Positions 1-50,663 of a stretch of 50,663 bases of DNA are shown piece by piece (the first letter of the stretch is position 1; the number at the start of each line of letters is the position of its first letter). The notes beneath the pieces were generated by a model, which ran no database searches, was not told where the DNA came from, and worked only from the letters and a program-made list of their open reading frames with translations. The position numbers and the translations under genes are program-made. Origin of the DNA: Candidatus Angelobacter sp. Gp1-AA117 (GTDB taxonomy: Bacteria > Acidobacteriota > Terriglobia > Terriglobales > Acidobacteriaceae). The DNA is taken from contig QHVI01000032.1 in NCBI GenBank assembly GCA_003223515.1, positions 1 to 50,663 on the forward strand. Direction: 5' to 3'.

Positions 1-1
1 A

Positions 2-103
2 GCTTATGAATCACGTCTGAACTGGGATGCTTGGGCGAAATCGATGGCCGGCATCTTCCACAATGCTTTGCACGGCAACCCGGCGGGGCCGCGCCCGCTT
101 TAG
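2..103 (+). CDS. C-terminal end of a glycosyltransferase-like protein (partial)
   Basis: An open frame enters from the left edge and stops with TAG at 101-103. The 33 visible residues read AYESRLNWDAWAKSM then AGIFHNALHG and a Pro/Gly-rich tail. The pattern 'S-x-L-N-W-D-x-W-A-x-x-M-x-x-I-F' resembles the last helix of GT4-type glycosyltransferases, where a 'F-S-W-D-x-x-A' motif precedes the terminal helix. It lies 31 bp before the radical SAM gene on the same strand, which suits a glycan operon. Only the tail is visible, so the family call is tentative. Confidence 0.5.
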   Translation, partial: AYESRLNWDAWAKSMAGIFHNALHGNPAGPRPL

Positions 104-134
104 TTGACAATGTGCAGAATAACCAGCTAACGTC

Positions 135-1304
135 ATGCAAATGCAGCGAGATGTAAAGATTCCGCACTTCCGTCCGTACGACAAAGTGCGTGACTTCCTG
201 CGCCGTTCCATTCAGGCCCTGTTGCCCTGGAACGTTGTAAATGCTTTACGCCGGCGCTCTTTCATGTGGAGAGCATTTATCAATTATCTGCTGCTGCGCA
301 GCCGGCTGGTGGACCGTTTTTTTCGCGTCAGTATCTGGCCTACAACCCTGGCCATTGAAGGCACCAACATCTGCAATGCGCGCTGCGTCTTCTGCGCCTA
401 TCCTCAAATGGAACGCCCTAAGAAGATCATGCCCGTCAGCGAATTCAAGAACTTTGTTTCCCAATATGTCCGTATGGGCGGTCGCCGTGTGGATTTGACG
501 CCTATTGTTGGTGACCCGTTTGTCGATAAGTATATCTTCGAGCGGCTGGATTACCTCGCCAGTCTGCCGGAACTGCGGCGCTTCCAGTTCTATACGAATG
601 CCGTCCTCATGAAACCCCAGTTTCACCAGCGGCTGGCGGCCTATGGTTCACGGCTTATCGTGTATTGCTCCTTTGGCGGTTTCGATCGTGAGACGTACCA
701 CAAAGTCATGGGCATCGATAAGTTTAACGAGGCCGTGGCAGCCATCCAGGGACTGATTGAAACCAAACGTCGCACCGGATCAGGAATGAATATCCAGGTG
801 AATCTGCGAGTGCCGCCGGAGAATAACAAGGGCGAACTCTGGGAGTATTTTCTCCAGGCTCGCGACCAGGGTTTAATCACGATCGAATCTGTCACTCAAT
901 TCGATTCCTGGGCGGGGAAGATCAAAGATGAAGATTTATCCGACGCCGGATTACGGCCACAACCAATGCCGGTCAAGCGCGGTGTGTGTCACCGGCTGAT
1001 CACCAGTCCGGTAGTTCTGGCTGATGGCCGCGTCAACGGGTGTGCTTGCCGGGACGTGGATGCATCGCTGATCATCGGCGATCTTAAGCAGGAGCCGCTT
1101 ACCCAGATTCTTTCGGGCCCGGCGCTGCGGGAATTGATCGAGCAGCATGAGCGTGGAGAGTTTCCGGAGGTCTGCCGGCGCTGTACCTACTACGAGGCTC
1201 TCTACCCAGCCTGGATGCGCGGTCCACTCTTTCCATTTTTCTCAAGGCTCTTTTCTGGACGAAGAAAAGTTCAAGGGCAAGCAGGCAGCCGCTTGTCTGC
1301 TTAG
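135..1304 (+). CDS. Radical SAM protein with SPASM-like C-terminal domain
   Basis: This 389-residue protein binds a radical-SAM 4Fe-4S cluster through C80-x3-C84-x2-C87 (NICNARCVFCAY). A cysteine-rich C-terminal region follows, with GVCHRL near 286, NGCACRD near 306 and EVCRRCTYYE near 351; this is the layout of SPASM/twitch domains that hold auxiliary clusters. The basic, amphipathic first 60 residues could sit at the membrane. Family members modify peptides, sugars or cofactors through a 5'-deoxyadenosyl radical. The surroundings (glycosyltransferase end upstream, dTDP-sugar genes downstream) favour a role in glycan or lipid-linked precursor modification, but the substrate cannot be read from the sequence. 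A gap of 306 bp separates it from rmlC. Confidence 0.85.
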   Translation: MQMQRDVKIPHFRPYDKVRDFLRRSIQALLPWNVVNALRRRSFMWRAFINYLLLRSRLVDRFFRVSIWPTTLAIEGTNICNARCVFCAYPQMERPKKIMPVSEFKNFVSQYVRMGGRRVDLTPIVGDPFVDKYIFERLDYLASLPELRRFQFYTNAVLMKPQFHQRLAAYGSRLIVYCSFGGFDRETYHKVMGIDKFNEAVAAIQGLIETKRRTGSGMNIQVNLRVPPENNKGELWEYFLQARDQGLITIESVTQFDSWAGKIKDEDLSDAGLRPQPMPVKRGVCHRLITSPVVLADGRVNGCACRDVDASLIIGDLKQEPLTQILSGPALRELIEQHERGEFPEVCRRCTYYEALYPAWMRGPLFPFFSRLFSGRRKVQGQAGSRLSA

Positions 1305-1610
1305 CCGGCTGAATTGTATGCCCTTGGTAAGACACAAGTAAGAACCTTCTTTTTAGCAACAATTTTCCGCGTTGAAAACGAATGCGATTGCCCTGCCTCT
1401 CTTCCCCGCAAAGAACGCCATGGCAGCGGAAGAAAGCCAATAGAAAGTACCTTTCGATGCTCCCCCACCGCTAAAACCCCTGCTTAATGTTATATTTAGG
1501 TAATTCCTGCCGATGGTTCATCGGGGTTTGAACGATCAGGATTCTGGCTCTGTATCCAGAGTTGATGCCGGAATCTGGGCAAATTTCCTTTGGGCAAAGG
1601 GTAATTTTGA
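1305..1610. other. Intergenic region before the rml-like operon
   Basis: No convincing gene is present. The stretch becomes AT-rich around 1480-1505 (TTAATGTTATATTTAGGT), which could hold the promoter of the downstream operon, although no paired -35/-10 can be assigned with confidence. A small hairpin (CGATG-GTT-CATCG, 1511-1523) follows. An AAAGGG at 1596-1601 is the likely ribosome binding site for the gene at 1611. Confidence 0.4.
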
Positions 1611-2210
1611 ATGCCACTGAAGATTGAATCGGTTCATCTGGACGAAGTCGTTGTTGTGGTTCCTCAGGTGCTCGGAGATTCCAGAGGTTTTTTCATGGAG
1701 ACTTTTCGGGCCGATCAGTTCAAAGAGCTTGGTCTCCCGACTGAGTTCGTCCAGGACAATCATTCCAAATCCAGCAAAGGCGTGTTACGCGGACTTCATT
1801 TCCAGTGGGACCCGCCCATGGGCAAACTGATGCGCGTCACCAATGGCGCTGCTTTCCTGGTTGCCGTAGACATACGCAAGGGTTCGCCCAACCTGGGTAA
1901 ATGGTTTGGGATGGAAGTCTCCGCTGAGAACAAGAAGCAGGTCTGGGCGCCTTATGGCTTCGCCCGCGGCTTCTGCGCGCTGACTGATCATTGCGAAGTC
2001 CAGTACAAGTGTACCGGTGTCTACAACTCGCAGGCGGAAAGCGGAATTTATTTTGCCGATCCTGAAATAGGGATCGAGTGGCCGATTGATATTGCCACGG
2101 CCGTGATTTCAGAGAAAGACAAAAAGGCTCAGAGCCTGGCTCAGTGGCTGGCCTCCCCGTTATCCGACAACATTCATTACCAGCCGGAACTCTCGGCGAA
2201 GGAGGCTTGA
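1611..2210 (+). CDS. rfbC: dTDP-4-dehydrorhamnose 3,5-epimerase family protein (RmlC-like)
   Basis: This 199-residue cupin enzyme would epimerise C3 and C5 of a dTDP-4-keto-6-deoxy sugar in the cytoplasm. It has the family hallmarks in order: DSRGFFMETF near residue 23, VQDNHSKSSKGVLRGLHFQ near 47-65 with the catalytic histidine in RGLHFQ, VAVDIRKGSP near 86, and FADPEIGIEWP near 148. Length is slightly above the usual 180-190. RmlA and RmlB partners are not in the window, so the product could be rhamnose or another 6-deoxy sugar. Its TGA overlaps the next start codon in a TGATG arrangement, so the two genes are translationally coupled. Confidence 0.9.
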   Translation: MPLKIESVHLDEVVVVVPQVLGDSRGFFMETFRADQFKELGLPTEFVQDNHSKSSKGVLRGLHFQWDPPMGKLMRVTNGAAFLVAVDIRKGSPNLGKWFGMEVSAENKKQVWAPYGFARGFCALTDHCEVQYKCTGVYNSQAESGIYFADPEIGIEWPIDIATAVISEKDKKAQSLAQWLASPLSDNIHYQPELSAKEA

Positions 2211-3214
2211 TGCGTATCCTTGTAGCAGGCGGCGCAGGATACATTGGCTCAACTCTGATACCCAAGCTGCTGGAGCGCGGCTATGAAGTGGATGTGGTTG
2301 ATCTCTTCTGGTTCGGCAATGCTCTTCCCGCCGACGTCGGCATCGTCAATCGCGATCTCTTTGATCTTCAGGTAAGCGACCTGAAAGATTATGAGCAGGT
2401 CATCTTCCTTGCCGGACTGTCGAACGATCCGATGGCCGAGTTTTCTCCCAGCAAGAACTTCATCTTCAATGCTGCTGCACCGGCGTATCTCTGCTATATC
2501 GCCAAGCAGGCGGGCGTGCGCCGCTATGTCTATGCCAGTTCCTGTTCGGTGTATGGATACACGGAAAACGAACTCTTCGACGAAGATCGTCCCGTAAGCT
2601 CTTCCTACCCGTATGGGATTTCCAAGCTTCAGGGCGAACACGCCGTGATGCAACTCATCGACAGGAATTTCTCTGTGATTGCGCTGCGTAAAGGCACAGT
2701 CTCCGGCTACAGCCCGCGGATGAGGTTGGACCTCATCATTAATACTATGTTCAAATGCGCCATGAAAGATGGCGTGATCCGGGTGAACAATCCGGCCATC
2801 TGGCGGCCGATCCTGAGCATTGAAGATGCGGCGCTGGCTTACATCCGCGCCATTGAGGCCAGCGAGGGACTTTCTGGCATCTTCAATATTGCGTCTGGAA
2901 ACCATACTGTCGGCGAAGTTGCCGATCTGGTTACGCTCACCATCGAGCACGAACTGGGAACCAAGATCGACCTCGATATCAAACAAATCAAAGACATCCG
3001 CAATTACAAAGTTTCCATCGAGCGCGCCAAGAACATCCTCAGTTTCCATCCGCACCACAGCGTGCAGTCGATTGTGCGCAACCTGATCGAAAATATGTCG
3101 AAGTGCAGTGACTGGGACAATCCTAATTACTACAACATTCAGGTCTTCAAGGAACTGGATGAAAAACAGACGGGGACGTCCAAGGTTACCGCGGCCACAG
3201 GTGTGCAGCGATGA
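2210..3214 (+). CDS. NAD-dependent epimerase/dehydratase (nucleotide-sugar SDR)
   Basis: This 334-residue extended short-chain dehydrogenase has the Rossmann glycine motif GGAGYIGS at residues 7-14 and the catalytic YPYGISK (Y-x-x-x-K), preceded by the serine-containing ASSCSVYGY. I chose the ATG at 2210 because AAGGAGG lies at 2199-2205 and the Rossmann strand begins at residue 2. An in-frame ATG at 2144 would add 22 residues that merely read through the end of rmlC. Its sequence fits the UDP-glucose 4-epimerase/dTDP-glucose dehydratase superfamily but does not point to one substrate. It ends in an ATGA overlap with the next gene. Probably part of 6-deoxy or related sugar synthesis together with its two neighbours. 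Confidence 0.88.
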   Translation: MRILVAGGAGYIGSTLIPKLLERGYEVDVVDLFWFGNALPADVGIVNRDLFDLQVSDLKDYEQVIFLAGLSNDPMAEFSPSKNFIFNAAAPAYLCYIAKQAGVRRYVYASSCSVYGYTENELFDEDRPVSSSYPYGISKLQGEHAVMQLIDRNFSVIALRKGTVSGYSPRMRLDLIINTMFKCAMKDGVIRVNNPAIWRPILSIEDAALAYIRAIEASEGLSGIFNIASGNHTVGEVADLVTLTIEHELGTKIDLDIKQIKDIRNYKVSIERAKNILSFHPHHSVQSIVRNLIENMSKCSDWDNPNYYNIQVFKELDEKQTGTSKVTAATGVQR

Positions 3215-4095
3215 AGATTGCGGTTCTGGGTGGCAATGGGCAGCTAGGGCAGGATGTTGTGGCAGCCTTTCGCGCTGAAGGCAATGAAGTCGCTTCTCTC
3301 AGTCATCAGGACATCGAAATCTCCTCTGCCGATTCGGTGAAGCAGGCGCTCGAAAACATCCGGCCTGAGGTGGTGGTCAATACCGCCGCCTTCCACCACG
3401 TAGACAAGTGCGAAGCAGATCCCGCAACTGCGTTCTCGGTGAATGGGATTGGCGCCCGCAATGTGGCCCAGGTGGCCGATCAACTCGGCGCGAAGCTGGT
3501 TCATATCAGCACCGATTACGTTTTCGATGGCATGAAACGCACTCCCTACGTGGAGCAGGATTCCGCCCTGCCGCTCAACGTCTATGGCAATAGCAAGCTT
3601 TCCGGCGAATGTTTCGTTCGTACCGTGAATCCTCGCCATTTTGTAGTGCGTGTGTCGGCCATCTATGGCACAAATCCCTGCCGCGCGAAAGGCGGACTGA
3701 ATTTTGTGGAGCTGATGCTCAAGCTTTCCAAAGAGCGCGAAGAGCTTCGGGTGGTGGACGACGAGTTTGTCTCTCCCACACCCACAGCGCAGATTGCCCG
3801 GCAGGTAGCCGCTTTGAGCAAGACGGAAGACTACGGCTTATATCATGCCACCACCGAAGGCAGTTGCTCATGGTATGAATTTGCTGCTGCAATTTTTGAG
3901 CTTACCGGCACAAAAATCCGCCTTGAGCGTGCCCGTCCCGGAGAGTTTCCCGCAAAGGTCCCCCGCCCAAAATATTCTGTCCTGGAGAATGCCGCGCTGA
4001 AGAGCCGCTCATTGAATTTGCTTACCCACTGGCGTGAAGGGCTGGAGAGTTACCTGGCCGCAAGGGCGCAGACCAGAATGATGAGCCACGTCTGA
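3211..4095 (+). CDS. rfbD: dTDP-4-dehydrorhamnose reductase family protein (RmlD-like)
   Basis: This 294-residue SDR reductase would reduce a dTDP-4-keto-deoxy sugar with NAD(P)H. It begins MKIAVLGGNGQLGQDV with the N-terminal GxxGxLG motif. It carries VVNTAAFHHVDKCEADP near residue 56, where VNxAAYTxVDxAE is the RmlD signature, then HISTDYVFDG near 98, and YGNSK as the catalytic Y-x-x-x-K. Its ATG overlaps the upstream stop (ATGA at 3211-3214), so it is coupled to the epimerase gene. The next gene starts 12 bp downstream. The absence of rmlA and rmlB nearby leaves the exact sugar open. Confidence 0.88.
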   Translation: MKIAVLGGNGQLGQDVVAAFRAEGNEVASLSHQDIEISSADSVKQALENIRPEVVVNTAAFHHVDKCEADPATAFSVNGIGARNVAQVADQLGAKLVHISTDYVFDGMKRTPYVEQDSALPLNVYGNSKLSGECFVRTVNPRHFVVRVSAIYGTNPCRAKGGLNFVELMLKLSKEREELRVVDDEFVSPTPTAQIARQVAALSKTEDYGLYHATTEGSCSWYEFAAAIFELTGTKIRLERARPGEFPAKVPRPKYSVLENAALKSRSLNLLTHWREGLESYLAARAQTRMMSHV

Positions 4096-4107
4096 GACGA
4101 ACTCTGC

Positions 4108-5358
4108 TTGCAAGAAACTTTTGACATCGCTATTGTGGGCGCCGGAATTGTCGGACTGGCGGTTGGCAGGGAACTGCTTCACAGAAATCCAGACTGCCGC
4201 CTGCTTATCCTCGAAAAAGAAGGCCAGGTCGCCGCTCATCAGACCGGCCACAACAGCGGCGTGATCCATTCCGGCATCTATTACAAGCCCGGATCACTCA
4301 AGGCCCGTCTGTGCGTGCACGGCGCAGCCGCCATGCTGGAATTTGTGCGCGCTCATGGGATTCCTTACGAGCAGTGCGGCAAGGTAGTGGTCGCTACCCA
4401 GCCGGAAGAGATTCCCCGTCTCCAGGAATTATACGAGCGCGGCACGGCCAACGGTGTTCCCGGACTGCGCTGGCTTGCGGATGCAGGCGCTGTTCGCGAG
4501 ATCGAACCCCACGCCGCCGGGTTGTGCGGTCTCCATGTGCCCACCACTGCCATTACTGATTTCAAGATGGTGGCCGAGCAACTTGCCAGGCTGATCACCG
4601 CCGCCGGAGGCATGGTGCGCCTGAATGCGGCAGTGGCCAGCATCACTCATACTGCGGAGGAATTAATCCTCAAGACACTATCCGGAGAGTTCCGCACAAA
4701 ATATCTGGTCAACTGCGCCGGTCTGCACAGTGACCGCGTAGCGCGTATGACCGGCGCCGATCTCAACGTAAGAATAGTGCCGTTCCGCGGTGAATACTAC
4801 GAGATTGCCCCAGAGAAACATCATCTGGTGCGTGGCTTGATCTATCCGGTGCCCGATCCACGTTTTCCATTCCTGGGTGTTCACTTCACGCGCCGTATTC
4901 ATGGAGGCATCGAAGCGGGCCCCAATGCCGTGCTGGCGTTGAAGCGCGAAGGTTACACCAGGACATCTTTTTCGCTGCAAGACAGCTTCGCCAGTCTAAG
5001 CTATGGCGGTTTCTGGAAGATGGCTGCCCGGTACTGGGCCAACGGCATGGGCGAACTCTATCGCTCATGGAGTAAATCTGCTTTCACGGCAGCTCTACGC
5101 AAACTTTTGCCGGAACTCAGCCAGGAAGACATTCATCCGGCAGGCGCCGGTGTGCGCGCCCAGGCTCTCGATAAAAACGGCAAGCTGGTGGATGATTTTC
5201 TTTTCGTCCACGGCAGCAGGGCGATTCACGTTTGCAACGTGCCTTCTCCCGCGGCCACTGCCTCGCTCAAAATTGCTGAAGTCGTAGTAGATGCCATCTC
5301 CGATATGATGGTCACCAACAAGAGAGGGTCGCATGTCGCTGACCGAAGTCCCATTTAG
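4108..5358 (+). CDS. lhgO: FAD-dependent oxidoreductase, L-2-hydroxyglutarate oxidase (LhgO) family
   Basis: This 416-residue flavoprotein of the DAO superfamily starts at a TTG and has a dinucleotide-binding GAGIVGLAVGREL near residue 11. The stretch AAHQTGHNSGVIHSGIYY near 46-63 is characteristic of LhgO, which oxidises L-2-hydroxyglutarate to 2-oxoglutarate and passes electrons to the quinone pool. No other start fits better, because the beta strand begins at residue 5. The gene lies 12 bp after rmlD and its last 26 bp overlap the next methyltransferase gene, so it is embedded in the glycan operon. That setting suggests either metabolite repair or an altered substrate; the sequence does not decide between them. 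Confidence 0.87.
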   Translation: MQETFDIAIVGAGIVGLAVGRELLHRNPDCRLLILEKEGQVAAHQTGHNSGVIHSGIYYKPGSLKARLCVHGAAAMLEFVRAHGIPYEQCGKVVVATQPEEIPRLQELYERGTANGVPGLRWLADAGAVREIEPHAAGLCGLHVPTTAITDFKMVAEQLARLITAAGGMVRLNAAVASITHTAEELILKTLSGEFRTKYLVNCAGLHSDRVARMTGADLNVRIVPFRGEYYEIAPEKHHLVRGLIYPVPDPRFPFLGVHFTRRIHGGIEAGPNAVLALKREGYTRTSFSLQDSFASLSYGGFWKMAARYWANGMGELYRSWSKSAFTAALRKLLPELSQEDIHPAGAGVRAQALDKNGKLVDDFLFVHGSRAIHVCNVPSPAATASLKIAEVVVDAISDMMVTNKRGSHVADRSPI

Positions 5359-6001
5359 TGACTTCAGCAATCTTTATTTATCAGAACATCAATGCGCCAA
5401 GACGCGCAGGCGCACGCGCGACTGGACCATTCCTGTCCTGAAACAATGCGGCATTCAAAGCGGCAGGGTCCTGAGCGCCGGTTGTGGCAACGGCATGGAC
5501 CTCATCGAGATGCGGCAGCAGGGATATGAGGCCTTCGGCATCGATCTTTATCCTCCCGCTGATGAAGCCCGGCCTTGGGCCACGATCGCCATGGCCAACG
5601 CGCTGCCGTTTGCAGCCAATCATTTTGATGCCGTGGTCTGTCTTGAGGTGATTGAGCACGTTCCTGTGCCGGACAGATCAGCAGCGGCATCCGAACTTTT
5701 GAGAGTCACCCGTCCCGGCGGCCTAGTGGTAATCGCAACTCCCAACCGCTACTTTCCCGTGGATGAACATGCTGCATGGCTGCGCTTCCATTCCCCATTT
5801 CGCGATGAGACCTTGAGCTGCAGGGAACTGCAGTCGCTCTTCGGACGCGCTGCCCAGACCCTTACCTGGAAGGGATATTTTCAATTGGAAAGATTTGGCC
5901 CCGTGAAGACCGTGCTCAATAAAACTATGGGCATTTTCGACATTGCCTTTCTTCATCGCTCGCCACTGAATCCTCACCTCTTTCTGGCATTCACAAAGTA
6001 A
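5333..6001 (+). CDS. Class I SAM-dependent methyltransferase
   Basis: This 222-residue Rossmann-fold methyltransferase has motif I as VLSAGCGNGMDL (near residues 46-57, with AGCGNG replacing the usual D/E-x-G-x-G-x-G). An acidic end of beta-2 follows (FGIDLYP), then motif IV CLEVIEHV and motif VI RPGGLVVIATPN. The E-V-I-E-H segment and the PGG turn are typical of the Methyltransf_11/23 group, which includes glycan, quinone and lipid methylases. The ATG lies inside the end of lhgO (26 bp overlap), so translation is likely coupled. It is probably a sugar or glycolipid methylase, judged from context only. Confidence 0.82.
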   Translation: MSLTEVPFSDFSNLYLSEHQCAKTRRRTRDWTIPVLKQCGIQSGRVLSAGCGNGMDLIEMRQQGYEAFGIDLYPPADEARPWATIAMANALPFAANHFDAVVCLEVIEHVPVPDRSAAASELLRVTRPGGLVVIATPNRYFPVDEHAAWLRFHSPFRDETLSCRELQSLFGRAAQTLTWKGYFQLERFGPVKTVLNKTMGIFDIAFLHRSPLNPHLFLAFTK

Positions 6002-6040
6002 GCTTCTGCAGAGAATCTTATGGACCGCCGCCGGGCCCTT

Positions 6041-6065
6041 ATTGTGCGCCGTGGTTGCGCACAAT
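6041..6065 (+). terminator. Hairpin after the rml-lhgO-methyltransferase operon
   Basis: A perfect 9-bp stem (ATTGTGCGC / GCGCACAAT) encloses a 7-nt loop, 40 bp after the last stop codon of the operon. No T-tract follows, so it may slow or protect transcript ends rather than act as a classical intrinsic terminator. Confidence 0.4.
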
Positions 6066-6152
6066 AGAGTGGAGGTGCCCTCGGCTGCAAGGGAATCACT
6101 GCCAATAGGGACAGGAAATCGGGCATCAGGTTACAATAAGCCTTAACACTTC

Positions 6153-6809
6153 ATGACTAGCACACCTAGCGCTCTTCGATATAGCTCTGACTATGAAGCC
6201 ATCCTTAAGAACCCTTATGGACGGCACCTGATCTTCATAGAGGAAGCCGGGAAGGGCCGCCGCATTCTTGAATTGGGCTGTGCCGATGGATTCATCAGCC
6301 GCCACCTGAAAGAACGTGGCTGCTACGTTACCGGCCTTGAGGTCGATGCCCAGGCCGCTGAGCGCGCACGCCAGTGGTGTGACAACGTCATCAACTACGA
6401 CCTGAACCGGCCCGACTGGCCCGCGCATGTTGGAACTGGTTACGATACAGTTCTCTGCGGCGACGTCCTGGAGCACCTCGTGAATCCGGAACTGGTATTG
6501 CAGCAGGTGCGCGAGCTTCTGCCGCCCGGCGGCAGGGCCCTGGTTTGCGTGCCCAATATCGCTCATCTGCGCATCCGGCTGAAGCTGCTGTTTGGCAAGT
6601 TTGAATACGAGTCGACCGGCATCATGGACATGACTCACCTTCGTTTTTATACCTACAGCACGGCCCGCAAGCTGATTGAGAGCGCAGGTTTCAGGGTCCA
6701 GTCTTACCATCCTATGGTCGGCGGGGGAGTGCTGACCCGCTGGTTCCGCGTCATGTTTCACACCTTATTTGCGGGAAATATGCTGTTTGTCGCCGTTCGC
6801 ACAAATTAA
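6153..6809 (+). CDS. Class I SAM-dependent methyltransferase
   Basis: This 218-residue protein has motif I as ILELGCADGFIS (near residues 45-56), acidic LEVD at the end of beta-2, motif IV as LCGDVLEHL, and PPGGRALVCVPN with the PGG turn. It belongs to the Methyltransf_23-like group often found in glycan clusters with glycosyltransferases. The start ATG has no strong Shine-Dalgarno sequence, yet the fold needs nearly the whole frame. It shares the E-H-x and PGG signature with the two neighbouring methyltransferases but is not a close copy of either. It is separated from the upstream operon by a hairpin, so it is possibly its own transcription unit. Confidence 0.82.
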   Translation: MTSTPSALRYSSDYEAILKNPYGRHLIFIEEAGKGRRILELGCADGFISRHLKERGCYVTGLEVDAQAAERARQWCDNVINYDLNRPDWPAHVGTGYDTVLCGDVLEHLVNPELVLQQVRELLPPGGRALVCVPNIAHLRIRLKLLFGKFEYESTGIMDMTHLRFYTYSTARKLIESAGFRVQSYHPMVGGGVLTRWFRVMFHTLFAGNMLFVAVRTN

Positions 6810-6924
6810 TTCAACTCTGCCCTCTCTGCGACCCTCTCCGATTCCTTCCTGATCTGTCGCCTGCAAGACTGTTCAGGGGAGCACCAGGAGCTCAAGACTG
6901 ACTACACATGAACCTCATGTGCTT

Positions 6925-6956
6925 CTTAGGGTCCTTGCGCCCTCTGTGATTAATTC
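6925..6956. repeat. Degenerate copy of the 'cagaggacgca' intergenic repeat (inverted)
   Basis: Between the convergent methyltransferase and glycosyltransferase genes, the minus strand reads CACAGAGGGCGCAAGGAC. This resembles the ACCGCAGAGGACGCAAAGGA elements at 24624, 27936 and 30900. A weaker trace (CCTCTCTGCG) lies at 6823-6832. Confidence 0.4.
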
Positions 6957-6957
6957 G

Positions 6958-8055
6958 CTACATGGTGCTGTATACCTCCAGCAACTTTCCGGCAAACTTT
7001 TGCACGCTGAACTGTGCGCTGCGGCGCAATCCGCGCTCAATCAATTGACCCCGCAAGTCACGATCTCCAAGCACCTTCTGCATTGCATCGGCAATCGAAC
7101 CCACATCCAGGGGATCAACGAGCAAAGCTCCTTCACCGGCAACTTCTTCCAGGGAAGAACCAAAAGAGGTGATCGTTGGCACGCCACTGGCCATGCTTTC
7201 CAGCACCGGCAGGCCGAATCCTTCAAAGATGGAAGGGAAGACAAAAAGCTCGGCGGCATTGTAGAAAACCGGCAGGTCGTCCCAGGAGATATATCCGGTA
7301 AAGACGACCGAATCTTCCAGGCGCAGTTCCTTTATTTTCGCGAGCAATTTTTCTGCCTGCCAGTCTTGCTTGCCTGCAAGCACCAGTTTTTCACTCACTC
7401 CCTGTCTTCGCAGATGGGAGTATGCTTCCACCAGCCGGAGCAGGTTCTTGCGTGCCTGGATTCTCCCTACATACAGGATGAACGGAAAACTCAGTCCATA
7501 CTTACGCGCCAGATGCTCCTGGCACCATTCTTTTTCCCGCGGATGGAACTCTTCTGAGGCAGCCAGATAGCTCACCGAAATCTTTTCCCGTGGCACTCCA
7601 AAGCGTTTGGCAATATCTGCGGCAGAAAATTCCGAGACGGTGGTGATATGGCCGGTTTTTTTCGCCGTGGAGCGGACCATCCTTTTCATACGCATGGCCT
7701 CGGCTGGATGAAAAAACTCGGGGTAATGCTCATGCGCCAGATCATGGATGGTGACCACGGTCTTGCAGGCCGTAAATGGCGGCTGAATATACTGGCAGTG
7801 AAAAATATGAGGACGAAGCAGTCTCAGCTTCCAGGGCAGCGTGAGACCGATTCGTACTACAGGGGTTTTCGGGATAGCCACAAACCTGAACCGCGGGTCG
7901 CCACGGGTTTCTTCCATGGCAGCCGGATGAATATAGAATACGGTGTACTCGTGGTCGCTTTTGTCGAGAGTGAGTCCGCGCAGGAGCTGCCGAAAATACG
8001 TTTCATTGCCCCCGGCTTGCGTGCCTATGCTGTGCACATCAATCGCAATCTTCAT
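6958..8055 (-). CDS. Glycosyltransferase family 4 (GT-B, group 1)
   Basis: This protein of about 365 residues transfers a sugar from a nucleotide donor, probably to a lipid-linked glycan at the cytoplasmic membrane. The N-terminal acceptor lobe begins MKIAIDVHSIGTQAGGNETY. The C-terminal donor-binding lobe has FILYVGRIQARKNLLRLVEA and the E-x7-E type motif FPSIFEGFGLPVLESMASG, where the E-G-F-G-L-P-x-x-E core is diagnostic of GT4. An ATG at 8076 would add seven residues; I prefer 8055 because the first beta strand starts there. It is transcribed opposite to its neighbours and shares a divergent intergenic region with the methyltransferase at 8171. The donor sugar is unknown. Confidence 0.9.
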   Translation of the reverse strand: MKIAIDVHSIGTQAGGNETYFRQLLRGLTLDKSDHEYTVFYIHPAAMEETRGDPRFRFVAIPKTPVVRIGLTLPWKLRLLRPHIFHCQYIQPPFTACKTVVTIHDLAHEHYPEFFHPAEAMRMKRMVRSTAKKTGHITTVSEFSAADIAKRFGVPREKISVSYLAASEEFHPREKEWCQEHLARKYGLSFPFILYVGRIQARKNLLRLVEAYSHLRRQGVSEKLVLAGKQDWQAEKLLAKIKELRLEDSVVFTGYISWDDLPVFYNAAELFVFPSIFEGFGLPVLESMASGVPTITSFGSSLEEVAGEGALLVDPLDVGSIADAMQKVLGDRDLRGQLIERGLRRSAQFSVQKFAGKLLEVYSTM

Positions 8056-8170
8056 GCCGCGAGCCGAGTGCTCCATTCATTGAGTGATCAACCGCATCAA
8101 GTATACGGATTGTGTGCGGCGCAAGTCACTGCTGCCTTGCTGGCTGTCTCGTGTAAAATGATTGCGATTC

Positions 8171-8767
8171 ATGCATCCCATTCAATTCCAGATGCCCGTC
8201 CGGAGATATTTCCGCAAGCGGCGCTTCAAGAATTTCATTTCCGATTACCAGTCATGCCAGACGATTCTCGATGTTGGCGGAGAGCATTACACCTGGCCCA
8301 TCATCGGGCGTTCCGAAGGAATCACCATTATCAATATCTTTGCCCCTCAGGATACTGAAGGCTTCAATTATGTGATCGGGTCAGGCTGCGAAATGCCCTT
8401 TGCCGACAAGTCTTTCGACCTGGCGTTTTCCAATTCAGCCATTGAACATGTGGGCAGCGAGGAAAACCAGTTCAAGTTTGCGCGGGAGATGATGCGTGTA
8501 GGGAAGAAAGTTTATTGCCAGACTCCCAGCCGCCTGTTCCCGGTCGATCCTCACCTCAGCGCGCCTTTCCTTCACTGGCTTCCGGTGGCGTGGCTGAAAC
8601 CCCGGGTGCTGCGTTATCTCACGCTGAATGGATGGCTTTCCGGAAAAAAATATGAGTACGACGTGACCTGGATTTCCAAACGGAAGCTGCGGAAGATGTT
8701 CCCGGGCTGCAAAATCAAGACCGAACGTTTTCTGCTGATGCCGAAGTCTTTTGTCGTGACCAACTAA
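8171..8767 (+). CDS. Class I SAM-dependent methyltransferase (Methyltransf_11-like)
   Basis: This protein of about 198 residues has the SAM-site motif TILDVGGEHYTWP near residue 31, where a GG-E replaces the usual GxGxG. AFSNSAIEHV is its motif IV. After 'FAREMMRVGKKVYCQTPSR' the lid ends in KTERFLLMPKS, as in glycan-associated methylases. A TTG at 8162 is a possible earlier start; the ATG at 8171 is preferred. It is divergent from the GT4 gene with only about 115 bp between start codons, so a shared regulatory region is likely. The motif I sequence is unusual, so activity is probable but not certain. Confidence 0.78.
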   Translation: MHPIQFQMPVRRYFRKRRFKNFISDYQSCQTILDVGGEHYTWPIIGRSEGITIINIFAPQDTEGFNYVIGSGCEMPFADKSFDLAFSNSAIEHVGSEENQFKFAREMMRVGKKVYCQTPSRLFPVDPHLSAPFLHWLPVAWLKPRVLRYLTLNGWLSGKKYEYDVTWISKRKLRKMFPGCKIKTERFLLMPKSFVVTN

Positions 8768-9130
8768 TCTCAAAGTTTTCTAATGTGATAGCCGTCACCC
8801 TGTGCGTGTGAGCAATTGGAGCCGGTCAACGCTGATGGCAGCGATAAGCTTTCTCGCACCCTCTCCTCGGTGGCGCATCCCGGCGCATTCGCCTGGAAAC
8901 GAGCAGTACTCGGCATAGTGTTCCTTGCATGTTCACTCAAGTACATGTACCTCTGGACCTTTTGTTGCCTGCGAATGCAGCTCTGTGGGAACTCTCTTGT
9001 TCAGAATGTGTTAGTTTATGAAGAGGTCCAAAGATTTTCTGTGCGGTCCGGATTCCAGGGGTTCATTGAAGTAAAACCCTGCTTGCAGTGCGTTATCTAA
9101 AGGGGTGGCCTCTTGGTAACGGTGGCGAAA
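8768..9130. other. Gene-free stretch upstream of ugd
   Basis: A 94-codon frame from a TTG at 8816 has no ribosome binding site and no recognisable domain, so I do not call it. A perfect 10-bp palindrome, GTACATGTAC, lies at 8941-8950. The promoter for ugd follows at 9131. Confidence 0.4.
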
Positions 9131-9159
9131 TTGTGTAAGGTCAACAATTTAGCTATGCT
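9131..9159 (+). promoter_or_regulatory. Candidate sigma-70 promoter of ugd
   Basis: TTGTGT (9131-9136) and TATGCT (9154-9159) are separated by 17 bp and lie 30 bp before the ugd start. An AAAAGGA ribosome binding site is at 9176-9182. Confidence 0.55.
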
Positions 9160-9188
9160 ATTCATTCTCACAGGCAAAAGGAACGCAA

Positions 9189-10799
9189 ATGAAAATTGCA
9201 GTTGTCGGATCGGGGTACGTCGGCTTGGTGGCCGCTGCATCTTTTGCGGAGATTGGCCATCAGGTCATCTGTGCTGACAATGACCTCCAGAAAGTTGCTG
9301 CATTGCAGGCCGGCATTGTTCCTATTCATGAGAAGTTTCTTCCAGAAATTATCAGCCGCCACTGCGGCGAGCGCCTGACCTTTACCACTTCGACGCAGGA
9401 GGCAGTGCGCGCCAGTGAAGTCGTTTTTATCGCCGTGGGAACGCCTTCTACGGAAGCAGGCGCTGCCGATCTTTCCCACGTGGAATGCGTTGCCCGCGAC
9501 ATTGCCAGAGCGATCAACGGATTCAAGCTGGTGGTGGAGAAGAGCACCGTACCGGTATACACCAACGAATGGGTGCATCGGGCCATGCTGTTGAACGGCG
9601 CTCCTGAAGGCCAGTTCGAGGTGGTTTCCAATCCTGAATTTCTGCGGGAGGGGACGGCCGTTACCGATTTCCTCTATCCTGATCGTGTGGTCGTCGGTTG
9701 CAGTTCTGAGCGGGCGGCGCAAATGATGTGCGAAATCTATAGCCCGGTGATCGACGGCACCTACGCCAACGAGCCCACGGCCATTCCGCGTCCGGAAGAA
9801 TCCCTGCTCGTATCGCAATTCATACAGACCAGCGCCAGAAGCGCTGAACTCATCAAACATGCCTCCAACGCCTTTCTTGCGATGCGGGTTTCCTTCATCA
9901 ATGCGGTCGCCAATGTTTGCGAGCTTGTGGGAGCCGATATAGAAGAAGTTGCCCGCGGAGTGGGCGCTGACAAGCGAATCGGCTCGCGTTTCCTGCGGGC
10001 CGGCCTCGGTTATGGAGGCTCATGTTTTCCGAAAGACGTTTCTGCTTTCAAGACAGTGGCGCAGGAGTGCGGATACGAATTTCGACTGCTCGACGAGGTC
10101 ATCCGCATCAACGAGGACCAGCGCCAGGCATTTTTGCGCAAGGTGCGCACTGCTCTCTGGACTTTGAAAGGAAAGCGGCTGGCAGTTCTGGGGCTGGCAT
10201 TCAAAGGCGATACAGACGACATCCGTGAGTCACCCGCAGTAGCCATCGTGAAGGCCCTGTTGGCCCAGGAATGCTCCATTGCCGCTTATGATCCTGCTGC
10301 CATGGAGCGCGCCAAGGTTGAGCTCGCCTGCGAAAACATCAGCTATGCCGATGGGCCTTACGAAGCCATGCATCAGGCCGATGCTCTGCTCATATTGACC
10401 GACTGGGAAGAGTTCACCAGCCTTGATCTTGCCCGCGCGAAATCCCTTCTGCGTTATCCCATTGTCCTTGATGGCCGCAACCTCTATGATCCTGAACTGA
10501 TGGCCGGCCATGGCCTGAGCTATTACAGCGTGGGCCGGACGGCTGTGGTTTCCAAACCTGTGGCAGATCCGGAAAGCCAGGTTCCTGTACAGAATGGCAA
10601 CGATATCCAGGCCATCAGTCCCAACGGCAATGGGCATAATGGCCATGCTGTCCACACCAACGGCCACAACGGCAATGGCCACCACAATGGAAGCCTGTCA
10701 GCGGCTGCCAAAGCTATGAAAGCTTCAGCCAATGGTGGCGCATCCACCAACGGATCCAATCACGCCATTCCTAAGAATGGCAATCACCCGCGAAAATAA
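9189..10799 (+). CDS. ugd: UDP-glucose 6-dehydrogenase with an Asn/Gly/His-rich C-terminal extension
   Basis: The enzyme oxidises UDP-glucose to UDP-glucuronate with two NAD+ for acidic glycans. The Rossmann motif GSGYVGLVAA is at residues 7-16, GTPSTEAG near 84, NPEFLREGTAV at 148-158, and the catalytic cysteine C279 sits in GYGGSCFPKD. The UDP-binding domain has LGLAFKGDTDDIRESPA near 334. The catalytic core ends near residue 458, about the normal 435-460 length. A further 77 residues (460-536) form a low-complexity tail rich in N, G and H (repeats of NGH and NGNG), unlike the family. It is monocistronic, between its own promoter and the next gene's leader. Confidence 0.95.
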   Translation: MKIAVVGSGYVGLVAAASFAEIGHQVICADNDLQKVAALQAGIVPIHEKFLPEIISRHCGERLTFTTSTQEAVRASEVVFIAVGTPSTEAGAADLSHVECVARDIARAINGFKLVVEKSTVPVYTNEWVHRAMLLNGAPEGQFEVVSNPEFLREGTAVTDFLYPDRVVVGCSSERAAQMMCEIYSPVIDGTYANEPTAIPRPEESLLVSQFIQTSARSAELIKHASNAFLAMRVSFINAVANVCELVGADIEEVARGVGADKRIGSRFLRAGLGYGGSCFPKDVSAFKTVAQECGYEFRLLDEVIRINEDQRQAFLRKVRTALWTLKGKRLAVLGLAFKGDTDDIRESPAVAIVKALLAQECSIAAYDPAAMERAKVELACENISYADGPYEAMHQADALLILTDWEEFTSLDLARAKSLLRYPIVLDGRNLYDPELMAGHGLSYYSVGRTAVVSKPVADPESQVPVQNGNDIQAISPNGNGHNGHAVHTNGHNGNGHHNGSLSAAAKAMKASANGGASTNGSNHAIPKNGNHPRK

Positions 10800-10828
10800 T
10801 TTCCTGCACCTCTGTCGCGCGCAGGATC

Positions 10829-10844
10829 TCTAACCCAAGTTAGA
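10829..10844. promoter_or_regulatory. Palindrome upstream of the sugar dehydrogenase gene
   Basis: TCTAAC-CCAA-GTTAGA forms a perfect 6-bp inverted repeat 41 bp before the GTG start at 10885. TAGAAT (10841-10846) could be a -10 box, which would place the palindrome over the promoter. No matching -35 is evident. Confidence 0.3.
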
Positions 10845-10884
10845 ATCATCCGTCTGCTCTTCTTACTGAAACAGGAGTGTTTCC

Positions 10885-12207
10885 GTGAAGGTGCATCTTT
10901 CTCTTTCCGTTTTATTGCTGGTTTCATTTGCCTTTTGCCAGTCGGCGGGCGGTCCTACTCGCAAGGTGATCACCGGGAAGGCTGCTTTTGCCGATTACAC
11001 GGAGCAAAAGCCAGGAATCTTTCGCAAGATTACCGTTGCAGACCTGCCTGAGCCGTTTGCAACCTCATCCGTGGATAACGGCCCTGATGTGGTGGAACGG
11101 CCATCCGGAGCGATGCCGCAAACCCTGCCCGGCTTCCAGGTGCAGCTCTATTCCTCCAACCTGCAAACTCCCCGCCTGATTCGTACCTCTCCCAACGGCG
11201 ATCTGTTTGTGGCTGAGAGCTATGCCGGCCAAATCAAAGTACTGCGAGGCCTGAATGCCGACGGCACGGCTCAGAAAACCGAGGTCTTTGCCAAGGGCCT
11301 GCATCAGCCTTTTGGAATTGCTTTCTATCCGCTGGGCCCCAATCCGCAATGGGTCTACATTGGCAACACTGATTCAGTGGTGCGCTTTCCGTACCAGAAT
11401 GGCGACCTCAAGGCCCGGGGCAATCAGCAGGTGATTGTGGCTGAGCTTCCGGGCGGTGGACGCCTGCGCGGCGGCGGTCACTGGACCCGCGACATTGCCT
11501 TCTCCAAGGATGGAAAGAAAATGTACGTCTCCGTTGGTTCCCGCTCCAACAATGACGATACCGATAACAATCCTGCGGAACTGCACCGCGCCGATGTTCT
11601 TGAATACAATCCTGATGGTTCAGGCTTTCGCATCTATGCTTACGGAATACGTAATGCCGTAGGGATCGCCGTCCAGCCGGAAACCGGACAGCTTTGGGGA
11701 TCAGTGAACGAACGCGATGAACTGGGCGACAATCTTGTTCCTGATTACATTACTCACATTCAGGATGGCGGGTTTTACGGCTGGCCGTGGTTCTATATGG
11801 GGGGCCACCAGGACCCCAAACATAAGGGCAAGCATGCGGAGCTGAAAAACAAGGTGATTACTCCAGATGTGCTCCTGCAGCCACACTTCGCCTCTCTGGA
11901 GATGGTTTTCTATGAAGGCAAGCAATTTCCGACGGAGTACCACGGTGACATTTTTGCGGCTGAACACGGATCCTGGAACCGCAAACGCCGCACCGGCTAT
12001 GAGGTGATTCGGGTTCCTTTAAAAAATGGGCGGGCAGCAGGGGAGTACGAAGACTTCCTCACCGGTTTCGTGACGCCGGAGGGCCGGGTGTGGGGGCGTC
12101 CTGTGGGTGTGGCTGTAGGAAACGACGGCGCTCTGTATGTCAGCGATGACGGGTCAAACTCAATTTGGCGGGTGAGCTATACAGGGACGTCGGCTAAGTC
12201 GAAGTAG
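10885..12207 (+). CDS. Secreted PQQ-dependent sugar dehydrogenase-like beta-propeller protein
   Basis: This 440-residue protein starts at GTG, with ACAGGAG at 10871-10877 as ribosome binding site. It has a signal peptide (MKVHLSLSVLLLVSFAFCQS). The mature region resembles the soluble glucose/L-sorbosone dehydrogenase family: LYSSNLQTPRLIRTSPNGDL, then GHWTRDIAFSKDGKKMYVSVGS, GIRNAVGIAVQPETGQLWGS, NERDELGDNLVPDYIT, and AAEHGSWNRKRRTGYE near the end. Such proteins oxidise sugars in the periplasm and pass electrons to quinone or cytochrome. PQQ synthesis genes are not visible. The last 14 bp overlap the end of the convergent aas-like gene. Confidence 0.85.
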   Translation: MKVHLSLSVLLLVSFAFCQSAGGPTRKVITGKAAFADYTEQKPGIFRKITVADLPEPFATSSVDNGPDVVERPSGAMPQTLPGFQVQLYSSNLQTPRLIRTSPNGDLFVAESYAGQIKVLRGLNADGTAQKTEVFAKGLHQPFGIAFYPLGPNPQWVYIGNTDSVVRFPYQNGDLKARGNQQVIVAELPGGGRLRGGGHWTRDIAFSKDGKKMYVSVGSRSNNDDTDNNPAELHRADVLEYNPDGSGFRIYAYGIRNAVGIAVQPETGQLWGSVNERDELGDNLVPDYITHIQDGGFYGWPWFYMGGHQDPKHKGKHAELKNKVITPDVLLQPHFASLEMVFYEGKQFPTEYHGDIFAAEHGSWNRKRRTGYEVIRVPLKNGRAAGEYEDFLTGFVTPEGRVWGRPVGVAVGNDGALYVSDDGSNSIWRVSYTGTSAKSK

Positions 12208-14536
12208 GCTCCAGGCGAAGGTCTCCGGCCAGCTCCATTGCCTTGGACTTGAGCGCGCGCAGGTCAAGTTTCCCGGTACCCAGGTAGGGCAGCGCGCTCA
12301 CCTGATAAAACTGATTACTGCGGGGCTTCCACAATGCGGGCAGATCCACCTGCGCCAGCTTTTCCAGCACTGGAGCGAGTTGTTCGGGTGAGAGTACATG
12401 CAGCACCACCAGCCGCTCGCCTTTCTTTTCGTCCGGCACAGCAGTCACGCTGAACACCTGCTCGGGGGCTTCAGCAAGCTCGTGCAGCTTTTCTTCAAGC
12501 TTGATGTGAGGCACCATCTCGCCGCCGATCTTGCTGAAACGCGTGAGGCGGTCGGTGATGGTGAGGAAACCATCTTCTTCCATGGTGGTGATATCGCCGG
12601 TTACGTACCAGCCATCGCGCAAAACCTCGGTGGTTTTTTCCGGACGCCCCAGATATCCCTTCATCACATTCGGCCCTTTTACCAGCAGCATTCCCGGCTG
12701 GTTCAAGGGAAGCGGTTCGAAGGTCTCAGGATGCACGATGCGCACGCTCACTCCCGGCAGCGGCTGCCCAATGGTTCCGCGCCGTGAAGCAATCTGCCGG
12801 AAGCCCGGTGCGCGATAGTCCGTGCCGTTGACGGCAATCACCGGCGAGCATTCTGTCGCGCCATATCCTTCCAGGGGACGAATGCCAAATGTGTCTTCAA
12901 ACGCGAGGGCGATACGCTCGGGCAACTTCTCAGCTCCCACCAGCACAACACGAAGGCTGCCGAAGTCTTCCGGCAGGCAGCGCCGCATATATGCTTGAAG
13001 GAATGTCGGCGTGGATATCAGGAAGGTGATCCGGTATTTCCCTACAAGATCGCTGATCACTTTGGCGTCCAGCGGATTTGGATGGAACACCACGCCGGTG
13101 CTATGCACTGCCGGCATCCACAGGCAAACCGTATATCCAAAGGCATGGAAAAAAGGCAGGATGCCGAGAAGCTTATCGCTGCCATCCAGCATGAATACCT
13201 GCGTCATCTGCCGGATGTTGGAGAGGATGTTGTAATGCGTGAGCATCACTCCCTTGGGTTCGCCGGTACTGCCGCTGGAGAAGATGATCGTAGCCAGATC
13301 GTCACTCACATGCGGCTGGGCGCGCAGCGCTTTCTTCAGCAGACTGTAAGGCAGCAGCCATGCATAGAGGAGAGCCGTCAATTTTTCCCCCAGGCGCGGC
13401 TTACCCAGCACGTCTTCCAACAGCAGCGTGCGCCCCGGTACTTCCATGTGAGGGAAGCGCTCCAGGAAGGCTTTCGACGTAACCACCGTCTGCAGGTTGC
13501 ACTGCCGCGCACACGACTGGATGACCTCATTGCTGGCGGTGTAATTCAGGTTCACTGGAACGCGGCCCAGCAGCGTGGCAGCAATATTGGTGAGCGCTCC
13601 ACCCACTGAGGGCGGCAGCAGAACGCCGACCATCTCCTGCCCTTCCCAGAGCGGCTGCAGTCGCCGCGCCACATACATGGATTTCACCAGGTACCCGCCA
13701 AAGCGCATCTTGGGTATGCGTCCATCGGCAGCGGCAAAACGCCAGGGGAAGCGGCGTGAGTTGCGCACAAAGGCGCGATCTAATGTCCGGCTGGCGCTGC
13801 GGTCTGCCTCGAAGGCCACGGTTTCCAGTTCCCGCACTGCCTGGCGCACTTCCACGGTGCTGCTGTCAGGTGGCCTGGGAACGCCAAAACTTACTGTCAC
13901 GGGAAAAGGAGTGCGGCGTGGCAGCTTCCACAGAAAACGCTGGCGCTCGAAACTGAAGATGCTCCCCCAGAGCCCGTGCAGGTTCACCGGGATGATGGGA
14001 ACATCCATGCCCTTCATGATGTGTTCCATGCCCCGGCGGAAGGGCAGCAGTTGTCCGGTGCGCGTAATCTGTCCTTCGGCAAAAATGCAGACGATCTCGC
14101 CTTTGCGCATGGCATCACTGGCGATACGGAAGGACTGGATCATATCGCGCGGGCGCAACTCTGAAGAGATTGGAATGGAGTGCATGCGCCTGGCGAACAA
14201 GTTCATCAGCGGACGCTCATAGATGTCCTTGAACATCATGAAACGTATGGGACGCGGACTGGCCGCCAGCAGCATCAGCACATCGATGAATGATGTGTGA
14301 TTCGAGACGAAGAGCGCGCCGCCGCTCCTGGGAATGTTTTCTTTGCCGATGACCTTGAGATCGTAGAGGGTGTGGGTGAGTATCCAGAGGAACAGACGGA
14401 CCGCCCATTGTGGCAACCAGATGACGACAAGGGTGCCGCATACGACCAGAATGGCCAGGAAGCTAATGACGGGTACGTTGATATGACCCACGGCGGTTAG
14501 GAATTTTACTATACTCCCGGAAGCTGGCAATATCAA
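12194..14536 (-). CDS. aas: Bifunctional acyltransferase / acyl-ACP synthetase (Aas-like fusion)
   Basis: This 780-residue membrane-associated protein has two enzymes in one chain. An N-terminal hydrophobic segment (about 20-55) precedes a PlsC-type acyltransferase with the H80-x4-D85 motif (NHTSFIDVLML) and FAEGQITRTG. The C-terminal half is an AMP-forming ligase with TIIFSSGSTGEPKGVMLTHY near 418, GYGATECSPV, and the GWYVTGDI adenylate motif. Family members re-acylate lysophospholipids and activate fatty acids on ACP. The MFS transporter domain of three-part homologues is absent. The annotated start is a TTG with a poor ribosome binding site; a GTG 15 codons later is an alternative. It converges with the sugar dehydrogenase, sharing 14 bp. 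Confidence 0.88.
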   Translation of the reverse strand: MILPASGSIVKFLTAVGHINVPVISFLAILVVCGTLVVIWLPQWAVRLFLWILTHTLYDLKVIGKENIPRSGGALFVSNHTSFIDVLMLLAASPRPIRFMMFKDIYERPLMNLFARRMHSIPISSELRPRDMIQSFRIASDAMRKGEIVCIFAEGQITRTGQLLPFRRGMEHIMKGMDVPIIPVNLHGLWGSIFSFERQRFLWKLPRRTPFPVTVSFGVPRPPDSSTVEVRQAVRELETVAFEADRSASRTLDRAFVRNSRRFPWRFAAADGRIPKMRFGGYLVKSMYVARRLQPLWEGQEMVGVLLPPSVGGALTNIAATLLGRVPVNLNYTASNEVIQSCARQCNLQTVVTSKAFLERFPHMEVPGRTLLLEDVLGKPRLGEKLTALLYAWLLPYSLLKKALRAQPHVSDDLATIIFSSGSTGEPKGVMLTHYNILSNIRQMTQVFMLDGSDKLLGILPFFHAFGYTVCLWMPAVHSTGVVFHPNPLDAKVISDLVGKYRITFLISTPTFLQAYMRRCLPEDFGSLRVVLVGAEKLPERIALAFEDTFGIRPLEGYGATECSPVIAVNGTDYRAPGFRQIASRRGTIGQPLPGVSVRIVHPETFEPLPLNQPGMLLVKGPNVMKGYLGRPEKTTEVLRDGWYVTGDITTMEEDGFLTITDRLTRFSKIGGEMVPHIKLEEKLHELAEAPEQVFSVTAVPDEKKGERLVVLHVLSPEQLAPVLEKLAQVDLPALWKPRSNQFYQVSALPYLGTGKLDLRALKSKAMELAGDLRLEPTST

Positions 14537-14564
14537 AGAGAGAGGCTTACGTTTAGCAGCGCAA

Positions 14565-14610
14565 ATCAGTTGAATCAGCGTGATCAGCGTGATCAGCGGT
14601 AAGGATTTGG
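14565..14610. repeat. 'atcagcgt' intergenic repeat
   Basis: Three near-identical 10-bp steps (aaTCAGCG, tgaTCAGCG, tgaTCAGCGG) are followed by TAAGGATTTGG. The same core, ATCAGCGGTAAGG-TTTGG, recurs at 27870-27926, and the ATCAGCGT core recurs at 40461-40500 and 43041-43079. Confidence 0.6.
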
Positions 14611-14659
14611 TAATTACTAACTACTAAGTGCTGAATACTTCCTGTATTATTTCGCCGTC

Positions 14660-15994
14660 ATGAAATCTCTCTTCTTTGTCTGTCTTTTTGCGTCCATCAG
14701 TCTGGCCCAGAGCGCGCCGGTGCGCTCAGAAGTTGAGTCGGTTTTTGCCGACGCTCACAACCTCTATCTTGATCTGCATCAGCATCCCGAGATCTCCTCT
14801 CACGAGACCCGCACAGCCGCTACTCTGGCAGGCAAGCTGCGCGCATTGGGTTATGAGGTTACAGAGAACGTAGGTGGCGCCGGAATCGTGGGCATTCTGA
14901 AGAACGGCCCCGGCCCGGTGGTGATGCTGCGCACCGAACTTGACGCCCTGCCGGTGGAAGAAAAGACCGGATTGCCGTATGCGAGCAAAGTCCGCACCAA
15001 AGATGACAGTGGACGCGAAGTCGGTGTGATGCACGCCTGCGGCCATGACCTGCACATGGCGTCATTGTTTGGAACGGCGGAAATCATGGCGCGGGCCAAA
15101 CAGTCATGGCACGGCACGCTCATGCTGGTCGGGCAGCCTGCAGAAGAGACCATTACCGGCGCCAAAAAGATGGTCGATGATGGCCTGTTTAAACGTTTTC
15201 CCAAGCCGGACATCGGGATTGCCCTGCATGACACCAATTTGCTGCCTGAGGGACAGGTAGGCATTACTCCCGGATTCGCCAAGGCCAACGCTGATTCGCT
15301 GCGCATCACCATCTATGGCAAAGGCGGCCACGGGGCTACCCCGGAGAAGACCATCGATCCGGTGCTGATTGCCGCCCGTACTGCGGTGACGCTGCAATCC
15401 ATCGTGGCGCGTGAAATCAAACCGGGCGACGCGGCGGTGATTACCGTCGGCTATATTCAGGCAGGCACCAAGAACAACATCATTCCTGACGAGGCGCAGA
15501 TGGGGCTTACCGTGCGCTCCTACAAACCGGAGGTCCGGCAGCACCTGCTCTCCGCCATTGAGCGTGTAGCCAAAGCTGAAGCGATGGCCGCCGGGGAAGA
15601 GCGCATGCCGCTGATCGAGAAGTATGAATCAACCGGCGCTGTCTACAACGATCCGGTGCTTACAAAACATCTGGCGGCCACCCTGGAAGCGGCTGTGGGC
15701 AAAGGCAATGTGATCACTGAAGAGCCCATCATGACCTCTGAGGATTATTCCTATTTCGTGGAGCAGGGCGTGCCTTCGTTCTACTTCACCCTGGGCGCCG
15801 CCAATCCACAGAAGCTGGCAGAAGCTAAATCTTCAGGCAAAGACCTGCCCAGCAATCACTCACCCCTGTTCGCGCCGGATGCCGAGCCAGCCTTGCGTAC
15901 CGGCATAGCCGCAGAAGTCATCGTCCTGCGCGACCTGCTCAAAGGCACATCGGCAGACCTGAAACAGATCACTGAGGCACGGAGCCATCCGTAA
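14660..15994 (+). CDS. Secreted M20-family amidohydrolase
   Basis: This 444-residue metallohydrolase cleaves N-acyl or amino-acid amide bonds. A signal peptide (MKSLFFVCLFASISLAQ) directs it to the periplasm or outside, which is unusual for M20D enzymes such as hippurate hydrolase and IAA-amino acid hydrolase. Metal-ligand motifs are LHQHPEISSHE at 39-49, LRTELDALPVEE near 90, HACGHDLH at 125-132 and GQPAEET near 157. The dimerisation domain carries GKGGHGATPEKTIDP near 223, and a final ligand is in SEDYSYF near 358. Length is 40-50 residues more than cytosolic relatives, mostly the leader and tail. The substrate is unknown; peptide or acyl-amino acid scavenging is likely. Confidence 0.88.
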   Translation: MKSLFFVCLFASISLAQSAPVRSEVESVFADAHNLYLDLHQHPEISSHETRTAATLAGKLRALGYEVTENVGGAGIVGILKNGPGPVVMLRTELDALPVEEKTGLPYASKVRTKDDSGREVGVMHACGHDLHMASLFGTAEIMARAKQSWHGTLMLVGQPAEETITGAKKMVDDGLFKRFPKPDIGIALHDTNLLPEGQVGITPGFAKANADSLRITIYGKGGHGATPEKTIDPVLIAARTAVTLQSIVAREIKPGDAAVITVGYIQAGTKNNIIPDEAQMGLTVRSYKPEVRQHLLSAIERVAKAEAMAAGEERMPLIEKYESTGAVYNDPVLTKHLAATLEAAVGKGNVITEEPIMTSEDYSYFVEQGVPSFYFTLGAANPQKLAEAKSSGKDLPSNHSPLFAPDAEPALRTGIAAEVIVLRDLLKGTSADLKQITEARSHP

Positions 15995-16000
15995 GGCTTG

Positions 16001-16062
16001 CCACAGGGTGGCGAGCCACAACTAAAACCTTTACCGCAGAGGACGCAGAGGTAACAAAAGTA
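16001..16062. repeat. Composite intergenic repeat: 'gtggcgagccacaac' plus 'cgcagaggacgcagaggtaacaaaagta'
   Basis: This starts 6 bp after the amidohydrolase stop. It contains GTGGCGAGCCACAACTAAAA, then TTTACCGCAGAGGACGCAG and GTAACAAAAGTA. The same order of blocks is found at 30880-30945, showing that the two blocks travel together. Confidence 0.65.
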
Positions 16063-16140
16063 GTTGATGTGTATTGAATTTGGAAGTGTCGTGAGTTTTC
16101 AGGATTCTCGCAGGTGACGTAAAACTGAAACTCATTTTAA

Positions 16141-16218
16141 GATCACCCGGTCACCCGATCACCCGATCACCCGATCACCCGATCATCCGATCATCCGATC
16201 ATCCGATCATCCGATCAT
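16141..16218. repeat. Tandem array of an 8-bp unit (gatcaccc/gatcatcc)
   Basis: About 9.75 direct copies of an 8-bp unit. The first five are mostly GATCACCC (the second is GGTCACCC), the next four are GATCATCC, and the last is partial. The block of C-form units followed by T-form units suggests growth by slippage from two ends. Four degenerate units of the same type occur at 38906-38937. It sits 86 bp before the next start codon. Confidence 0.9.
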
Positions 16219-16303
16219 ACAATTGCTTCCTTGGTACTGAACAATTAGGTTTATCCTTAGCAAGAATTCCATCTCTTGTCGTTCTACCGTGAGAGGAGAG
16301 ACC

Positions 16304-16732
16304 ATGTCACTGCGCTTGTTAGGTTGTGCGCTACTATTGATTTCGCTGGCCGCATTTAAGGTACAGGCCACACGTCCCACGCAGCCCGAAGTGAAAGCCG
16401 AGATGCCCAAATGGGAGTACAGGGTAACGAGGCTGGAGGGAGGACAATGTGCCGCCAACCTGAATCCCACGCTGGCTTCTTCTGGAAGCGATGGCTGGGA
16501 ATTGGTAACTTTCGAGCGCCTTCTGCTACCCGCACCCGCATTCCCTACTGATGCACAAGGCTCGCTGCTGATCAAGCCCGCCGCAACCGGCGCCGGACGG
16601 GAAAATAATCCTCCGACCGCTGATTCGTTTAGTGGGACCATCCAGATGAAGATGCCCGTGCCGCAACCGCAACCACGGCAAACCATAGCATGCCAACTGA
16701 TCTTCAAACGTCCGCTGCCGCCACAGCGATAA
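16304..16732 (+). CDS. Small secreted protein with DUF4177-like domain
   Basis: This 142-residue protein has a signal peptide (MSLRLLGCALLLISLAAFKVQA). The segment WEYRVTRLEG followed by LNPTLASSGSDGWELVTFER matches the DUF4177 pattern: 'W-E-Y-x-V', then an 'L-N-x-L-x-x-x-G-x-x-G-W-E-L-V' core. The tail is Pro/Gln-rich. I chose the ATG at 16304 because GAGGAGAG sits 4-11 bp upstream; a GTG at 16289 lies in front of that site. Two cysteines (in GGQCAAN and TIACQLIF) could form a disulfide after export. The function of the family is unknown. It stands alone between a tandem repeat and the prenyl synthase. Confidence 0.72.
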   Translation: MSLRLLGCALLLISLAAFKVQATRPTQPEVKAEMPKWEYRVTRLEGGQCAANLNPTLASSGSDGWELVTFERLLLPAPAFPTDAQGSLLIKPAATGAGRENNPPTADSFSGTIQMKMPVPQPQPRQTIACQLIFKRPLPPQR

Positions 16733-16892
16733 CAAGACTTCTTAGCCGCTGATCACGGTGAAGATCAACCATAGAAGATGGTGATGATGGATTTGAACAG
16801 ACGAAGTTGCAGGCTTTTGATTAGCTCTCAATCTCAGAAGGGTCAAGCAAGGGTCAAGCTAAGAGCTAAAAGCTAGGTACTAAGGGCTGTTT

Positions 16893-16946
16893 CACTGGCA
16901 GAAACATGCCCCGTCCCTTTTGAAGAAGGCATGTTCGTTGCCAGTG
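16893..16946. repeat. Long inverted repeat (hairpin) downstream of ispA
   Basis: Arms CACTGGCAGAAACATGCC (16893-16910) and GGCATGTTCGTTGCCAGTG (16928-16946) pair over 16 of about 18 bases with a 17-nt spacer. It lies 67-120 bp past the ispA stop. No T-run follows on either strand, so it may be a structured RNA end, a protein-binding site or a remnant of a small repeat element rather than a standard terminator. Confidence 0.6.
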
Positions 16947-17012
16947 ATCATTGGACGACGCGTCCGTACAATAAGAAGAGAGTTCCCAGGGGCAAAAAAG
17001 TATCAAATGTTA

Positions 17013-17894
17013 TTATTTTTTTCGCTGTACCAGAAAATGAGCGAGGTCTTTGAGGGTTTCGGCGCGCTGGCCGAATGAATCCAATGAGTTACAGCCGGAA
17101 ATGACCAGGGCATCGGCCCGGTTCAGCGACTCTTCAATCCCAAACAGCGCTGGATAAGTAGCTTTTTCTGAAGCAGTATCTTTTCCGGCGGTCTTGCCAA
17201 GCTGCTCCGATGACTGGGTGACATCGAGCACGTCATCCACGATCTGGAATGCCAGCCCCACCGAGCGGCCAAAATCACGCAGCCGCTGAATTTCTGCATG
17301 AGATCCGCCGGCGTAAATTCCTCCGGTCACCAAACTGGCGGTAATCAGTGCCCCGGTCTTGGAACGATGAATGTACTCGAGCGTGGCCGCATCCGGTTTC
17401 TGCCGCTCGGCCTCCAGGTCCTTGACCTGGCCTCCAATCATGCCGTCTACCGTTCCGGTGCCGCGCGCGATCTCTTCAATGATCCTTACCCGCGCTTCTG
17501 CCGGACACTTCAGGCGAGCCAGCACTTCATAGGCTTGTGTCTGCAAGGCATCACCGGCCATGATGGCCAGGGCCTCGCCGAAAACGACGTGGCAGGTGGG
17601 CTTGCCGCGGCGCAACTCATCGTTATCGAGCGCCGGAAGGTCGTCATGGATCAGCGAATAAGTATGCAGCATCTCCAGCGCGCTGCCCAGCTCTTCAATA
17701 CCGGGCGGCAGCTTGCCGGAAACCATGCGCGCGGCCTCCATGCACAGGATGGGCCGCAGCCGTTTGCCGCCGGCAAAGACGCTGTGCCGCATCGCCTGAT
17801 GAATGGATTCCGGCCTCTGCGTAGCCGGAGGTAGAAGTTTTTCCAGGGCCTGGTCAATGACGTGCTGGCCCTGCTCCAAAGTCTCTTTGAGCAT
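17013..17894 (-). CDS. ispA: Polyprenyl diphosphate synthase, IspA type (farnesyl/geranylgeranyl diphosphate synthase)
   Basis: This 293-residue cytoplasmic enzyme joins isopentenyl diphosphate to allylic diphosphates. The first aspartate-rich motif is DDLPALDND at 84-92, the D-D-x4-D form typical of bacterial farnesyl diphosphate synthases, preceded by GGKRLRP at 42-48. The second is FQIVDDVLDVT near 221. The residues before the first motif are HTYSLIH, with aromatic Y79 at the fifth position upstream of the motif. That position limits chain length, so C15 or C20 products are likely. It is monocistronic, transcribed away from the cysteine-rich peptide genes. It feeds quinone, undecaprenyl and isoprenoid synthesis. 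Confidence 0.93.
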   Translation of the reverse strand: MLKETLEQGQHVIDQALEKLLPPATQRPESIHQAMRHSVFAGGKRLRPILCMEAARMVSGKLPPGIEELGSALEMLHTYSLIHDDLPALDNDELRRGKPTCHVVFGEALAIMAGDALQTQAYEVLARLKCPAEARVRIIEEIARGTGTVDGMIGGQVKDLEAERQKPDAATLEYIHRSKTGALITASLVTGGIYAGGSHAEIQRLRDFGRSVGLAFQIVDDVLDVTQSSEQLGKTAGKDTASEKATYPALFGIEESLNRADALVISGCNSLDSFGQRAETLKDLAHFLVQRKK

Positions 17895-18085
17895 GAAAAT
17901 CTGAGTATACCAGCGTGCAGGAATTCAAACAGCTATGGAAAAAATGAAAGAAAAATTGAGGAGGGAGTTTAGCAGCGGCGTGCCAATCCTGAATCCGTGG
18001 CAGATTTAAAGAGTGACCTTGAAGGCATTTAAGTTCTCCAGCCGGAACATGCCTGATGTTCCAACCGCTCAAGGCTCAAAGAGAC
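17895..18085. other. Divergent intergenic region between ispA and the cysteine-rich peptide operon
   Basis: No gene is visible. A 62-codon frame (18013-18201) has no domain and no signal peptide and is not called. The 340-bp divergent region must hold both promoters; two palindromes at its right side are listed separately. Confidence 0.4.
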
Positions 18086-18141
18086 TCCCGGATCGGGAAA
18101 CTGAAAGCATGATTCGCTTTGCGACATTTCCCAAAATGGGA
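18086..18141. promoter_or_regulatory. Pair of TCCC-N5-GGGA palindromes upstream of the peptide operon
   Basis: TCCC-GGATC-GGGA occupies 18086-18098, and TCCC-AAAAT-GGGA occupies 18129-18141 within the longer TTCCCA-AAA-TGGGAA (18128-18142). Their centres are 43 bp apart, about four helical turns, and they end about 93 bp before the first peptide start. This looks like a paired operator for a dimeric regulator; no known regulator can be named. Confidence 0.45.
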
Positions 18142-18234
18142 AGGGAAATCATAAAAATTTGTTGTAGCCGTCGTTACTGGAAGCAAAGTCCCTTAAGATG
18201 ACACTGCTTCAGCGTGTATTTTCAAAGGAGATTT

Positions 18235-18459
18235 ATGAACCTGAGAAAACTTTCTCTCAAACTGGCAGTGCTCACCATGGGAGTTGTGGTCCTTTCTTAC
18301 ATGGCTATTCCTGCAAAAGCGACGTTGTTCTGCGTTCCTGCATTTTGCCAAACCAGCACCAGCGTTGGACAATGTGGCGATGGAAGGTATGAAGATTGCG
18401 CTGCATGTTATGGTGATGATGGTTCTATCGAATATTCCGCCGATTGTTCTAGAAACTGA
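18235..18459 (+). CDS. Small secreted six-cysteine protein (copy 1)
   Basis: This is a 74-residue precursor with a clear signal peptide: basic MNLRKLSLK, a hydrophobic core, and an AKA cleavage site after residue 29. The 45-residue mature part has six cysteines spaced C-x4-C-x8-C-x7-C-x2-C-x12-C, enough for three disulfides, and shares FC-x-TSTS-x-G-x-CG and CYG-x-DGS with the next gene. The ATG at 18235 follows AAAGGAG at 18224-18230. It heads an apparent operon with copy 2 (11 bp gap) and a thioredoxin-fold protein. I do not recognise the family. Possible roles include a structural surface peptide, a toxin/bacteriocin or a redox-active peptide. Confidence 0.75.
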   Translation: MNLRKLSLKLAVLTMGVVVLSYMAIPAKATLFCVPAFCQTSTSVGQCGDGRYEDCAACYGDDGSIEYSADCSRN

Positions 18460-18470
18460 GGGGTTCAACC

Positions 18471-18701
18471 ATGAGATCCAGAAGAGTCGTTCTCAAAATC
18501 GCTGCGCTTCTGCTGGATTTCACCGTGCTTCACGCAGCGTCCACACCGGCAGCGGCCACAATCTGCCGTTCCTTTGCTGTATTTTGCAGAACCAGCACCA
18601 GCGGCGGACATTGCGGCTACCAGCCCGGAGAGGATTGTAATACCTGCTATGGCATCGACGGTTCCGTAAAGTCCGGCACCAGTTGTCCAGCCATTGAATG
18701 A
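18471..18701 (+). CDS. Small secreted six-cysteine protein (copy 2, tandem paralogue)
   Basis: This 76-residue precursor has signal peptide MRSRRVVLKIAALLLDF... ending in PAAA. The mature part of about 47 residues has six cysteines spaced C-x6-C-x8-C-x7-C-x2-C-x12-C. The last four intervals equal those of copy 1, and the shared blocks are FC-R/Q-TSTS, CG, ED-C-x2-CYG and DGS. GAGGGG lies 8 bp before the ATG. Signal peptides and the loops between cysteines differ strongly while the cysteine frame is kept, as expected of an old duplication under structural selection. Function unknown; it is co-oriented with the redox gene downstream. Confidence 0.75.
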   Translation: MRSRRVVLKIAALLLDFTVLHAASTPAAATICRSFAVFCRTSTSGGHCGYQPGEDCNTCYGIDGSVKSGTSCPAIE

Positions 18702-18711
18702 TTTTCGGTTG

Positions 18712-18742
18712 CAGGCTGCCCCTTACAGAAGCCGGCAGCCTG
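18712..18742 (+). terminator. Hairpin between the peptide genes and the thioredoxin-like gene
   Basis: CAGGCTGCC (18712-18720) and GGCAGCCTG (18734-18742) form a perfect 9-bp stem with a 13-nt loop, followed by TTCTTAT. It could be a partial terminator that makes the peptide mRNA more abundant than the full operon mRNA. Confidence 0.5.
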
Positions 18743-18797
18743 TTCTTATCTGGAGATCACCGGCACATTCTTTCATCAGGAAGTCAAAAAGATAATT

Positions 18798-19322
18798 ATG
18801 GAAAACACATCGCCTAAACCGCTCGTCAGATGGATCGAGACCGCCGCGAATGTCGCCATCATCATTGTGGCTGTGGCTATTGTGGCGGTCTTTGCAAAGA
18901 ACCACTTCTACCCCAGCCAGCAGCCAAGGCCTTCTATTTCCGCTGGAGCCAAACTCAACTCCCAGCCGGTGGACTGGGCAGCCAATGGAAAGAATGTTGT
19001 CCTGGTGCTTTCTACCACCTGCCATTTCTGTAAAGAGAGCAGTGGGTTTTACCAGCGCCTTACCCAGGATTGCCGCAACGCCCACACGCGCACCGTGGCA
19101 TTCTTCCCCCAGACTCCGGAAGAAGCACAGAATTACCTGAAATCTGAAAGCGTGCAGGTGGATCAGGTCATCCGCGCCGACTTCAAAAACCTGGAGATCG
19201 GAGGCACGCCAACCCTGCTGCTGGTGGATGGGAGCGGTATTGTGAAGAAAGTCTGGCTGGGAAAGCTGGACGATCAGAAGGAAAGAGAAGTGCTGGCGCA
19301 AAGCTGTTCTGCGAGTTCCTGA
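18798..19322 (+). CDS. Membrane-anchored thioredoxin-fold protein (CHFC active site)
   Basis: This 174-residue protein has one N-terminal transmembrane helix (about residues 16-33) and an extracytoplasmic thioredoxin-like domain. The CxxC motif is C75-H-F-C78 after strand NVVLVLSTT, and the cis-proline loop is GGTPTLLLVDGSG near 143. This is the layout of TlpA/ResA/MauD-type thiol oxidoreductases, which reduce or shuffle disulfides in the periplasm. CHFC is not the usual CPxC. Two further cysteines lie in TQDCRN and QSCSASS. It lies 96 bp after two six-cysteine secreted proteins on the same strand, making them plausible substrates. Electron donor partners (DsbD/CcdA) are not visible nearby. 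Confidence 0.82.
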   Translation: MENTSPKPLVRWIETAANVAIIIVAVAIVAVFAKNHFYPSQQPRPSISAGAKLNSQPVDWAANGKNVVLVLSTTCHFCKESSGFYQRLTQDCRNAHTRTVAFFPQTPEEAQNYLKSESVQVDQVIRADFKNLEIGGTPTLLLVDGSGIVKKVWLGKLDDQKEREVLAQSCSASS

Positions 19323-19394
19323 CGCAAGCAACAGAAGAGATTTGGATGTGGGTCACCGATTCTACGCCTATTATCCGGGTTTCTGGAGCGTCTT

Positions 19395-20918
19395 TTACTT
19401 GCTCTCGTTGAACTCTATCCAGCCATCGCGATAGTTGATGGTGATTTTCATGCGGTTGAGCGTTGTGATACCGATCATGCCGGAGATTTCCGTCCCGAGA
19501 TTGGCGCTGATGGAGCTCAGACTAGACGTGAACAAATCCTGTGCCGGCTGCTCGGTTGGGGAAAACTGCAGAACCACACGTTCGGCCAGCGTAGACGAGC
19601 CCACACCGCTCATACCGGCAAGCTCTTTCTTCAAACCGTGCGCCTTGCCGATCTCGGCTGCCATTCTCTGCGAGAGGATGCTGGAGTTGGAGCCGGTATC
19701 GAGCACAAACAATCCCATCGCCTTATGATCTATCCGGGTATTCACCACGGGCAGATGACCAAAGCTGAACATCTGCGTAGGGCTGTTGCTGCCGGGTGGG
19801 AAGCTATGCACCTCCGGGCCGGAAGCACCATCCGTGGGAGCAGGCAATGGAGCCACTATGAGCCGCTGGCGGGGGAAGTCGAAAGTGACCAGATTACGGC
19901 TGAAGAATGAAGTGCCGGTCAGACCGTCAGTGCCTTCCAGAAATCTCTGTTCACTCACATGGACGATGCAGTCATGAAATTCGATATCGCCGATCGTGAC
20001 TTTATCCACCCATGCCAGATAGCTCTTCGTCGCTTTGCCTTCGCCGGTGCCTTCCTGCGCCTGCTCCGAGAGCTTGCGCGCGCCAATCTTGTTCGCTAAT
20101 TTCCTGCTGATGGTGAGCCAGGAGGCGCCTGTATCCAGCCACAGTTTTGCTGGTGTGCCGTTCAGGTTGATTGCGACGCTCCATCCCAAAGTCTTTCCGG
20201 GCCCCGGGATGATAGGCTCCAGCTTCAACTCGCTGTGCGGTATGTCTTTGCTTTGTATCCAGATATCGTGTCCGGCGATAGCGCGAACAAAGTCCAGATA
20301 TTCACGCTTACGCCGCTCTTCCTCGGGCGCAAAATGAAATTCAGCCACATAAGCTTCAAGGTTCCTGACGTTCTCCGGGTACGGCAGCCTGATTGCCCAC
20401 TCGTAAAGAATGTCGCCATCTTCTGCATCAAGTTCACGGGCTTTAGCGAAAGCATCTTTTGCCGGGCCGGTTTTAGAAACAATGGTATAGATCATACCGA
20501 TGCCCAGCCAAGCGCGGGCACACCTGGAATCCAGCTTGCTGGCTGATCTGTACTCGCTCTCGGCCTCAGAGAACAGGCCTTTGCGAAAATAGACATCGCC
20601 GCGCAGGGCGTGAGCCAGGGCTGATTGAGGTAGAGCAGCCAGAGCTTCTGCCGAGCTTTGATCGGCAAGCTCAACCTCATCTGCCTTGAGATAGCTTTGC
20701 ACCAGACCCGCATAGGCTGAAGATGAAGTTTTATCTTTTTCGACAATAGCTTTATAGGCGACTGCGGCTTCCTGGAATTTGCCCTGCTTGAAGAGCGATC
20801 GCGCAGCCGGAAGAGAAGCGGCAGGCGTTTGAGCAGAAGCAGCGCCCAGCGCAAGGCCCAATACCAGCAGAAAGAACATTGAAGACGGTCTTACATGAGG
20901 CGCAAAATCGTCTTTCAA
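19395..20918 (-). CDS. Secreted TPR protein with two retropepsin-like aspartic protease motifs
   Basis: This protein of about 507 residues has a signal peptide near MFFLLVLGLALGAASAQ (14-30) and TPR helices over about 31-175. Two aspartyl protease-like halves follow: LWLDTGASWLTI with D262-T-G, and FVLDTGSNSSIL with D407-T-G. Each half ends with a hydrophobic-G motif (GLTGTSFFSRNLVTFDF and GMIGITTLNRMKITINY). Retropepsin-like domains normally act as dimers with one DTG each; two in one chain give a pepsin-like bilobal layout. The TTG at 20918 follows the upstream TAA directly; an ATG at 20879 is an alternative start. It is an operon partner and paralogue of the next gene. Likely periplasmic or outer-surface proteolysis. 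Confidence 0.83.
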   Translation of the reverse strand: MKDDFAPHVRPSSMFFLLVLGLALGAASAQTPAASLPAARSLFKQGKFQEAAVAYKAIVEKDKTSSSAYAGLVQSYLKADEVELADQSSAEALAALPQSALAHALRGDVYFRKGLFSEAESEYRSASKLDSRCARAWLGIGMIYTIVSKTGPAKDAFAKARELDAEDGDILYEWAIRLPYPENVRNLEAYVAEFHFAPEEERRKREYLDFVRAIAGHDIWIQSKDIPHSELKLEPIIPGPGKTLGWSVAINLNGTPAKLWLDTGASWLTISRKLANKIGARKLSEQAQEGTGEGKATKSYLAWVDKVTIGDIEFHDCIVHVSEQRFLEGTDGLTGTSFFSRNLVTFDFPRQRLIVAPLPAPTDGASGPEVHSFPPGSNSPTQMFSFGHLPVVNTRIDHKAMGLFVLDTGSNSSILSQRMAAEIGKAHGLKKELAGMSGVGSSTLAERVVLQFSPTEQPAQDLFTSSLSSISANLGTEISGMIGITTLNRMKITINYRDGWIEFNESK

Positions 20919-22556
20919 TTAGCGTCCAATCGTCCTGATTTCGTACGGCTCGAGCTTGACCAGGCCATCACGGTAATCAATGGTCATCTTCATCTGTACA
21001 AGGGTAGTAATGCCGATGAGTCCGGCAATCTCTGTGCCGCCCCCCAGAGATCTATGATCGAAAGAGATGATGTCAGTGCTTTCGACGTGTACCCCGGCAA
21101 AATGGAAATACACCTTGTCTCCGGAAAAGATCTTACTCACTTTGCCGCTCACCCCTTTGACATAACCCTCTTCATAACTCACGTTTGTAATTTTTTTGGC
21201 TAGTTCGTTCGAGATGGTGCTGGAGCTCGCGCCGGTATCCAGGACGAATAGTCCCGTTGCGTTTTTAGTGGCTGTGCCAAGCACTGTGGGTGCCACAAGG
21301 TGATCACCGAACATATATACTTTGGCGAAAGACTGCATCTCAGGCGCAACATAGCGGTCCAGGGCTTCGCCGTCTTCCCCGGTTGCCGCCGGGTTCCGGG
21401 GAAGGGGAGCCAGCAGAGCTTTCTGTTCGCGGAAGTCAAGGGTCACGAGGAAGTCCGAAAACACATCAGTTCCGATCAGTCCGGCTTCCTCGCCAATGTC
21501 GTTCCTGGATGAGACCTCAACAATACCATCTTTAAATTCAAGGTCGCCGATCTTGATCTTGTCTATCCACGCATAGTAAGACTTGGTGATGCCTTCTCCC
21601 ACTCCGCGAAAGAATGTATCTGCAATTTTGACTGCCCCAACCTTTTCGGCCAGCTTATTACCTATAGTGATTCCTGGTGCTCCAGTGTCAAGGAGAAGGG
21701 TTGCGCTGGCTTTGTCATTAAACTTTACCTGGAGCGCAAAGCCTTTGGCGCGGGACATTGCGCCTCCCTCATTCCCTTTGCTGATGCTTATGGCAGCCAG
21801 TTCGCGGCCATAAGGCACCATTTTCAGTTGTATGGGCCTGACACCACCCACAACCACCCAGGGCTTCTTTTCCGCCTCAGCTTTCAGGAGCTTTTCCGTA
21901 TTGGGAAGGTCTGTATCATGATCTTCAGAATCAGTCGACGCCATTTCATCGCCGAGATGCTTATCATTCAGCTTCTTGTACTCTTCATACCGTTGCACGC
22001 GTGGCAAGCTATCCAGCCATGCCGAGGTAATCTCACGGTCTGAAGGGTCGCTTTGATGCGCTCTAGTGAAAGAATCTTTCGCGTGCTTGTACAGGGAGAG
22101 CATGTTATAGAGCTTTCCCATGCCATAGAGTCCACGCGCCGAACCGGCATCTGTCTGCAACGCTGCCTTGTATTCCGCCTCCGCGCCCGCCATGTCCCCG
22201 ATGCGGAAATTCACATCGCCAAAGGTGGCGTGTACAAGTGCCGACGAAGGCACTGCCTGTACCGCTTTTTTGCCTGCCTCCACAGCATTGTCAAAATCCC
22301 TGGCCCGCAGATAGCTGCGCATCAGGCCCAAATGGGCCGGGACAGATTTGGGATCTTTTTCAATGATTGCCTTAAAGGCTGCCGCGGCATCCGGGAACTG
22401 TCTGCTCTTTAAGAGCGAATTGGCCAAGTCGAGCTGGTCAACCATGGGATTGGCTGGCGCCGCTGGGTTCGATGTGGCCTTGGAGTTATCGGCTGTTACA
22501 GTCTGGGCATACAGAGCTGTGGAAAGCAGGAAGGAAAGCAAAATCCTCGAAAACAT
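20919..22556 (-). CDS. Secreted TPR protein with two retropepsin-like aspartic protease motifs (paralogue)
   Basis: This protein of about 545 residues has a signal peptide MFSRILLSFLLSTALYAQ, so I chose the ATG at 22556 rather than 22616, which adds 20 non-signal residues. TPR helices (about 37-185 in the mature numbering) are followed by an acidic linker and two aspartyl lobes: LLLDTGAPGITI and FVLDTGASSSTI, each with an intact DTG. Lobe ends are GLIGTDVFSDFLVTLDF and GLIGITTLVQMKMTIDY. It aligns along its whole length with the downstream gene and abuts it (TAA then TTG), so the pair arose by tandem duplication. Substrates may be surface proteins, possibly the cysteine-rich peptides encoded nearby; that link is inference only. 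Confidence 0.83.
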   Translation of the reverse strand: MFSRILLSFLLSTALYAQTVTADNSKATSNPAAPANPMVDQLDLANSLLKSRQFPDAAAAFKAIIEKDPKSVPAHLGLMRSYLRARDFDNAVEAGKKAVQAVPSSALVHATFGDVNFRIGDMAGAEAEYKAALQTDAGSARGLYGMGKLYNMLSLYKHAKDSFTRAHQSDPSDREITSAWLDSLPRVQRYEEYKKLNDKHLGDEMASTDSEDHDTDLPNTEKLLKAEAEKKPWVVVGGVRPIQLKMVPYGRELAAISISKGNEGGAMSRAKGFALQVKFNDKASATLLLDTGAPGITIGNKLAEKVGAVKIADTFFRGVGEGITKSYYAWIDKIKIGDLEFKDGIVEVSSRNDIGEEAGLIGTDVFSDFLVTLDFREQKALLAPLPRNPAATGEDGEALDRYVAPEMQSFAKVYMFGDHLVAPTVLGTATKNATGLFVLDTGASSSTISNELAKKITNVSYEEGYVKGVSGKVSKIFSGDKVYFHFAGVHVESTDIISFDHRSLGGGTEIAGLIGITTLVQMKMTIDYRDGLVKLEPYEIRTIGR

Positions 22557-22653
22557 GCCCAAACTATACACCAGAGTAGGCTGGATTCGGTATAGGAAAG
22601 AGGCACCATAGGACACGGCTGAATACCATGCGGCCCTAAGGTATAGCCCGGAG

Positions 22654-22680
22654 GGGCACAGCCATCAGACGGCTGTGCCC
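22654..22680 (-). terminator. Strong hairpin after the sigma-factor operon
   Basis: GGGCACAGCC and GGCTGTGCCC form a perfect 10-bp stem with a 7-nt loop, 17 bp beyond the stop of the secreted-protein gene. The T-tract is weak, but position and stability suit an end-of-operon structure. Confidence 0.55.
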
Positions 22681-22696
22681 ATTACTTTCCCGGCAG

Positions 22697-23296
22697 CTAT
22701 TCAAACTTTGTAGCTGTTACTTCCACCTGCATACGCTTCTTACTGTTCACATCATCGAGACTGGCAACCATGGCGGGTTTGCCGGGCGTGAGCACCGGGT
22801 GGACTGTCAAACTGGTATTGCGCACAATAGGTTGATTGAGGCCGCCCTGATTCTGGCTCTGTTCCGGCAAGGCAAAACTGCTCACATTGATGTCAATGAG
22901 AGCCTGGATCTTGCCCGGCTCCCATTCACGCAACTGGCAGCGGATATCCAGCCCTACATCCAGGTATGTAAACTGCTTATCTCCCCCTGATGTGGCTGTT
23001 GTAATGGGTACCCGCGTGCCGATCTTGAGAGTGCCGCGCTCACCCTGAACCATTGCCACCATGGTGTAGTCACGCTGGTTGATGCGCTTGCCGTCTTCCA
23101 GTTCATAGATTACGAAGGCCAGCTTGTAGGCGGGTGTGGGAGCGTCTCTTTTCGGCTGCTCCTGCGCGCTCCGGTTTGAGTCTTGCGAAGGCAATACTGC
23201 AGCGTCTTTCTTCGCAATTTCCGTTTTCTTTGCGTCCTGCGCCGCCAGAGATATGGTGAGGGCCAGGACGAATAGTATTGGTATGAGTGATTTCAT
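22697..23296 (-). CDS. Secreted protein of unknown function in a sigma/anti-sigma operon
   Basis: This 199-residue protein has signal peptide MKSLIPILFVLALTISLAAQ and a Lys/Gln-rich linker to about residue 50. A beta-rich domain follows with YKLAFVIYELEDGKRINQRD, GTLKIGTRVPITT, and LDVGLDIRCQLREW. The pattern 'G-T-R-V-P-I' followed by 'Y-x-D-V-G-L-D-I' recalls the beta strands of secretin-like domains, but it is too short to be a secretin. It is 8 bp downstream of the anti-sigma-like gene and is probably transcribed with it. It may be an exported target or signal partner of the ECF system. No family name can be given. Confidence 0.65.
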   Translation of the reverse strand: MKSLIPILFVLALTISLAAQDAKKTEIAKKDAAVLPSQDSNRSAQEQPKRDAPTPAYKLAFVIYELEDGKRINQRDYTMVAMVQGERGTLKIGTRVPITTATSGGDKQFTYLDVGLDIRCQLREWEPGKIQALIDINVSSFALPEQSQNQGGLNQPIVRNTSLTVHPVLTPGKPAMVASLDDVNSKKRMQVEVTATKFE

Positions 23297-23304
23297 TTTT
23301 TCTC

Positions 23305-23898
23305 CTATCGAGTGCTATTGGAACGCTGTATAACGGGTTGGATTTCGGGAACGAGTTGCTCCTCCGGAGTTTCTTCCGCAGCCGGCCTGTCAGGACGGCT
23401 CTGGGCAATGATTTCCTGCTGTGGTGCACCTGCCAGATATCCCAGCAGCAGCCTCTCCTGATCTGAAGGAGGCGCGGGTGTAGGGAAGACATCCCGGCGC
23501 ACTTCCTCACGGACCGCGCTCACGACCACCCGCTGTGCTTGCCGCGATGGACTGTGTTTTCGCTCCGGTGGCTCTTCCGCAATTCGTTGATGCTCAGCAG
23601 GCGGATTCTTCAGCGGGATCACCGATGGCTGCGGCGTGTTCGCAATCGTGGGGGAACCTGGAACCTTCCGCGCACTGTGGTTCATCATCATTAGGGCCGC
23701 AACGATCGCGATAGCCGCGGCTGCTCCCGCCCACACCCATATTTGTTGCCAGCCTGGGGACTTCTGTTCGCCGGCCTGCGCCCTGACCGTGGCCAGGATG
23801 CGTGTTTCCAGTCCGGGACGCGGCTGCGCGTCAGAGTATCGGGAGAGCAGGGAATCGAGCAGTTGGTCGAGTTGTTTTTCGTTATCCTGTTCAGCCAT
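23305..23898 (-). CDS. Single-pass membrane protein, candidate anti-sigma factor
   Basis: This 197-residue protein has a cytoplasmic helix-rich N-terminus (QLDQLLDSLLSRYSDAQPRP), one transmembrane segment (about 50-70, WVWAGAAAAIAIVAALMMM) and a long Pro/Glu/Arg-rich outer region. Its start overlaps the sigma factor stop by 8 bp, the usual arrangement for an anti-sigma factor. It lacks the zinc-binding H-x3-C-x2-C of ZAS proteins, so it would bind sigma by another helix bundle. The extracytoplasmic part has no recognisable domain. The role is inferred from topology and position. Confidence 0.65.
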   Translation of the reverse strand: MAEQDNEKQLDQLLDSLLSRYSDAQPRPGLETRILATVRAQAGEQKSPGWQQIWVWAGAAAAIAIVAALMMMNHSARKVPGSPTIANTPQPSVIPLKNPPAEHQRIAEEPPERKHSPSRQAQRVVVSAVREEVRRDVFPTPAPPSDQERLLLGYLAGAPQQEIIAQSRPDRPAAEETPEEQLVPEIQPVIQRSNSTR

Positions 23899-24475
23899 GT
23901 TTTGCCTCCAGCAGCGAGGAAAGTTTTTCCTTGAGCAGTTTGCGGGCGCGCATCAACCGCGTGCGCACCGAGTTTTCAGGAATATTGAGCATCCCGGCGA
24001 TCTCCACGGAATTCAACTCCTGCACGGTGGAAAGCTGCAGCGTATGCCGCAGCTCTTCAGGTAAACTGCCAATTAATTTCTCCAGCACCTGCTGAAGCTC
24101 TTTTCCCGCAAGTAATTCATCGAGTGATGCGCCGCGATCGGGCAGATGCTCCAGCAATTCGCGCGTCTCATCGTCCACAGAGACCGTGTTCCGGGAGGAA
24201 CGCCGGTCAAGAGCTGCCGTCCAGATGATACGCGCCAGCCAGGTCTTGGGATTGCGCACCTGCTGAAGATCCTTGCCATACTTGAGCACCCGCAGAAAAC
24301 ATTCCTGCACGGCATCTTCAGCGTCATGGTGGTTGCGCAGTACGGAATAAGCGATGCGAAAGACCATCAAGGTATGCTGAGCCACCAGGGCTTCTACGGC
24401 TTCCAGTGGCGTCTCAGCTTTGCTGGCCTTGATATTCTCCAGAATCACCTCTCCGACCATGACTTGTCCGGCCAT
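23891..24475 (-). CDS. RNA polymerase ECF sigma factor (sigma-70 family)
   Basis: This 194-residue ECF sigma factor has region 2 with VFRIAYSVLRNHHDAEDAVQ near 38-57 and FLRVLKYG, and region 4 with LPEELRHTLQLSTVQELNSV then IAGMLNIPENSVRTRLMRAR near 155-174 as the helix-turn-helix. The start ATG at 24475 follows AGGAAGG. It heads an operon with a membrane anti-sigma-like protein (8 bp overlap) and a secreted protein. The promoter region holds a GAAC-like and a GTCT-like element that would fit autoregulation. The signal sensed is unknown; an envelope signal is likely because the partner spans the membrane. Confidence 0.9.
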   Translation of the reverse strand: MAGQVMVGEVILENIKASKAETPLEAVEALVAQHTLMVFRIAYSVLRNHHDAEDAVQECFLRVLKYGKDLQQVRNPKTWLARIIWTAALDRRSSRNTVSVDDETRELLEHLPDRGASLDELLAGKELQQVLEKLIGSLPEELRHTLQLSTVQELNSVEIAGMLNIPENSVRTRLMRARKLLKEKLSSLLEAKHG

Positions 24476-24492
24476 TCTGCCTTCCTATAGAG

Positions 24493-24521
24493 AAAGACAT
24501 CCACAGAATGGTAAGTGTTCT
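24493..24521 (-). promoter_or_regulatory. Candidate ECF-type promoter upstream of the sigma factor gene
   Basis: On the minus strand AGAAC (24521-24517) is followed after 18 bp by GTCTTT (24498-24493), 17 bp before the start codon. Many ECF sigma factors recognise GAAC in the -35 region and GTC near -10, so this fits autoregulation. Confidence 0.4.
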
Positions 24522-24536
24522 GGTATTTTGCAAGAA

Positions 24537-24730
24537 AAGCACTCAGCCGTCAGCACTCAGCATTCAGCCCTTGATCATCTTTGCCGACCTCAAATGGCAA
24601 TGGGAGCAGATACGACCTCCGGATTAACCGCAGAGGGCGCAAAGGACGCAGAGGAAGAAAAGAAAGAAAAATCAAGAGTTTGGCCCAAGACACATTTACC
24701 CATTTACCAAATTACCCATTTACCAAATCC
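24537..24730. repeat. Cluster of intergenic repeats
   Basis: Three short repeat types lie side by side. A CACTCAGC/CAGCACTCAG run is at 24539-24570. ACCGCAGAGGGCGCAAAGGA and GAGGAAGAAAAGAAAG are at 24626-24670. ACCCATTTACCAAAT is written twice at about 24697-24729. Related forms recur at 27711-27990, 30839-30945 and 38938-38970. Confidence 0.6.
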
Positions 24731-24754
24731 AGTTGAGGGTCGGGCGGCTGAGTG

Positions 24755-26794
24755 CTATTTCGCCAGAACGGCGGCTGCAGCGCTTACTGGGGCAGATATA
24801 GGCAGTTCCAGCACCACGCGTGCCCCCCGGGGTTCTATGTTGAAGGCGTGAATGTCCCCGCCGTGCTCTTTCACGATGCCATAGCAGATGCTGAGTCCAA
24901 GGCCCGTGCCTTTGCCTACCGGCTTGGTGGTGTAGAACGGATCAAAGGCGCGGTTTACATCAGCGAATCCGGAACCGGTATCTTCAAAGCGGACTACGAT
25001 GCGTTCTCCATGGCGCAGGGCTTCAATGCGTAGGCGTTTAGGCGCCAGGTATTCCATGGCATCGATGGAATTGTTGAGCAGGTTCAGCAGAATCTGCTTG
25101 AACTGATCTTCATCGAGCGCCACTGGAGGAAGTTCAGGCTCAATCTGGAGCTGCACGTCCACGTCATTATTGCGGATGTGGTATTCGCGCAGGGCAAGCA
25201 CTTCCTGAACCAGAACTTCCAGGTTCGCCGATTTCTTTTCCAGGCTGTTCTGGCGCGCGAAACGAAGCAGGTTCTCGATAATGCGCCTCATCCGCTGCGC
25301 TTCGCGGCCCAGTTTTTCCAGCTTCTGGCGTGCAGGAGCATCAGTGATCTCATCGCCCAGCAATTCGGAATAACCAACAATGGAAGCCAGGGGATTGTTC
25401 AACTCGTGGGCGACGCCGGCCACCAGTTGTCCGATGGCGGCCAGCTTTTCAGAGCGCACGAGTTGCCGGTGCAGCCCGGCGTTATCGATGGTCACAGCCA
25501 GGTCGCCGCCCAGCAGTTCGATCTTGGATGTTTCTTCGGCATTGATTCTTTCGACATCCCGCGGGCGTGAAAGCGAGATGCATCCGACGTAAGCGCCCCG
25601 GGTGGACTGTAACGGCACGATCAGACGGCAGCCCTCTTCCCAGTGAGGATTGGGCCGGATTTCTTCCGTGCTCTCGGGCATCACGAACCTCTGCACCTGT
25701 TCACGGCTCAGAAGATAGGAATTCTGGCCAATTTTCACGCCAATCCGGCACAGTTCAGAGATATCTTCGAGCTTCCACTGTGCTGATTCCCTGCGGATGA
25801 AACTGGTGAGCTTTTCGGAGAGGCCACTGTATCCTGCCAGGTAAAGCTTGCGGTCATCGGTGCCCAGCAAAATAGCTACGTGCTGGAAATTGCTGGTTCC
25901 GGCAATGGCCTGTGCAATTTCAGGGCAGAGCGAATTTACTTCCACGCCGGTGAGAAGCCGCGAGGTTACGCTGGCGAATTTCTGAAGCTGGGCATTGAGC
26001 TTGTGCTCACGCAGGCTGGCCGCTTCCGACATTGCCGACTTATCTTCCAGCAGGGTCAGAATCATGCCAAAAGCCACGAAGAATTTTGGCGTGTTCCAGA
26101 GAGCTTCTGGGACTTGAAGTTTGGGCCACAAGATATACACGAGCTGGCCTAATGGAAACACCGCTCCCCAAAGAAGGAAGCCTCCGGCGGTGGTAATCAC
26201 GCCGGGCGACCAGCGGCGGTAGCGCAGCCAGAAAAGCAGCCCGGGAAGTGCGAATCCAATCGTCAAGATTGTGAGAAAACCAATGTTGAAGTCGCTACAC
26301 CATGCCCTGTAAATGGACCACATGCCTGTCGCGGTGGTTATGGGCATCCAAACCCAGGTAGCACCTCGGATTTTTCCGTGATAGCGGATGGTGAGTACCG
26401 GAGCCGCAACGAAAATGATTACAAGGCAGGCAATATAGATGGCCCGGTAAGGCCAGTAAAAAGAGTAGCTAACGGTATAGATCAACACCGGCAGGGCAGT
26501 CAGGGCAAGCAATGCCCAGATACGGCGCTTCTGCTCCACAAATGAGGTAAGCGAAGCAATAAAGATGACGGCCGAAAGCTGGAGCGATCCGAAGTTGATG
26601 GCATAGAGAAGGTTCTCAAGATTGCCCTGGCGAGGCTCAAAAACATTCACCAGGAAGTGAATGAAAATCAGGGTCCAGGCTGCCGTCCAGAGCTTCAGGC
26701 GGGTGGAATTTACGTGCCGCCGCAATGCGAGAAAGATTCCCACCAGCACTGCGAGAACCAGAATTGTAGGCAGCTTTTCGAGCAGAGAGGCCAT
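24755..26794 (-). CDS. Membrane sensor histidine kinase with GAF domain
   Basis: This 679-residue protein has about seven hydrophobic segments in residues 8-235, then a GAF-like domain (about 260-425), then a kinase core. The H-box is AHELNNPLASIVGYSEL with phospho-acceptor H463. The N-box is ILLNLLNNSIDAM near 568, the G1 box EDTGSGF near 604, and the G2 box GKGTGLGLSICYGIVKEHGG near 628. HELNNPL and N-box spacing place it in the NtrB/HPK4 type of kinases. No response regulator is adjacent, so it is an orphan kinase here. The 7TM-plus-GAF input suggests it combines a membrane signal with a small ligand. A 16-bp palindrome lies about 45 bp upstream. Confidence 0.9.
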   Translation of the reverse strand: MASLLEKLPTILVLAVLVGIFLALRRHVNSTRLKLWTAAWTLIFIHFLVNVFEPRQGNLENLLYAINFGSLQLSAVIFIASLTSFVEQKRRIWALLALTALPVLIYTVSYSFYWPYRAIYIACLVIIFVAAPVLTIRYHGKIRGATWVWMPITTATGMWSIYRAWCSDFNIGFLTILTIGFALPGLLFWLRYRRWSPGVITTAGGFLLWGAVFPLGQLVYILWPKLQVPEALWNTPKFFVAFGMILTLLEDKSAMSEAASLREHKLNAQLQKFASVTSRLLTGVEVNSLCPEIAQAIAGTSNFQHVAILLGTDDRKLYLAGYSGLSEKLTSFIRRESAQWKLEDISELCRIGVKIGQNSYLLSREQVQRFVMPESTEEIRPNPHWEEGCRLIVPLQSTRGAYVGCISLSRPRDVERINAEETSKIELLGGDLAVTIDNAGLHRQLVRSEKLAAIGQLVAGVAHELNNPLASIVGYSELLGDEITDAPARQKLEKLGREAQRMRRIIENLLRFARQNSLEKKSANLEVLVQEVLALREYHIRNNDVDVQLQIEPELPPVALDEDQFKQILLNLLNNSIDAMEYLAPKRLRIEALRHGERIVVRFEDTGSGFADVNRAFDPFYTTKPVGKGTGLGLSICYGIVKEHGGDIHAFNIEPRGARVVLELPISAPVSAAAAVLAK

Positions 26795-26838
26795 AAAGAC
26801 ACACCCGGAATCGCGCAGATTATCACATTCAAGTTCCT

Positions 26839-26854
26839 TAAAACAGACGTTTTA
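26839..26854. promoter_or_regulatory. Palindrome upstream of the histidine kinase gene
   Basis: TAAAAC-AGAC-GTTTTA is a perfect 6-bp inverted repeat 45 bp before the kinase start. It could be an operator; no regulator is assigned. Confidence 0.3.
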
Positions 26855-26968
26855 TGCCCTCTGAGGTGACCGAGGTAACAGGGGACGGGTAAATATGGGG
26901 CAATCAGCAGGAATTATGAGAGCGGGTGATGTGGTTATCGGAGCAGGTAACCAGAGAATTGTGAGCAG

Positions 26969-27703
26969 TTACAGGCGGGCAGTACGATTGATGGAGTTGA
27001 TCAGAAAAGACAATTCAGCGCTGAAGTCTTTGACTACTTTTTGCTTCCATGCGTCTGACCATAACCGCCTGGCGCGGAGGTATTGCTCCATGAATTCCAG
27101 CGGATCATCGGCCGAGCCGGGGGCGATGTTGGTCACAATCAAAGTGGGGCCGTGTCCCTCGCGTGCCCTGCGAATCGCTTCCTGGCTTACGCGATAGATA
27201 GCCACAACATCATTGGCATCCACTTCAATCACAGGAAGGGAATTCTTGCCGGAAACGGAGCCGGACACTGCGAACACCACCGGCAATTTATTTTTGGCTG
27301 CGTAGCTGACAGCCTCCTGTGACGGCCCATCGTTTACATACGCCAGCGTGATCAATGGCCGGGATTGCTTCTGGTAAACAAGCGCCATACCCATGCCCGT
27401 GCTTAAGGAAGCGCCAGAATTCCCAGGCGCTGCGAACGATTGCGCAATGACCCGTTCCAGAGGAGTGCCGCTGGCAAGGGCTGCGGCGGGATGCCTGCTC
27501 ACGATGTAATCCTGGGGCTTCAGATTCACGCCGCAGCCCACCATGACCGCTTCCTGTCCGGTTGCGTGCTGTTTGGGCAGGCCTTTTGCAAGCAGCCGGC
27601 AGTGAAGCATGGTGGAGTAAAGATGCTTGAGCCTGTCAGGGTTTAGAAGCGAAGAACTTTCAACCGGAGATTGCGGTTTACGGGCGGTGGCTCTTGCGGG
27701 CAT
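26969..27703 (-). CDS. E1-alpha-like thiamine diphosphate enzyme fold, probably degenerate
   Basis: This 244-residue protein is related to the alpha subunit of 2-oxoacid dehydrogenase E1 (LYSTMLHCRLLAKGLPKQ, TGQEAVMVGCG, DYIVSRHPAAALASG, and VDANDVVAIYRVSQEAIRRA). Normal E1-alpha is 320-370 residues. The cofactor motif G-D-G-x(about 25-30)-N should lie at YVNDGPSQEAVSYAAKNKLP. Here GDG is NDG, and the loop that follows KLPVVFAVSG is shortened, removing the usual Asn-Asn. No E1-beta gene is next to it. It is probably an inactive or repurposed subunit. It lies about 300 bp downstream of aceE on the same strand, across a block of repeats, so co-transcription is doubtful. Confidence 0.75.
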   Translation of the reverse strand: MPARATARKPQSPVESSSLLNPDRLKHLYSTMLHCRLLAKGLPKQHATGQEAVMVGCGVNLKPQDYIVSRHPAAALASGTPLERVIAQSFAAPGNSGASLSTGMGMALVYQKQSRPLITLAYVNDGPSQEAVSYAAKNKLPVVFAVSGSVSGKNSLPVIEVDANDVVAIYRVSQEAIRRAREGHGPTLIVTNIAPGSADDPLEFMEQYLRARRLWSDAWKQKVVKDFSAELSFLINSINRTARL

Positions 27704-27710
27704 AATGAAT

Positions 27711-27990
27711 TTTTATCGCAGAGGACGCGGAGTGGAATGGGTAAATGAATAATTTGGTAAATGGGTAAATGCAAGAAGAAGATTTCTTCTACCGGTTTCA
27801 AATTACCCAATTACCAACTTGCCCTTACCAATTTCGAACTTACCCATTCACCCATTTTCTTCCCCCAAGATCATCAGCGCACATCAGTTTCAATCAGCGT
27901 CATCAGCGGTAAGGTTTTGGTTTTTTATCTTAGATTCCTCTGCGTCCTTTGCGTCCTCTGCGGTTAAAAGGTTTTTGGCTGTGGCCCGCT
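27711..27990. repeat. Intergenic repeat block between aceE and the E1-alpha-like gene
   Basis: The roughly 300-bp gap is almost entirely repeat-like. In order it holds CGCAGAGGACGCGGAG (27717-27732); TTTGGTAAATGGGTAAATG and its near-inverse AATTACCCAATTACCAA (27740-27858); ATCAGCGTCATCAGCGGTAA with GGTTTTGG (27892-27920); and an inverted CTGCGTCCTTTGCGTCCTCTG (27940-27960). No gene is present. Confidence 0.65.
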
Positions 27991-28006
27991 ACGCCCTCTG
28001 GGCGAA

Positions 28007-30679
28007 TCACGCTCTTGCGGGATCGACTTTCTCCGGGTTCACGCCCAACTCCTGCATAGCTTTCTGGGCGCGCTTGGCGTCAAATTGGCCATCACGTGCC
28101 AGCCGTGACAACGCGGCTGCAGCTATTGACTCGGCATTCACTTCAAAGTGTTTGCGCAGATATTCGCGGTTGTCGCTGCGTCCGAAGCCATCTGTGCCGA
28201 GGCTCACCAGGCGTCCAGGGAGCCACGGCGCCAACTGGTCTGCCAGAACTTTCAGGTAGTCTGATGCTGCAATGATTGGCCCTTGCGCTTTGGCCTGCTC
28301 CAGCGCGGTCACTATGTACGGAGTTTTGGGCTTCTCTGCCGGATGCAAGCGATTCCAGCGTTCCACCGCCAGCGCATCGCGGCGTAACTCGTTGTAGCTG
28401 GTGACGCTCCACACATTAGCCTTTACATCATATTTTTCGGCCAGGATTTGCTGGGCGCGCAGCACCTCGTTGAGAATGGAGCCGCTGCCGAACAATTGCA
28501 CGGTAGCTTTGCCGCCCTCGGCATTGCGCAGTTTGTAGATGCCGCGCAGGATGCCTTCCTGGCTGCCTTCAGGCATCTCCGGCATGGCGTAATCTTCGTT
28601 GTAGACGGTCACGTAGTAGAAGCGGTCTTCGCCTTCCTGATACATGCGCCGCATGCCATCCTGCACAATGACGGCAATCTCGTAAACGTAAGCCGGATCG
28701 TAGATGGCGCAGGTGGGCACGGTGCTGGCCGTCACCGGGGTATGTCCATCCTGATGCTGCAGGCCTTCGCCGGCCAGCGTGGTGCGTCCAGCGGTGCCGC
28801 CAAACAGGAAACCCTTTCCATGAGCATCAGCAAAGGCCCAGATCAGGTCGCCTATGCGCTGGAAGCCGAACATGGAATAGAAAGTAAAGAACGGCACTAT
28901 AGGCATGCGGTAATTCGAATATGCGGTGCCGGCAGCCGTAAACGAGCCCATGGAGCCAGCTTCGGTGATGCCTTCTTCCAGAATCTGTCCGCTCTTCTCT
29001 TCGCGATAGTAAAGCAGCATGTCCTGATCGTGCGGCTTATAGAGCTGTCCTTCACTGGCGTAGATTCCCACCTGCCGTATGATCGACTCCATTCCGAAGG
29101 TGCGGCCCTCATCCGGAACAATGGGCACAATGAGCTTGCCGATCTTCGGATGCTTCATCAGGTTGCGCAGCATGCTCACGTAACCCATAGTGGTGGAGAC
29201 AGCGCGGCCCTTGGAGCCGGCCAGCGATTCGGCAAAGAAGTCCAGCGGCGGAGCCTGAAAATCCAGCTTTGGGTCTTCACGCCGTGGCAGATATCCGCCT
29301 AGTTGCTTTCTGCGCTCCTGGATGTAAGTGATTTCCGGGCTGTTATCCTGCGGACGGTAGGGCGTACCGTCTTTGGCTTCTTTCGCCGGAATCGGAATTT
29401 CAAACCGTTCTTTGAAAGCGGCCAGTGCCTGATCAGAAAGCTTCTTTTCCTGGTGGGTGGGATTGCGCGATTCTGCTGAAGCGATGCCGTATCCCTTGAT
29501 GGTCTTGGCCAGAATTACCGTCGGCTGGTCTTTGTGCTCAATGGCACGCTTGTAAGCGTTGTAAACCTTCTGGGGATCGTGTCCACCGCGCTGCAACCGC
29601 CAGATCTCCTCGTCAGTCATGTCAGAGACCAGTTCCAGCGTCTCAGGATACTTGCCGAAAAATTCTTTGCGGATGAAAGCTCCATCCTTGGCGCGGAAGC
29701 CCTGGTATTCGCCATCCACGCATTCATCCATGAGCTTAATCAACATTCCCGAGTGGTCGCGCTGCAGCAGGCGGTCCCAACCCGAACCCCAGATGACCTT
29801 GATTACGTTCCATCCTGCGCCCTGGAATGCGGCTTCCAACTCGTTGATGATCTTCCCGTTGCCGCGCACTGGGCCATCCAGCCGCTGCAGGTTGCAGTTG
29901 ACCACCCAGATCAGGTTATCGAGCTTTTCACGCGAGCCCAGCGTGATTGATCCCATGGTCTCCGGCTCGTCGGTTTCTCCGTCGCCGACGAAGGCCCAGA
30001 TCTTACGCGGGGTCTTCTGAATCAGGCCGCGGTTTTCTAGATAACGCATGAATCGCGCCTGGTAAATCGAGTTCAGCGGCCCCAGTCCCATGGACACCGT
30101 GGGAAAACGCCAGAATTCAGGCATCAGCCAGGGATGCGGGTACGACGAAAGTCCAGGCGTGTCGCGCAGTTCGTGCCGGAAATTCTCCAGATGGCCGGCA
30201 GTGATGCGTCCTTCCAGAAAGGCGCGCGCGTAAACGCCGGGCGAGGCGTGGCCCTGGAAGTAGATGAAATCCCCGGGCTGATCGCCATATTTCCCGTGGA
30301 AGAAGTGATTGAAGCCAACTTCCAGCAGTGTGGCCAGTGATGAATAAGTAGAGATGTGTCCGCCAATGCCCGGGTCCCGCTTGTTCTGGCGGTGAACCAT
30401 GGCCATGGCGTTCCAACGCATCAGGCTCTCAATACGGCGCTCCAGGGCGCGGTCGCCGGGATAAGGCGCCTCCTCCTGTGGAGGAATGGTGTTGATGTAG
30501 TGGGTGTTCAGTTGAACCGGAACATCGACGCCGGATTCACGCGCGTGGCTCGAAAGCGCATTCAGAAGGCGGGTGGCCTGGTTAGGCCCTTCCTGCTCTA
30601 CGATTTGATCAAATGCTTCGATCCATTCGGCAATTTCCTGAAGACCGGGGTCCAAAGCGGCAGCTAACTTCGCATTCAT
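28007..30679 (-). CDS. aceE: Pyruvate dehydrogenase E1 component, homodimeric type
   Basis: This 890-residue enzyme decarboxylates pyruvate and reductively acetylates lipoyl-E2. Numbered from an upstream ATG at 30718 that adds 13 residues, it has GGHISTYSSLATLLEVGFNH at 119-138, the thiamine diphosphate motif GDGETDEPET at 245-254 with NCNLQRLDG downstream, VPDEGRTFGME near 537, and the AGRTTLAGEGLQHQDGHT loop near 645. Length equals the single-chain E1 of gamma-proteobacteria. I chose the ATG at 30679, preceded by AAGGA, although the spacing is very short. E2 and E3 genes are not in the window. It sits alone in a repeat-rich region, so it is likely transcribed on its own. Confidence 0.95.
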   Translation of the reverse strand: MNAKLAAALDPGLQEIAEWIEAFDQIVEQEGPNQATRLLNALSSHARESGVDVPVQLNTHYINTIPPQEEAPYPGDRALERRIESLMRWNAMAMVHRQNKRDPGIGGHISTYSSLATLLEVGFNHFFHGKYGDQPGDFIYFQGHASPGVYARAFLEGRITAGHLENFRHELRDTPGLSSYPHPWLMPEFWRFPTVSMGLGPLNSIYQARFMRYLENRGLIQKTPRKIWAFVGDGETDEPETMGSITLGSREKLDNLIWVVNCNLQRLDGPVRGNGKIINELEAAFQGAGWNVIKVIWGSGWDRLLQRDHSGMLIKLMDECVDGEYQGFRAKDGAFIRKEFFGKYPETLELVSDMTDEEIWRLQRGGHDPQKVYNAYKRAIEHKDQPTVILAKTIKGYGIASAESRNPTHQEKKLSDQALAAFKERFEIPIPAKEAKDGTPYRPQDNSPEITYIQERRKQLGGYLPRREDPKLDFQAPPLDFFAESLAGSKGRAVSTTMGYVSMLRNLMKHPKIGKLIVPIVPDEGRTFGMESIIRQVGIYASEGQLYKPHDQDMLLYYREEKSGQILEEGITEAGSMGSFTAAGTAYSNYRMPIVPFFTFYSMFGFQRIGDLIWAFADAHGKGFLFGGTAGRTTLAGEGLQHQDGHTPVTASTVPTCAIYDPAYVYEIAVIVQDGMRRMYQEGEDRFYYVTVYNEDYAMPEMPEGSQEGILRGIYKLRNAEGGKATVQLFGSGSILNEVLRAQQILAEKYDVKANVWSVTSYNELRRDALAVERWNRLHPAEKPKTPYIVTALEQAKAQGPIIAASDYLKVLADQLAPWLPGRLVSLGTDGFGRSDNREYLRKHFEVNAESIAAAALSRLARDGQFDAKRAQKAMQELGVNPEKVDPARA

Positions 30680-30838
30680 ATCCTTACTAGTATGACGGTT
30701 GGGTGCCGTTTGATGCAATGTTTATGAGAGGATCGCAATGACTGAAGTGCATACGTAGTACTGAAGAGCCATTGAGCGGAAAATAAAGATTCAGCAATTA
30801 GCACAAGTGCGATGCGAGCCGACACTCATTCCGGATTT

Positions 30839-30945
30839 ACCACAGCTTAGCGAAGCCACAACAAGACCTTTACCGCAGCGTGGCGAGCCACAACCAAAAA
30901 CCTCTTACCGCAGAGGACGCAAAGGACGCAGAGGTAACAAAAGTA
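30839..30945. repeat. Composite intergenic repeat upstream of aceE
   Basis: CCACAGCTTAGCGAAGCCAC and ACCTTTACCGCA are followed by GTGGCGAGCCACAACCAAAA and ACCGCAGAGGACGCAAAGGA, then GACGCAGAGGTAACAAAAGT. From GTGGCGAGCCAC onward it matches the copy at 16001-16062 nearly base for base. Confidence 0.65.
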
Positions 30946-30973
30946 ATTTACCCTATCAGGTCGTGGTTGGCTG

Positions 30974-31903
30974 CTATTTTTCCGCCCAGCGCTTCCATCC
31001 TGAATACCCAAACCACAGACCATAAAAAAACAGCAGCAGAATGCCCGATGTCCATGAGGCCAATGCCTGCGACTGGCTGACCTTCCAGGTAATCACATAG
31101 AAATCGCCCGCGAGGCCAAGACCCAGAAAAAACATGGCCCACAACATGAATATCGAAGCAGTGCGATGGAAGCGTTCCGAGTCTTCCCCGTGTTCGGCGA
31201 TGCGGTGAAAAGCCGCGGGCGCAATCAGCAGCACCGCGCTGATTGCCACGGCCACCAGGCTGCCGAAATGCATCCATTTCATGCTTTTCTGAAGCCGGTC
31301 AAAATCCTGCATGAGAAAGATGACAACCTGAAAGCCCAGCAGCGCCTGCGTGCCGGGCAGCACCATGCGAGTCTCCGTCAACACGTGCTTGATCTTATCG
31401 GTGAGTGGAGTGCCTTCTTTGCTCATCTCAGTTTCATCCTGCTGGTCTTTGTTGGCGGTCATATCTTTTTTCGATTTCTCATAGTTCAAATAACCGAGGC
31501 CGTACCAGAGAATCATGGCAAAAGAACCCAGCGTGATGGCCGCAGCCCAGGCCATGCCATTGCCGGAAAGCTTCTGTGCCACCATGAAGATGCTTGCAGC
31601 CAAGCCTGCGGCAAAGGGCAGCAGCCCAAAATTCAAGACCACGCTGGTAAGATTTTTAATCCGGGCAGTCTCCTCGCCGCTCTCCGCAATCTGGTGGAAA
31701 GCAGCAGGAAGCAGAAGCGGCCCCAGCCCAAGGATCATCAGCCCCAGGCTGCCAAGCTGGGCCAGTTGAGTGGGCGGCGGAATACTGGAAAAATCAGGCT
31801 CAAAGAAGACGCGGAAGTCAACGCCGATCAGCACCTGCGCGCCGAGAATCAGAATGCGGACATCATTCAACCCATTTTCAATCTTGTCTTTGAGTTTTGC
31901 CAT
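30974..31903 (-). CDS. Internally duplicated DUF6328-like integral membrane protein
   Basis: This 309-residue protein consists of two copies of a four-helix membrane unit of about 145 residues joined by a charged linker (NKDQQDETEMSKEGTP). Unit 1 carries ILILGAQVLIGVDF and LLLPAAFHQIAESGEETARI. Unit 2 carries MVLPGTQALLGFQVVIFLMQ and LLIAPAAFHRIAEHGEDSER. The 'L-P-G-x-Q-x-L-L-x-F' and 'A-P-A-A-x-H-R-I' motifs fit the DUF6328 family, which is usually a single unit. Eight helices are predicted by eye. It is followed 22 bp later by... in genomic order it lies just downstream of the pyrophosphatase on the same strand, so the two probably form an operon. Function unknown. Confidence 0.78.
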   Translation of the reverse strand: MAKLKDKIENGLNDVRILILGAQVLIGVDFRVFFEPDFSSIPPPTQLAQLGSLGLMILGLGPLLLPAAFHQIAESGEETARIKNLTSVVLNFGLLPFAAGLAASIFMVAQKLSGNGMAWAAAITLGSFAMILWYGLGYLNYEKSKKDMTANKDQQDETEMSKEGTPLTDKIKHVLTETRMVLPGTQALLGFQVVIFLMQDFDRLQKSMKWMHFGSLVAVAISAVLLIAPAAFHRIAEHGEDSERFHRTASIFMLWAMFFLGLGLAGDFYVITWKVSQSQALASWTSGILLLFFYGLWFGYSGWKRWAEK

Positions 31904-31925
31904 AGAAGCAGGAGCAATGGCGACT

Positions 31926-32486
31926 TCAGTCCTGGCCTCCTTTTTTCTTGCGCGCTTTCTTCAGCAACTGCATGGCGGCCTTCGGGCCCTTCCGGCTGAG
32001 AACTTTGAAGCTTTCATTTTTCCACGGATAGTTTTCGAAGAAGCGGGCCATCTCTTCCACCAGGTTGGAATTCAGATCGTCCAGATGATTCACGTGAGAG
32101 TGAGTCTGTGATTCAGTCGCGACCGCCAGCAGCCTGTCATTGCGGTGCTTTTTGCCGCTTTGCACCTGGTGTCCTTCAAAAACCCCGATCAGGCGAGCCT
32201 CTACCAGACAACCGGGAAAGGCTGGAGCATCCATGAGGATCAGTACGTCCAGAGAATCGCCATCATCCGCTTGGGTGGAGGGAACAAATCCGAAGTCGTA
32301 GGGAAAAATCATTCCCGCAGGCAGGACACGGCTTAAAGCAAATATCTTTTGCTCCGGATCATAGGCATATTTGTTCCGGCTGCCCTTGGGAGTCTCAATG
32401 ACTACTTGAACTTTGTTCTTGCTTTCCTTGTCAGAAAAAGATTTAAGCTGTTCAGGATCGCTGCTGCGGTTCTTGGATTTACTCAT
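31926..32486 (-). CDS. ppa: Inorganic pyrophosphatase (family I)
   Basis: This 186-residue soluble enzyme splits pyrophosphate to phosphate, driving biosynthetic reactions forward. It has VVIETPKGSRNKYAYD near 29-44 with the substrate-binding lysine and tyrosine, FPYDFGFVPST near 61, and the Mg-binding signature DDGDSLDVLIL near 74-84, with the expected D-x-D-x-x-D pattern. The C-terminal tail is Lys-rich (KKARKKKGG). It is slightly longer than the usual 170-175 residues because of its N-terminus. It shares a strand and a 22-bp gap with the DUF6328-like gene, so both are probably co-transcribed. Confidence 0.93.
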   Translation of the reverse strand: MSKSKNRSSDPEQLKSFSDKESKNKVQVVIETPKGSRNKYAYDPEQKIFALSRVLPAGMIFPYDFGFVPSTQADDGDSLDVLILMDAPAFPGCLVEARLIGVFEGHQVQSGKKHRNDRLLAVATESQTHSHVNHLDDLNSNLVEEMARFFENYPWKNESFKVLSRKGPKAAMQLLKKARKKKGGQD

Positions 32487-32772
32487 GGATTGTCTCTTGA
32501 GACTTGCAAGTATAGAGAAACAGATGGCTTTTGGAAAATTTCAGATACTTGGATCAGATCTTATCGGCGTAATCAGTCCCGGGATTTTCACGCAAATTCA
32601 TTTCCATTCGGCAGGCTCGGTTTTCAACAGATCAGTGCAAAACAATGTGGAAAAAACCAGAGTTGATGCTTTAACCCATATAAAAATTGCACGTTTTAAC
32701 TCTTTGCACATCAAGATGTGCGGATTATGAAAGATGTGTAAATTTGTTTATGAAGGATTCACGAAACGGGAA
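32487..32772. other. Gene-free, AT-rich divergent region
   Basis: The region between ppa and the tlyA/nadK operon has no gene. It contains a 16-bp palindrome GCACAT-CAAG-ATGTGC at 32706-32721, followed by an AT-rich stretch that may hold the tlyA promoter. Confidence 0.4.
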
Positions 32773-32777
32773 TCTCG

Positions 32778-32812
32778 ATGGAGCGCAGCCGCCCCGGCTG
32801 CGCGGATGAAAC
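32778..32812. repeat. 'atggagcgcagccgcccc' intergenic repeat
   Basis: ATGGAGCGCAGCCGCCCCGG and a complementary CTGCGCGGATGAAACCTT follow. The same element occurs at 41326-41360 (ATGGAGCGCAGCCGCCCCCG then TTGCGGGGATAAATCTTT). It contains GCAGCC/GGCTGC, which can pair as a hairpin. The in-frame ATG it provides upstream of tlyA is not a real start. Confidence 0.6.
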
Positions 32813-32852
32813 CTTGTCAGCGGAAAATAGTGTTGAGCAGAATTCAATACCG

Positions 32853-33614
32853 ATGAAAACACGGCTGGACAAATTATTAGTGGAGCGCGGACTGGCAGCG
32901 TCACGCGAGCGCGCACAATCCATGATTCTTGCCGGCCGTGTGCTCGTGAATGACCAGAAGATAGAGAAGAGCGGCGCCAATGTGGAAACAGATGCCGCTG
33001 TGCGCCTGCTGGGCGAAGACCTGAAATACGTGAGCCGTGGTGGATTGAAGCTGGAAGCTGCGCTGCACCATTGGGACATCAATCTTACCGGCAGGAGTTG
33101 CATGGACGTGGGCGCCTCCACGGGCGGTTTCACAGATTGCATGCTGCAGCACGGCGCGGCAGAGGTCATTGCTATCGATACCGGGTATGGACAGATCGCC
33201 GCGACCTTGCGCTCTGATCCGCGAGTCAGGCTTCTGGAGCGCACCAACGCGCGCTACCTGACTGCAGATCAACTCAGGTACGTTGGTGGGAGCCGGCACA
33301 TCAGCTTTATTGCCATGGATGTCTCGTTCATCTCTGTTACACTCGTTCTCCCAGCGGTCTTTGAGGCGGTTTTCGCGGCTTCACAGGAGCAGAGTCGCGA
33401 AGTGGTCATCCTGATCAAGCCGCAATTTGAGGTTGGACGTGAGTCGGTCGGCAAAGGCGGAATCGTAAAAGATGAGCAGGCCCGGCAAATGGCGGTTGTG
33501 AAAGTGTACAAGGCAGTGGAAGCCGTGGGCGGACATGATGTTGAAGTGATCGACTCTCCCATTACCGGAATGGAAGGGAACCGCGAGTTCCTGCTGCACA
33601 GCAGATTTTCGTAA
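32853..33614 (+). CDS. tlyA: TlyA-family RNA methyltransferase (S4 domain plus FtsJ fold)
   Basis: This 253-residue protein methylates ribose 2'-OH in rRNA; TlyA members act on 16S and 23S rRNA. The S4 RNA-binding domain spans residues 1-62 (TRLDKLLVERGLAASRERAQ, GRVLVNDQ). The FtsJ-like methylase has the Lys of SRGGLKLEAAL, the SAM motif DVGASTGGFTDCML near 86, an acidic AIDTGYGQI, a catalytic DVSFIS near 150 and IKPQFEVG near 186. I start at 32853 because the upstream frame runs through a repeat element. NAD kinase follows 4 bp later, a common pairing in bacteria. Confidence 0.9.
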   Translation: MKTRLDKLLVERGLAASRERAQSMILAGRVLVNDQKIEKSGANVETDAAVRLLGEDLKYVSRGGLKLEAALHHWDINLTGRSCMDVGASTGGFTDCMLQHGAAEVIAIDTGYGQIAATLRSDPRVRLLERTNARYLTADQLRYVGGSRHISFIAMDVSFISVTLVLPAVFEAVFAASQEQSREVVILIKPQFEVGRESVGKGGIVKDEQARQMAVVKVYKAVEAVGGHDVEVIDSPITGMEGNREFLLHSRFS

Positions 33615-33618
33615 AGAG

Positions 33619-34476
33619 ATGAAGCGCGTTGCCATCATTTCGAAGCAAGGCAAGCCGGAACTGGGCCGGGTAGTGCGTGAAGTCAGTGCCTGGCTGGCGC
33701 CTCATGGCTATACCATCATCGCCGACGCGATCACGCGAAAGTTCTGTTCTGACTGCGAACCCGGCGAACGCGAAGAACTAATCGAGAAGAAGCCTGATTT
33801 CGTGATCGTTCTTGGAGGCGATGGCACTCTGCTCTCCACGGCGCGATGTGTGGCCAAGGCCGGTATACCGATTCTTGGCGTAAATCTGGGCTCGCTGGGA
33901 TTTCTCACCGAGGTCAAGCAGGAAGAAATCATTGAAGCCCTCGAAGCGCTCCACGCCGGAGATTGCGGCGTAACCGAGCGCTCCATGCTGCATTGCCAGT
34001 TGCGCCGCAGGAAAGAGTGTGTGGCCACTTATGAAGCATTGAATGATGCGGTAGTGCACCAGAGCGCGCTGGCGCGTATCACTGATTTCGATGTGCGTGT
34101 GAACGGCGCTTTTGTAGCCAACTATAAGGCGGATGGCTTGATCGTGGCCACACCAACCGGCTCCACTGCGTATTCGCTGGCGGCTGGCGGCCCGATTCTC
34201 ACGCCCAACATTCCCGGCTTTGTCATTACACCGGTGGCCTCACATGCGCTCACGAATCGTCCGTTGGTGGTGCCGGATACCGCCGTAATAGAAGTCAGCA
34301 TGGACGATGCCCGCGAATCAGCCTATCTGACCGTAGACGGCCAGCAGGGAATCGAACTCCAAGACGGAGATGTGGTGTGTTGCAAAAAGTCGGAGTACTC
34401 CGTGAAGCTGCTCAAACTGGCGGACAGGTCGTTCTTTGATGTGCTGAGGATGAAGTTTAAGTGGGGAGAACGATAA
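33619..34476 (+). CDS. nadK: NAD kinase
   Basis: This 285-residue enzyme phosphorylates NAD to NADP using ATP or polyphosphate. The catalytic GGDGT motif is at 66-70 (VIVLGGDGTLLSTARC), followed by GVNLGSLGFLTEV near 93, YEALNDAVV with the conserved N-D near 136, and the conserved VATPTGSTAYSLAAGGPI near 175. Its start lies 4 bp after the tlyA stop, so the two are coupled; ribosome binding probably uses AAAGAG overlapping that junction. Confidence 0.95.
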   Translation: MKRVAIISKQGKPELGRVVREVSAWLAPHGYTIIADAITRKFCSDCEPGEREELIEKKPDFVIVLGGDGTLLSTARCVAKAGIPILGVNLGSLGFLTEVKQEEIIEALEALHAGDCGVTERSMLHCQLRRRKECVATYEALNDAVVHQSALARITDFDVRVNGAFVANYKADGLIVATPTGSTAYSLAAGGPILTPNIPGFVITPVASHALTNRPLVVPDTAVIEVSMDDARESAYLTVDGQQGIELQDGDVVCCKKSEYSVKLLKLADRSFFDVLRMKFKWGER

Positions 34477-34628
34477 TGCGTGTTGTTACGAAAATGAAAT
34501 GGCTGATCCATACTGCTGATGGAACAATGCTCAAACGGTTTGTATCAGGGCATAGCCTGTCCTGAGTTGAGCGAAGGAACTTCAGTCGTGCCGGAAAGCT
34601 TTAAAAATTTTGGGCTTTAGCCCTGCCT
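34477..34628. other. Short intergenic region with repeat traces
   Basis: GTCCTGAGTTGAGCGAAGGA (34559-34578) resembles a dispersed 'tcctgagcgaagtcgaagga' motif seen in many genomes. GGGCTTTAGCCC (34612-34623) is a 12-bp near-palindrome just before the amidohydrolase start. Confidence 0.4.
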
Positions 34629-36362
34629 ATGGCCAGATTCTCGAGAAACGCTGCGCTTGAATCAACCACCACGAATATAACTGCATTTCCAATTGCCGCA
34701 TTCATCCTCGTTCTTTCTACGCTTTTGCCGGTCTGTGTTTCTGCCCAGAGCAAACCGGCTGCTGATCTGATTATTACTAACGCGAGAATCTGGACTGTCG
34801 ATAAAGCTCGTCCTGAAGCAGAATCGCTGGCCGTGCTGCGCGATCGCATTGTGGCCGTGGGCAGCGCCGCTGAAGTCGATGCCTGGCACGGACCACAAAC
34901 CAGGATCATCGATGCGCAAGGCAAGCTGCTGCTGCCGGGGTTCGATGACGCTCACGTGCATTTTGTCGATGGCGGCGAGCATCTGCAGGCAGTGCAGTTG
35001 AAGGATGCAGCTTCGCCCCAGGAGTTCGCCCGCCGTATTGAACAGCGTGCCAGGACCACACCTAAGGGCGAATGGATCACCGGTGGCGATTGGGATGAGC
35101 AGCGCTGGTCACCACCAAACCTGCCCACAAAAGAACTGGTCGATCCGGTCACGCCGAATACTCCCGTATGGGTCAACCGTTATGATGGCCACGAGTCACT
35201 CGCTAATTCGGTCACGCTGAAGCTGGTCAATATCACTGCCAATACTCCAGATCCGCCCGGCGGACAGATTGTTCGCGATCCGCAGGGCAATCCTACGGGC
35301 ATTTTGCGTGATGCAGCCCAGGATCTGGTCTTCAAAGTGATGCCTGCGATGTCTCATGCTCACCGCATGCGCGCTATCCACCAGGCACTCGAGCATGCTG
35401 CCTCGCTGGGCGTGACCAGCGTGCAGGACATGAATCCTGCTTACGCCGATGTGGCTGCCTACGCGGAACTGCAGGAGCAGGGCGCGCTCACCACCCGCAT
35501 CTATGTCGCGCCCATGGAGACTGGTTGGAAAGATCAGGCAAAGGTCGGCCTGCGTCACGCGCAGGGAACAGCTTTTCTGCGCATGGGCGCAGTCAAAGGC
35601 TATGCCGATGGTTCGCTGGGCTCAGAGACCGCCTACTTTTTTGATCCATATATAGACGATCCAAAATCTCACGGCCTGCTGAGCGACGAGATGCATCCAC
35701 CTTCAGCCATGCGGCAGCGGTTGACGGGCGCCGATGCTGCCGGCCTGCAGCTTTGCATTCATGCCATTGGTGATCAGGGCATTTCCATGATTCTCGACAT
35801 TTTCGAACAGATCGAGAAAGCCAATGGCAAGCGGGACCGGCGCTGGCGCATCGAGCATTCCCAGCATCTGGCAGCCAGGGATTTTGCCCGTTACGCGCGC
35901 CTGGGCGTAATTGCCTCCGTGCAGCCCTACCATGCCATCGACGATGGCCGCTGGGCAGAGAAGAGAATTGGGCCCGACCGGATCAAGCGCACTTATGCGT
36001 TTCGCACGTTGTTAAATAGTGGCGTGCGCCTGGCGTTTGGGACAGACTGGTCGGTCGCGCCGCTCAGTCCCATGTGGGGCATCTATGCGGCGGTCACGCG
36101 CGCCACGCTCGATGGCAAGACTCCCGGTGGATGGGTGCCGGAGCAAAAACTGACTGTTGCTGAATCTGTAGAGGCTTACACCATGGGCTCGGCCTATGCC
36201 GAATTCCAGGAAAAGGAAAAAGGCTCCATCACTCCCGGCAAACTGGCAGACTTCGTAATCCTGAGCGACGACATCTTCAAGATCCCTCCCGCCGCAATCA
36301 AGGATGTGAAGGTCGAAGCAACGTTTGTCGGCGGCAAGGTGGTGTATGGAGGGTTGGAATAG
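34629..36362 (+). CDS. Secreted amidohydrolase of the YtcJ-like family
   Basis: This 577-residue metal-dependent hydrolase has a signal segment ([24 protein letters not shown]) after a 16-residue polar start. The N-terminal beta-sandwich ([13 protein letters not shown]) precedes the metal-site H-x-H in [13 protein letters not shown] near 102. Further hallmarks are [24 protein letters not shown] with a metal-site His near 377, RIEHSQHL near 403 and [12 protein letters not shown] with the final Asp near 471. Relatives include NfdA-like formamide deformylases and imidazolonepropionase-like enzymes. Substrate unknown; export suggests scavenging. Its stop codon touches a tRNA-like fragment. Confidence 0.86.
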
Positions 36363-36381
36363 CACCCGGCAGGATTCGAAC
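36362..36381 (-). other. tRNA 3'-end-like fragment (possible attachment-site remnant)
   Basis: On the minus strand this reads GTTCGAATCCTGCCGGGTGC, which has the T-loop (TTCGAAT), the 3' half of the T-stem (CCTGC) and seven acceptor-stem bases of a tRNA. The rest of the tRNA is absent: the five bases before the T-loop cannot pair with CCTGC and no anticodon arm follows. Such 3' ends are common attachment sites of integrating elements. It starts at the last base of the amidohydrolase stop codon. Confidence 0.4.
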
Positions 36382-36401
36382 GGCTGAAGAGCGATTCTGA
36401 A

Positions 36402-37265
36402 TTAGTGGACGTGCACTTCAAGATTCTTGCCGCCCTGAATCTCCACTCGTAATTTCCTATTGTCCGGTTTCGTTTTGCCTTCGGCTGATTGGTAAGTGAG
36501 CGTGTACTCGTCGCGAATCATGGTGGCCACGGCCTTACACGCTTTGTCGAGTTCATCAGGATTTTTTGCGTAATACAAGCTTCCACCGCCTGGGGCCGTT
36601 ATTTTCTCCAGAGCGCTCCGGGCGTGGGAACTGAATCCATTGCGGTTGGGCACTCCGATCGCATAAATGGTTATGTCCTTGTGACTCTGGATCGATTGCA
36701 GGAGAATTTCAAGAGAGCTGCGGCTGCTATTGTCTTCACCATCGGTCACGATCAACAAGACTTTTCTGCTATTGCGTCCATGTCTCGCCAAATAATCCAC
36801 AGACGCAATCAGGGTATCGTAAACCGATGAAGGCCCATAAGGCTTTGAACGCTCCAGTTCCTTGTACAGGAGAGATAAGTCACTGGTCATCTGCTGATCC
36901 ACGTAAGGGTTGTTATTGAAATGTACAAGGAATGCCTCGTTCTGGGAATTACTACCCTTCAGGAATTCCGACAACGCATGTATCACTGCATCGCGCTTCT
37001 CCTTCATCGAACCTGAATCATCTACCAGAAGCCCGAGAGAAATGGGCGCATCCTCGCGGACAACAGAAACGACTTGTTGCGGCTTTTCGTCTTCATAGAC
37101 CAGGAAGTCAGTGGCTTTCAGGTCTGGGACTGGTTTCTGGCCGCGGCCGGATATGCTCACGCCGATCTTGACTGTCTCACCAGCTTGCTGGACTACGACT
37201 GTCGCTGGAAGAGTTCCGTATGCAAACAACAACAGAATTGGAAGAACCGCTGTTCTGATTTTCAT
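36402..37265 (-). CDS. Secreted von Willebrand factor A (VWA) domain protein
   Basis: This 287-residue protein has signal peptide MKIRTAVLPILLLFAYGTLP. An N-terminal strand region (LKATDFLVYEDEKPQQVV) is followed by a VWA domain with an intact metal-ion site: D82-x-S84-x-S86 in LLVDDSGSMKEKRD, a Thr in SSVYDTLIASVDYL near 142, and an Asp in LIVTDGEDNSSRSS near 169. This 'VWFA-related' type, with the 'F-x-V-x-E-D-x-x-P-Q-x-V' lead, is common in Acidobacteria. It probably binds protein ligands outside the membrane. It is monocistronic, with a long upstream gene-free region. Confidence 0.85.
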   Translation of the reverse strand: MKIRTAVLPILLLFAYGTLPATVVVQQAGETVKIGVSISGRGQKPVPDLKATDFLVYEDEKPQQVVSVVREDAPISLGLLVDDSGSMKEKRDAVIHALSEFLKGSNSQNEAFLVHFNNNPYVDQQMTSDLSLLYKELERSKPYGPSSVYDTLIASVDYLARHGRNSRKVLLIVTDGEDNSSRSSLEILLQSIQSHKDITIYAIGVPNRNGFSSHARSALEKITAPGGGSLYYAKNPDELDKACKAVATMIRDEYTLTYQSAEGKTKPDNRKLRVEIQGGKNLEVHVH

Positions 37266-38185
37266 TAGTACGGGTAGTGAACTTGGGCAACGCAGGCATT
37301 ATATCGCGCATTTTCTCTGGTGTGGTACTTCGCTTCTCAGCGATAGACTGGCATTCAGGTCCAATACTGTTCACTTCGGGATGAGGAATCGAGGTGGGGC
37401 AAAAAACAAGAAACCCCGAGTTTGATTGACCCATTCGCCTCGACCAGTGGTTCGCTATAGACCCTTGCCGACCTGCATTCTCTGTTCAGTAAACCTTGCG
37501 GCTAACCATCAAAGCGCGATCTTTAATCAGCTTAGCTGAAGCTTGGGCTCCGGGCTCACCACCAACCGGGTAAATCGGTCAATGCCTCGGGGCTTCTATC
37601 TTTGCCTTCAAACATCTTATGTTCTCCTCGACCAGCAGTTCGCTATCAGACCCTTGCCGGCCCTCCTGATGCTTTCAGCTTGCGCTGTGCATGGTGACCT
37701 TAGCTCGAATCCCGGACTCACCGCCAACCGGAAAAACCATTGAAGATGTCAAAGAACGAGTGTGAATTTACTCTTTTCCGCAACACAGTCAATAAAAATA
37801 ATGCGCTTGTAAGCTGCTCATAATCAGCGGCTTGCAGGCTGTCCACAGGGGCGTGTCGCGGGACTGGTGCACACGGGTACGAAAGTACAATGTTGACGCA
37901 TCAAAGCCCCCATTTCTGCCGCTCGAGGCGTTGTGCAAATAACGCTAAAAACCGCTATTAACGCGGGTTTTCGCAACCGGGTCACGCCGTCATGGCACGC
38001 TGTTGGCCAAAGCAACGATAAAAATCGTACATGGTTGCTGCTTGAGGTGCGTGCCCTCACGTAACTACGGATTTTGGCGCAGTCGGACGCATCCAGCCAT
38101 AAAATTGGAATCACTTAATCAAGAAACACAAGTGAACGTTCGGGCAATACGGAGAAGGCACCTCAGACAGGAAAGGCTCGAGTGA
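37266..38185. other. Gene-free region of 920 bp
   Basis: No supported gene is present on either strand. It contains the duplicated element listed separately, a 12-bp palindrome GTACGAAAGTAC (37877-37888), and a GC-rich part (37830-38010) with several short inverted repeats. The right part must hold the promoter of the PilZ gene and the left part that of the VWA gene. Confidence 0.5.
37438..37745. repeat. Two imperfect direct copies of a 120-150 bp element
   Basis: Copy 1 (37438-37584) and copy 2 (37626-37745) share a left block, CCTCGACCAG-x-x-GTTCGCTAT then AGACCCTTGCCG, at 37438 and 37626. They share a right block, CTCACC-x-CCAACCGG, at 37555 and 37717. The middle differs in sequence and is shorter by 26 bp in copy 2. 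Conserved ends with a variable middle are typical of a structured RNA or a small mobile repeat. Confidence 0.6.
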
Positions 38186-38872
38186 ATGGACCAATCCCGG
38201 TTCGAGTTTCTGGTCATTTCCAGCGATATTGCTGCGTATAAGACCATGTCTTCTGCCATTCAAAGCATGAATGGTTCCGTAAGCTATACCTCCACTACAC
38301 CCAACGCGAGGAGTTACATTGCCCGCCGTAAGATCGACGGCATTTTTCTGGATATGAGCCTAGAAGGTTCCGCTGATCTGATTCGCGCGATCCGCCAAGG
38401 CACCTCTAACCGGTACACAGTCATTTTCGTGTGCATCACGGCCAAAAATGATCCCGGACCTCTGCTGAACGCCGGAGCGAATTTCGTCCTCTCTAAGCCT
38501 TTATCGACCGAGGCCGTGATAAGTGCTTTGGATACGGCTACGCAGATGGTCCAGGCGGAAAGAAAGCGCTACCTGCGTCATCAAGTTACTGTTCCTGTCG
38601 TGATCAAGCTGCGCGATCAGGAACAAAAAGCCATCACCGCCAACGTAAGCCGTGGAGGGATGGCCATACGTTGCCAGAGCACCTATGAACCCGGCGCCGC
38701 CATTCATTTCTCTGTGGCTCTACCGGAAGGTGAGATTGAAGGCCAGGGAGAAGTCGCCTGGGCCAATACCGAGGGCTACATGGGCATCAAGTTCTTTTTG
38801 CTGGGGGACCAGCAGAAGCGCTCGCTGACGGGATGGCTGGATAAAAGGGAATCAGGGGTGAGCTTCAACTAG
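38186..38872 (+). CDS. Pseudo-receiver / PilZ domain protein
   Basis: This 228-residue cytoplasmic protein has an N-terminal receiver-like domain (1-118) and a C-terminal PilZ domain (about 124-225). The receiver has a possible phospho-Asp D56 (GIFLDMSLEG) and the conserved Lys K104 (LSKPLS). It lacks the acidic pair normally at the end of strand 1 (ISSD instead of DD), so phosphorylation is doubtful. PilZ features are KRYLRHQ near 127-133 and N153-x-S155-x-x-G158 (NVSRGGM), the positions that bind cyclic di-GMP in related proteins. It probably links c-di-GMP to motility, adhesion or polysaccharide output. The ATG at 38186 follows GGAAAGG. Confidence 0.82.
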   Translation: MDQSRFEFLVISSDIAAYKTMSSAIQSMNGSVSYTSTTPNARSYIARRKIDGIFLDMSLEGSADLIRAIRQGTSNRYTVIFVCITAKNDPGPLLNAGANFVLSKPLSTEAVISALDTATQMVQAERKRYLRHQVTVPVVIKLRDQEQKAITANVSRGGMAIRCQSTYEPGAAIHFSVALPEGEIEGQGEVAWANTEGYMGIKFFLLGDQQKRSLTGWLDKRESGVSFN

Positions 38873-38905
38873 ATTGCCAAAACGAAAATCTACGCCAGGT
38901 CTTGA

Positions 38906-38970
38906 GATCACCCGATGACCCGATTTCCCGATCATTTGGGCTGATTGCTGACTGCTGAGTGCTGCTCTTC
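38906..38970. repeat. Degenerate 8-bp repeat units plus 'ctgactgctgagtgctg' repeat
   Basis: Four units (GATCACCC, GATGACCC, GATTTCCC, GATCATTT) lie at 38906-38937, like the array at 16141. They adjoin CTGATTGCTGACTGCTGAGT at 38941-38960, the inverse of the CAGCACTCAG run at 24540-24570. The second part lies inside the 3' end of the next gene. Confidence 0.55.
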
Positions 38971-40401
38971 CAGGTGGCTTCGTGCCGCCGTCGAGATATA
39001 CCAGTTCTGGCTATTCTGCAGATGGTCGAAGAGCAGACGCGCCTGGCTGTGCCTGCCCTGGCGCGTATAAGCTTCAGCGAGATTGAGAGCATAAACTTCG
39101 CTCTCCGGCCTGAGACGCAACGCCGTTTCATATTCAATGGCAGCTTCGGCGATCTTGTGCTGGCTGAAGAATGCAAACCCGAGCAGCCCATGGCCGTCAG
39201 CAAAATCCGGATTCAGCCTGGTGACCATGCGGGATTCCTTTTCGATCTCGGGCGCGAGTGAATCATTCTGCTCCTGGGCAAGGGCGCTGGACAGGTAATA
39301 GTGAACCAGCCAATCTTTTGGATCACGTAGATCCCGCTGCGCCTCATGGCGAAGATAGGGCAAGGCCGACTCTGTGTGATGTTCTTTGTAGAGAGCATAT
39401 CCAATGCCCCGCTGCGCGATGGCATTGTCAGGATCGCGTGCCAGAAGTTCCTTGAATTCCTCGACAGACCGGCTGCGATAATCATCCTGGTGAGCGTGCA
39501 GATCGGCGAGCGTGGCCGCTGCATCCGCAGTCATCATGGGTGTCGCTGAAAAAGAGGGTTGCGCCAGGTGCTCCGGCAGGGAAATACGGGAGGCGATCAT
39601 CGCTGCTCGCGAATATTCATCCAGGGCTTCACCGAGTTTTTCCATGCTCATGCCGAAAGCTTGTTGCACCGCATCAGCCACAGGCGTGTGATGACGCGTG
39701 AGTTGAAGATATTTGTGCACAGCTTCCATCTTGTGAGTGGTCCAGAAATAATGCACGGCCAGCCATGACTGCGCATAGAAAAGCGAGCGCGAGCTGTGGT
39801 CGTCGTTATACATGGGCGAGTTGTGATCCACATTGAGCAGCACCGAGAGGGGCAACAGTCGTTGGGTCCGCGCCATCTTCGCTGCCTGTTCCGGGGCATG
39901 TCCAACGATAATGTCTTTGCCGCCTATCTGGATGGTCGAGCAGAACTGGGCAAAGCCTTCACTGAACCAGGCCGGAGCGTCCGGAAGATTGTTGTCCAGC
40001 AGCAGGTGCGCATATTCATGGAACAGCGCCTCCGACCGCTGCCGCGTTTCCGAGTCCAGCACGATATAGTCTTTATCCTGGGTGCGCAGATAAAAGCCGG
40101 CCACGCTTACGGGCTTCCCCTGAAATAGCGGAGCATACTCGCTGATCTGCTTCTCGCCCCTTAATCCAATCACCTGCAATGGGATTGCCTGATCCACCTG
40201 GTCCTTGAAAAAGGTTTGCGCGAACAGGAAGCGCATCTGCTCCAGTTGCAGGGCCAGGTCGCGCCCGCGTGACTCGCCTGAATCCGTAAGCACGTTGAAA
40301 TGTGCCGACCGAACCTCAACCCACTGATCCTGCGCCCACGCAGCCAGGAAGCTGCCCAGGAGCAATCCAAGAGACACAATGGAGCGGGTACGGAGCATCA
40401 T
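38932..40401 (-). CDS. Secreted HExxH metalloprotease-like protein with TPR region
   Basis: This 489-residue protein has signal peptide MMLRTRSIVSLGLLLGSFLAAWAQ. A peptidase-like domain carries H128-E129-Y130-A131-H132 (ALFHEYAHLLLDN) and a downstream glutamate E148 in PAWFSEGFAQF, a gluzincin-type zinc site. TPR helices fill the C-terminal 190 residues (FKELLARDPDNAIAQRGIGY, DFADGHGLLGFAFFSQHKI). This resembles the DUF1570-like peptidases often fused to TPRs. The last nine residues (HSAVSNQPK) are encoded by an intergenic-type repeat. The signal peptide places it outside the cytoplasm; the substrate is unknown. Confidence 0.82.
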   Translation of the reverse strand: MMLRTRSIVSLGLLLGSFLAAWAQDQWVEVRSAHFNVLTDSGESRGRDLALQLEQMRFLFAQTFFKDQVDQAIPLQVIGLRGEKQISEYAPLFQGKPVSVAGFYLRTQDKDYIVLDSETRQRSEALFHEYAHLLLDNNLPDAPAWFSEGFAQFCSTIQIGGKDIIVGHAPEQAAKMARTQRLLPLSVLLNVDHNSPMYNDDHSSRSLFYAQSWLAVHYFWTTHKMEAVHKYLQLTRHHTPVADAVQQAFGMSMEKLGEALDEYSRAAMIASRISLPEHLAQPSFSATPMMTADAAATLADLHAHQDDYRSRSVEEFKELLARDPDNAIAQRGIGYALYKEHHTESALPYLRHEAQRDLRDPKDWLVHYYLSSALAQEQNDSLAPEIEKESRMVTRLNPDFADGHGLLGFAFFSQHKIAEAAIEYETALRLRPESEVYALNLAEAYTRQGRHSQARLLFDHLQNSQNWYISTAARSHLEEQHSAVSNQPK

Positions 40402-40460
40402 GAATCAGTCTACATATAGACACCATTGATTGCATTTAGGCTTTGCTGAAACAGGCAGAG

Positions 40461-40500
40461 CATTTTTCGCCGCTGATGGACGCTGATAACGCTGAAAAAT
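40461..40500. repeat. 40-bp 'atttttc...gaaaaat' repeat (inverted copy)
   Basis: On the minus strand this reads ATTTTTCAGCGTTATCAGCG followed by TCCATCAGCGGCGAAAAATG. It differs from 43041-43079 by one substitution and one base insertion. The ends ATTTTTC/GAAAAAT are inverted repeats of each other. Confidence 0.7.
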
Positions 40501-40602
40501 CAAAATCAGTCCCTATCGACAATGTTTGAGAATCACGATAATGCCGGGTCCAGATCACAAAACTAAGAGCCAAAGGCTAAAGGCTAATAGCTGCTTTTCA
40601 AA

Positions 40603-40634
40603 ACAAAATCCCCGGCTTGCGCCAGGGGTTTTGT
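40603..40634 (-). terminator. Rho-independent terminator of the glycine-zipper gene
   Basis: Stem ACAAAA-CCCC-GGC / GCC-GGGG-TTTTGT has a TTGC-type tetraloop and two single-base bulges. It is followed on the minus strand by TTTTGAAAAG. It lies 28 bp past the stop at 40662. Confidence 0.75.
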
Positions 40635-40661
40635 TGGAGAACAGCCAGCTTTGAGGAAGAC

Positions 40662-41123
40662 TTACTTGTGAGCAGTCATGCGGTCATAGATGAATCCTGC
40701 CGCGCCGCCCGATATTGCGCCGATGGCTGCACCTTTACCGCCACCAGCCAGCGCGCCGATTGCCGCTCCGGCTCCGGCTGATCCGGCCACGATGGCCACT
40801 GATTTGCCTGTGGAACGGTCATGGTGGACAACCGGTTCACCGGATGCGTCCCGCGTGGCTACCGGGTTATTGTCCTGATCGCTATAGGAGGGAGGAGCAT
40901 AGCTGGTGCGCCGCACCAGTGCGGGTGATGGTTTCCGCTGGGTGCTCACAACCGGCTGAGGAGTGGCGCCGTTGCTGGCCGCCGCCGGCGGCTGCAAGGT
41001 TACGCCCTGGCCCTGAGCCTCAACTGTGCTCAACTTTGGAGTGGCGAAGTATGCCACCGCTGATACCACCAATGCCGTCAATAGAGAAGCTAAGACTGCA
41101 GTACGAATTAAAGTGCTTTTCAT
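40662..41123 (-). CDS. Membrane-associated glycine-zipper protein
   Basis: This protein of about 153 residues has an N-terminal hydrophobic segment (STLIRTAVLASLLTALVVSA) acting as signal or anchor and a Pro/Ser/Gln-rich middle. A C-terminal glycine zipper follows: AIVAGSAGAGAAIGALAGGG then KGAAIGAISGGAAGFIYDR, with G or A at every fourth position. I chose the ATG at 41123 because AGGAGGT lies 8-14 bp upstream; the longer frame from 41168 begins before that site. Glycine-zipper proteins (e.g. outer membrane lipoprotein SlyB-like) insert in membranes and oligomerise. It is monocistronic with its own terminator. Function unknown. Confidence 0.75.
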   Translation of the reverse strand: MKSTLIRTAVLASLLTALVVSAVAYFATPKLSTVEAQGQGVTLQPPAAASNGATPQPVVSTQRKPSPALVRRTSYAPPSYSDQDNNPVATRDASGEPVVHHDRSTGKSVAIVAGSAGAGAAIGALAGGGKGAAIGAISGGAAGFIYDRMTAHK

Positions 41124-41492
41124 GCTGGGTAACCTCCTGCTACTACTCTGATCAAAAGCACACACCATGCCAAATGTAAGTCATTGATTTTCTGGCTATT
41201 TCAATGTGAAGAAGGGTAAAGAATGTAATTTCTGCAAGCGTGGCTGTAGTTATGACTTTGATAACAGCAGATTTCACCACAGATAAACCCAGCGCGACCG
41301 AGCCGCAACCAAACCGAAGACCTTTATGGAGCGCAGCCGCCCCCGGTTGCGGGGATAAATCTTTTCGCGAATCGAGAAGAATTGACGAACAGTAGTACAG
41401 ATGCACACAGATAAAAAACATTCAGTTCCAGAAAACCAAAAAATGGTTTATCTGTGCAAATCTGTCAAATCAGTGTCATCTGTGTTGAGATT
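41124..41492. other. Gene-free stretch with repeats
   Basis: This region carries a copy of the 'atggagcgcagccgcccc' element (41326-41360) and GTGTTGAG/GTCATCTGTG-type low-information sequence. A 62-codon frame (41401-41589) overlaps the end of the PilZ gene on the other strand and is not called. Confidence 0.4.
41326..41360. repeat. 'atggagcgcagccgcccc' intergenic repeat (second copy)
   Basis: ATGGAGCGCAGCCGCCCCCG then GTTGCGGGGATAAATCTTT, matching 32778-32812. Just upstream, CCGAGCCGCAACCAAACCGA resembles the GTGGCGAGCCACAACCAAAA block of the other composite repeats, so the element may be part of the same family. Confidence 0.55.
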
Positions 41493-41837
41493 TTATCTTC
41501 TGGATACATCCAGAGGCAGGTATCGCGTAGCCTTGCGGATCATCGCCACCTGCTCCGGCGTCGGATTGATGAATTTAAATCCAAACTGAAATCCCTGGCG
41601 GTAACGCACTTCAGCATGCATATGAATAGGGTCGGGAACTTCCGGAAGCTGGAACTCGAGTTTCACGATTTCGCCCAGCGGCATGTCTCCGGCAATGGTT
41701 GCACCGAGGCCGCCTTCACCCAGGTTTCTGGTGCGTCCGTGCAGAACGGTGCTGGTCTTCACGATCAGGCGAATGTCTATCAGGTGGCGCGTGTACTCGC
41801 GCGCGATAGGCCATTGTCCTGAACCTGGGCTTGGCAT
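41493..41837 (-). CDS. Single-domain PilZ protein
   Basis: This 114-residue protein consists of a PilZ-like beta-barrel: R-x-Y-T-R-H at the start (AREYTRHLID), TRNLGEGGLGATIAGDMPLG near 35-54 in place of the canonical D/N-x-S-x-x-G, then VKLEFQLPEV, HMHAEVRYRQGFQFGFKFIN and a C-terminal helix with EQVAMIRKATR. The N-x-G-x-x-G variant may still bind c-di-GMP but is not certain to. The last gene on this strand before queG (26 bp between the two genes), it is possibly co-transcribed with queG. A role in c-di-GMP response is inferred from the domain. Confidence 0.75.
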   Translation of the reverse strand: MPSPGSGQWPIAREYTRHLIDIRLIVKTSTVLHGRTRNLGEGGLGATIAGDMPLGEIVKLEFQLPEVPDPIHMHAEVRYRQGFQFGFKFINPTPEQVAMIRKATRYLPLDVSRR

Positions 41838-41862
41838 GGCAAAAACCTTATCACAAGAGGAC

Positions 41863-42954
41863 TCAATCTTCGTCTATACCAAGATGGTTCAACGCCCATT
41901 GGGCATGTTCGGCCACAACAGGATCAGCATCGCCTGCCATTTTTTCCAGAGATGGTTTGAACTCCCGATGGCCGCTGTTACCCATGGCAATGGCTACATT
42001 GCGCCGCAGGCCTGAGTACCTGGTGCGTTTGATGGGTGAGCCGCGAAAGGTCTGCCGAAAATTTTCTGTGGTCATCTCGGCCAGCCATTTCAGGTCAGGA
42101 TGGGCGAGTTTGTCCTGCGCCTGAAATTCAGGTGCGGAAGTTGCGGGTGCGTTGCCTGTCTTGTTGTTCCATGGACAGACGTCCTGGCAGATATCACAGC
42201 CAAAGACGTGATGCCCGATGGGTTCGCGGAATTCTTCTGGAATGTCGCCGCGCTTCTCAATAGTGAGATAAGCGATGCAGCGGCGGGCGTCCATCTTGCC
42301 GGGTGCGAGGATGGCTTGTGTGGGACAGGCATCGATACAGCGCGTGCAACTTCCGCAACGGTCAGCCGACGGCATATCGGGCTTGAGTTCCAGCGAGGTC
42401 AGCACCACACCCAGGAAGAGCCACGAACCCAGCTTCTGATCGATGATGCAGGTGTTCTTGCCAATCCAGCCTATGCCCGCATATTTGGCATAGACGCGTT
42501 CCACGATGGGACCGGTATCCACATAACAGCGGGTTTCAGGATGTATTCCATGCTCAAGCGCCAAGTTCCTGATCGCAGCTTCCATCTGCTGCAATCTTTT
42601 CATGAGCGAGTCATGATAGTCCTGTGATCCCCAGGCATAACGCGAGATCCAGCCTTTTTCGGGATCATGTGCATGAGTCGAATAGGGCTGTGCAGTGTTG
42701 TAATTCAGCGCGCAGACGATCACAGATTTGGCCCAGGGAGCGGCGTTCTCAAGCGATGCGCGCCGCAAAGCGCCGCTCTCGGTGCGCTTCTCCAGATACT
42801 TCATCTCTCCGGCATGTCCGGCCTCAATCCACTCTGAGAAGGCATTGAGTTCAGGGAATTCCTGCTCGCGGAAAGAGGCCACCCCGGCCAGATCAAATCC
42901 GGCCTGTGCTGCCGCCTGTTTAGCCGCCGCCGTGAGCTGCTCGATGGAGATCAT
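41863..42954 (-). CDS. queG: Epoxyqueuosine reductase
   Basis: This 363-residue enzyme performs the last step of queuosine tRNA modification, reducing epoxyqueuosine to queuosine with cobalamin and two 4Fe-4S clusters. The N-terminal domain starts with FDLAGVASF. The ferredoxin region has CGSCTRCIDACPTQAI (C-x2-C-x2-C-x3-C) near 197-212 and, after YLTIEKRG, HVFGCDICQDVCPWN near 248-262. C-terminal HEAT-like residues (AEHAQWALNHLG) complete the long form of QueG. No other queuosine genes are nearby. Start ATG at 42954 gives the usual length. Confidence 0.93.
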   Translation of the reverse strand: MISIEQLTAAAKQAAAQAGFDLAGVASFREQEFPELNAFSEWIEAGHAGEMKYLEKRTESGALRRASLENAAPWAKSVIVCALNYNTAQPYSTHAHDPEKGWISRYAWGSQDYHDSLMKRLQQMEAAIRNLALEHGIHPETRCYVDTGPIVERVYAKYAGIGWIGKNTCIIDQKLGSWLFLGVVLTSLELKPDMPSADRCGSCTRCIDACPTQAILAPGKMDARRCIAYLTIEKRGDIPEEFREPIGHHVFGCDICQDVCPWNNKTGNAPATSAPEFQAQDKLAHPDLKWLAEMTTENFRQTFRGSPIKRTRYSGLRRNVAIAMGNSGHREFKPSLEKMAGDADPVVAEHAQWALNHLGIDED

Positions 42955-43040
42955 GCATCATTGTTACATGGGTCGGCCACTTGACCATAGCGGACGAAAG
43001 GATAACAAACCAATCAATCTTGTCATGTCGTGAGGGGTTG

Positions 43041-43079
43041 ATTTTTCAGCGTAATCAGCGTCATCAGCGGCGAAAAATG
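43041..43079. repeat. 39-bp 'atttttc...gaaaaat' repeat
   Basis: ATTTTTCAGCGTAATCAGCG then TCATCAGCGGCGAAAAATG. This is a near-perfect inverted copy of 40461-40500, 2.5 kb away, and shares ATCAGCGTCATCAGCGG with 27893-27909. Confidence 0.7.
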
Positions 43080-43141
43080 AATCTCTTTGTATGCGGCTCC
43101 ATGGTGGGCTGGTGTGCAGCGTGTTACACTTTGCGCCGCCT

Positions 43142-43735
43142 ATGAAAGTGAAAATCCTTGCCTGTGTACTCCTCCTGGTGGTTTCCGCCAGTTGTGCTGA
43201 TGAGTTCACCTTGTACGAACTCGCGCCGCCGGAGACGCACCAGTTCGCCATCACCTACGACGTGAGTGCTGTTCGGGAGGGCGCTCCATTTTTCCTGAAC
43301 CCCATCCGTCCTGGTTCCACCGCCTCAAAGGAAAAAGTGATTGAGCGTGGCAGTGGGAAAGAGCTGAAGTTCGAGGTCGTCAATGGCAAGGACGCAAGAG
43401 CCACCGGGCTGGTACCGCCGCAAACGCCAGACACCGCCGAGTTCATCAAGGTGCATCTTCCCGGGCCTGTGCCCAAAGGCGGCGAGACGCGCATCAGGAT
43501 TCTTAAGACCTATACAGATGCCGCTTCCTACTATGTCAAAGACGGCCAACTGGTTTTTGAGCGGCCCCTGGGCATCAAGCGCAATGTAGTGGTGCTGCCC
43601 AAGGGCTGGGAACTCATTGCCAGCGCCTCACCCGCCATTGTTTCTACAGACGCTGATGGACGCATCCATCTGAGCTTTGTGAATGACCGCGATGATCAGT
43701 TGCCGGTCAAGATCACCGCGCGGAGGCTGCCATGA
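43142..43735 (+). CDS. Secreted protein of unknown family (first of a tandem pair)
   Basis: This 197-residue protein has signal peptide MKVKILACVLLLVVSASCA. I chose the ATG at 43142 because the signal peptide begins there; the upstream 17 residues from 43091 are not secretory. The mature part is beta-rich, with THQFAITYDVSAVREGAPFF, VHLPGPVPKGGETRIRILKT and YYVKDGQLVFERPLG, then LPKGWELIASASPA and DGRIHLSFVNDRDDQLPV. The second half aligns with the next gene (VKDG-x-LV, LP-GW, SFVN/RFTN), to which it is fused translationally by an ATGA overlap. No catalytic motif is seen. Probably an extracytoplasmic binding or structural protein. Confidence 0.68.
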   Translation: MKVKILACVLLLVVSASCADEFTLYELAPPETHQFAITYDVSAVREGAPFFLNPIRPGSTASKEKVIERGSGKELKFEVVNGKDARATGLVPPQTPDTAEFIKVHLPGPVPKGGETRIRILKTYTDAASYYVKDGQLVFERPLGIKRNVVVLPKGWELIASASPAIVSTDADGRIHLSFVNDRDDQLPVKITARRLP

Positions 43736-44343
43736 AAAAGCTGTTGCTGGTAGTAGCGGCTGTTCCTGTTGTCCTGCTGGCCCAGTTTCACCGCGCCGAA
43801 CAGGACCGCGAAATCAGATACTGGCTGCTCGATCCAGCCACTCACCAGTTTCATATTTCGCACGACTTCACCGTGACCAAAGCCGGGCAGAAGTCGGTGC
43901 ACAGCTTTGTTCGCAAAGGCAGTTTAGTCTCGCCGGATGCGAAGATGACCAATCTCGATACCGGCAAACAGCTCAACACCCATAGCGTGACCGGAAAACA
44001 GGTAAACGAGCTTGGATACTATCCGGAACCAACCGATCCTGAGTCGGTGGTGGTGCAAGGTGACCTTGAGCACCCTGTGGGTGAAGGAGAGTCGGTGCGC
44101 ATACGCGTGGAAGAGACGTACACCGATCCGGTGGGGTATGTAGTGAAAGATGGCGAGCTGGTTTGGACGCGAACGCTGGGCCGTCCGTTGAATTATGTGA
44201 CCTTGCCCGCAGGATGGATGCTGACATCGGTGAACACGCCTGCGGTGATTTCCCTGGATGAGCAAGGCCGGGTGATGCTGCGCTTCACCAATCCGCGCAA
44301 TGATGAGTTGGCCGTGACGATCAAAGCCCGAAAGCGACAGTGA
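43732..44343 (+). CDS. Secreted protein of unknown family (second of a tandem pair)
   Basis: This 203-residue protein has signal peptide MKKLLLVVAAVPVVLLAQ. Its domain is THQFHISHDFTVTKAGQKSV, VRIRVEETYTDPVGYVVKDG and LVWTRTLGRPLNYVTLPAGW, then DEQGRVMLRFTNPRNDELAV, collinear with its upstream neighbour. Identity is modest, so the duplication is old. It starts in an ATGA overlap with the upstream stop, showing translational coupling and likely equal production. It lies about 420 bp upstream of the TonB-dependent receptor gene, which has its own promoter, so a shared operon is unlikely. Function unknown. Confidence 0.68.
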   Translation: MKKLLLVVAAVPVVLLAQFHRAEQDREIRYWLLDPATHQFHISHDFTVTKAGQKSVHSFVRKGSLVSPDAKMTNLDTGKQLNTHSVTGKQVNELGYYPEPTDPESVVVQGDLEHPVGEGESVRIRVEETYTDPVGYVVKDGELVWTRTLGRPLNYVTLPAGWMLTSVNTPAVISLDEQGRVMLRFTNPRNDELAVTIKARKRQ

Positions 44344-44631
44344 CACTGCCAAATTGACGGAATTTGTAATTGCCATCATTGAAAACCGGCAGGTCAGTCG
44401 ATGACCAAAAAACCTTTTGTCGCTGATCTCGCCGAGCGGAATTGATCAACGTTGATTCATTTTTCTTCGCGCAACATAACCAGTTGACCATAACGGCGAA
44501 CAAAGGCGTTTGAGGGAGCGTATTGTCTTGGGAAAATCGCATGGCTTAAGCAAATAATACTTCCATCGCTCTTCCCCCTGCTAAAGGCCTAGTCTTGCCC
44601 CATTCTGAACTTAGAATATGCCTGTGAGTTG
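44344..44631. other. Intergenic region upstream of the TonB-dependent receptor promoter
   Basis: Nothing gene-like is seen. No terminator with a T-run follows the secreted pair. The region ends in the strong promoter at 44632. Confidence 0.4.
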
Positions 44632-44661
44632 TTGACAGGACCAAGCCAGGAGGAATATAAC
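44632..44661 (+). promoter_or_regulatory. Strong sigma-70 promoter of the TonB-dependent receptor gene
   Basis: TTGACA (44632-44637), an 18-bp spacer and TATAAC (44656-44661) closely match the -35/-10 consensus. Transcription would begin near 44668, giving a leader of about 100 nt before the ATG at 44768. This also rules out the TTG at 44663 as the start, even though CAGGAGG stands before it. Confidence 0.72.
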
Positions 44662-44767
44662 TTTGGTCGCCCAGAGGCTTGGAGTTGGCGCGATGGGATG
44701 TAAGAATCCTTCTCTCGAATCCACCACCCAAAGGAAAACTGGCAGTCTGGGTCCAACTGGAGGCGTT

Positions 44768-47700
44768 ATGCGGACATGCCGTTCATCTCTTCTGACGGTT
44801 GCGCTTACCTTTGTTTTCACTCTCGCCTTTTCGACAATCGCTCTGGCGCAGAGCGGAGTCATTTCGGGTACGGTCTCTGATACCAGCGGTGCAGTCATCC
44901 CTTCTGCAAAGGTGCAGATTCGGGACGTGCAGACCGATGCCACACGCTCAGCCCAAACAAATGCCCAGGGATTTTATGAATTTCTGGCCGTCCGGCCTTC
45001 GACGTATGAGGTCACGATTGAGGCAAAAGGGTTTGGCAAAGCAATCAAGCATGATATGAACGTGGTGGTAGGGCTTGTATCTCACCTCGACGTATCACTT
45101 CAGCCGGGCAGCGTGAGTGAAACCGTGGAAGTGAAGACGGAAGTCGCCTTGATCGAGCCTGAGAAAACGAACGTCAGCTACTCCATAAGCACAGCGCAGA
45201 TTCAAAACCTGCCGCTGCAGGGACGCCAATTTCTCGATCTGGCCCTCCTTACTCCAGGAGTGACTCCACAAGCACCTGGAACCCAGGCCGGCGGTCTCAA
45301 CGTTGCCGGGATGCGCAGCCAGTCAAATAATTTCACGCTGGATGGGATCAGCATCAATGATCCCCAGGTAAATGGGCCATTAAATAACTTCCGCATTGCC
45401 GACGCGGTACAGGAATTCAATGTCAACACCAGCATTGCAAATGCCGATTTGGGGCGCAGTAGCGGCGCACAAGTTGCGGTCGTCACCAAAAGCGGGAGCA
45501 ACGCCTATCACGGATCGCTCTTCTACTATGGACGCAATGAAGCACTCGATGCGAATGACTGGTTTTTAAACCGTGCAGGCAAACCAAAGAACGAACTGCG
45601 CCGCCATCAGTTTGGTGGAACCGCGGGAGGCTGGATTGTTCGCGACAAGACATTCTGGTTCGCAAGCGTTGAAGTTTTTCGCCAGATCAACCCCTCGCCC
45701 GACACCGCCCTGGTCCCTACGCTGGCCATGCGCAGCCAGGTGACTGATCCCGTTTCGTTGAAGCTGCTGCAGTTCATACCTGCTCCGAATGCTTTATTGC
45801 CGGGCGCTAACTGGGTAGGCACCACAGACCAGCACAATAATAATGAGACTTATCTGCTGCGTGTTGACCATAACCTGACACAAAGCAACCATTTGATGGG
45901 AAGGTACGTGCTTGTGCGTGGTGAATCACTTCAGGAGCAGACAAATCCCTTCAACGGGTCCATCACCAATACGCCCGGCTCGCAGTCTGTGGTGGCCGAA
46001 GATACATTCAACCACTCCAACTGGATCAATGTTTTTCGGCTGGGATTCACGCGCAACCTGACTAAGTTTGGCCCCCAGGATGTGGTAATCAATCCTGCGA
46101 GCATTTTCACCAATGCGTCTGGCGCCCCGTTGCCCGGTTATGTAAACACGACTGTGAGCGCTCGTAATGGCGGATTGCCGCGAATCACCATTTCTGATCC
46201 CAATCTTAGCAACTTTGGATTGGGTTCGGGCACTAACATGCCGCAGGGACGGACCACGAACACATATCAGTTGATTGATAATGTAAGCTTTGTTCATGCA
46301 AAGCATACGCTGCAATTCGGTGGAGAAATACGGCGGGAGCTTAGTTACCGGTTCCTGAATGGAAACTTCCGCGGTGCTATTTCCTTCCCCAGTTGGGCCC
46401 GTTTTGCCACGGGGCAGCCACAGGCGGGAACTCTTCGCACTGGCGGTCCGGATGAGACCTTCCGCACCTGGACAAGACAGGCATATTACCTCTATATCCA
46501 GGATTCATGGAAGGCGCGCTCCAATCTGACTCTCAATTATGGAGTGAGATACGAATTGCCGGGCGCTATGGTTGAGAAGAACGATACCGGCAGTAACTTT
46601 GTTCCAGGTATTGGAATGATGAAGCTGGGGTCAAACCTGCGGATTGACGTTAATCCCACAGTGGTAGGCCCATCCGCGGTGACGCTGACTCCGGTCAATG
46701 TCTTCCTGCCCAGTTCAGGCCAGTTCAATAATGCAACCAAAAACTTCGCGCCATTCCTGGGAGTTGCATGGTCGCCCAAGACGCTTCCCGCCATTTTCGG
46801 TGATGGCGAGACTGTGATTCGAACGGGCTTTCGTTTAGGGTATGACGACACCTTCGCCAACATACCTGTGAATATGGGCTTGAACTATCCACCCGTAGTC
46901 CAGACCACCTTGCCAACAGCAACTTATACCTGGGCCAATGTACTTAGCCAGAACCGCTTGTTTGTTACTTCAGATCCAACTGTTCCTGCTCCCGGACGCG
47001 GCATTCTCGGTTTCAATGCCTGGGACACTTCCGGAAAGAGCGCCTACGCGATGAACTACGCTCTGGAGATTGAGCGCCAACTAGGGAAGGACTATGCGGT
47101 TCAGGCGTCCTATATCGGCACCCAGGGAAGAAAGCTGGGTGTCTTTCTGGATTCAAATCAACCTCTGGTGAATGTAGTTAATCCAGCGTTGCGTGGAACA
47201 CAGTCACCTAATACCCGCAGCTTCCCCTTCCCGTTCTATGCCGGAATTTCTTTAGGCACGTTCGCCAGCAATTCCAATTACAACGGGATGGTGCTCACCT
47301 TCAAAAAGCGCCCCAGCCATGGTCTCTTGCTGCAGACCTCCTACACGCTGGGCAAGTCACTCGACAACAACTCTTCATTTTTCGGCAGTGATGGTGAAGC
47401 AGGTGCGTTCGCCGACACTCGCCATCCTGAGCTGGATTACGGCCCATCAGCGTTTGATGTTCGTCATCAGTTCATCTTCAGCTATCTCTATGATCTGCCA
47501 TTTGGGAGGGGACGCACGTTCATCAACACTGATAACCGTCTTCTGGATTATGTGGTCGGCGGATGGAGTATTGGTGGGATCACCAATTGGCACACTGGAT
47601 TTCCATTTACTATCCGCGCCAGCACCAGCACCGATTTCAGCGGGTTCAATCAGTTTGCCGATCGCCCAATTTTTACCGGAACAGGATCAGTGGCCACCGA

Positions 47701-48031
47701 CATGAGCAACCCCGATAAAGCGTTCGATACCAGCGTGTTTAAGGCGCCTGCCGCAGGGAACATCGGAAATGTGGGGCGTAACTCCCTCTATGGCCCCCAC
47801 TACGCTGATTTCGATCTTTCATTGCAGAAGAGCTTTTCCATCACCGAGAAAAAGAAATTCCAGTTCCGGGCAGACGTTTTCAATCTGTTCAATCATCCCA
47901 ACTTCAATCTGCCGAATTCCAACCTGAGTTTCAGTTCTACAGGTGCAATCTCGGCAACGGCAGGCAAAATTACAAGCGACAACAACGCTAATCCTCGCTT
48001 GATCCAGCTGGGGTTGCGTATGGACTGGTAG
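44768..48031 (+). CDS. TonB-dependent receptor (Oar-like, carboxypeptidase-regulatory domain)
   Basis: This outer-membrane beta-barrel of about 1,087 residues has signal peptide MRTCRSSLLTVALTFVFT, then a carboxypeptidase-regulatory-like domain (SGVISGTVSDTSGAVIPSAK, NAQGFYEFLAVRPSTYEVTI). A plug domain follows with PLQGRQFLDLALLTPGV and NFTLDGISINDPQVNG, and then barrel strands up to the terminal GLRMDW. This is the Oar/CarboxypepD_reg-TonB receptor type, abundant in Acidobacteria, thought to import or handle large glycans or peptides. GGAGG at 44759-44763 precedes the ATG. It has its own promoter and a following terminator, so it is monocistronic. The ligand is unknown. Confidence 0.92.
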   Translation: MRTCRSSLLTVALTFVFTLAFSTIALAQSGVISGTVSDTSGAVIPSAKVQIRDVQTDATRSAQTNAQGFYEFLAVRPSTYEVTIEAKGFGKAIKHDMNVVVGLVSHLDVSLQPGSVSETVEVKTEVALIEPEKTNVSYSISTAQIQNLPLQGRQFLDLALLTPGVTPQAPGTQAGGLNVAGMRSQSNNFTLDGISINDPQVNGPLNNFRIADAVQEFNVNTSIANADLGRSSGAQVAVVTKSGSNAYHGSLFYYGRNEALDANDWFLNRAGKPKNELRRHQFGGTAGGWIVRDKTFWFASVEVFRQINPSPDTALVPTLAMRSQVTDPVSLKLLQFIPAPNALLPGANWVGTTDQHNNNETYLLRVDHNLTQSNHLMGRYVLVRGESLQEQTNPFNGSITNTPGSQSVVAEDTFNHSNWINVFRLGFTRNLTKFGPQDVVINPASIFTNASGAPLPGYVNTTVSARNGGLPRITISDPNLSNFGLGSGTNMPQGRTTNTYQLIDNVSFVHAKHTLQFGGEIRRELSYRFLNGNFRGAISFPSWARFATGQPQAGTLRTGGPDETFRTWTRQAYYLYIQDSWKARSNLTLNYGVRYELPGAMVEKNDTGSNFVPGIGMMKLGSNLRIDVNPTVVGPSAVTLTPVNVFLPSSGQFNNATKNFAPFLGVAWSPKTLPAIFGDGETVIRTGFRLGYDDTFANIPVNMGLNYPPVVQTTLPTATYTWANVLSQNRLFVTSDPTVPAPGRGILGFNAWDTSGKSAYAMNYALEIERQLGKDYAVQASYIGTQGRKLGVFLDSNQPLVNVVNPALRGTQSPNTRSFPFPFYAGISLGTFASNSNYNGMVLTFKKRPSHGLLLQTSYTLGKSLDNNSSFFGSDGEAGAFADTRHPELDYGPSAFDVRHQFIFSYLYDLPFGRGRTFINTDNRLLDYVVGGWSIGGITNWHTGFPFTIRASTSTDFSGFNQFADRPIFTGTGSVATDMSNPDKAFDTSVFKAPAAGNIGNVGRNSLYGPHYADFDLSLQKSFSITEKKKFQFRADVFNLFNHPNFNLPNSNLSFSSTGAISATAGKITSDNNANPRLIQLGLRMDW

Positions 48032-48049
48032 TTGCTTCAGCAGCCTTCC

Positions 48050-48080
48050 AATACCGCCCGGACAAGTTCCGGGCGGTATT
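48050..48080 (+). terminator. Terminator between the TonB receptor gene and cydB
   Basis: A perfect 12-bp stem (AATACCGCCCGG / CCGGGCGGTATT) with a 7-nt loop is followed by TTCATTT on the plus strand. It lies 18 bp after the receptor stop and 4 bp after the end of the convergent cydB gene, so it may stop transcription from both sides. Confidence 0.8.
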
Positions 48081-48084
48081 TCAT

Positions 48085-49122
48085 TTAGTAAATATTGCCC
48101 TCTGACACTTTCCCTCTGAACATGCGATACACAAACACGAAATAGCCTATGGCCAGGGCCATGCCAAAGCCCCACCAGATCAGACCGACCGAGAGCGAGT
48201 GCCTGCCGCTGGCGGCGTTGTAGACGGTGATGTTCAGAGCTGGATCGGTGGTGGAAACCAGAAGGTTCGGATACACGGCGGCGGCCGCTCCCACCAGCAT
48301 GAATACCAAGTAGGCGCACGAGGAAAGAAAGGCCGCTTTTTCGCTGCCCTTGCGCTGGAAGATAAAAATAGCAGCGAGGCTGGCGGCCACCGCAACCGGG
48401 ATGATGAAAAGAACGGCAAAGGCTTTGTAGTTGTTGAGCACCTCCGGACGAATCGAGAGCGTGGCCCAGAGACTGACTGCTGTAATCACCAGCAGCGCAG
48501 GCCAGAGCCTGGCGGCCAAACGCCCGGCACGCAGGTTGATTTCTCCGCGGGTCTTTAACGCGACATAAAGAGCACCGTGCAGAGTGAGAGCGATCAGCGC
48601 CACCAGTCCGGCGATCACGGTGTACCAATCGAGGACTCCGGGCTGTGGACCAGTGCGCCAGTTGGTCCAGAGCGGCAGAAAGAAGTAGCCGTCTGTTTGC
48701 AACGGCACCCCGCGAATCACGTTGCCCAGCGCTGCGCCGTAAAACACTGTCAACAAGAGGCTGGAGATGGCAAAGCAGCCATCGAAAAAGCCGGTCCACA
48801 CCGGCGAGTTGAGATGGGTGCGCAGTTCAATGCCAATGCCCCTCAAAATGAGTAACCAGAGCACGATCATCAGCGGCAGATAGAAGCCGCTGAAGCCTGA
48901 AGCATAGAGCAGCGGAAAGGCAAAATAGAGAGTGCCTCCGCCGGCAAGCAGCCATACTTCATTGCCGTCCCACACCGGGCCGATGGTGCGGAGAACGGTG
49001 CGCCGCTCCTGGTCTGTACGGGCCAGCAGCAGATGGAGCACGCCCGCGCCCAGGTCAAAGCCATCAAACACGACATATCCTGTGATCATTACCGCAATCA
49101 GCCAAAACCAGGTGAATAACAT
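48085..49122 (-). CDS. cydB: Cytochrome bd quinol oxidase subunit II
   Basis: This 345-residue integral membrane protein pairs with CydA to reduce oxygen at high affinity using quinol. It opens with FDGFDLGAGVLHLLL, then IGPVWDGNEVWLLAGGGTLY and FAFPLLYASGFSGFYLPLMI, the classic CydB start, and has about eight helices. The start codon lies 8 bp after the cydA stop with GGAGAG before it, so the two are one operon. No small CydX-type gene is seen after it. Confidence 0.95.
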   Translation of the reverse strand: MLFTWFWLIAVMITGYVVFDGFDLGAGVLHLLLARTDQERRTVLRTIGPVWDGNEVWLLAGGGTLYFAFPLLYASGFSGFYLPLMIVLWLLILRGIGIELRTHLNSPVWTGFFDGCFAISSLLLTVFYGAALGNVIRGVPLQTDGYFFLPLWTNWRTGPQPGVLDWYTVIAGLVALIALTLHGALYVALKTRGEINLRAGRLAARLWPALLVITAVSLWATLSIRPEVLNNYKAFAVLFIIPVAVAASLAAIFIFQRKGSEKAAFLSSCAYLVFMLVGAAAAVYPNLLVSTTDPALNITVYNAASGRHSLSVGLIWWGFGMALAIGYFVFVYRMFRGKVSEGNIY

Positions 49123-49130
49123 TTGCTCTC

Positions 49131-50510
49131 CTATGCCGCTGTGACCGGCTGCCCGCTGCGTACATCAGCGGGCGCGTCTCCCGGCCCATGGGAAATCTCA
49201 CGATGCACCAGAAACAGGAACAGTATTGCCAGCAGGGCATAAAGTCCCATGAAGCCGAGCAAGGTGAACAGACCGTTTCCCGCATGTACGTATTTGGAAT
49301 AGCCTTCGGTCGTACGCATGAGTCCGTAGACGAGCCACGGCTGGCGTCCGATCTCCGCGGTCATCCACCCGGCTGTATTGGCGATGTAAGGAAAGGGAAG
49401 GCAGAGCAGCAGGATCCACAGCATCCAGCGGGAGGCAAACAACTTTTTGCGCCACAGCAGGAAGGCCGCTATAACCATGACCGCAACGAACATCGTGCCC
49501 AAGCCTGCCATGATGTGGTAGCTGTAATAGAGCAGTGGGATGTTGGTAGGCCAGTCACGCTTCGCATACTGGTTGAGGCCTTTTACTTCAGCAGTGGTGG
49601 TGCCGTAAATCAGGAAGCTCAGGACCTTGTTCACGACCAGTGGGTTGTCAATTTTCTGGTGCTCTTCATCCGGCTGGCCAATCAACACAATAGGAGCGCC
49701 AGCCTCACTTCTGAAAAGTCCCTCCATGGCAGCCGTGGTCACCGGTTGATGCCTCGCCATGTATCGGCCATGCAGATCGCCGGTAGGGAAGATCTGGATG
49801 ATGCAGAAGATCACGCCCGCGATCACGCCGACGCGCAGGAAATTGCGTCCCTGCTCGACGAAGATGCCCTCCAACAGGTAATACGCTCCTACAGCGGACA
49901 TCACGAACGCTCCTGTGATTACCGCGCCGCTCATGTTGTGGGCGTATTGGAGCAGCGCCCATGGATTCAGCAGCAGGCCCCAGAAGCTGCTCACCTGAAA
50001 CGAGCCGTCGCCGAAGCGCTGGTAGGCCACAGGATGCTGCATCCACGCGTCGGTCACGATAATGAAAAAGCCCGAGAGCCACGACCCGGCAAATACCATG
50101 AAGGCCGACCACCAGTGGGCTTTGGGACTGAGCCTCTGCTCCCCGTAGAGAAACAGCCCCAGAAAAGCGGATTCAAGGAAAAAGGAGAATACGCCTTCCA
50201 TCACCAGGGGCTGGCCGATCACGCCTCCGGTGACGCGGGCGAAATGTGACCAGTTGGTGCCAAACTGAAATTCCATGGGAATGCCGGTCACTACGCCCAT
50301 GATGAAGTTGATCCCGAAGATTTTTGCCCAGAAGCGCGCCGACTGGTTGAAGGCGTCATTCCCGGTGCGCAGCGCCATGGTCTTGAACACCACGATGAGC
50401 GGCGCCAGCCCCATGGTGAGTTGTGGGAACAGGTAATGAAAGGTGACGGTAAAGGCAAAATGCAGGCGGTGAATTAACGGCTCTGCGCGAGAATTAGTGG
50501 GAATAGGCAT
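49131..50510 (-). CDS. cydA: Cytochrome bd quinol oxidase subunit I
   Basis: This 459-residue heme protein contains the quinol site and three hemes. It starts RLHFAFTVTFHYLFPQLTMG, which holds the heme b595 histidine. It has FFLESAFLGLFLYGEQRLSP, then QYAHNMSGAVITGAFVMSAV with the heme b558 histidine, GIPMEFQFGTNW, and the GRQPWLVYGLMRT motif near the end. At 459 residues it lacks the long Q-loop of E. coli CydA (522), so it belongs to the short Q-loop, CIO-like type. The ribosome binding site (AGGAAAG) lies inside the end of an upstream transposase fragment. Co-transcribed with cydB. Confidence 0.95.
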   Translation of the reverse strand: MPIPTNSRAEPLIHRLHFAFTVTFHYLFPQLTMGLAPLIVVFKTMALRTGNDAFNQSARFWAKIFGINFIMGVVTGIPMEFQFGTNWSHFARVTGGVIGQPLVMEGVFSFFLESAFLGLFLYGEQRLSPKAHWWSAFMVFAGSWLSGFFIIVTDAWMQHPVAYQRFGDGSFQVSSFWGLLLNPWALLQYAHNMSGAVITGAFVMSAVGAYYLLEGIFVEQGRNFLRVGVIAGVIFCIIQIFPTGDLHGRYMARHQPVTTAAMEGLFRSEAGAPIVLIGQPDEEHQKIDNPLVVNKVLSFLIYGTTTAEVKGLNQYAKRDWPTNIPLLYYSYHIMAGLGTMFVAVMVIAAFLLWRKKLFASRWMLWILLLCLPFPYIANTAGWMTAEIGRQPWLVYGLMRTTEGYSKYVHAGNGLFTLLGFMGLYALLAILFLFLVHREISHGPGDAPADVRSGQPVTAA

Positions 50511-50511
50511 T

Positions 50512-50663
50512 TTAGGCTGCTTTCCTGAAAGCTACGAATTCCGTCCTGGTAACCGCCATACGCTGGGCCTTGAGCAGCAGATAGTGCAGATTCTTGTAAC
50601 CGCGCCCGCGCCGTAGCAAATTCTTGATGTTTCCATTCACAGCTTCGACCACGCCCATCGGAA
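50512..50663 (-). mobile_element. C-terminal end of an ISL3-like transposase (cut by the window edge)
   Basis: The minus strand encodes 49 visible residues, including MGVVEAVNGNIKNLLRRGRG and YKNLHYLLLKAQRMAVTRTE, then FVAFRKAA and TAA. The pattern 'V-E-A-x-N-G-x-I-K-x-L-L-R-R-G-R-G-Y' followed by 'Y-L-L-L-K-A-Q-R' is typical of the end of ISL3-family DDE transposases. The stop is 1 bp from the cydA start codon, so no terminal inverted repeat remains between them. The rest of the element lies outside the window, so it is unclear whether it is intact. Confidence 0.75.

What the first reader, a model, noticed from the sequence alone, without database searches (positions are those of the whole stretch)
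18086..22556. Six-cysteine secreted peptides, thioredoxin-fold partner and double-DTG protease pair: a candidate undescribed system
Within 4.5 kb lie two tandem secreted mini-proteins with the same six-cysteine frame, a membrane-anchored thioredoxin-like protein (CHFC) on the same strand, and, transcribed toward it, two paralogous secreted TPR proteins, each with two retropepsin-like DTG motifs. Seen directly: signal peptides, cysteine spacing, CxxC, four DTG motifs, a paired palindrome upstream and a hairpin between peptides and the redox gene. Known: thioredoxin-fold proteins in the periplasm act on disulfides; DTG lobes cleave peptides. Inferred: the redox protein helps fold or reduce the mini-proteins and the proteases mature or degrade them. 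The protease genes are on the opposite strand, so their link is weaker than the peptide-redox link.
Basis: partly seen in the sequence, partly recalled or inferred. Interest (0 to 1): 0.85.

Follow-up and report, generated by a model that had tools for sequence, protein, structure and literature searches.

The report
Cysteine-rich mini-proteins with dedicated thioredoxin
The window holds two small, probably exported cysteine-rich proteins encoded beside a membrane-tethered disulfide enzyme, one instance of a gene pairing that recurs across the soil bacterial phylum Acidobacteriota with ever-changing small proteins; the neighbouring protease-like genes belong to something else.

Summary
At 18235-18701(+) two tandem ORFs encode predicted exported mini-proteins whose six cysteines are the only invariant columns among eight homologues. 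At 18798-19322(+) follows a protein with one predicted transmembrane helix and a ResA/CcmG-like thioredoxin fold, CHFC.

Thioredoxin homologues have a same-strand, exported, Cys-rich ORF within 1 kb at 20 of 22 loci of the order, 9 of 17 and 2 of 4 elsewhere in the phylum (detector tuned on the first two sets), and 20 of 31 in a class set forecast beforehand; 30 ordinary redoxin loci gave 1. The partners are hypervariable. Mature cysteine number is even in 42 of 44, but only 17 of 23 in the class set, below my forecast.

The protease link fails: those genes sit in a sigma-factor block shared with a same-genus genome lacking peptides and thioredoxin there.

Best reading: a dedicated extracytoplasmic thioredoxin that makes or proofreads disulfides of a fast-evolving exported mini-protein, like PedC/sublancin accessory enzymes but a separate variant. 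Cargo function and redox direction are not shown.

The parts
18224..18230 (+). Shine-Dalgarno-like AAAGGAG before P1
   Evidence: read directly from sequence
18235..18459 (+). P1: predicted exported six-cysteine mini-protein precursor, 74 aa (mature about 18322-18456)
   Evidence: ORF; homologues in same genus; six Cys the only invariant columns of 8 homologues; pN<pS
18471..18701 (+). P2: tandem paralogue, six-cysteine mini-protein precursor, 76 aa (mature about 18558-18698); signal peptide weaker than in P1
   Evidence: ORF; 42-43% identical to P1; missed by both signal detectors
18712..18742 (+). perfect 9-bp inverted repeat between peptide genes and Trx gene; possible attenuator limiting Trx relative to peptide
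   Evidence: z -2.09; not among the terminator-like sites; function inferred
18798..19322 (+). membrane-anchored thioredoxin-fold protein, 174 aa, CHFC active site, cis-Pro motif GTPT, predicted TM helix residues 8-37
   Evidence: C75, C78, P138 invariant in 21 aligned sequences; AF2 pLDDT 92.1; Foldseek: ResA, CcmG, StoA
19374..19387 (+). terminator-like stem-loop after the Trx gene, possible end of the operon
   Evidence: consensus scan only
19395..20918 (-). TPR protein with two retropepsin-like domains; NOT part of the module (neighbouring sigma-factor block)
   Evidence: synteny in G041 without peptides/Trx
20919..22556 (-). paralogous TPR protein with two retropepsin-like domains; NOT part of the module

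Best explanation
The segment 18.2-19.3 kb is a small operon-like row encoding two exported, disulfide-stabilised mini-proteins and their dedicated, membrane-anchored thioredoxin. Shown: the genes, the fold prediction, the recurrent adjacency, and hypervariable cargo with conserved, mostly even cysteines. Inferred: the precursors cross the inner membrane by Sec, the leader is removed, and the anchored thioredoxin domain outside the membrane acts on the emerging cysteines. I think it most likely proofreads or isomerises disulfides with electrons from CcdA/DsbD, with oxidation from the general system; direct oxidation is almost as likely. The folded mini-protein is then released and acts outside the cell or in the envelope. 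The fast-changing cargo suggests a conflict or recognition role such as growth inhibition of competitors, but that last step is a guess.
For: Adjacency: same-strand Cys-rich exported ORF within 1 kb of the Trx homologue in 20/22 order loci, 9/17 further phylum loci and 2/4 named-MAG loci, versus 1/30 redoxin control loci, 6/63 codon-screened gene anchors and 14/135 anchors on any long ORF; Fisher for 20/22 versus 1/30 and 6/63: 3.6e-11 and 3.1e-12. Class set, forecast of at least 60% written first: 20/31 (Fisher versus 1/30: 2.1e-7); with one intervening gene allowed, after the fact, 29/31. Mature Cys even in 42/44 against 28/42 for other detector hits. Cargo non-Cys identity 0.15-0.19 in the three pairs whose Trx are 0.52-0.62 identical; mean 0.15 over 16 pairs above 0.45. 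Reassortment: in G081 and G168 the nearest Trx relatives pair with unrelated Cys-rich cargo, while window-type peptides there pair with a second Trx-fold family, TrxB. Trx predicted as TM helix plus ResA/CcmG-like domain. CcdA/DsbD_TM in 8/8 genomes tested. One cargo locus (L090) also carries a signal peptidase I.
Against: No expression, secretion or redox data. By the strict rule 23 of 74 Trx loci show no cargo within 1 kb. The detector was widened after seeing the order and phylum sets: the first version gave 16/22 and 3/17 (recounted), so only the class set is a clean test. Two of five peptide-searched loci are solitary. The parity forecast of at least 85% even failed in the class set: 17/23; one odd gene, listed twice, is even when counted after its signal peptide, but three others (L202, L213, L215) are odd as they stand. 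The pair L107/L109 keeps 0.32 non-Cys identity, so not all cargo is hypervariable. ResA/CcmG-like proteins are usually reductants (recalled), so the direction is open. VKOR was not found in the window genome; DsbB was not searched. No toxin or immunity evidence.
Confidence: 0.6

Rival explanations
1. Reductive or metallation role: the Trx keeps the cysteines of the exported protein reduced so that it can bind a metal or cofactor, as TlpA/ResA/CcmG do for oxidase and cytochrome c assembly (recalled).
For: Top structural matches are ResA, CcmG and relatives; CcdA/DsbD_TM in 8/8 genomes; some cargo have CC and CxxC clusters; odd cysteine numbers in some class-set cargo.
Against: Even cysteine numbers in 42/44, variable spacing of cysteines, and no invariant column other than the six Cys in the window family suit disulfides better than a metal site.
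Confidence: 0.2
2. The thioredoxin is a house-keeping redoxin and the cysteine-rich ORFs next to it are independent or spurious.
For: 23 of 74 Trx loci have no cargo by the strict rule; the small ORFs are unannotated here; solitary peptides exist.
Against: 1/30 control redoxins against 20/22 and 20/31; strand bias 20 same versus 3 opposite in 22 loci; pN<pS in the window-type peptides; patchy distribution of the Trx (24/249 genomes of the order at E<=1e-4; 18/396 of the phylum at E<=1e-15).
Confidence: 0.08
3. One reading: peptides, redox partner and the double-DTG proteases as maturation or degradation enzymes.
For: Physical proximity in this window only.
Against: Opposite strand; syntenic with the sigma block without peptides/Trx in G041; homologues L178-L180 likewise without them; no DTG protein found at 42 other Trx loci.
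Confidence: 0.04

Closest known systems
PedC / BlpG / CoaC-type thiol-disulfide oxidoreductases of bacteriocin operons
   Same: Thioredoxin-fold CXXC protein encoded beside a small exported disulfide peptide; PedC co-expression raised pediocin potency (passages of PMC4919988).
   Different: No ABC transporter seen beside the window peptides; Sec-type leader; the enzyme is TM-anchored and ResA-like; activity of the cargo unknown; different phylum.
Sublancin sunA-sunT-bdbA-sunS-bdbB (SP-beta)
   Same: Thiol-disulfide oxidoreductase genes in the peptide operon, and a terminator or hairpin between peptide gene and downstream genes (passages of PMC4336743). Two distant loci here (L090, L112) also have related proteins with glycosyltransferase-like motifs (my reading).
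   Different: No SunT-like transporter among the ten window proteins scanned; no immunity gene recognised.
mauE/mauD-linked candidate RiPP clusters of Streptomyces (decRiPPter)
   Same: Three candidate families with mauE, one also with mauD, each with a predicted precursor of at least 8 cysteines (passages of PMC7794033).
   Different: No MauE/DoxX or MauD model hit among the ten window proteins scanned; those candidates are also unproven.
ResA / CcmG (DsbE) / StoA / TlpA membrane-anchored thioredoxins
   Same: Fold and N-terminal anchor.
   Different: 12-20% identity over the 50 listed matches; the window protein is below every curated cut-off it was held against; linked to hypervariable exported Cys-rich proteins.

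Membership tests
ResA/CcmG/TlpA thioredoxin-like family | thioredoxin fold with CxxC and cis-Pro | tested here: met
   C75, C78, P138 invariant in 21 aligned sequences; AF2 and Foldseek
ResA/CcmG/TlpA thioredoxin-like family | passes a curated sequence model (PF08534 Redoxin, NF002854 ResA) | tested here: not met
   window protein 16.3 bits versus 26.6, 12.2 versus 170; one relative, L075, passes PF08534 at 29.8 bits
ResA/CcmG/TlpA thioredoxin-like family | N-terminal membrane anchor, catalytic domain outside | tested here: inconclusive
   single predicted N-terminal helix 8-37; topology not tested
bacteriocin operon with dedicated oxidoreductase (PedC/sublancin type) | small exported Cys-containing peptide beside a CXXC thioredoxin-fold gene, same strand | tested here: met
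bacteriocin operon with dedicated oxidoreductase (PedC/sublancin type) | dedicated ABC transporter with leader peptidase | tested here: not met
   ten window proteins between 16289 and 24475 scanned: no transporter
bacteriocin operon with dedicated oxidoreductase (PedC/sublancin type) | immunity gene | tested here: inconclusive
   none recognised, but immunity proteins are short and diverse (recalled)
bacteriocin operon with dedicated oxidoreductase (PedC/sublancin type) | antimicrobial activity of the peptide | not testable with these tools
   needs expression and assay
methylamine dehydrogenase maturation (MauD/MauE) | MauD model hit | tested here: not met
   no MauD model among the four NCBIfam hits at E<=1 for the window Trx
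known small Cys-rich peptide families | Pfam/NCBIfam hit over cut-off for P1/P2 or cargo | tested here: not met
   P1 and P2, ten other cargos in Pfam and eight of them in NCBIfam: none over a cut-off; weak sub-cut-off hits to DUF3551, a fluorinase model, Myticin-prepro, Conotoxin_I2, DUF7107, EF-hand
retropepsin-like (clan AA) TPR proteins at 19395-22556 | two gag-asp/Asp_protease_2 domains plus TPR | tested here: met
   PF13975/PF13650 over cut-off, two stretches each, TPR models over cut-off

The most novel reading that the evidence does not exclude
Acidobacteriota carry an undescribed, phylum-wide class of Sec-dependent, hypervariable disulfide-locked effectors (toxin-like mini-proteins for competition or recognition), each encoded with its own membrane-tethered thioredoxin, in which cargo and thioredoxin reassort like interchangeable cassettes.
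Probability: 0.25. Interest if true: 0.88.

Novelty: new variant of a known kind. Interest (0 to 1): 0.72.

Why it matters
A conserved enzyme next to ever-changing exported cysteine-rich partners is a handle for finding small proteins that annotation misses and that sequence search cannot link to each other. It points to an unexplored pool of disulfide-rich mini-proteins in an abundant soil phylum, and makes a concrete question testable: whether bacteria keep cargo-specific disulfide enzymes beside the general Dsb system. The thioredoxin model can be used directly as a bait for mining.

Tried and rejected
Protease partnership: rejected by synteny and by absence at 42 other Trx loci (with the limits told above). 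Upstream palindromes as an operator: no support from folding; one promoter-like site against 1.2 in shuffles. Rfam: nothing over gathering score; no tRNA. Structural match for the peptide (AF2 pLDDT 85.2): none in PDB, best E 1.7. Viral collection: no relative of Trx or peptide with the patterns used. Peptide scan of genome contigs: no relative. Leader motif P-x-[KR]-[AV]: 11/38 cargos against 1/52 background genes, but chosen after seeing the data, so not relied on. Tree of 44 Trx rows: poorly resolved (5 of 41 inner branches starred), so no claim about inheritance. Weak peptide hits: the five opened (L009, L010; L097-L099) showed no six-Cys exported ORF at the match; the other weak hits were not opened or counted. 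Literature: eight searches; judged by the listed titles and abstract starts, which are only part of the matches, none describes this pairing in Acidobacteriota; passages were read in PMC13083261, PMC7794033, PMC4336743 and PMC4919988 only. Most subscription papers are not held.

Selections and dropped rows: of the Trx hits the eight weakest (E 6.1e-7 to 5e-5; L036-L038, L040-L044) were left out of the counts; they were printed with neighbours of at least two Cys, and by eye showed no convincing adjacent cargo except L041, a second Trx copy beside L034/L094 with a Cys-rich exported ORF upstream. That copy lies between the cargo and the counted Trx of L094, one of the two misses of the order set; the other, L081, lies near a contig end and has a 53-aa ORF with six Cys and no detected leader. 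Duplicates (L101-L103, L105, L122, L124, L125, L127, L130, L131, L181-L185, L194, L196) were dropped. The 44 cargos are 38 (including P1, P2, two solitary and two TrxB-linked window-type homologues; one overlapping ORF of L080 removed) plus six hand-picked (two opposite-strand, one distant, three TrxB-linked); L108 and L115 cargo are not in it. Misses of the phylum set: L106 (6-Cys ORF on the opposite strand), L108 (22-Cys gene after one intervening gene), L115 (14-Cys stretch, leader in another frame), L111, L114, L119, L120, L121 (none adjacent). Of the four named loci, L128 has its 12-Cys ORF on the opposite strand and L129 none. TrxB: of six new loci opened, three have an exported Cys-rich ORF upstream. 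The 30 control redoxins were the best-scoring loci returned, not all anchored, and their ORFs were picked by a script rule. In one search nothing was removed.
Full report
What is there. The window is contig C166 of genome G000. Its genus-mate G168 appears to be a named Terriglobia (Acidobacteriota) MAG, since the contig lengths agree. P1 (18235-18459) and P2 (18471-18701) are tandem plus-strand ORFs for 74- and 76-residue precursors, P1 with a good ribosome-binding site. P2's signal peptide is weaker and my detectors miss it. After a perfect 9-bp inverted repeat, 96 bases beyond P2, lies a 174-aa protein (18798-19322) with CHFC and GTPT motifs. Convergent to it are two paralogous TPR proteins with two retropepsin-like domains each.

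The six-cysteine family. A third paralogue sits in the same genome among terminase- and phage-like genes (my reading of the ORFs) with no Trx. Same-genus genome G081 has two more: one alone beside ribosomal-protein genes, one followed on the same strand by two anchored proteins, of which one is a CPWC thioredoxin (TrxB). G168 has the same three-gene arrangement. Two more members were found upstream of TrxB in another family of the order (found through TrxB, so they do not count for the link). In the alignment of eight mature peptides the six cysteines are the only invariant columns. All 15 codon comparisons among six members give pN below pS, with synonymous sites near saturation. AF2 gives a small beta-rich model (pLDDT 85.2) without a PDB match.

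The thioredoxin. The AF2 model has one N-terminal helix and a thioredoxin domain (pLDDT 92.1); the nearest solved structures are ResA, CcmG and relatives, 12-20% identical over the 50 listed. No curated model reaches its cut-off for the window protein. Homologues occur in 24 of 249 genomes of the order (E <= 1e-4), 18 of 396 of the phylum (E <= 1e-15) and 33 of 399 of the class (E <= 1e-20); the three samples overlap. The ten named hits of a scan of all bacterial and archaeal species records were all Acidobacteriota, within the reach of one short pattern.

The link. Opening the neighbourhoods of 22 homologues in the order showed a small exported Cys-rich ORF up- or downstream on the same strand at most of them. 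A first detector (up to 140 aa, strict signal peptide) flagged 16 of 22 and 3 of 17 loci elsewhere in the phylum (both recounted). Reading the latter showed larger Cys-rich proteins and looser leaders, so I widened the detector (up to 420 aa, at least 4 Cys and 4.5% Cys, within 1 kb): 20 of 22, 9 of 17 and 2 of 4 on the same strand; 3 of 22, 2 of 17 and 1 of 4 on the opposite strand; 1 of 30 same-strand and 2 of 30 opposite at ordinary redoxin genes of the same order. Anchors in the same loci away from the Trx gave 6 of 63 (codon-screened genes) and 14 of 135 (any long ORF). Because the idea and the detector came from these sets, I wrote a forecast before opening 31 new loci of the class: at least 60% with a neighbour and at least 85% with even Cys. 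Result: 20 of 31 (65%, met), 1 of 31 opposite, and 17 of 23 even (74%, not met). After the fact, nine of the eleven misses proved to hold a Cys-rich gene one gene further downstream: five found whole by the detector (L220, L221, L222, L225, L226), one by eye with 12 Cys in 313 aa (L223), and three in which leader and Cys-rich part lie in different frames as they stand (L219, L224, L228). That would make 29 of 31. The strict total over all sets is 51 of 74.

Nature of the cargo. The partners include the window's six-Cys type, CX3C-repeat types, CC-containing types, and larger proteins with 12-44 Cys. Seven of the larger ones (L078, L085, L108, L219, L223, L224, L228) share, by eye, a C-terminal calcium-binding-like domain after a variable Cys-rich part. 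In the three pairs whose Trx are 52-62% identical the cargos share 15-19% outside cysteines; over 16 pairs above 45% the mean is 15%, and one pair at 45% (L107/L109) keeps 32%. Mature cysteine number is even in 42 of 44; the two odd ones are a cargo beside a broken Trx gene and a larger protein on a 3.8-kb contig. Other detector hits are even in 28 of 42 (Fisher 5.6e-4; the four-Cys threshold favours even numbers there). In the class set six of 23 are odd: one gene listed twice that is even after its signal peptide, one further piece of a broken-looking frame in L214, and three that are odd as they stand. Overall this suits disulfide pairing better than free thiols, less cleanly than the first set suggested. 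In G081 and G168 the closest relatives of the window Trx serve unrelated cargo, while the window-type peptide stands with TrxB: the pieces reassort.

The proteases. A same-genus genome (G041) has the same tandem pair followed by the same secreted-protein, anti-sigma-like, ECF sigma and kinase genes as the window (by blastp for all but the anti-sigma-like gene), without peptides or Trx in 18 kb; three more homologous loci also lack them. The pair belongs to that block.

Mechanism. Sec export, anchored Trx outside the membrane acting on the cargo, release of a disulfide-stabilised mini-protein: inference from anatomy and recurrence. Direction is open: the fold resembles known reductants (recalled), CcdA/DsbD_TM occurs in 8 of 8 genomes, VKOR in 6 of 8 and not in the window genome. 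I favour proofreading or isomerisation, narrowly over oxidation. The hairpin could lower Trx expression relative to peptide, as a terminator lies between sunA and sunT in sublancin (passages of PMC4336743).

Comparison with what is known. Dedicated thiol-disulfide oxidoreductases beside disulfide peptides are known from pediocin, thermophilin and sublancin (passages), and mauE/mauD-linked candidate precursors with at least 8 cysteines were listed for Streptomyces (passages of PMC7794033). What differs here is the phylum, the anchored ResA-like enzyme, the Sec-type leader, the lack of a transporter gene, and the variety of cargo. I therefore rate it a new variant of a known kind.

Noticed in passing
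L090 (G107:C26) and L112 (G314:C9): Related proteins (31% over 200 aa) with glycosyltransferase-2-like motifs (my reading; no family hit) stand downstream of the Cys-rich cargo; L090 also has a signal peptidase I and a Trx fused to a rhodanese domain. Looks like a fuller peptide-modification cluster.
   Followed up: partly
L078, L108/L234, L198, L219-L226, L228: Three-gene variant: Trx, a protein of about 240-360 aa (the L078 one has no Pfam or NCBIfam hit), then a large Cys-rich protein. Seven large cargos (six of these and L085) share by eye an LALDRNGNGxID...ELFG calcium-binding-like C-terminal domain or a variant of it.
   Followed up: partly
L107, L109, L110, L113, L115 (family f22): Directly after the Cys-rich gene follows a secreted VWFA protein (TIGR03436 for L109; the others by reading).
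   Followed up: partly
L013 (G081:C26) and L096 (G168:C14): Six-Cys peptide, an anchored protein without CxxC (the L096 one without any family hit), and TrxB (CPWC or CAYC) in one operon-like row.
   Followed up: partly
G771 (class set): One genome carries six matches to the Trx model at E <= 1e-20, five of them with a Cys-rich neighbour.
   Followed up: partly
L006 8640-8870 (G000:C45): Solitary third paralogue of the window peptides among terminase- and phage-like genes (my reading), suggesting carriage by a prophage.
   Followed up: no
window 19395-26794: Tandem TPR/double-DTG genes, secreted protein, anti-sigma-like gene, ECF sigma and histidine kinase form a block shared with G041 (L177); a candidate envelope-sensing unit in its own right.
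   Followed up: partly
window 36402-37265: Minus-strand ORF with a VWFA-like MIDAS motif.
   Followed up: no
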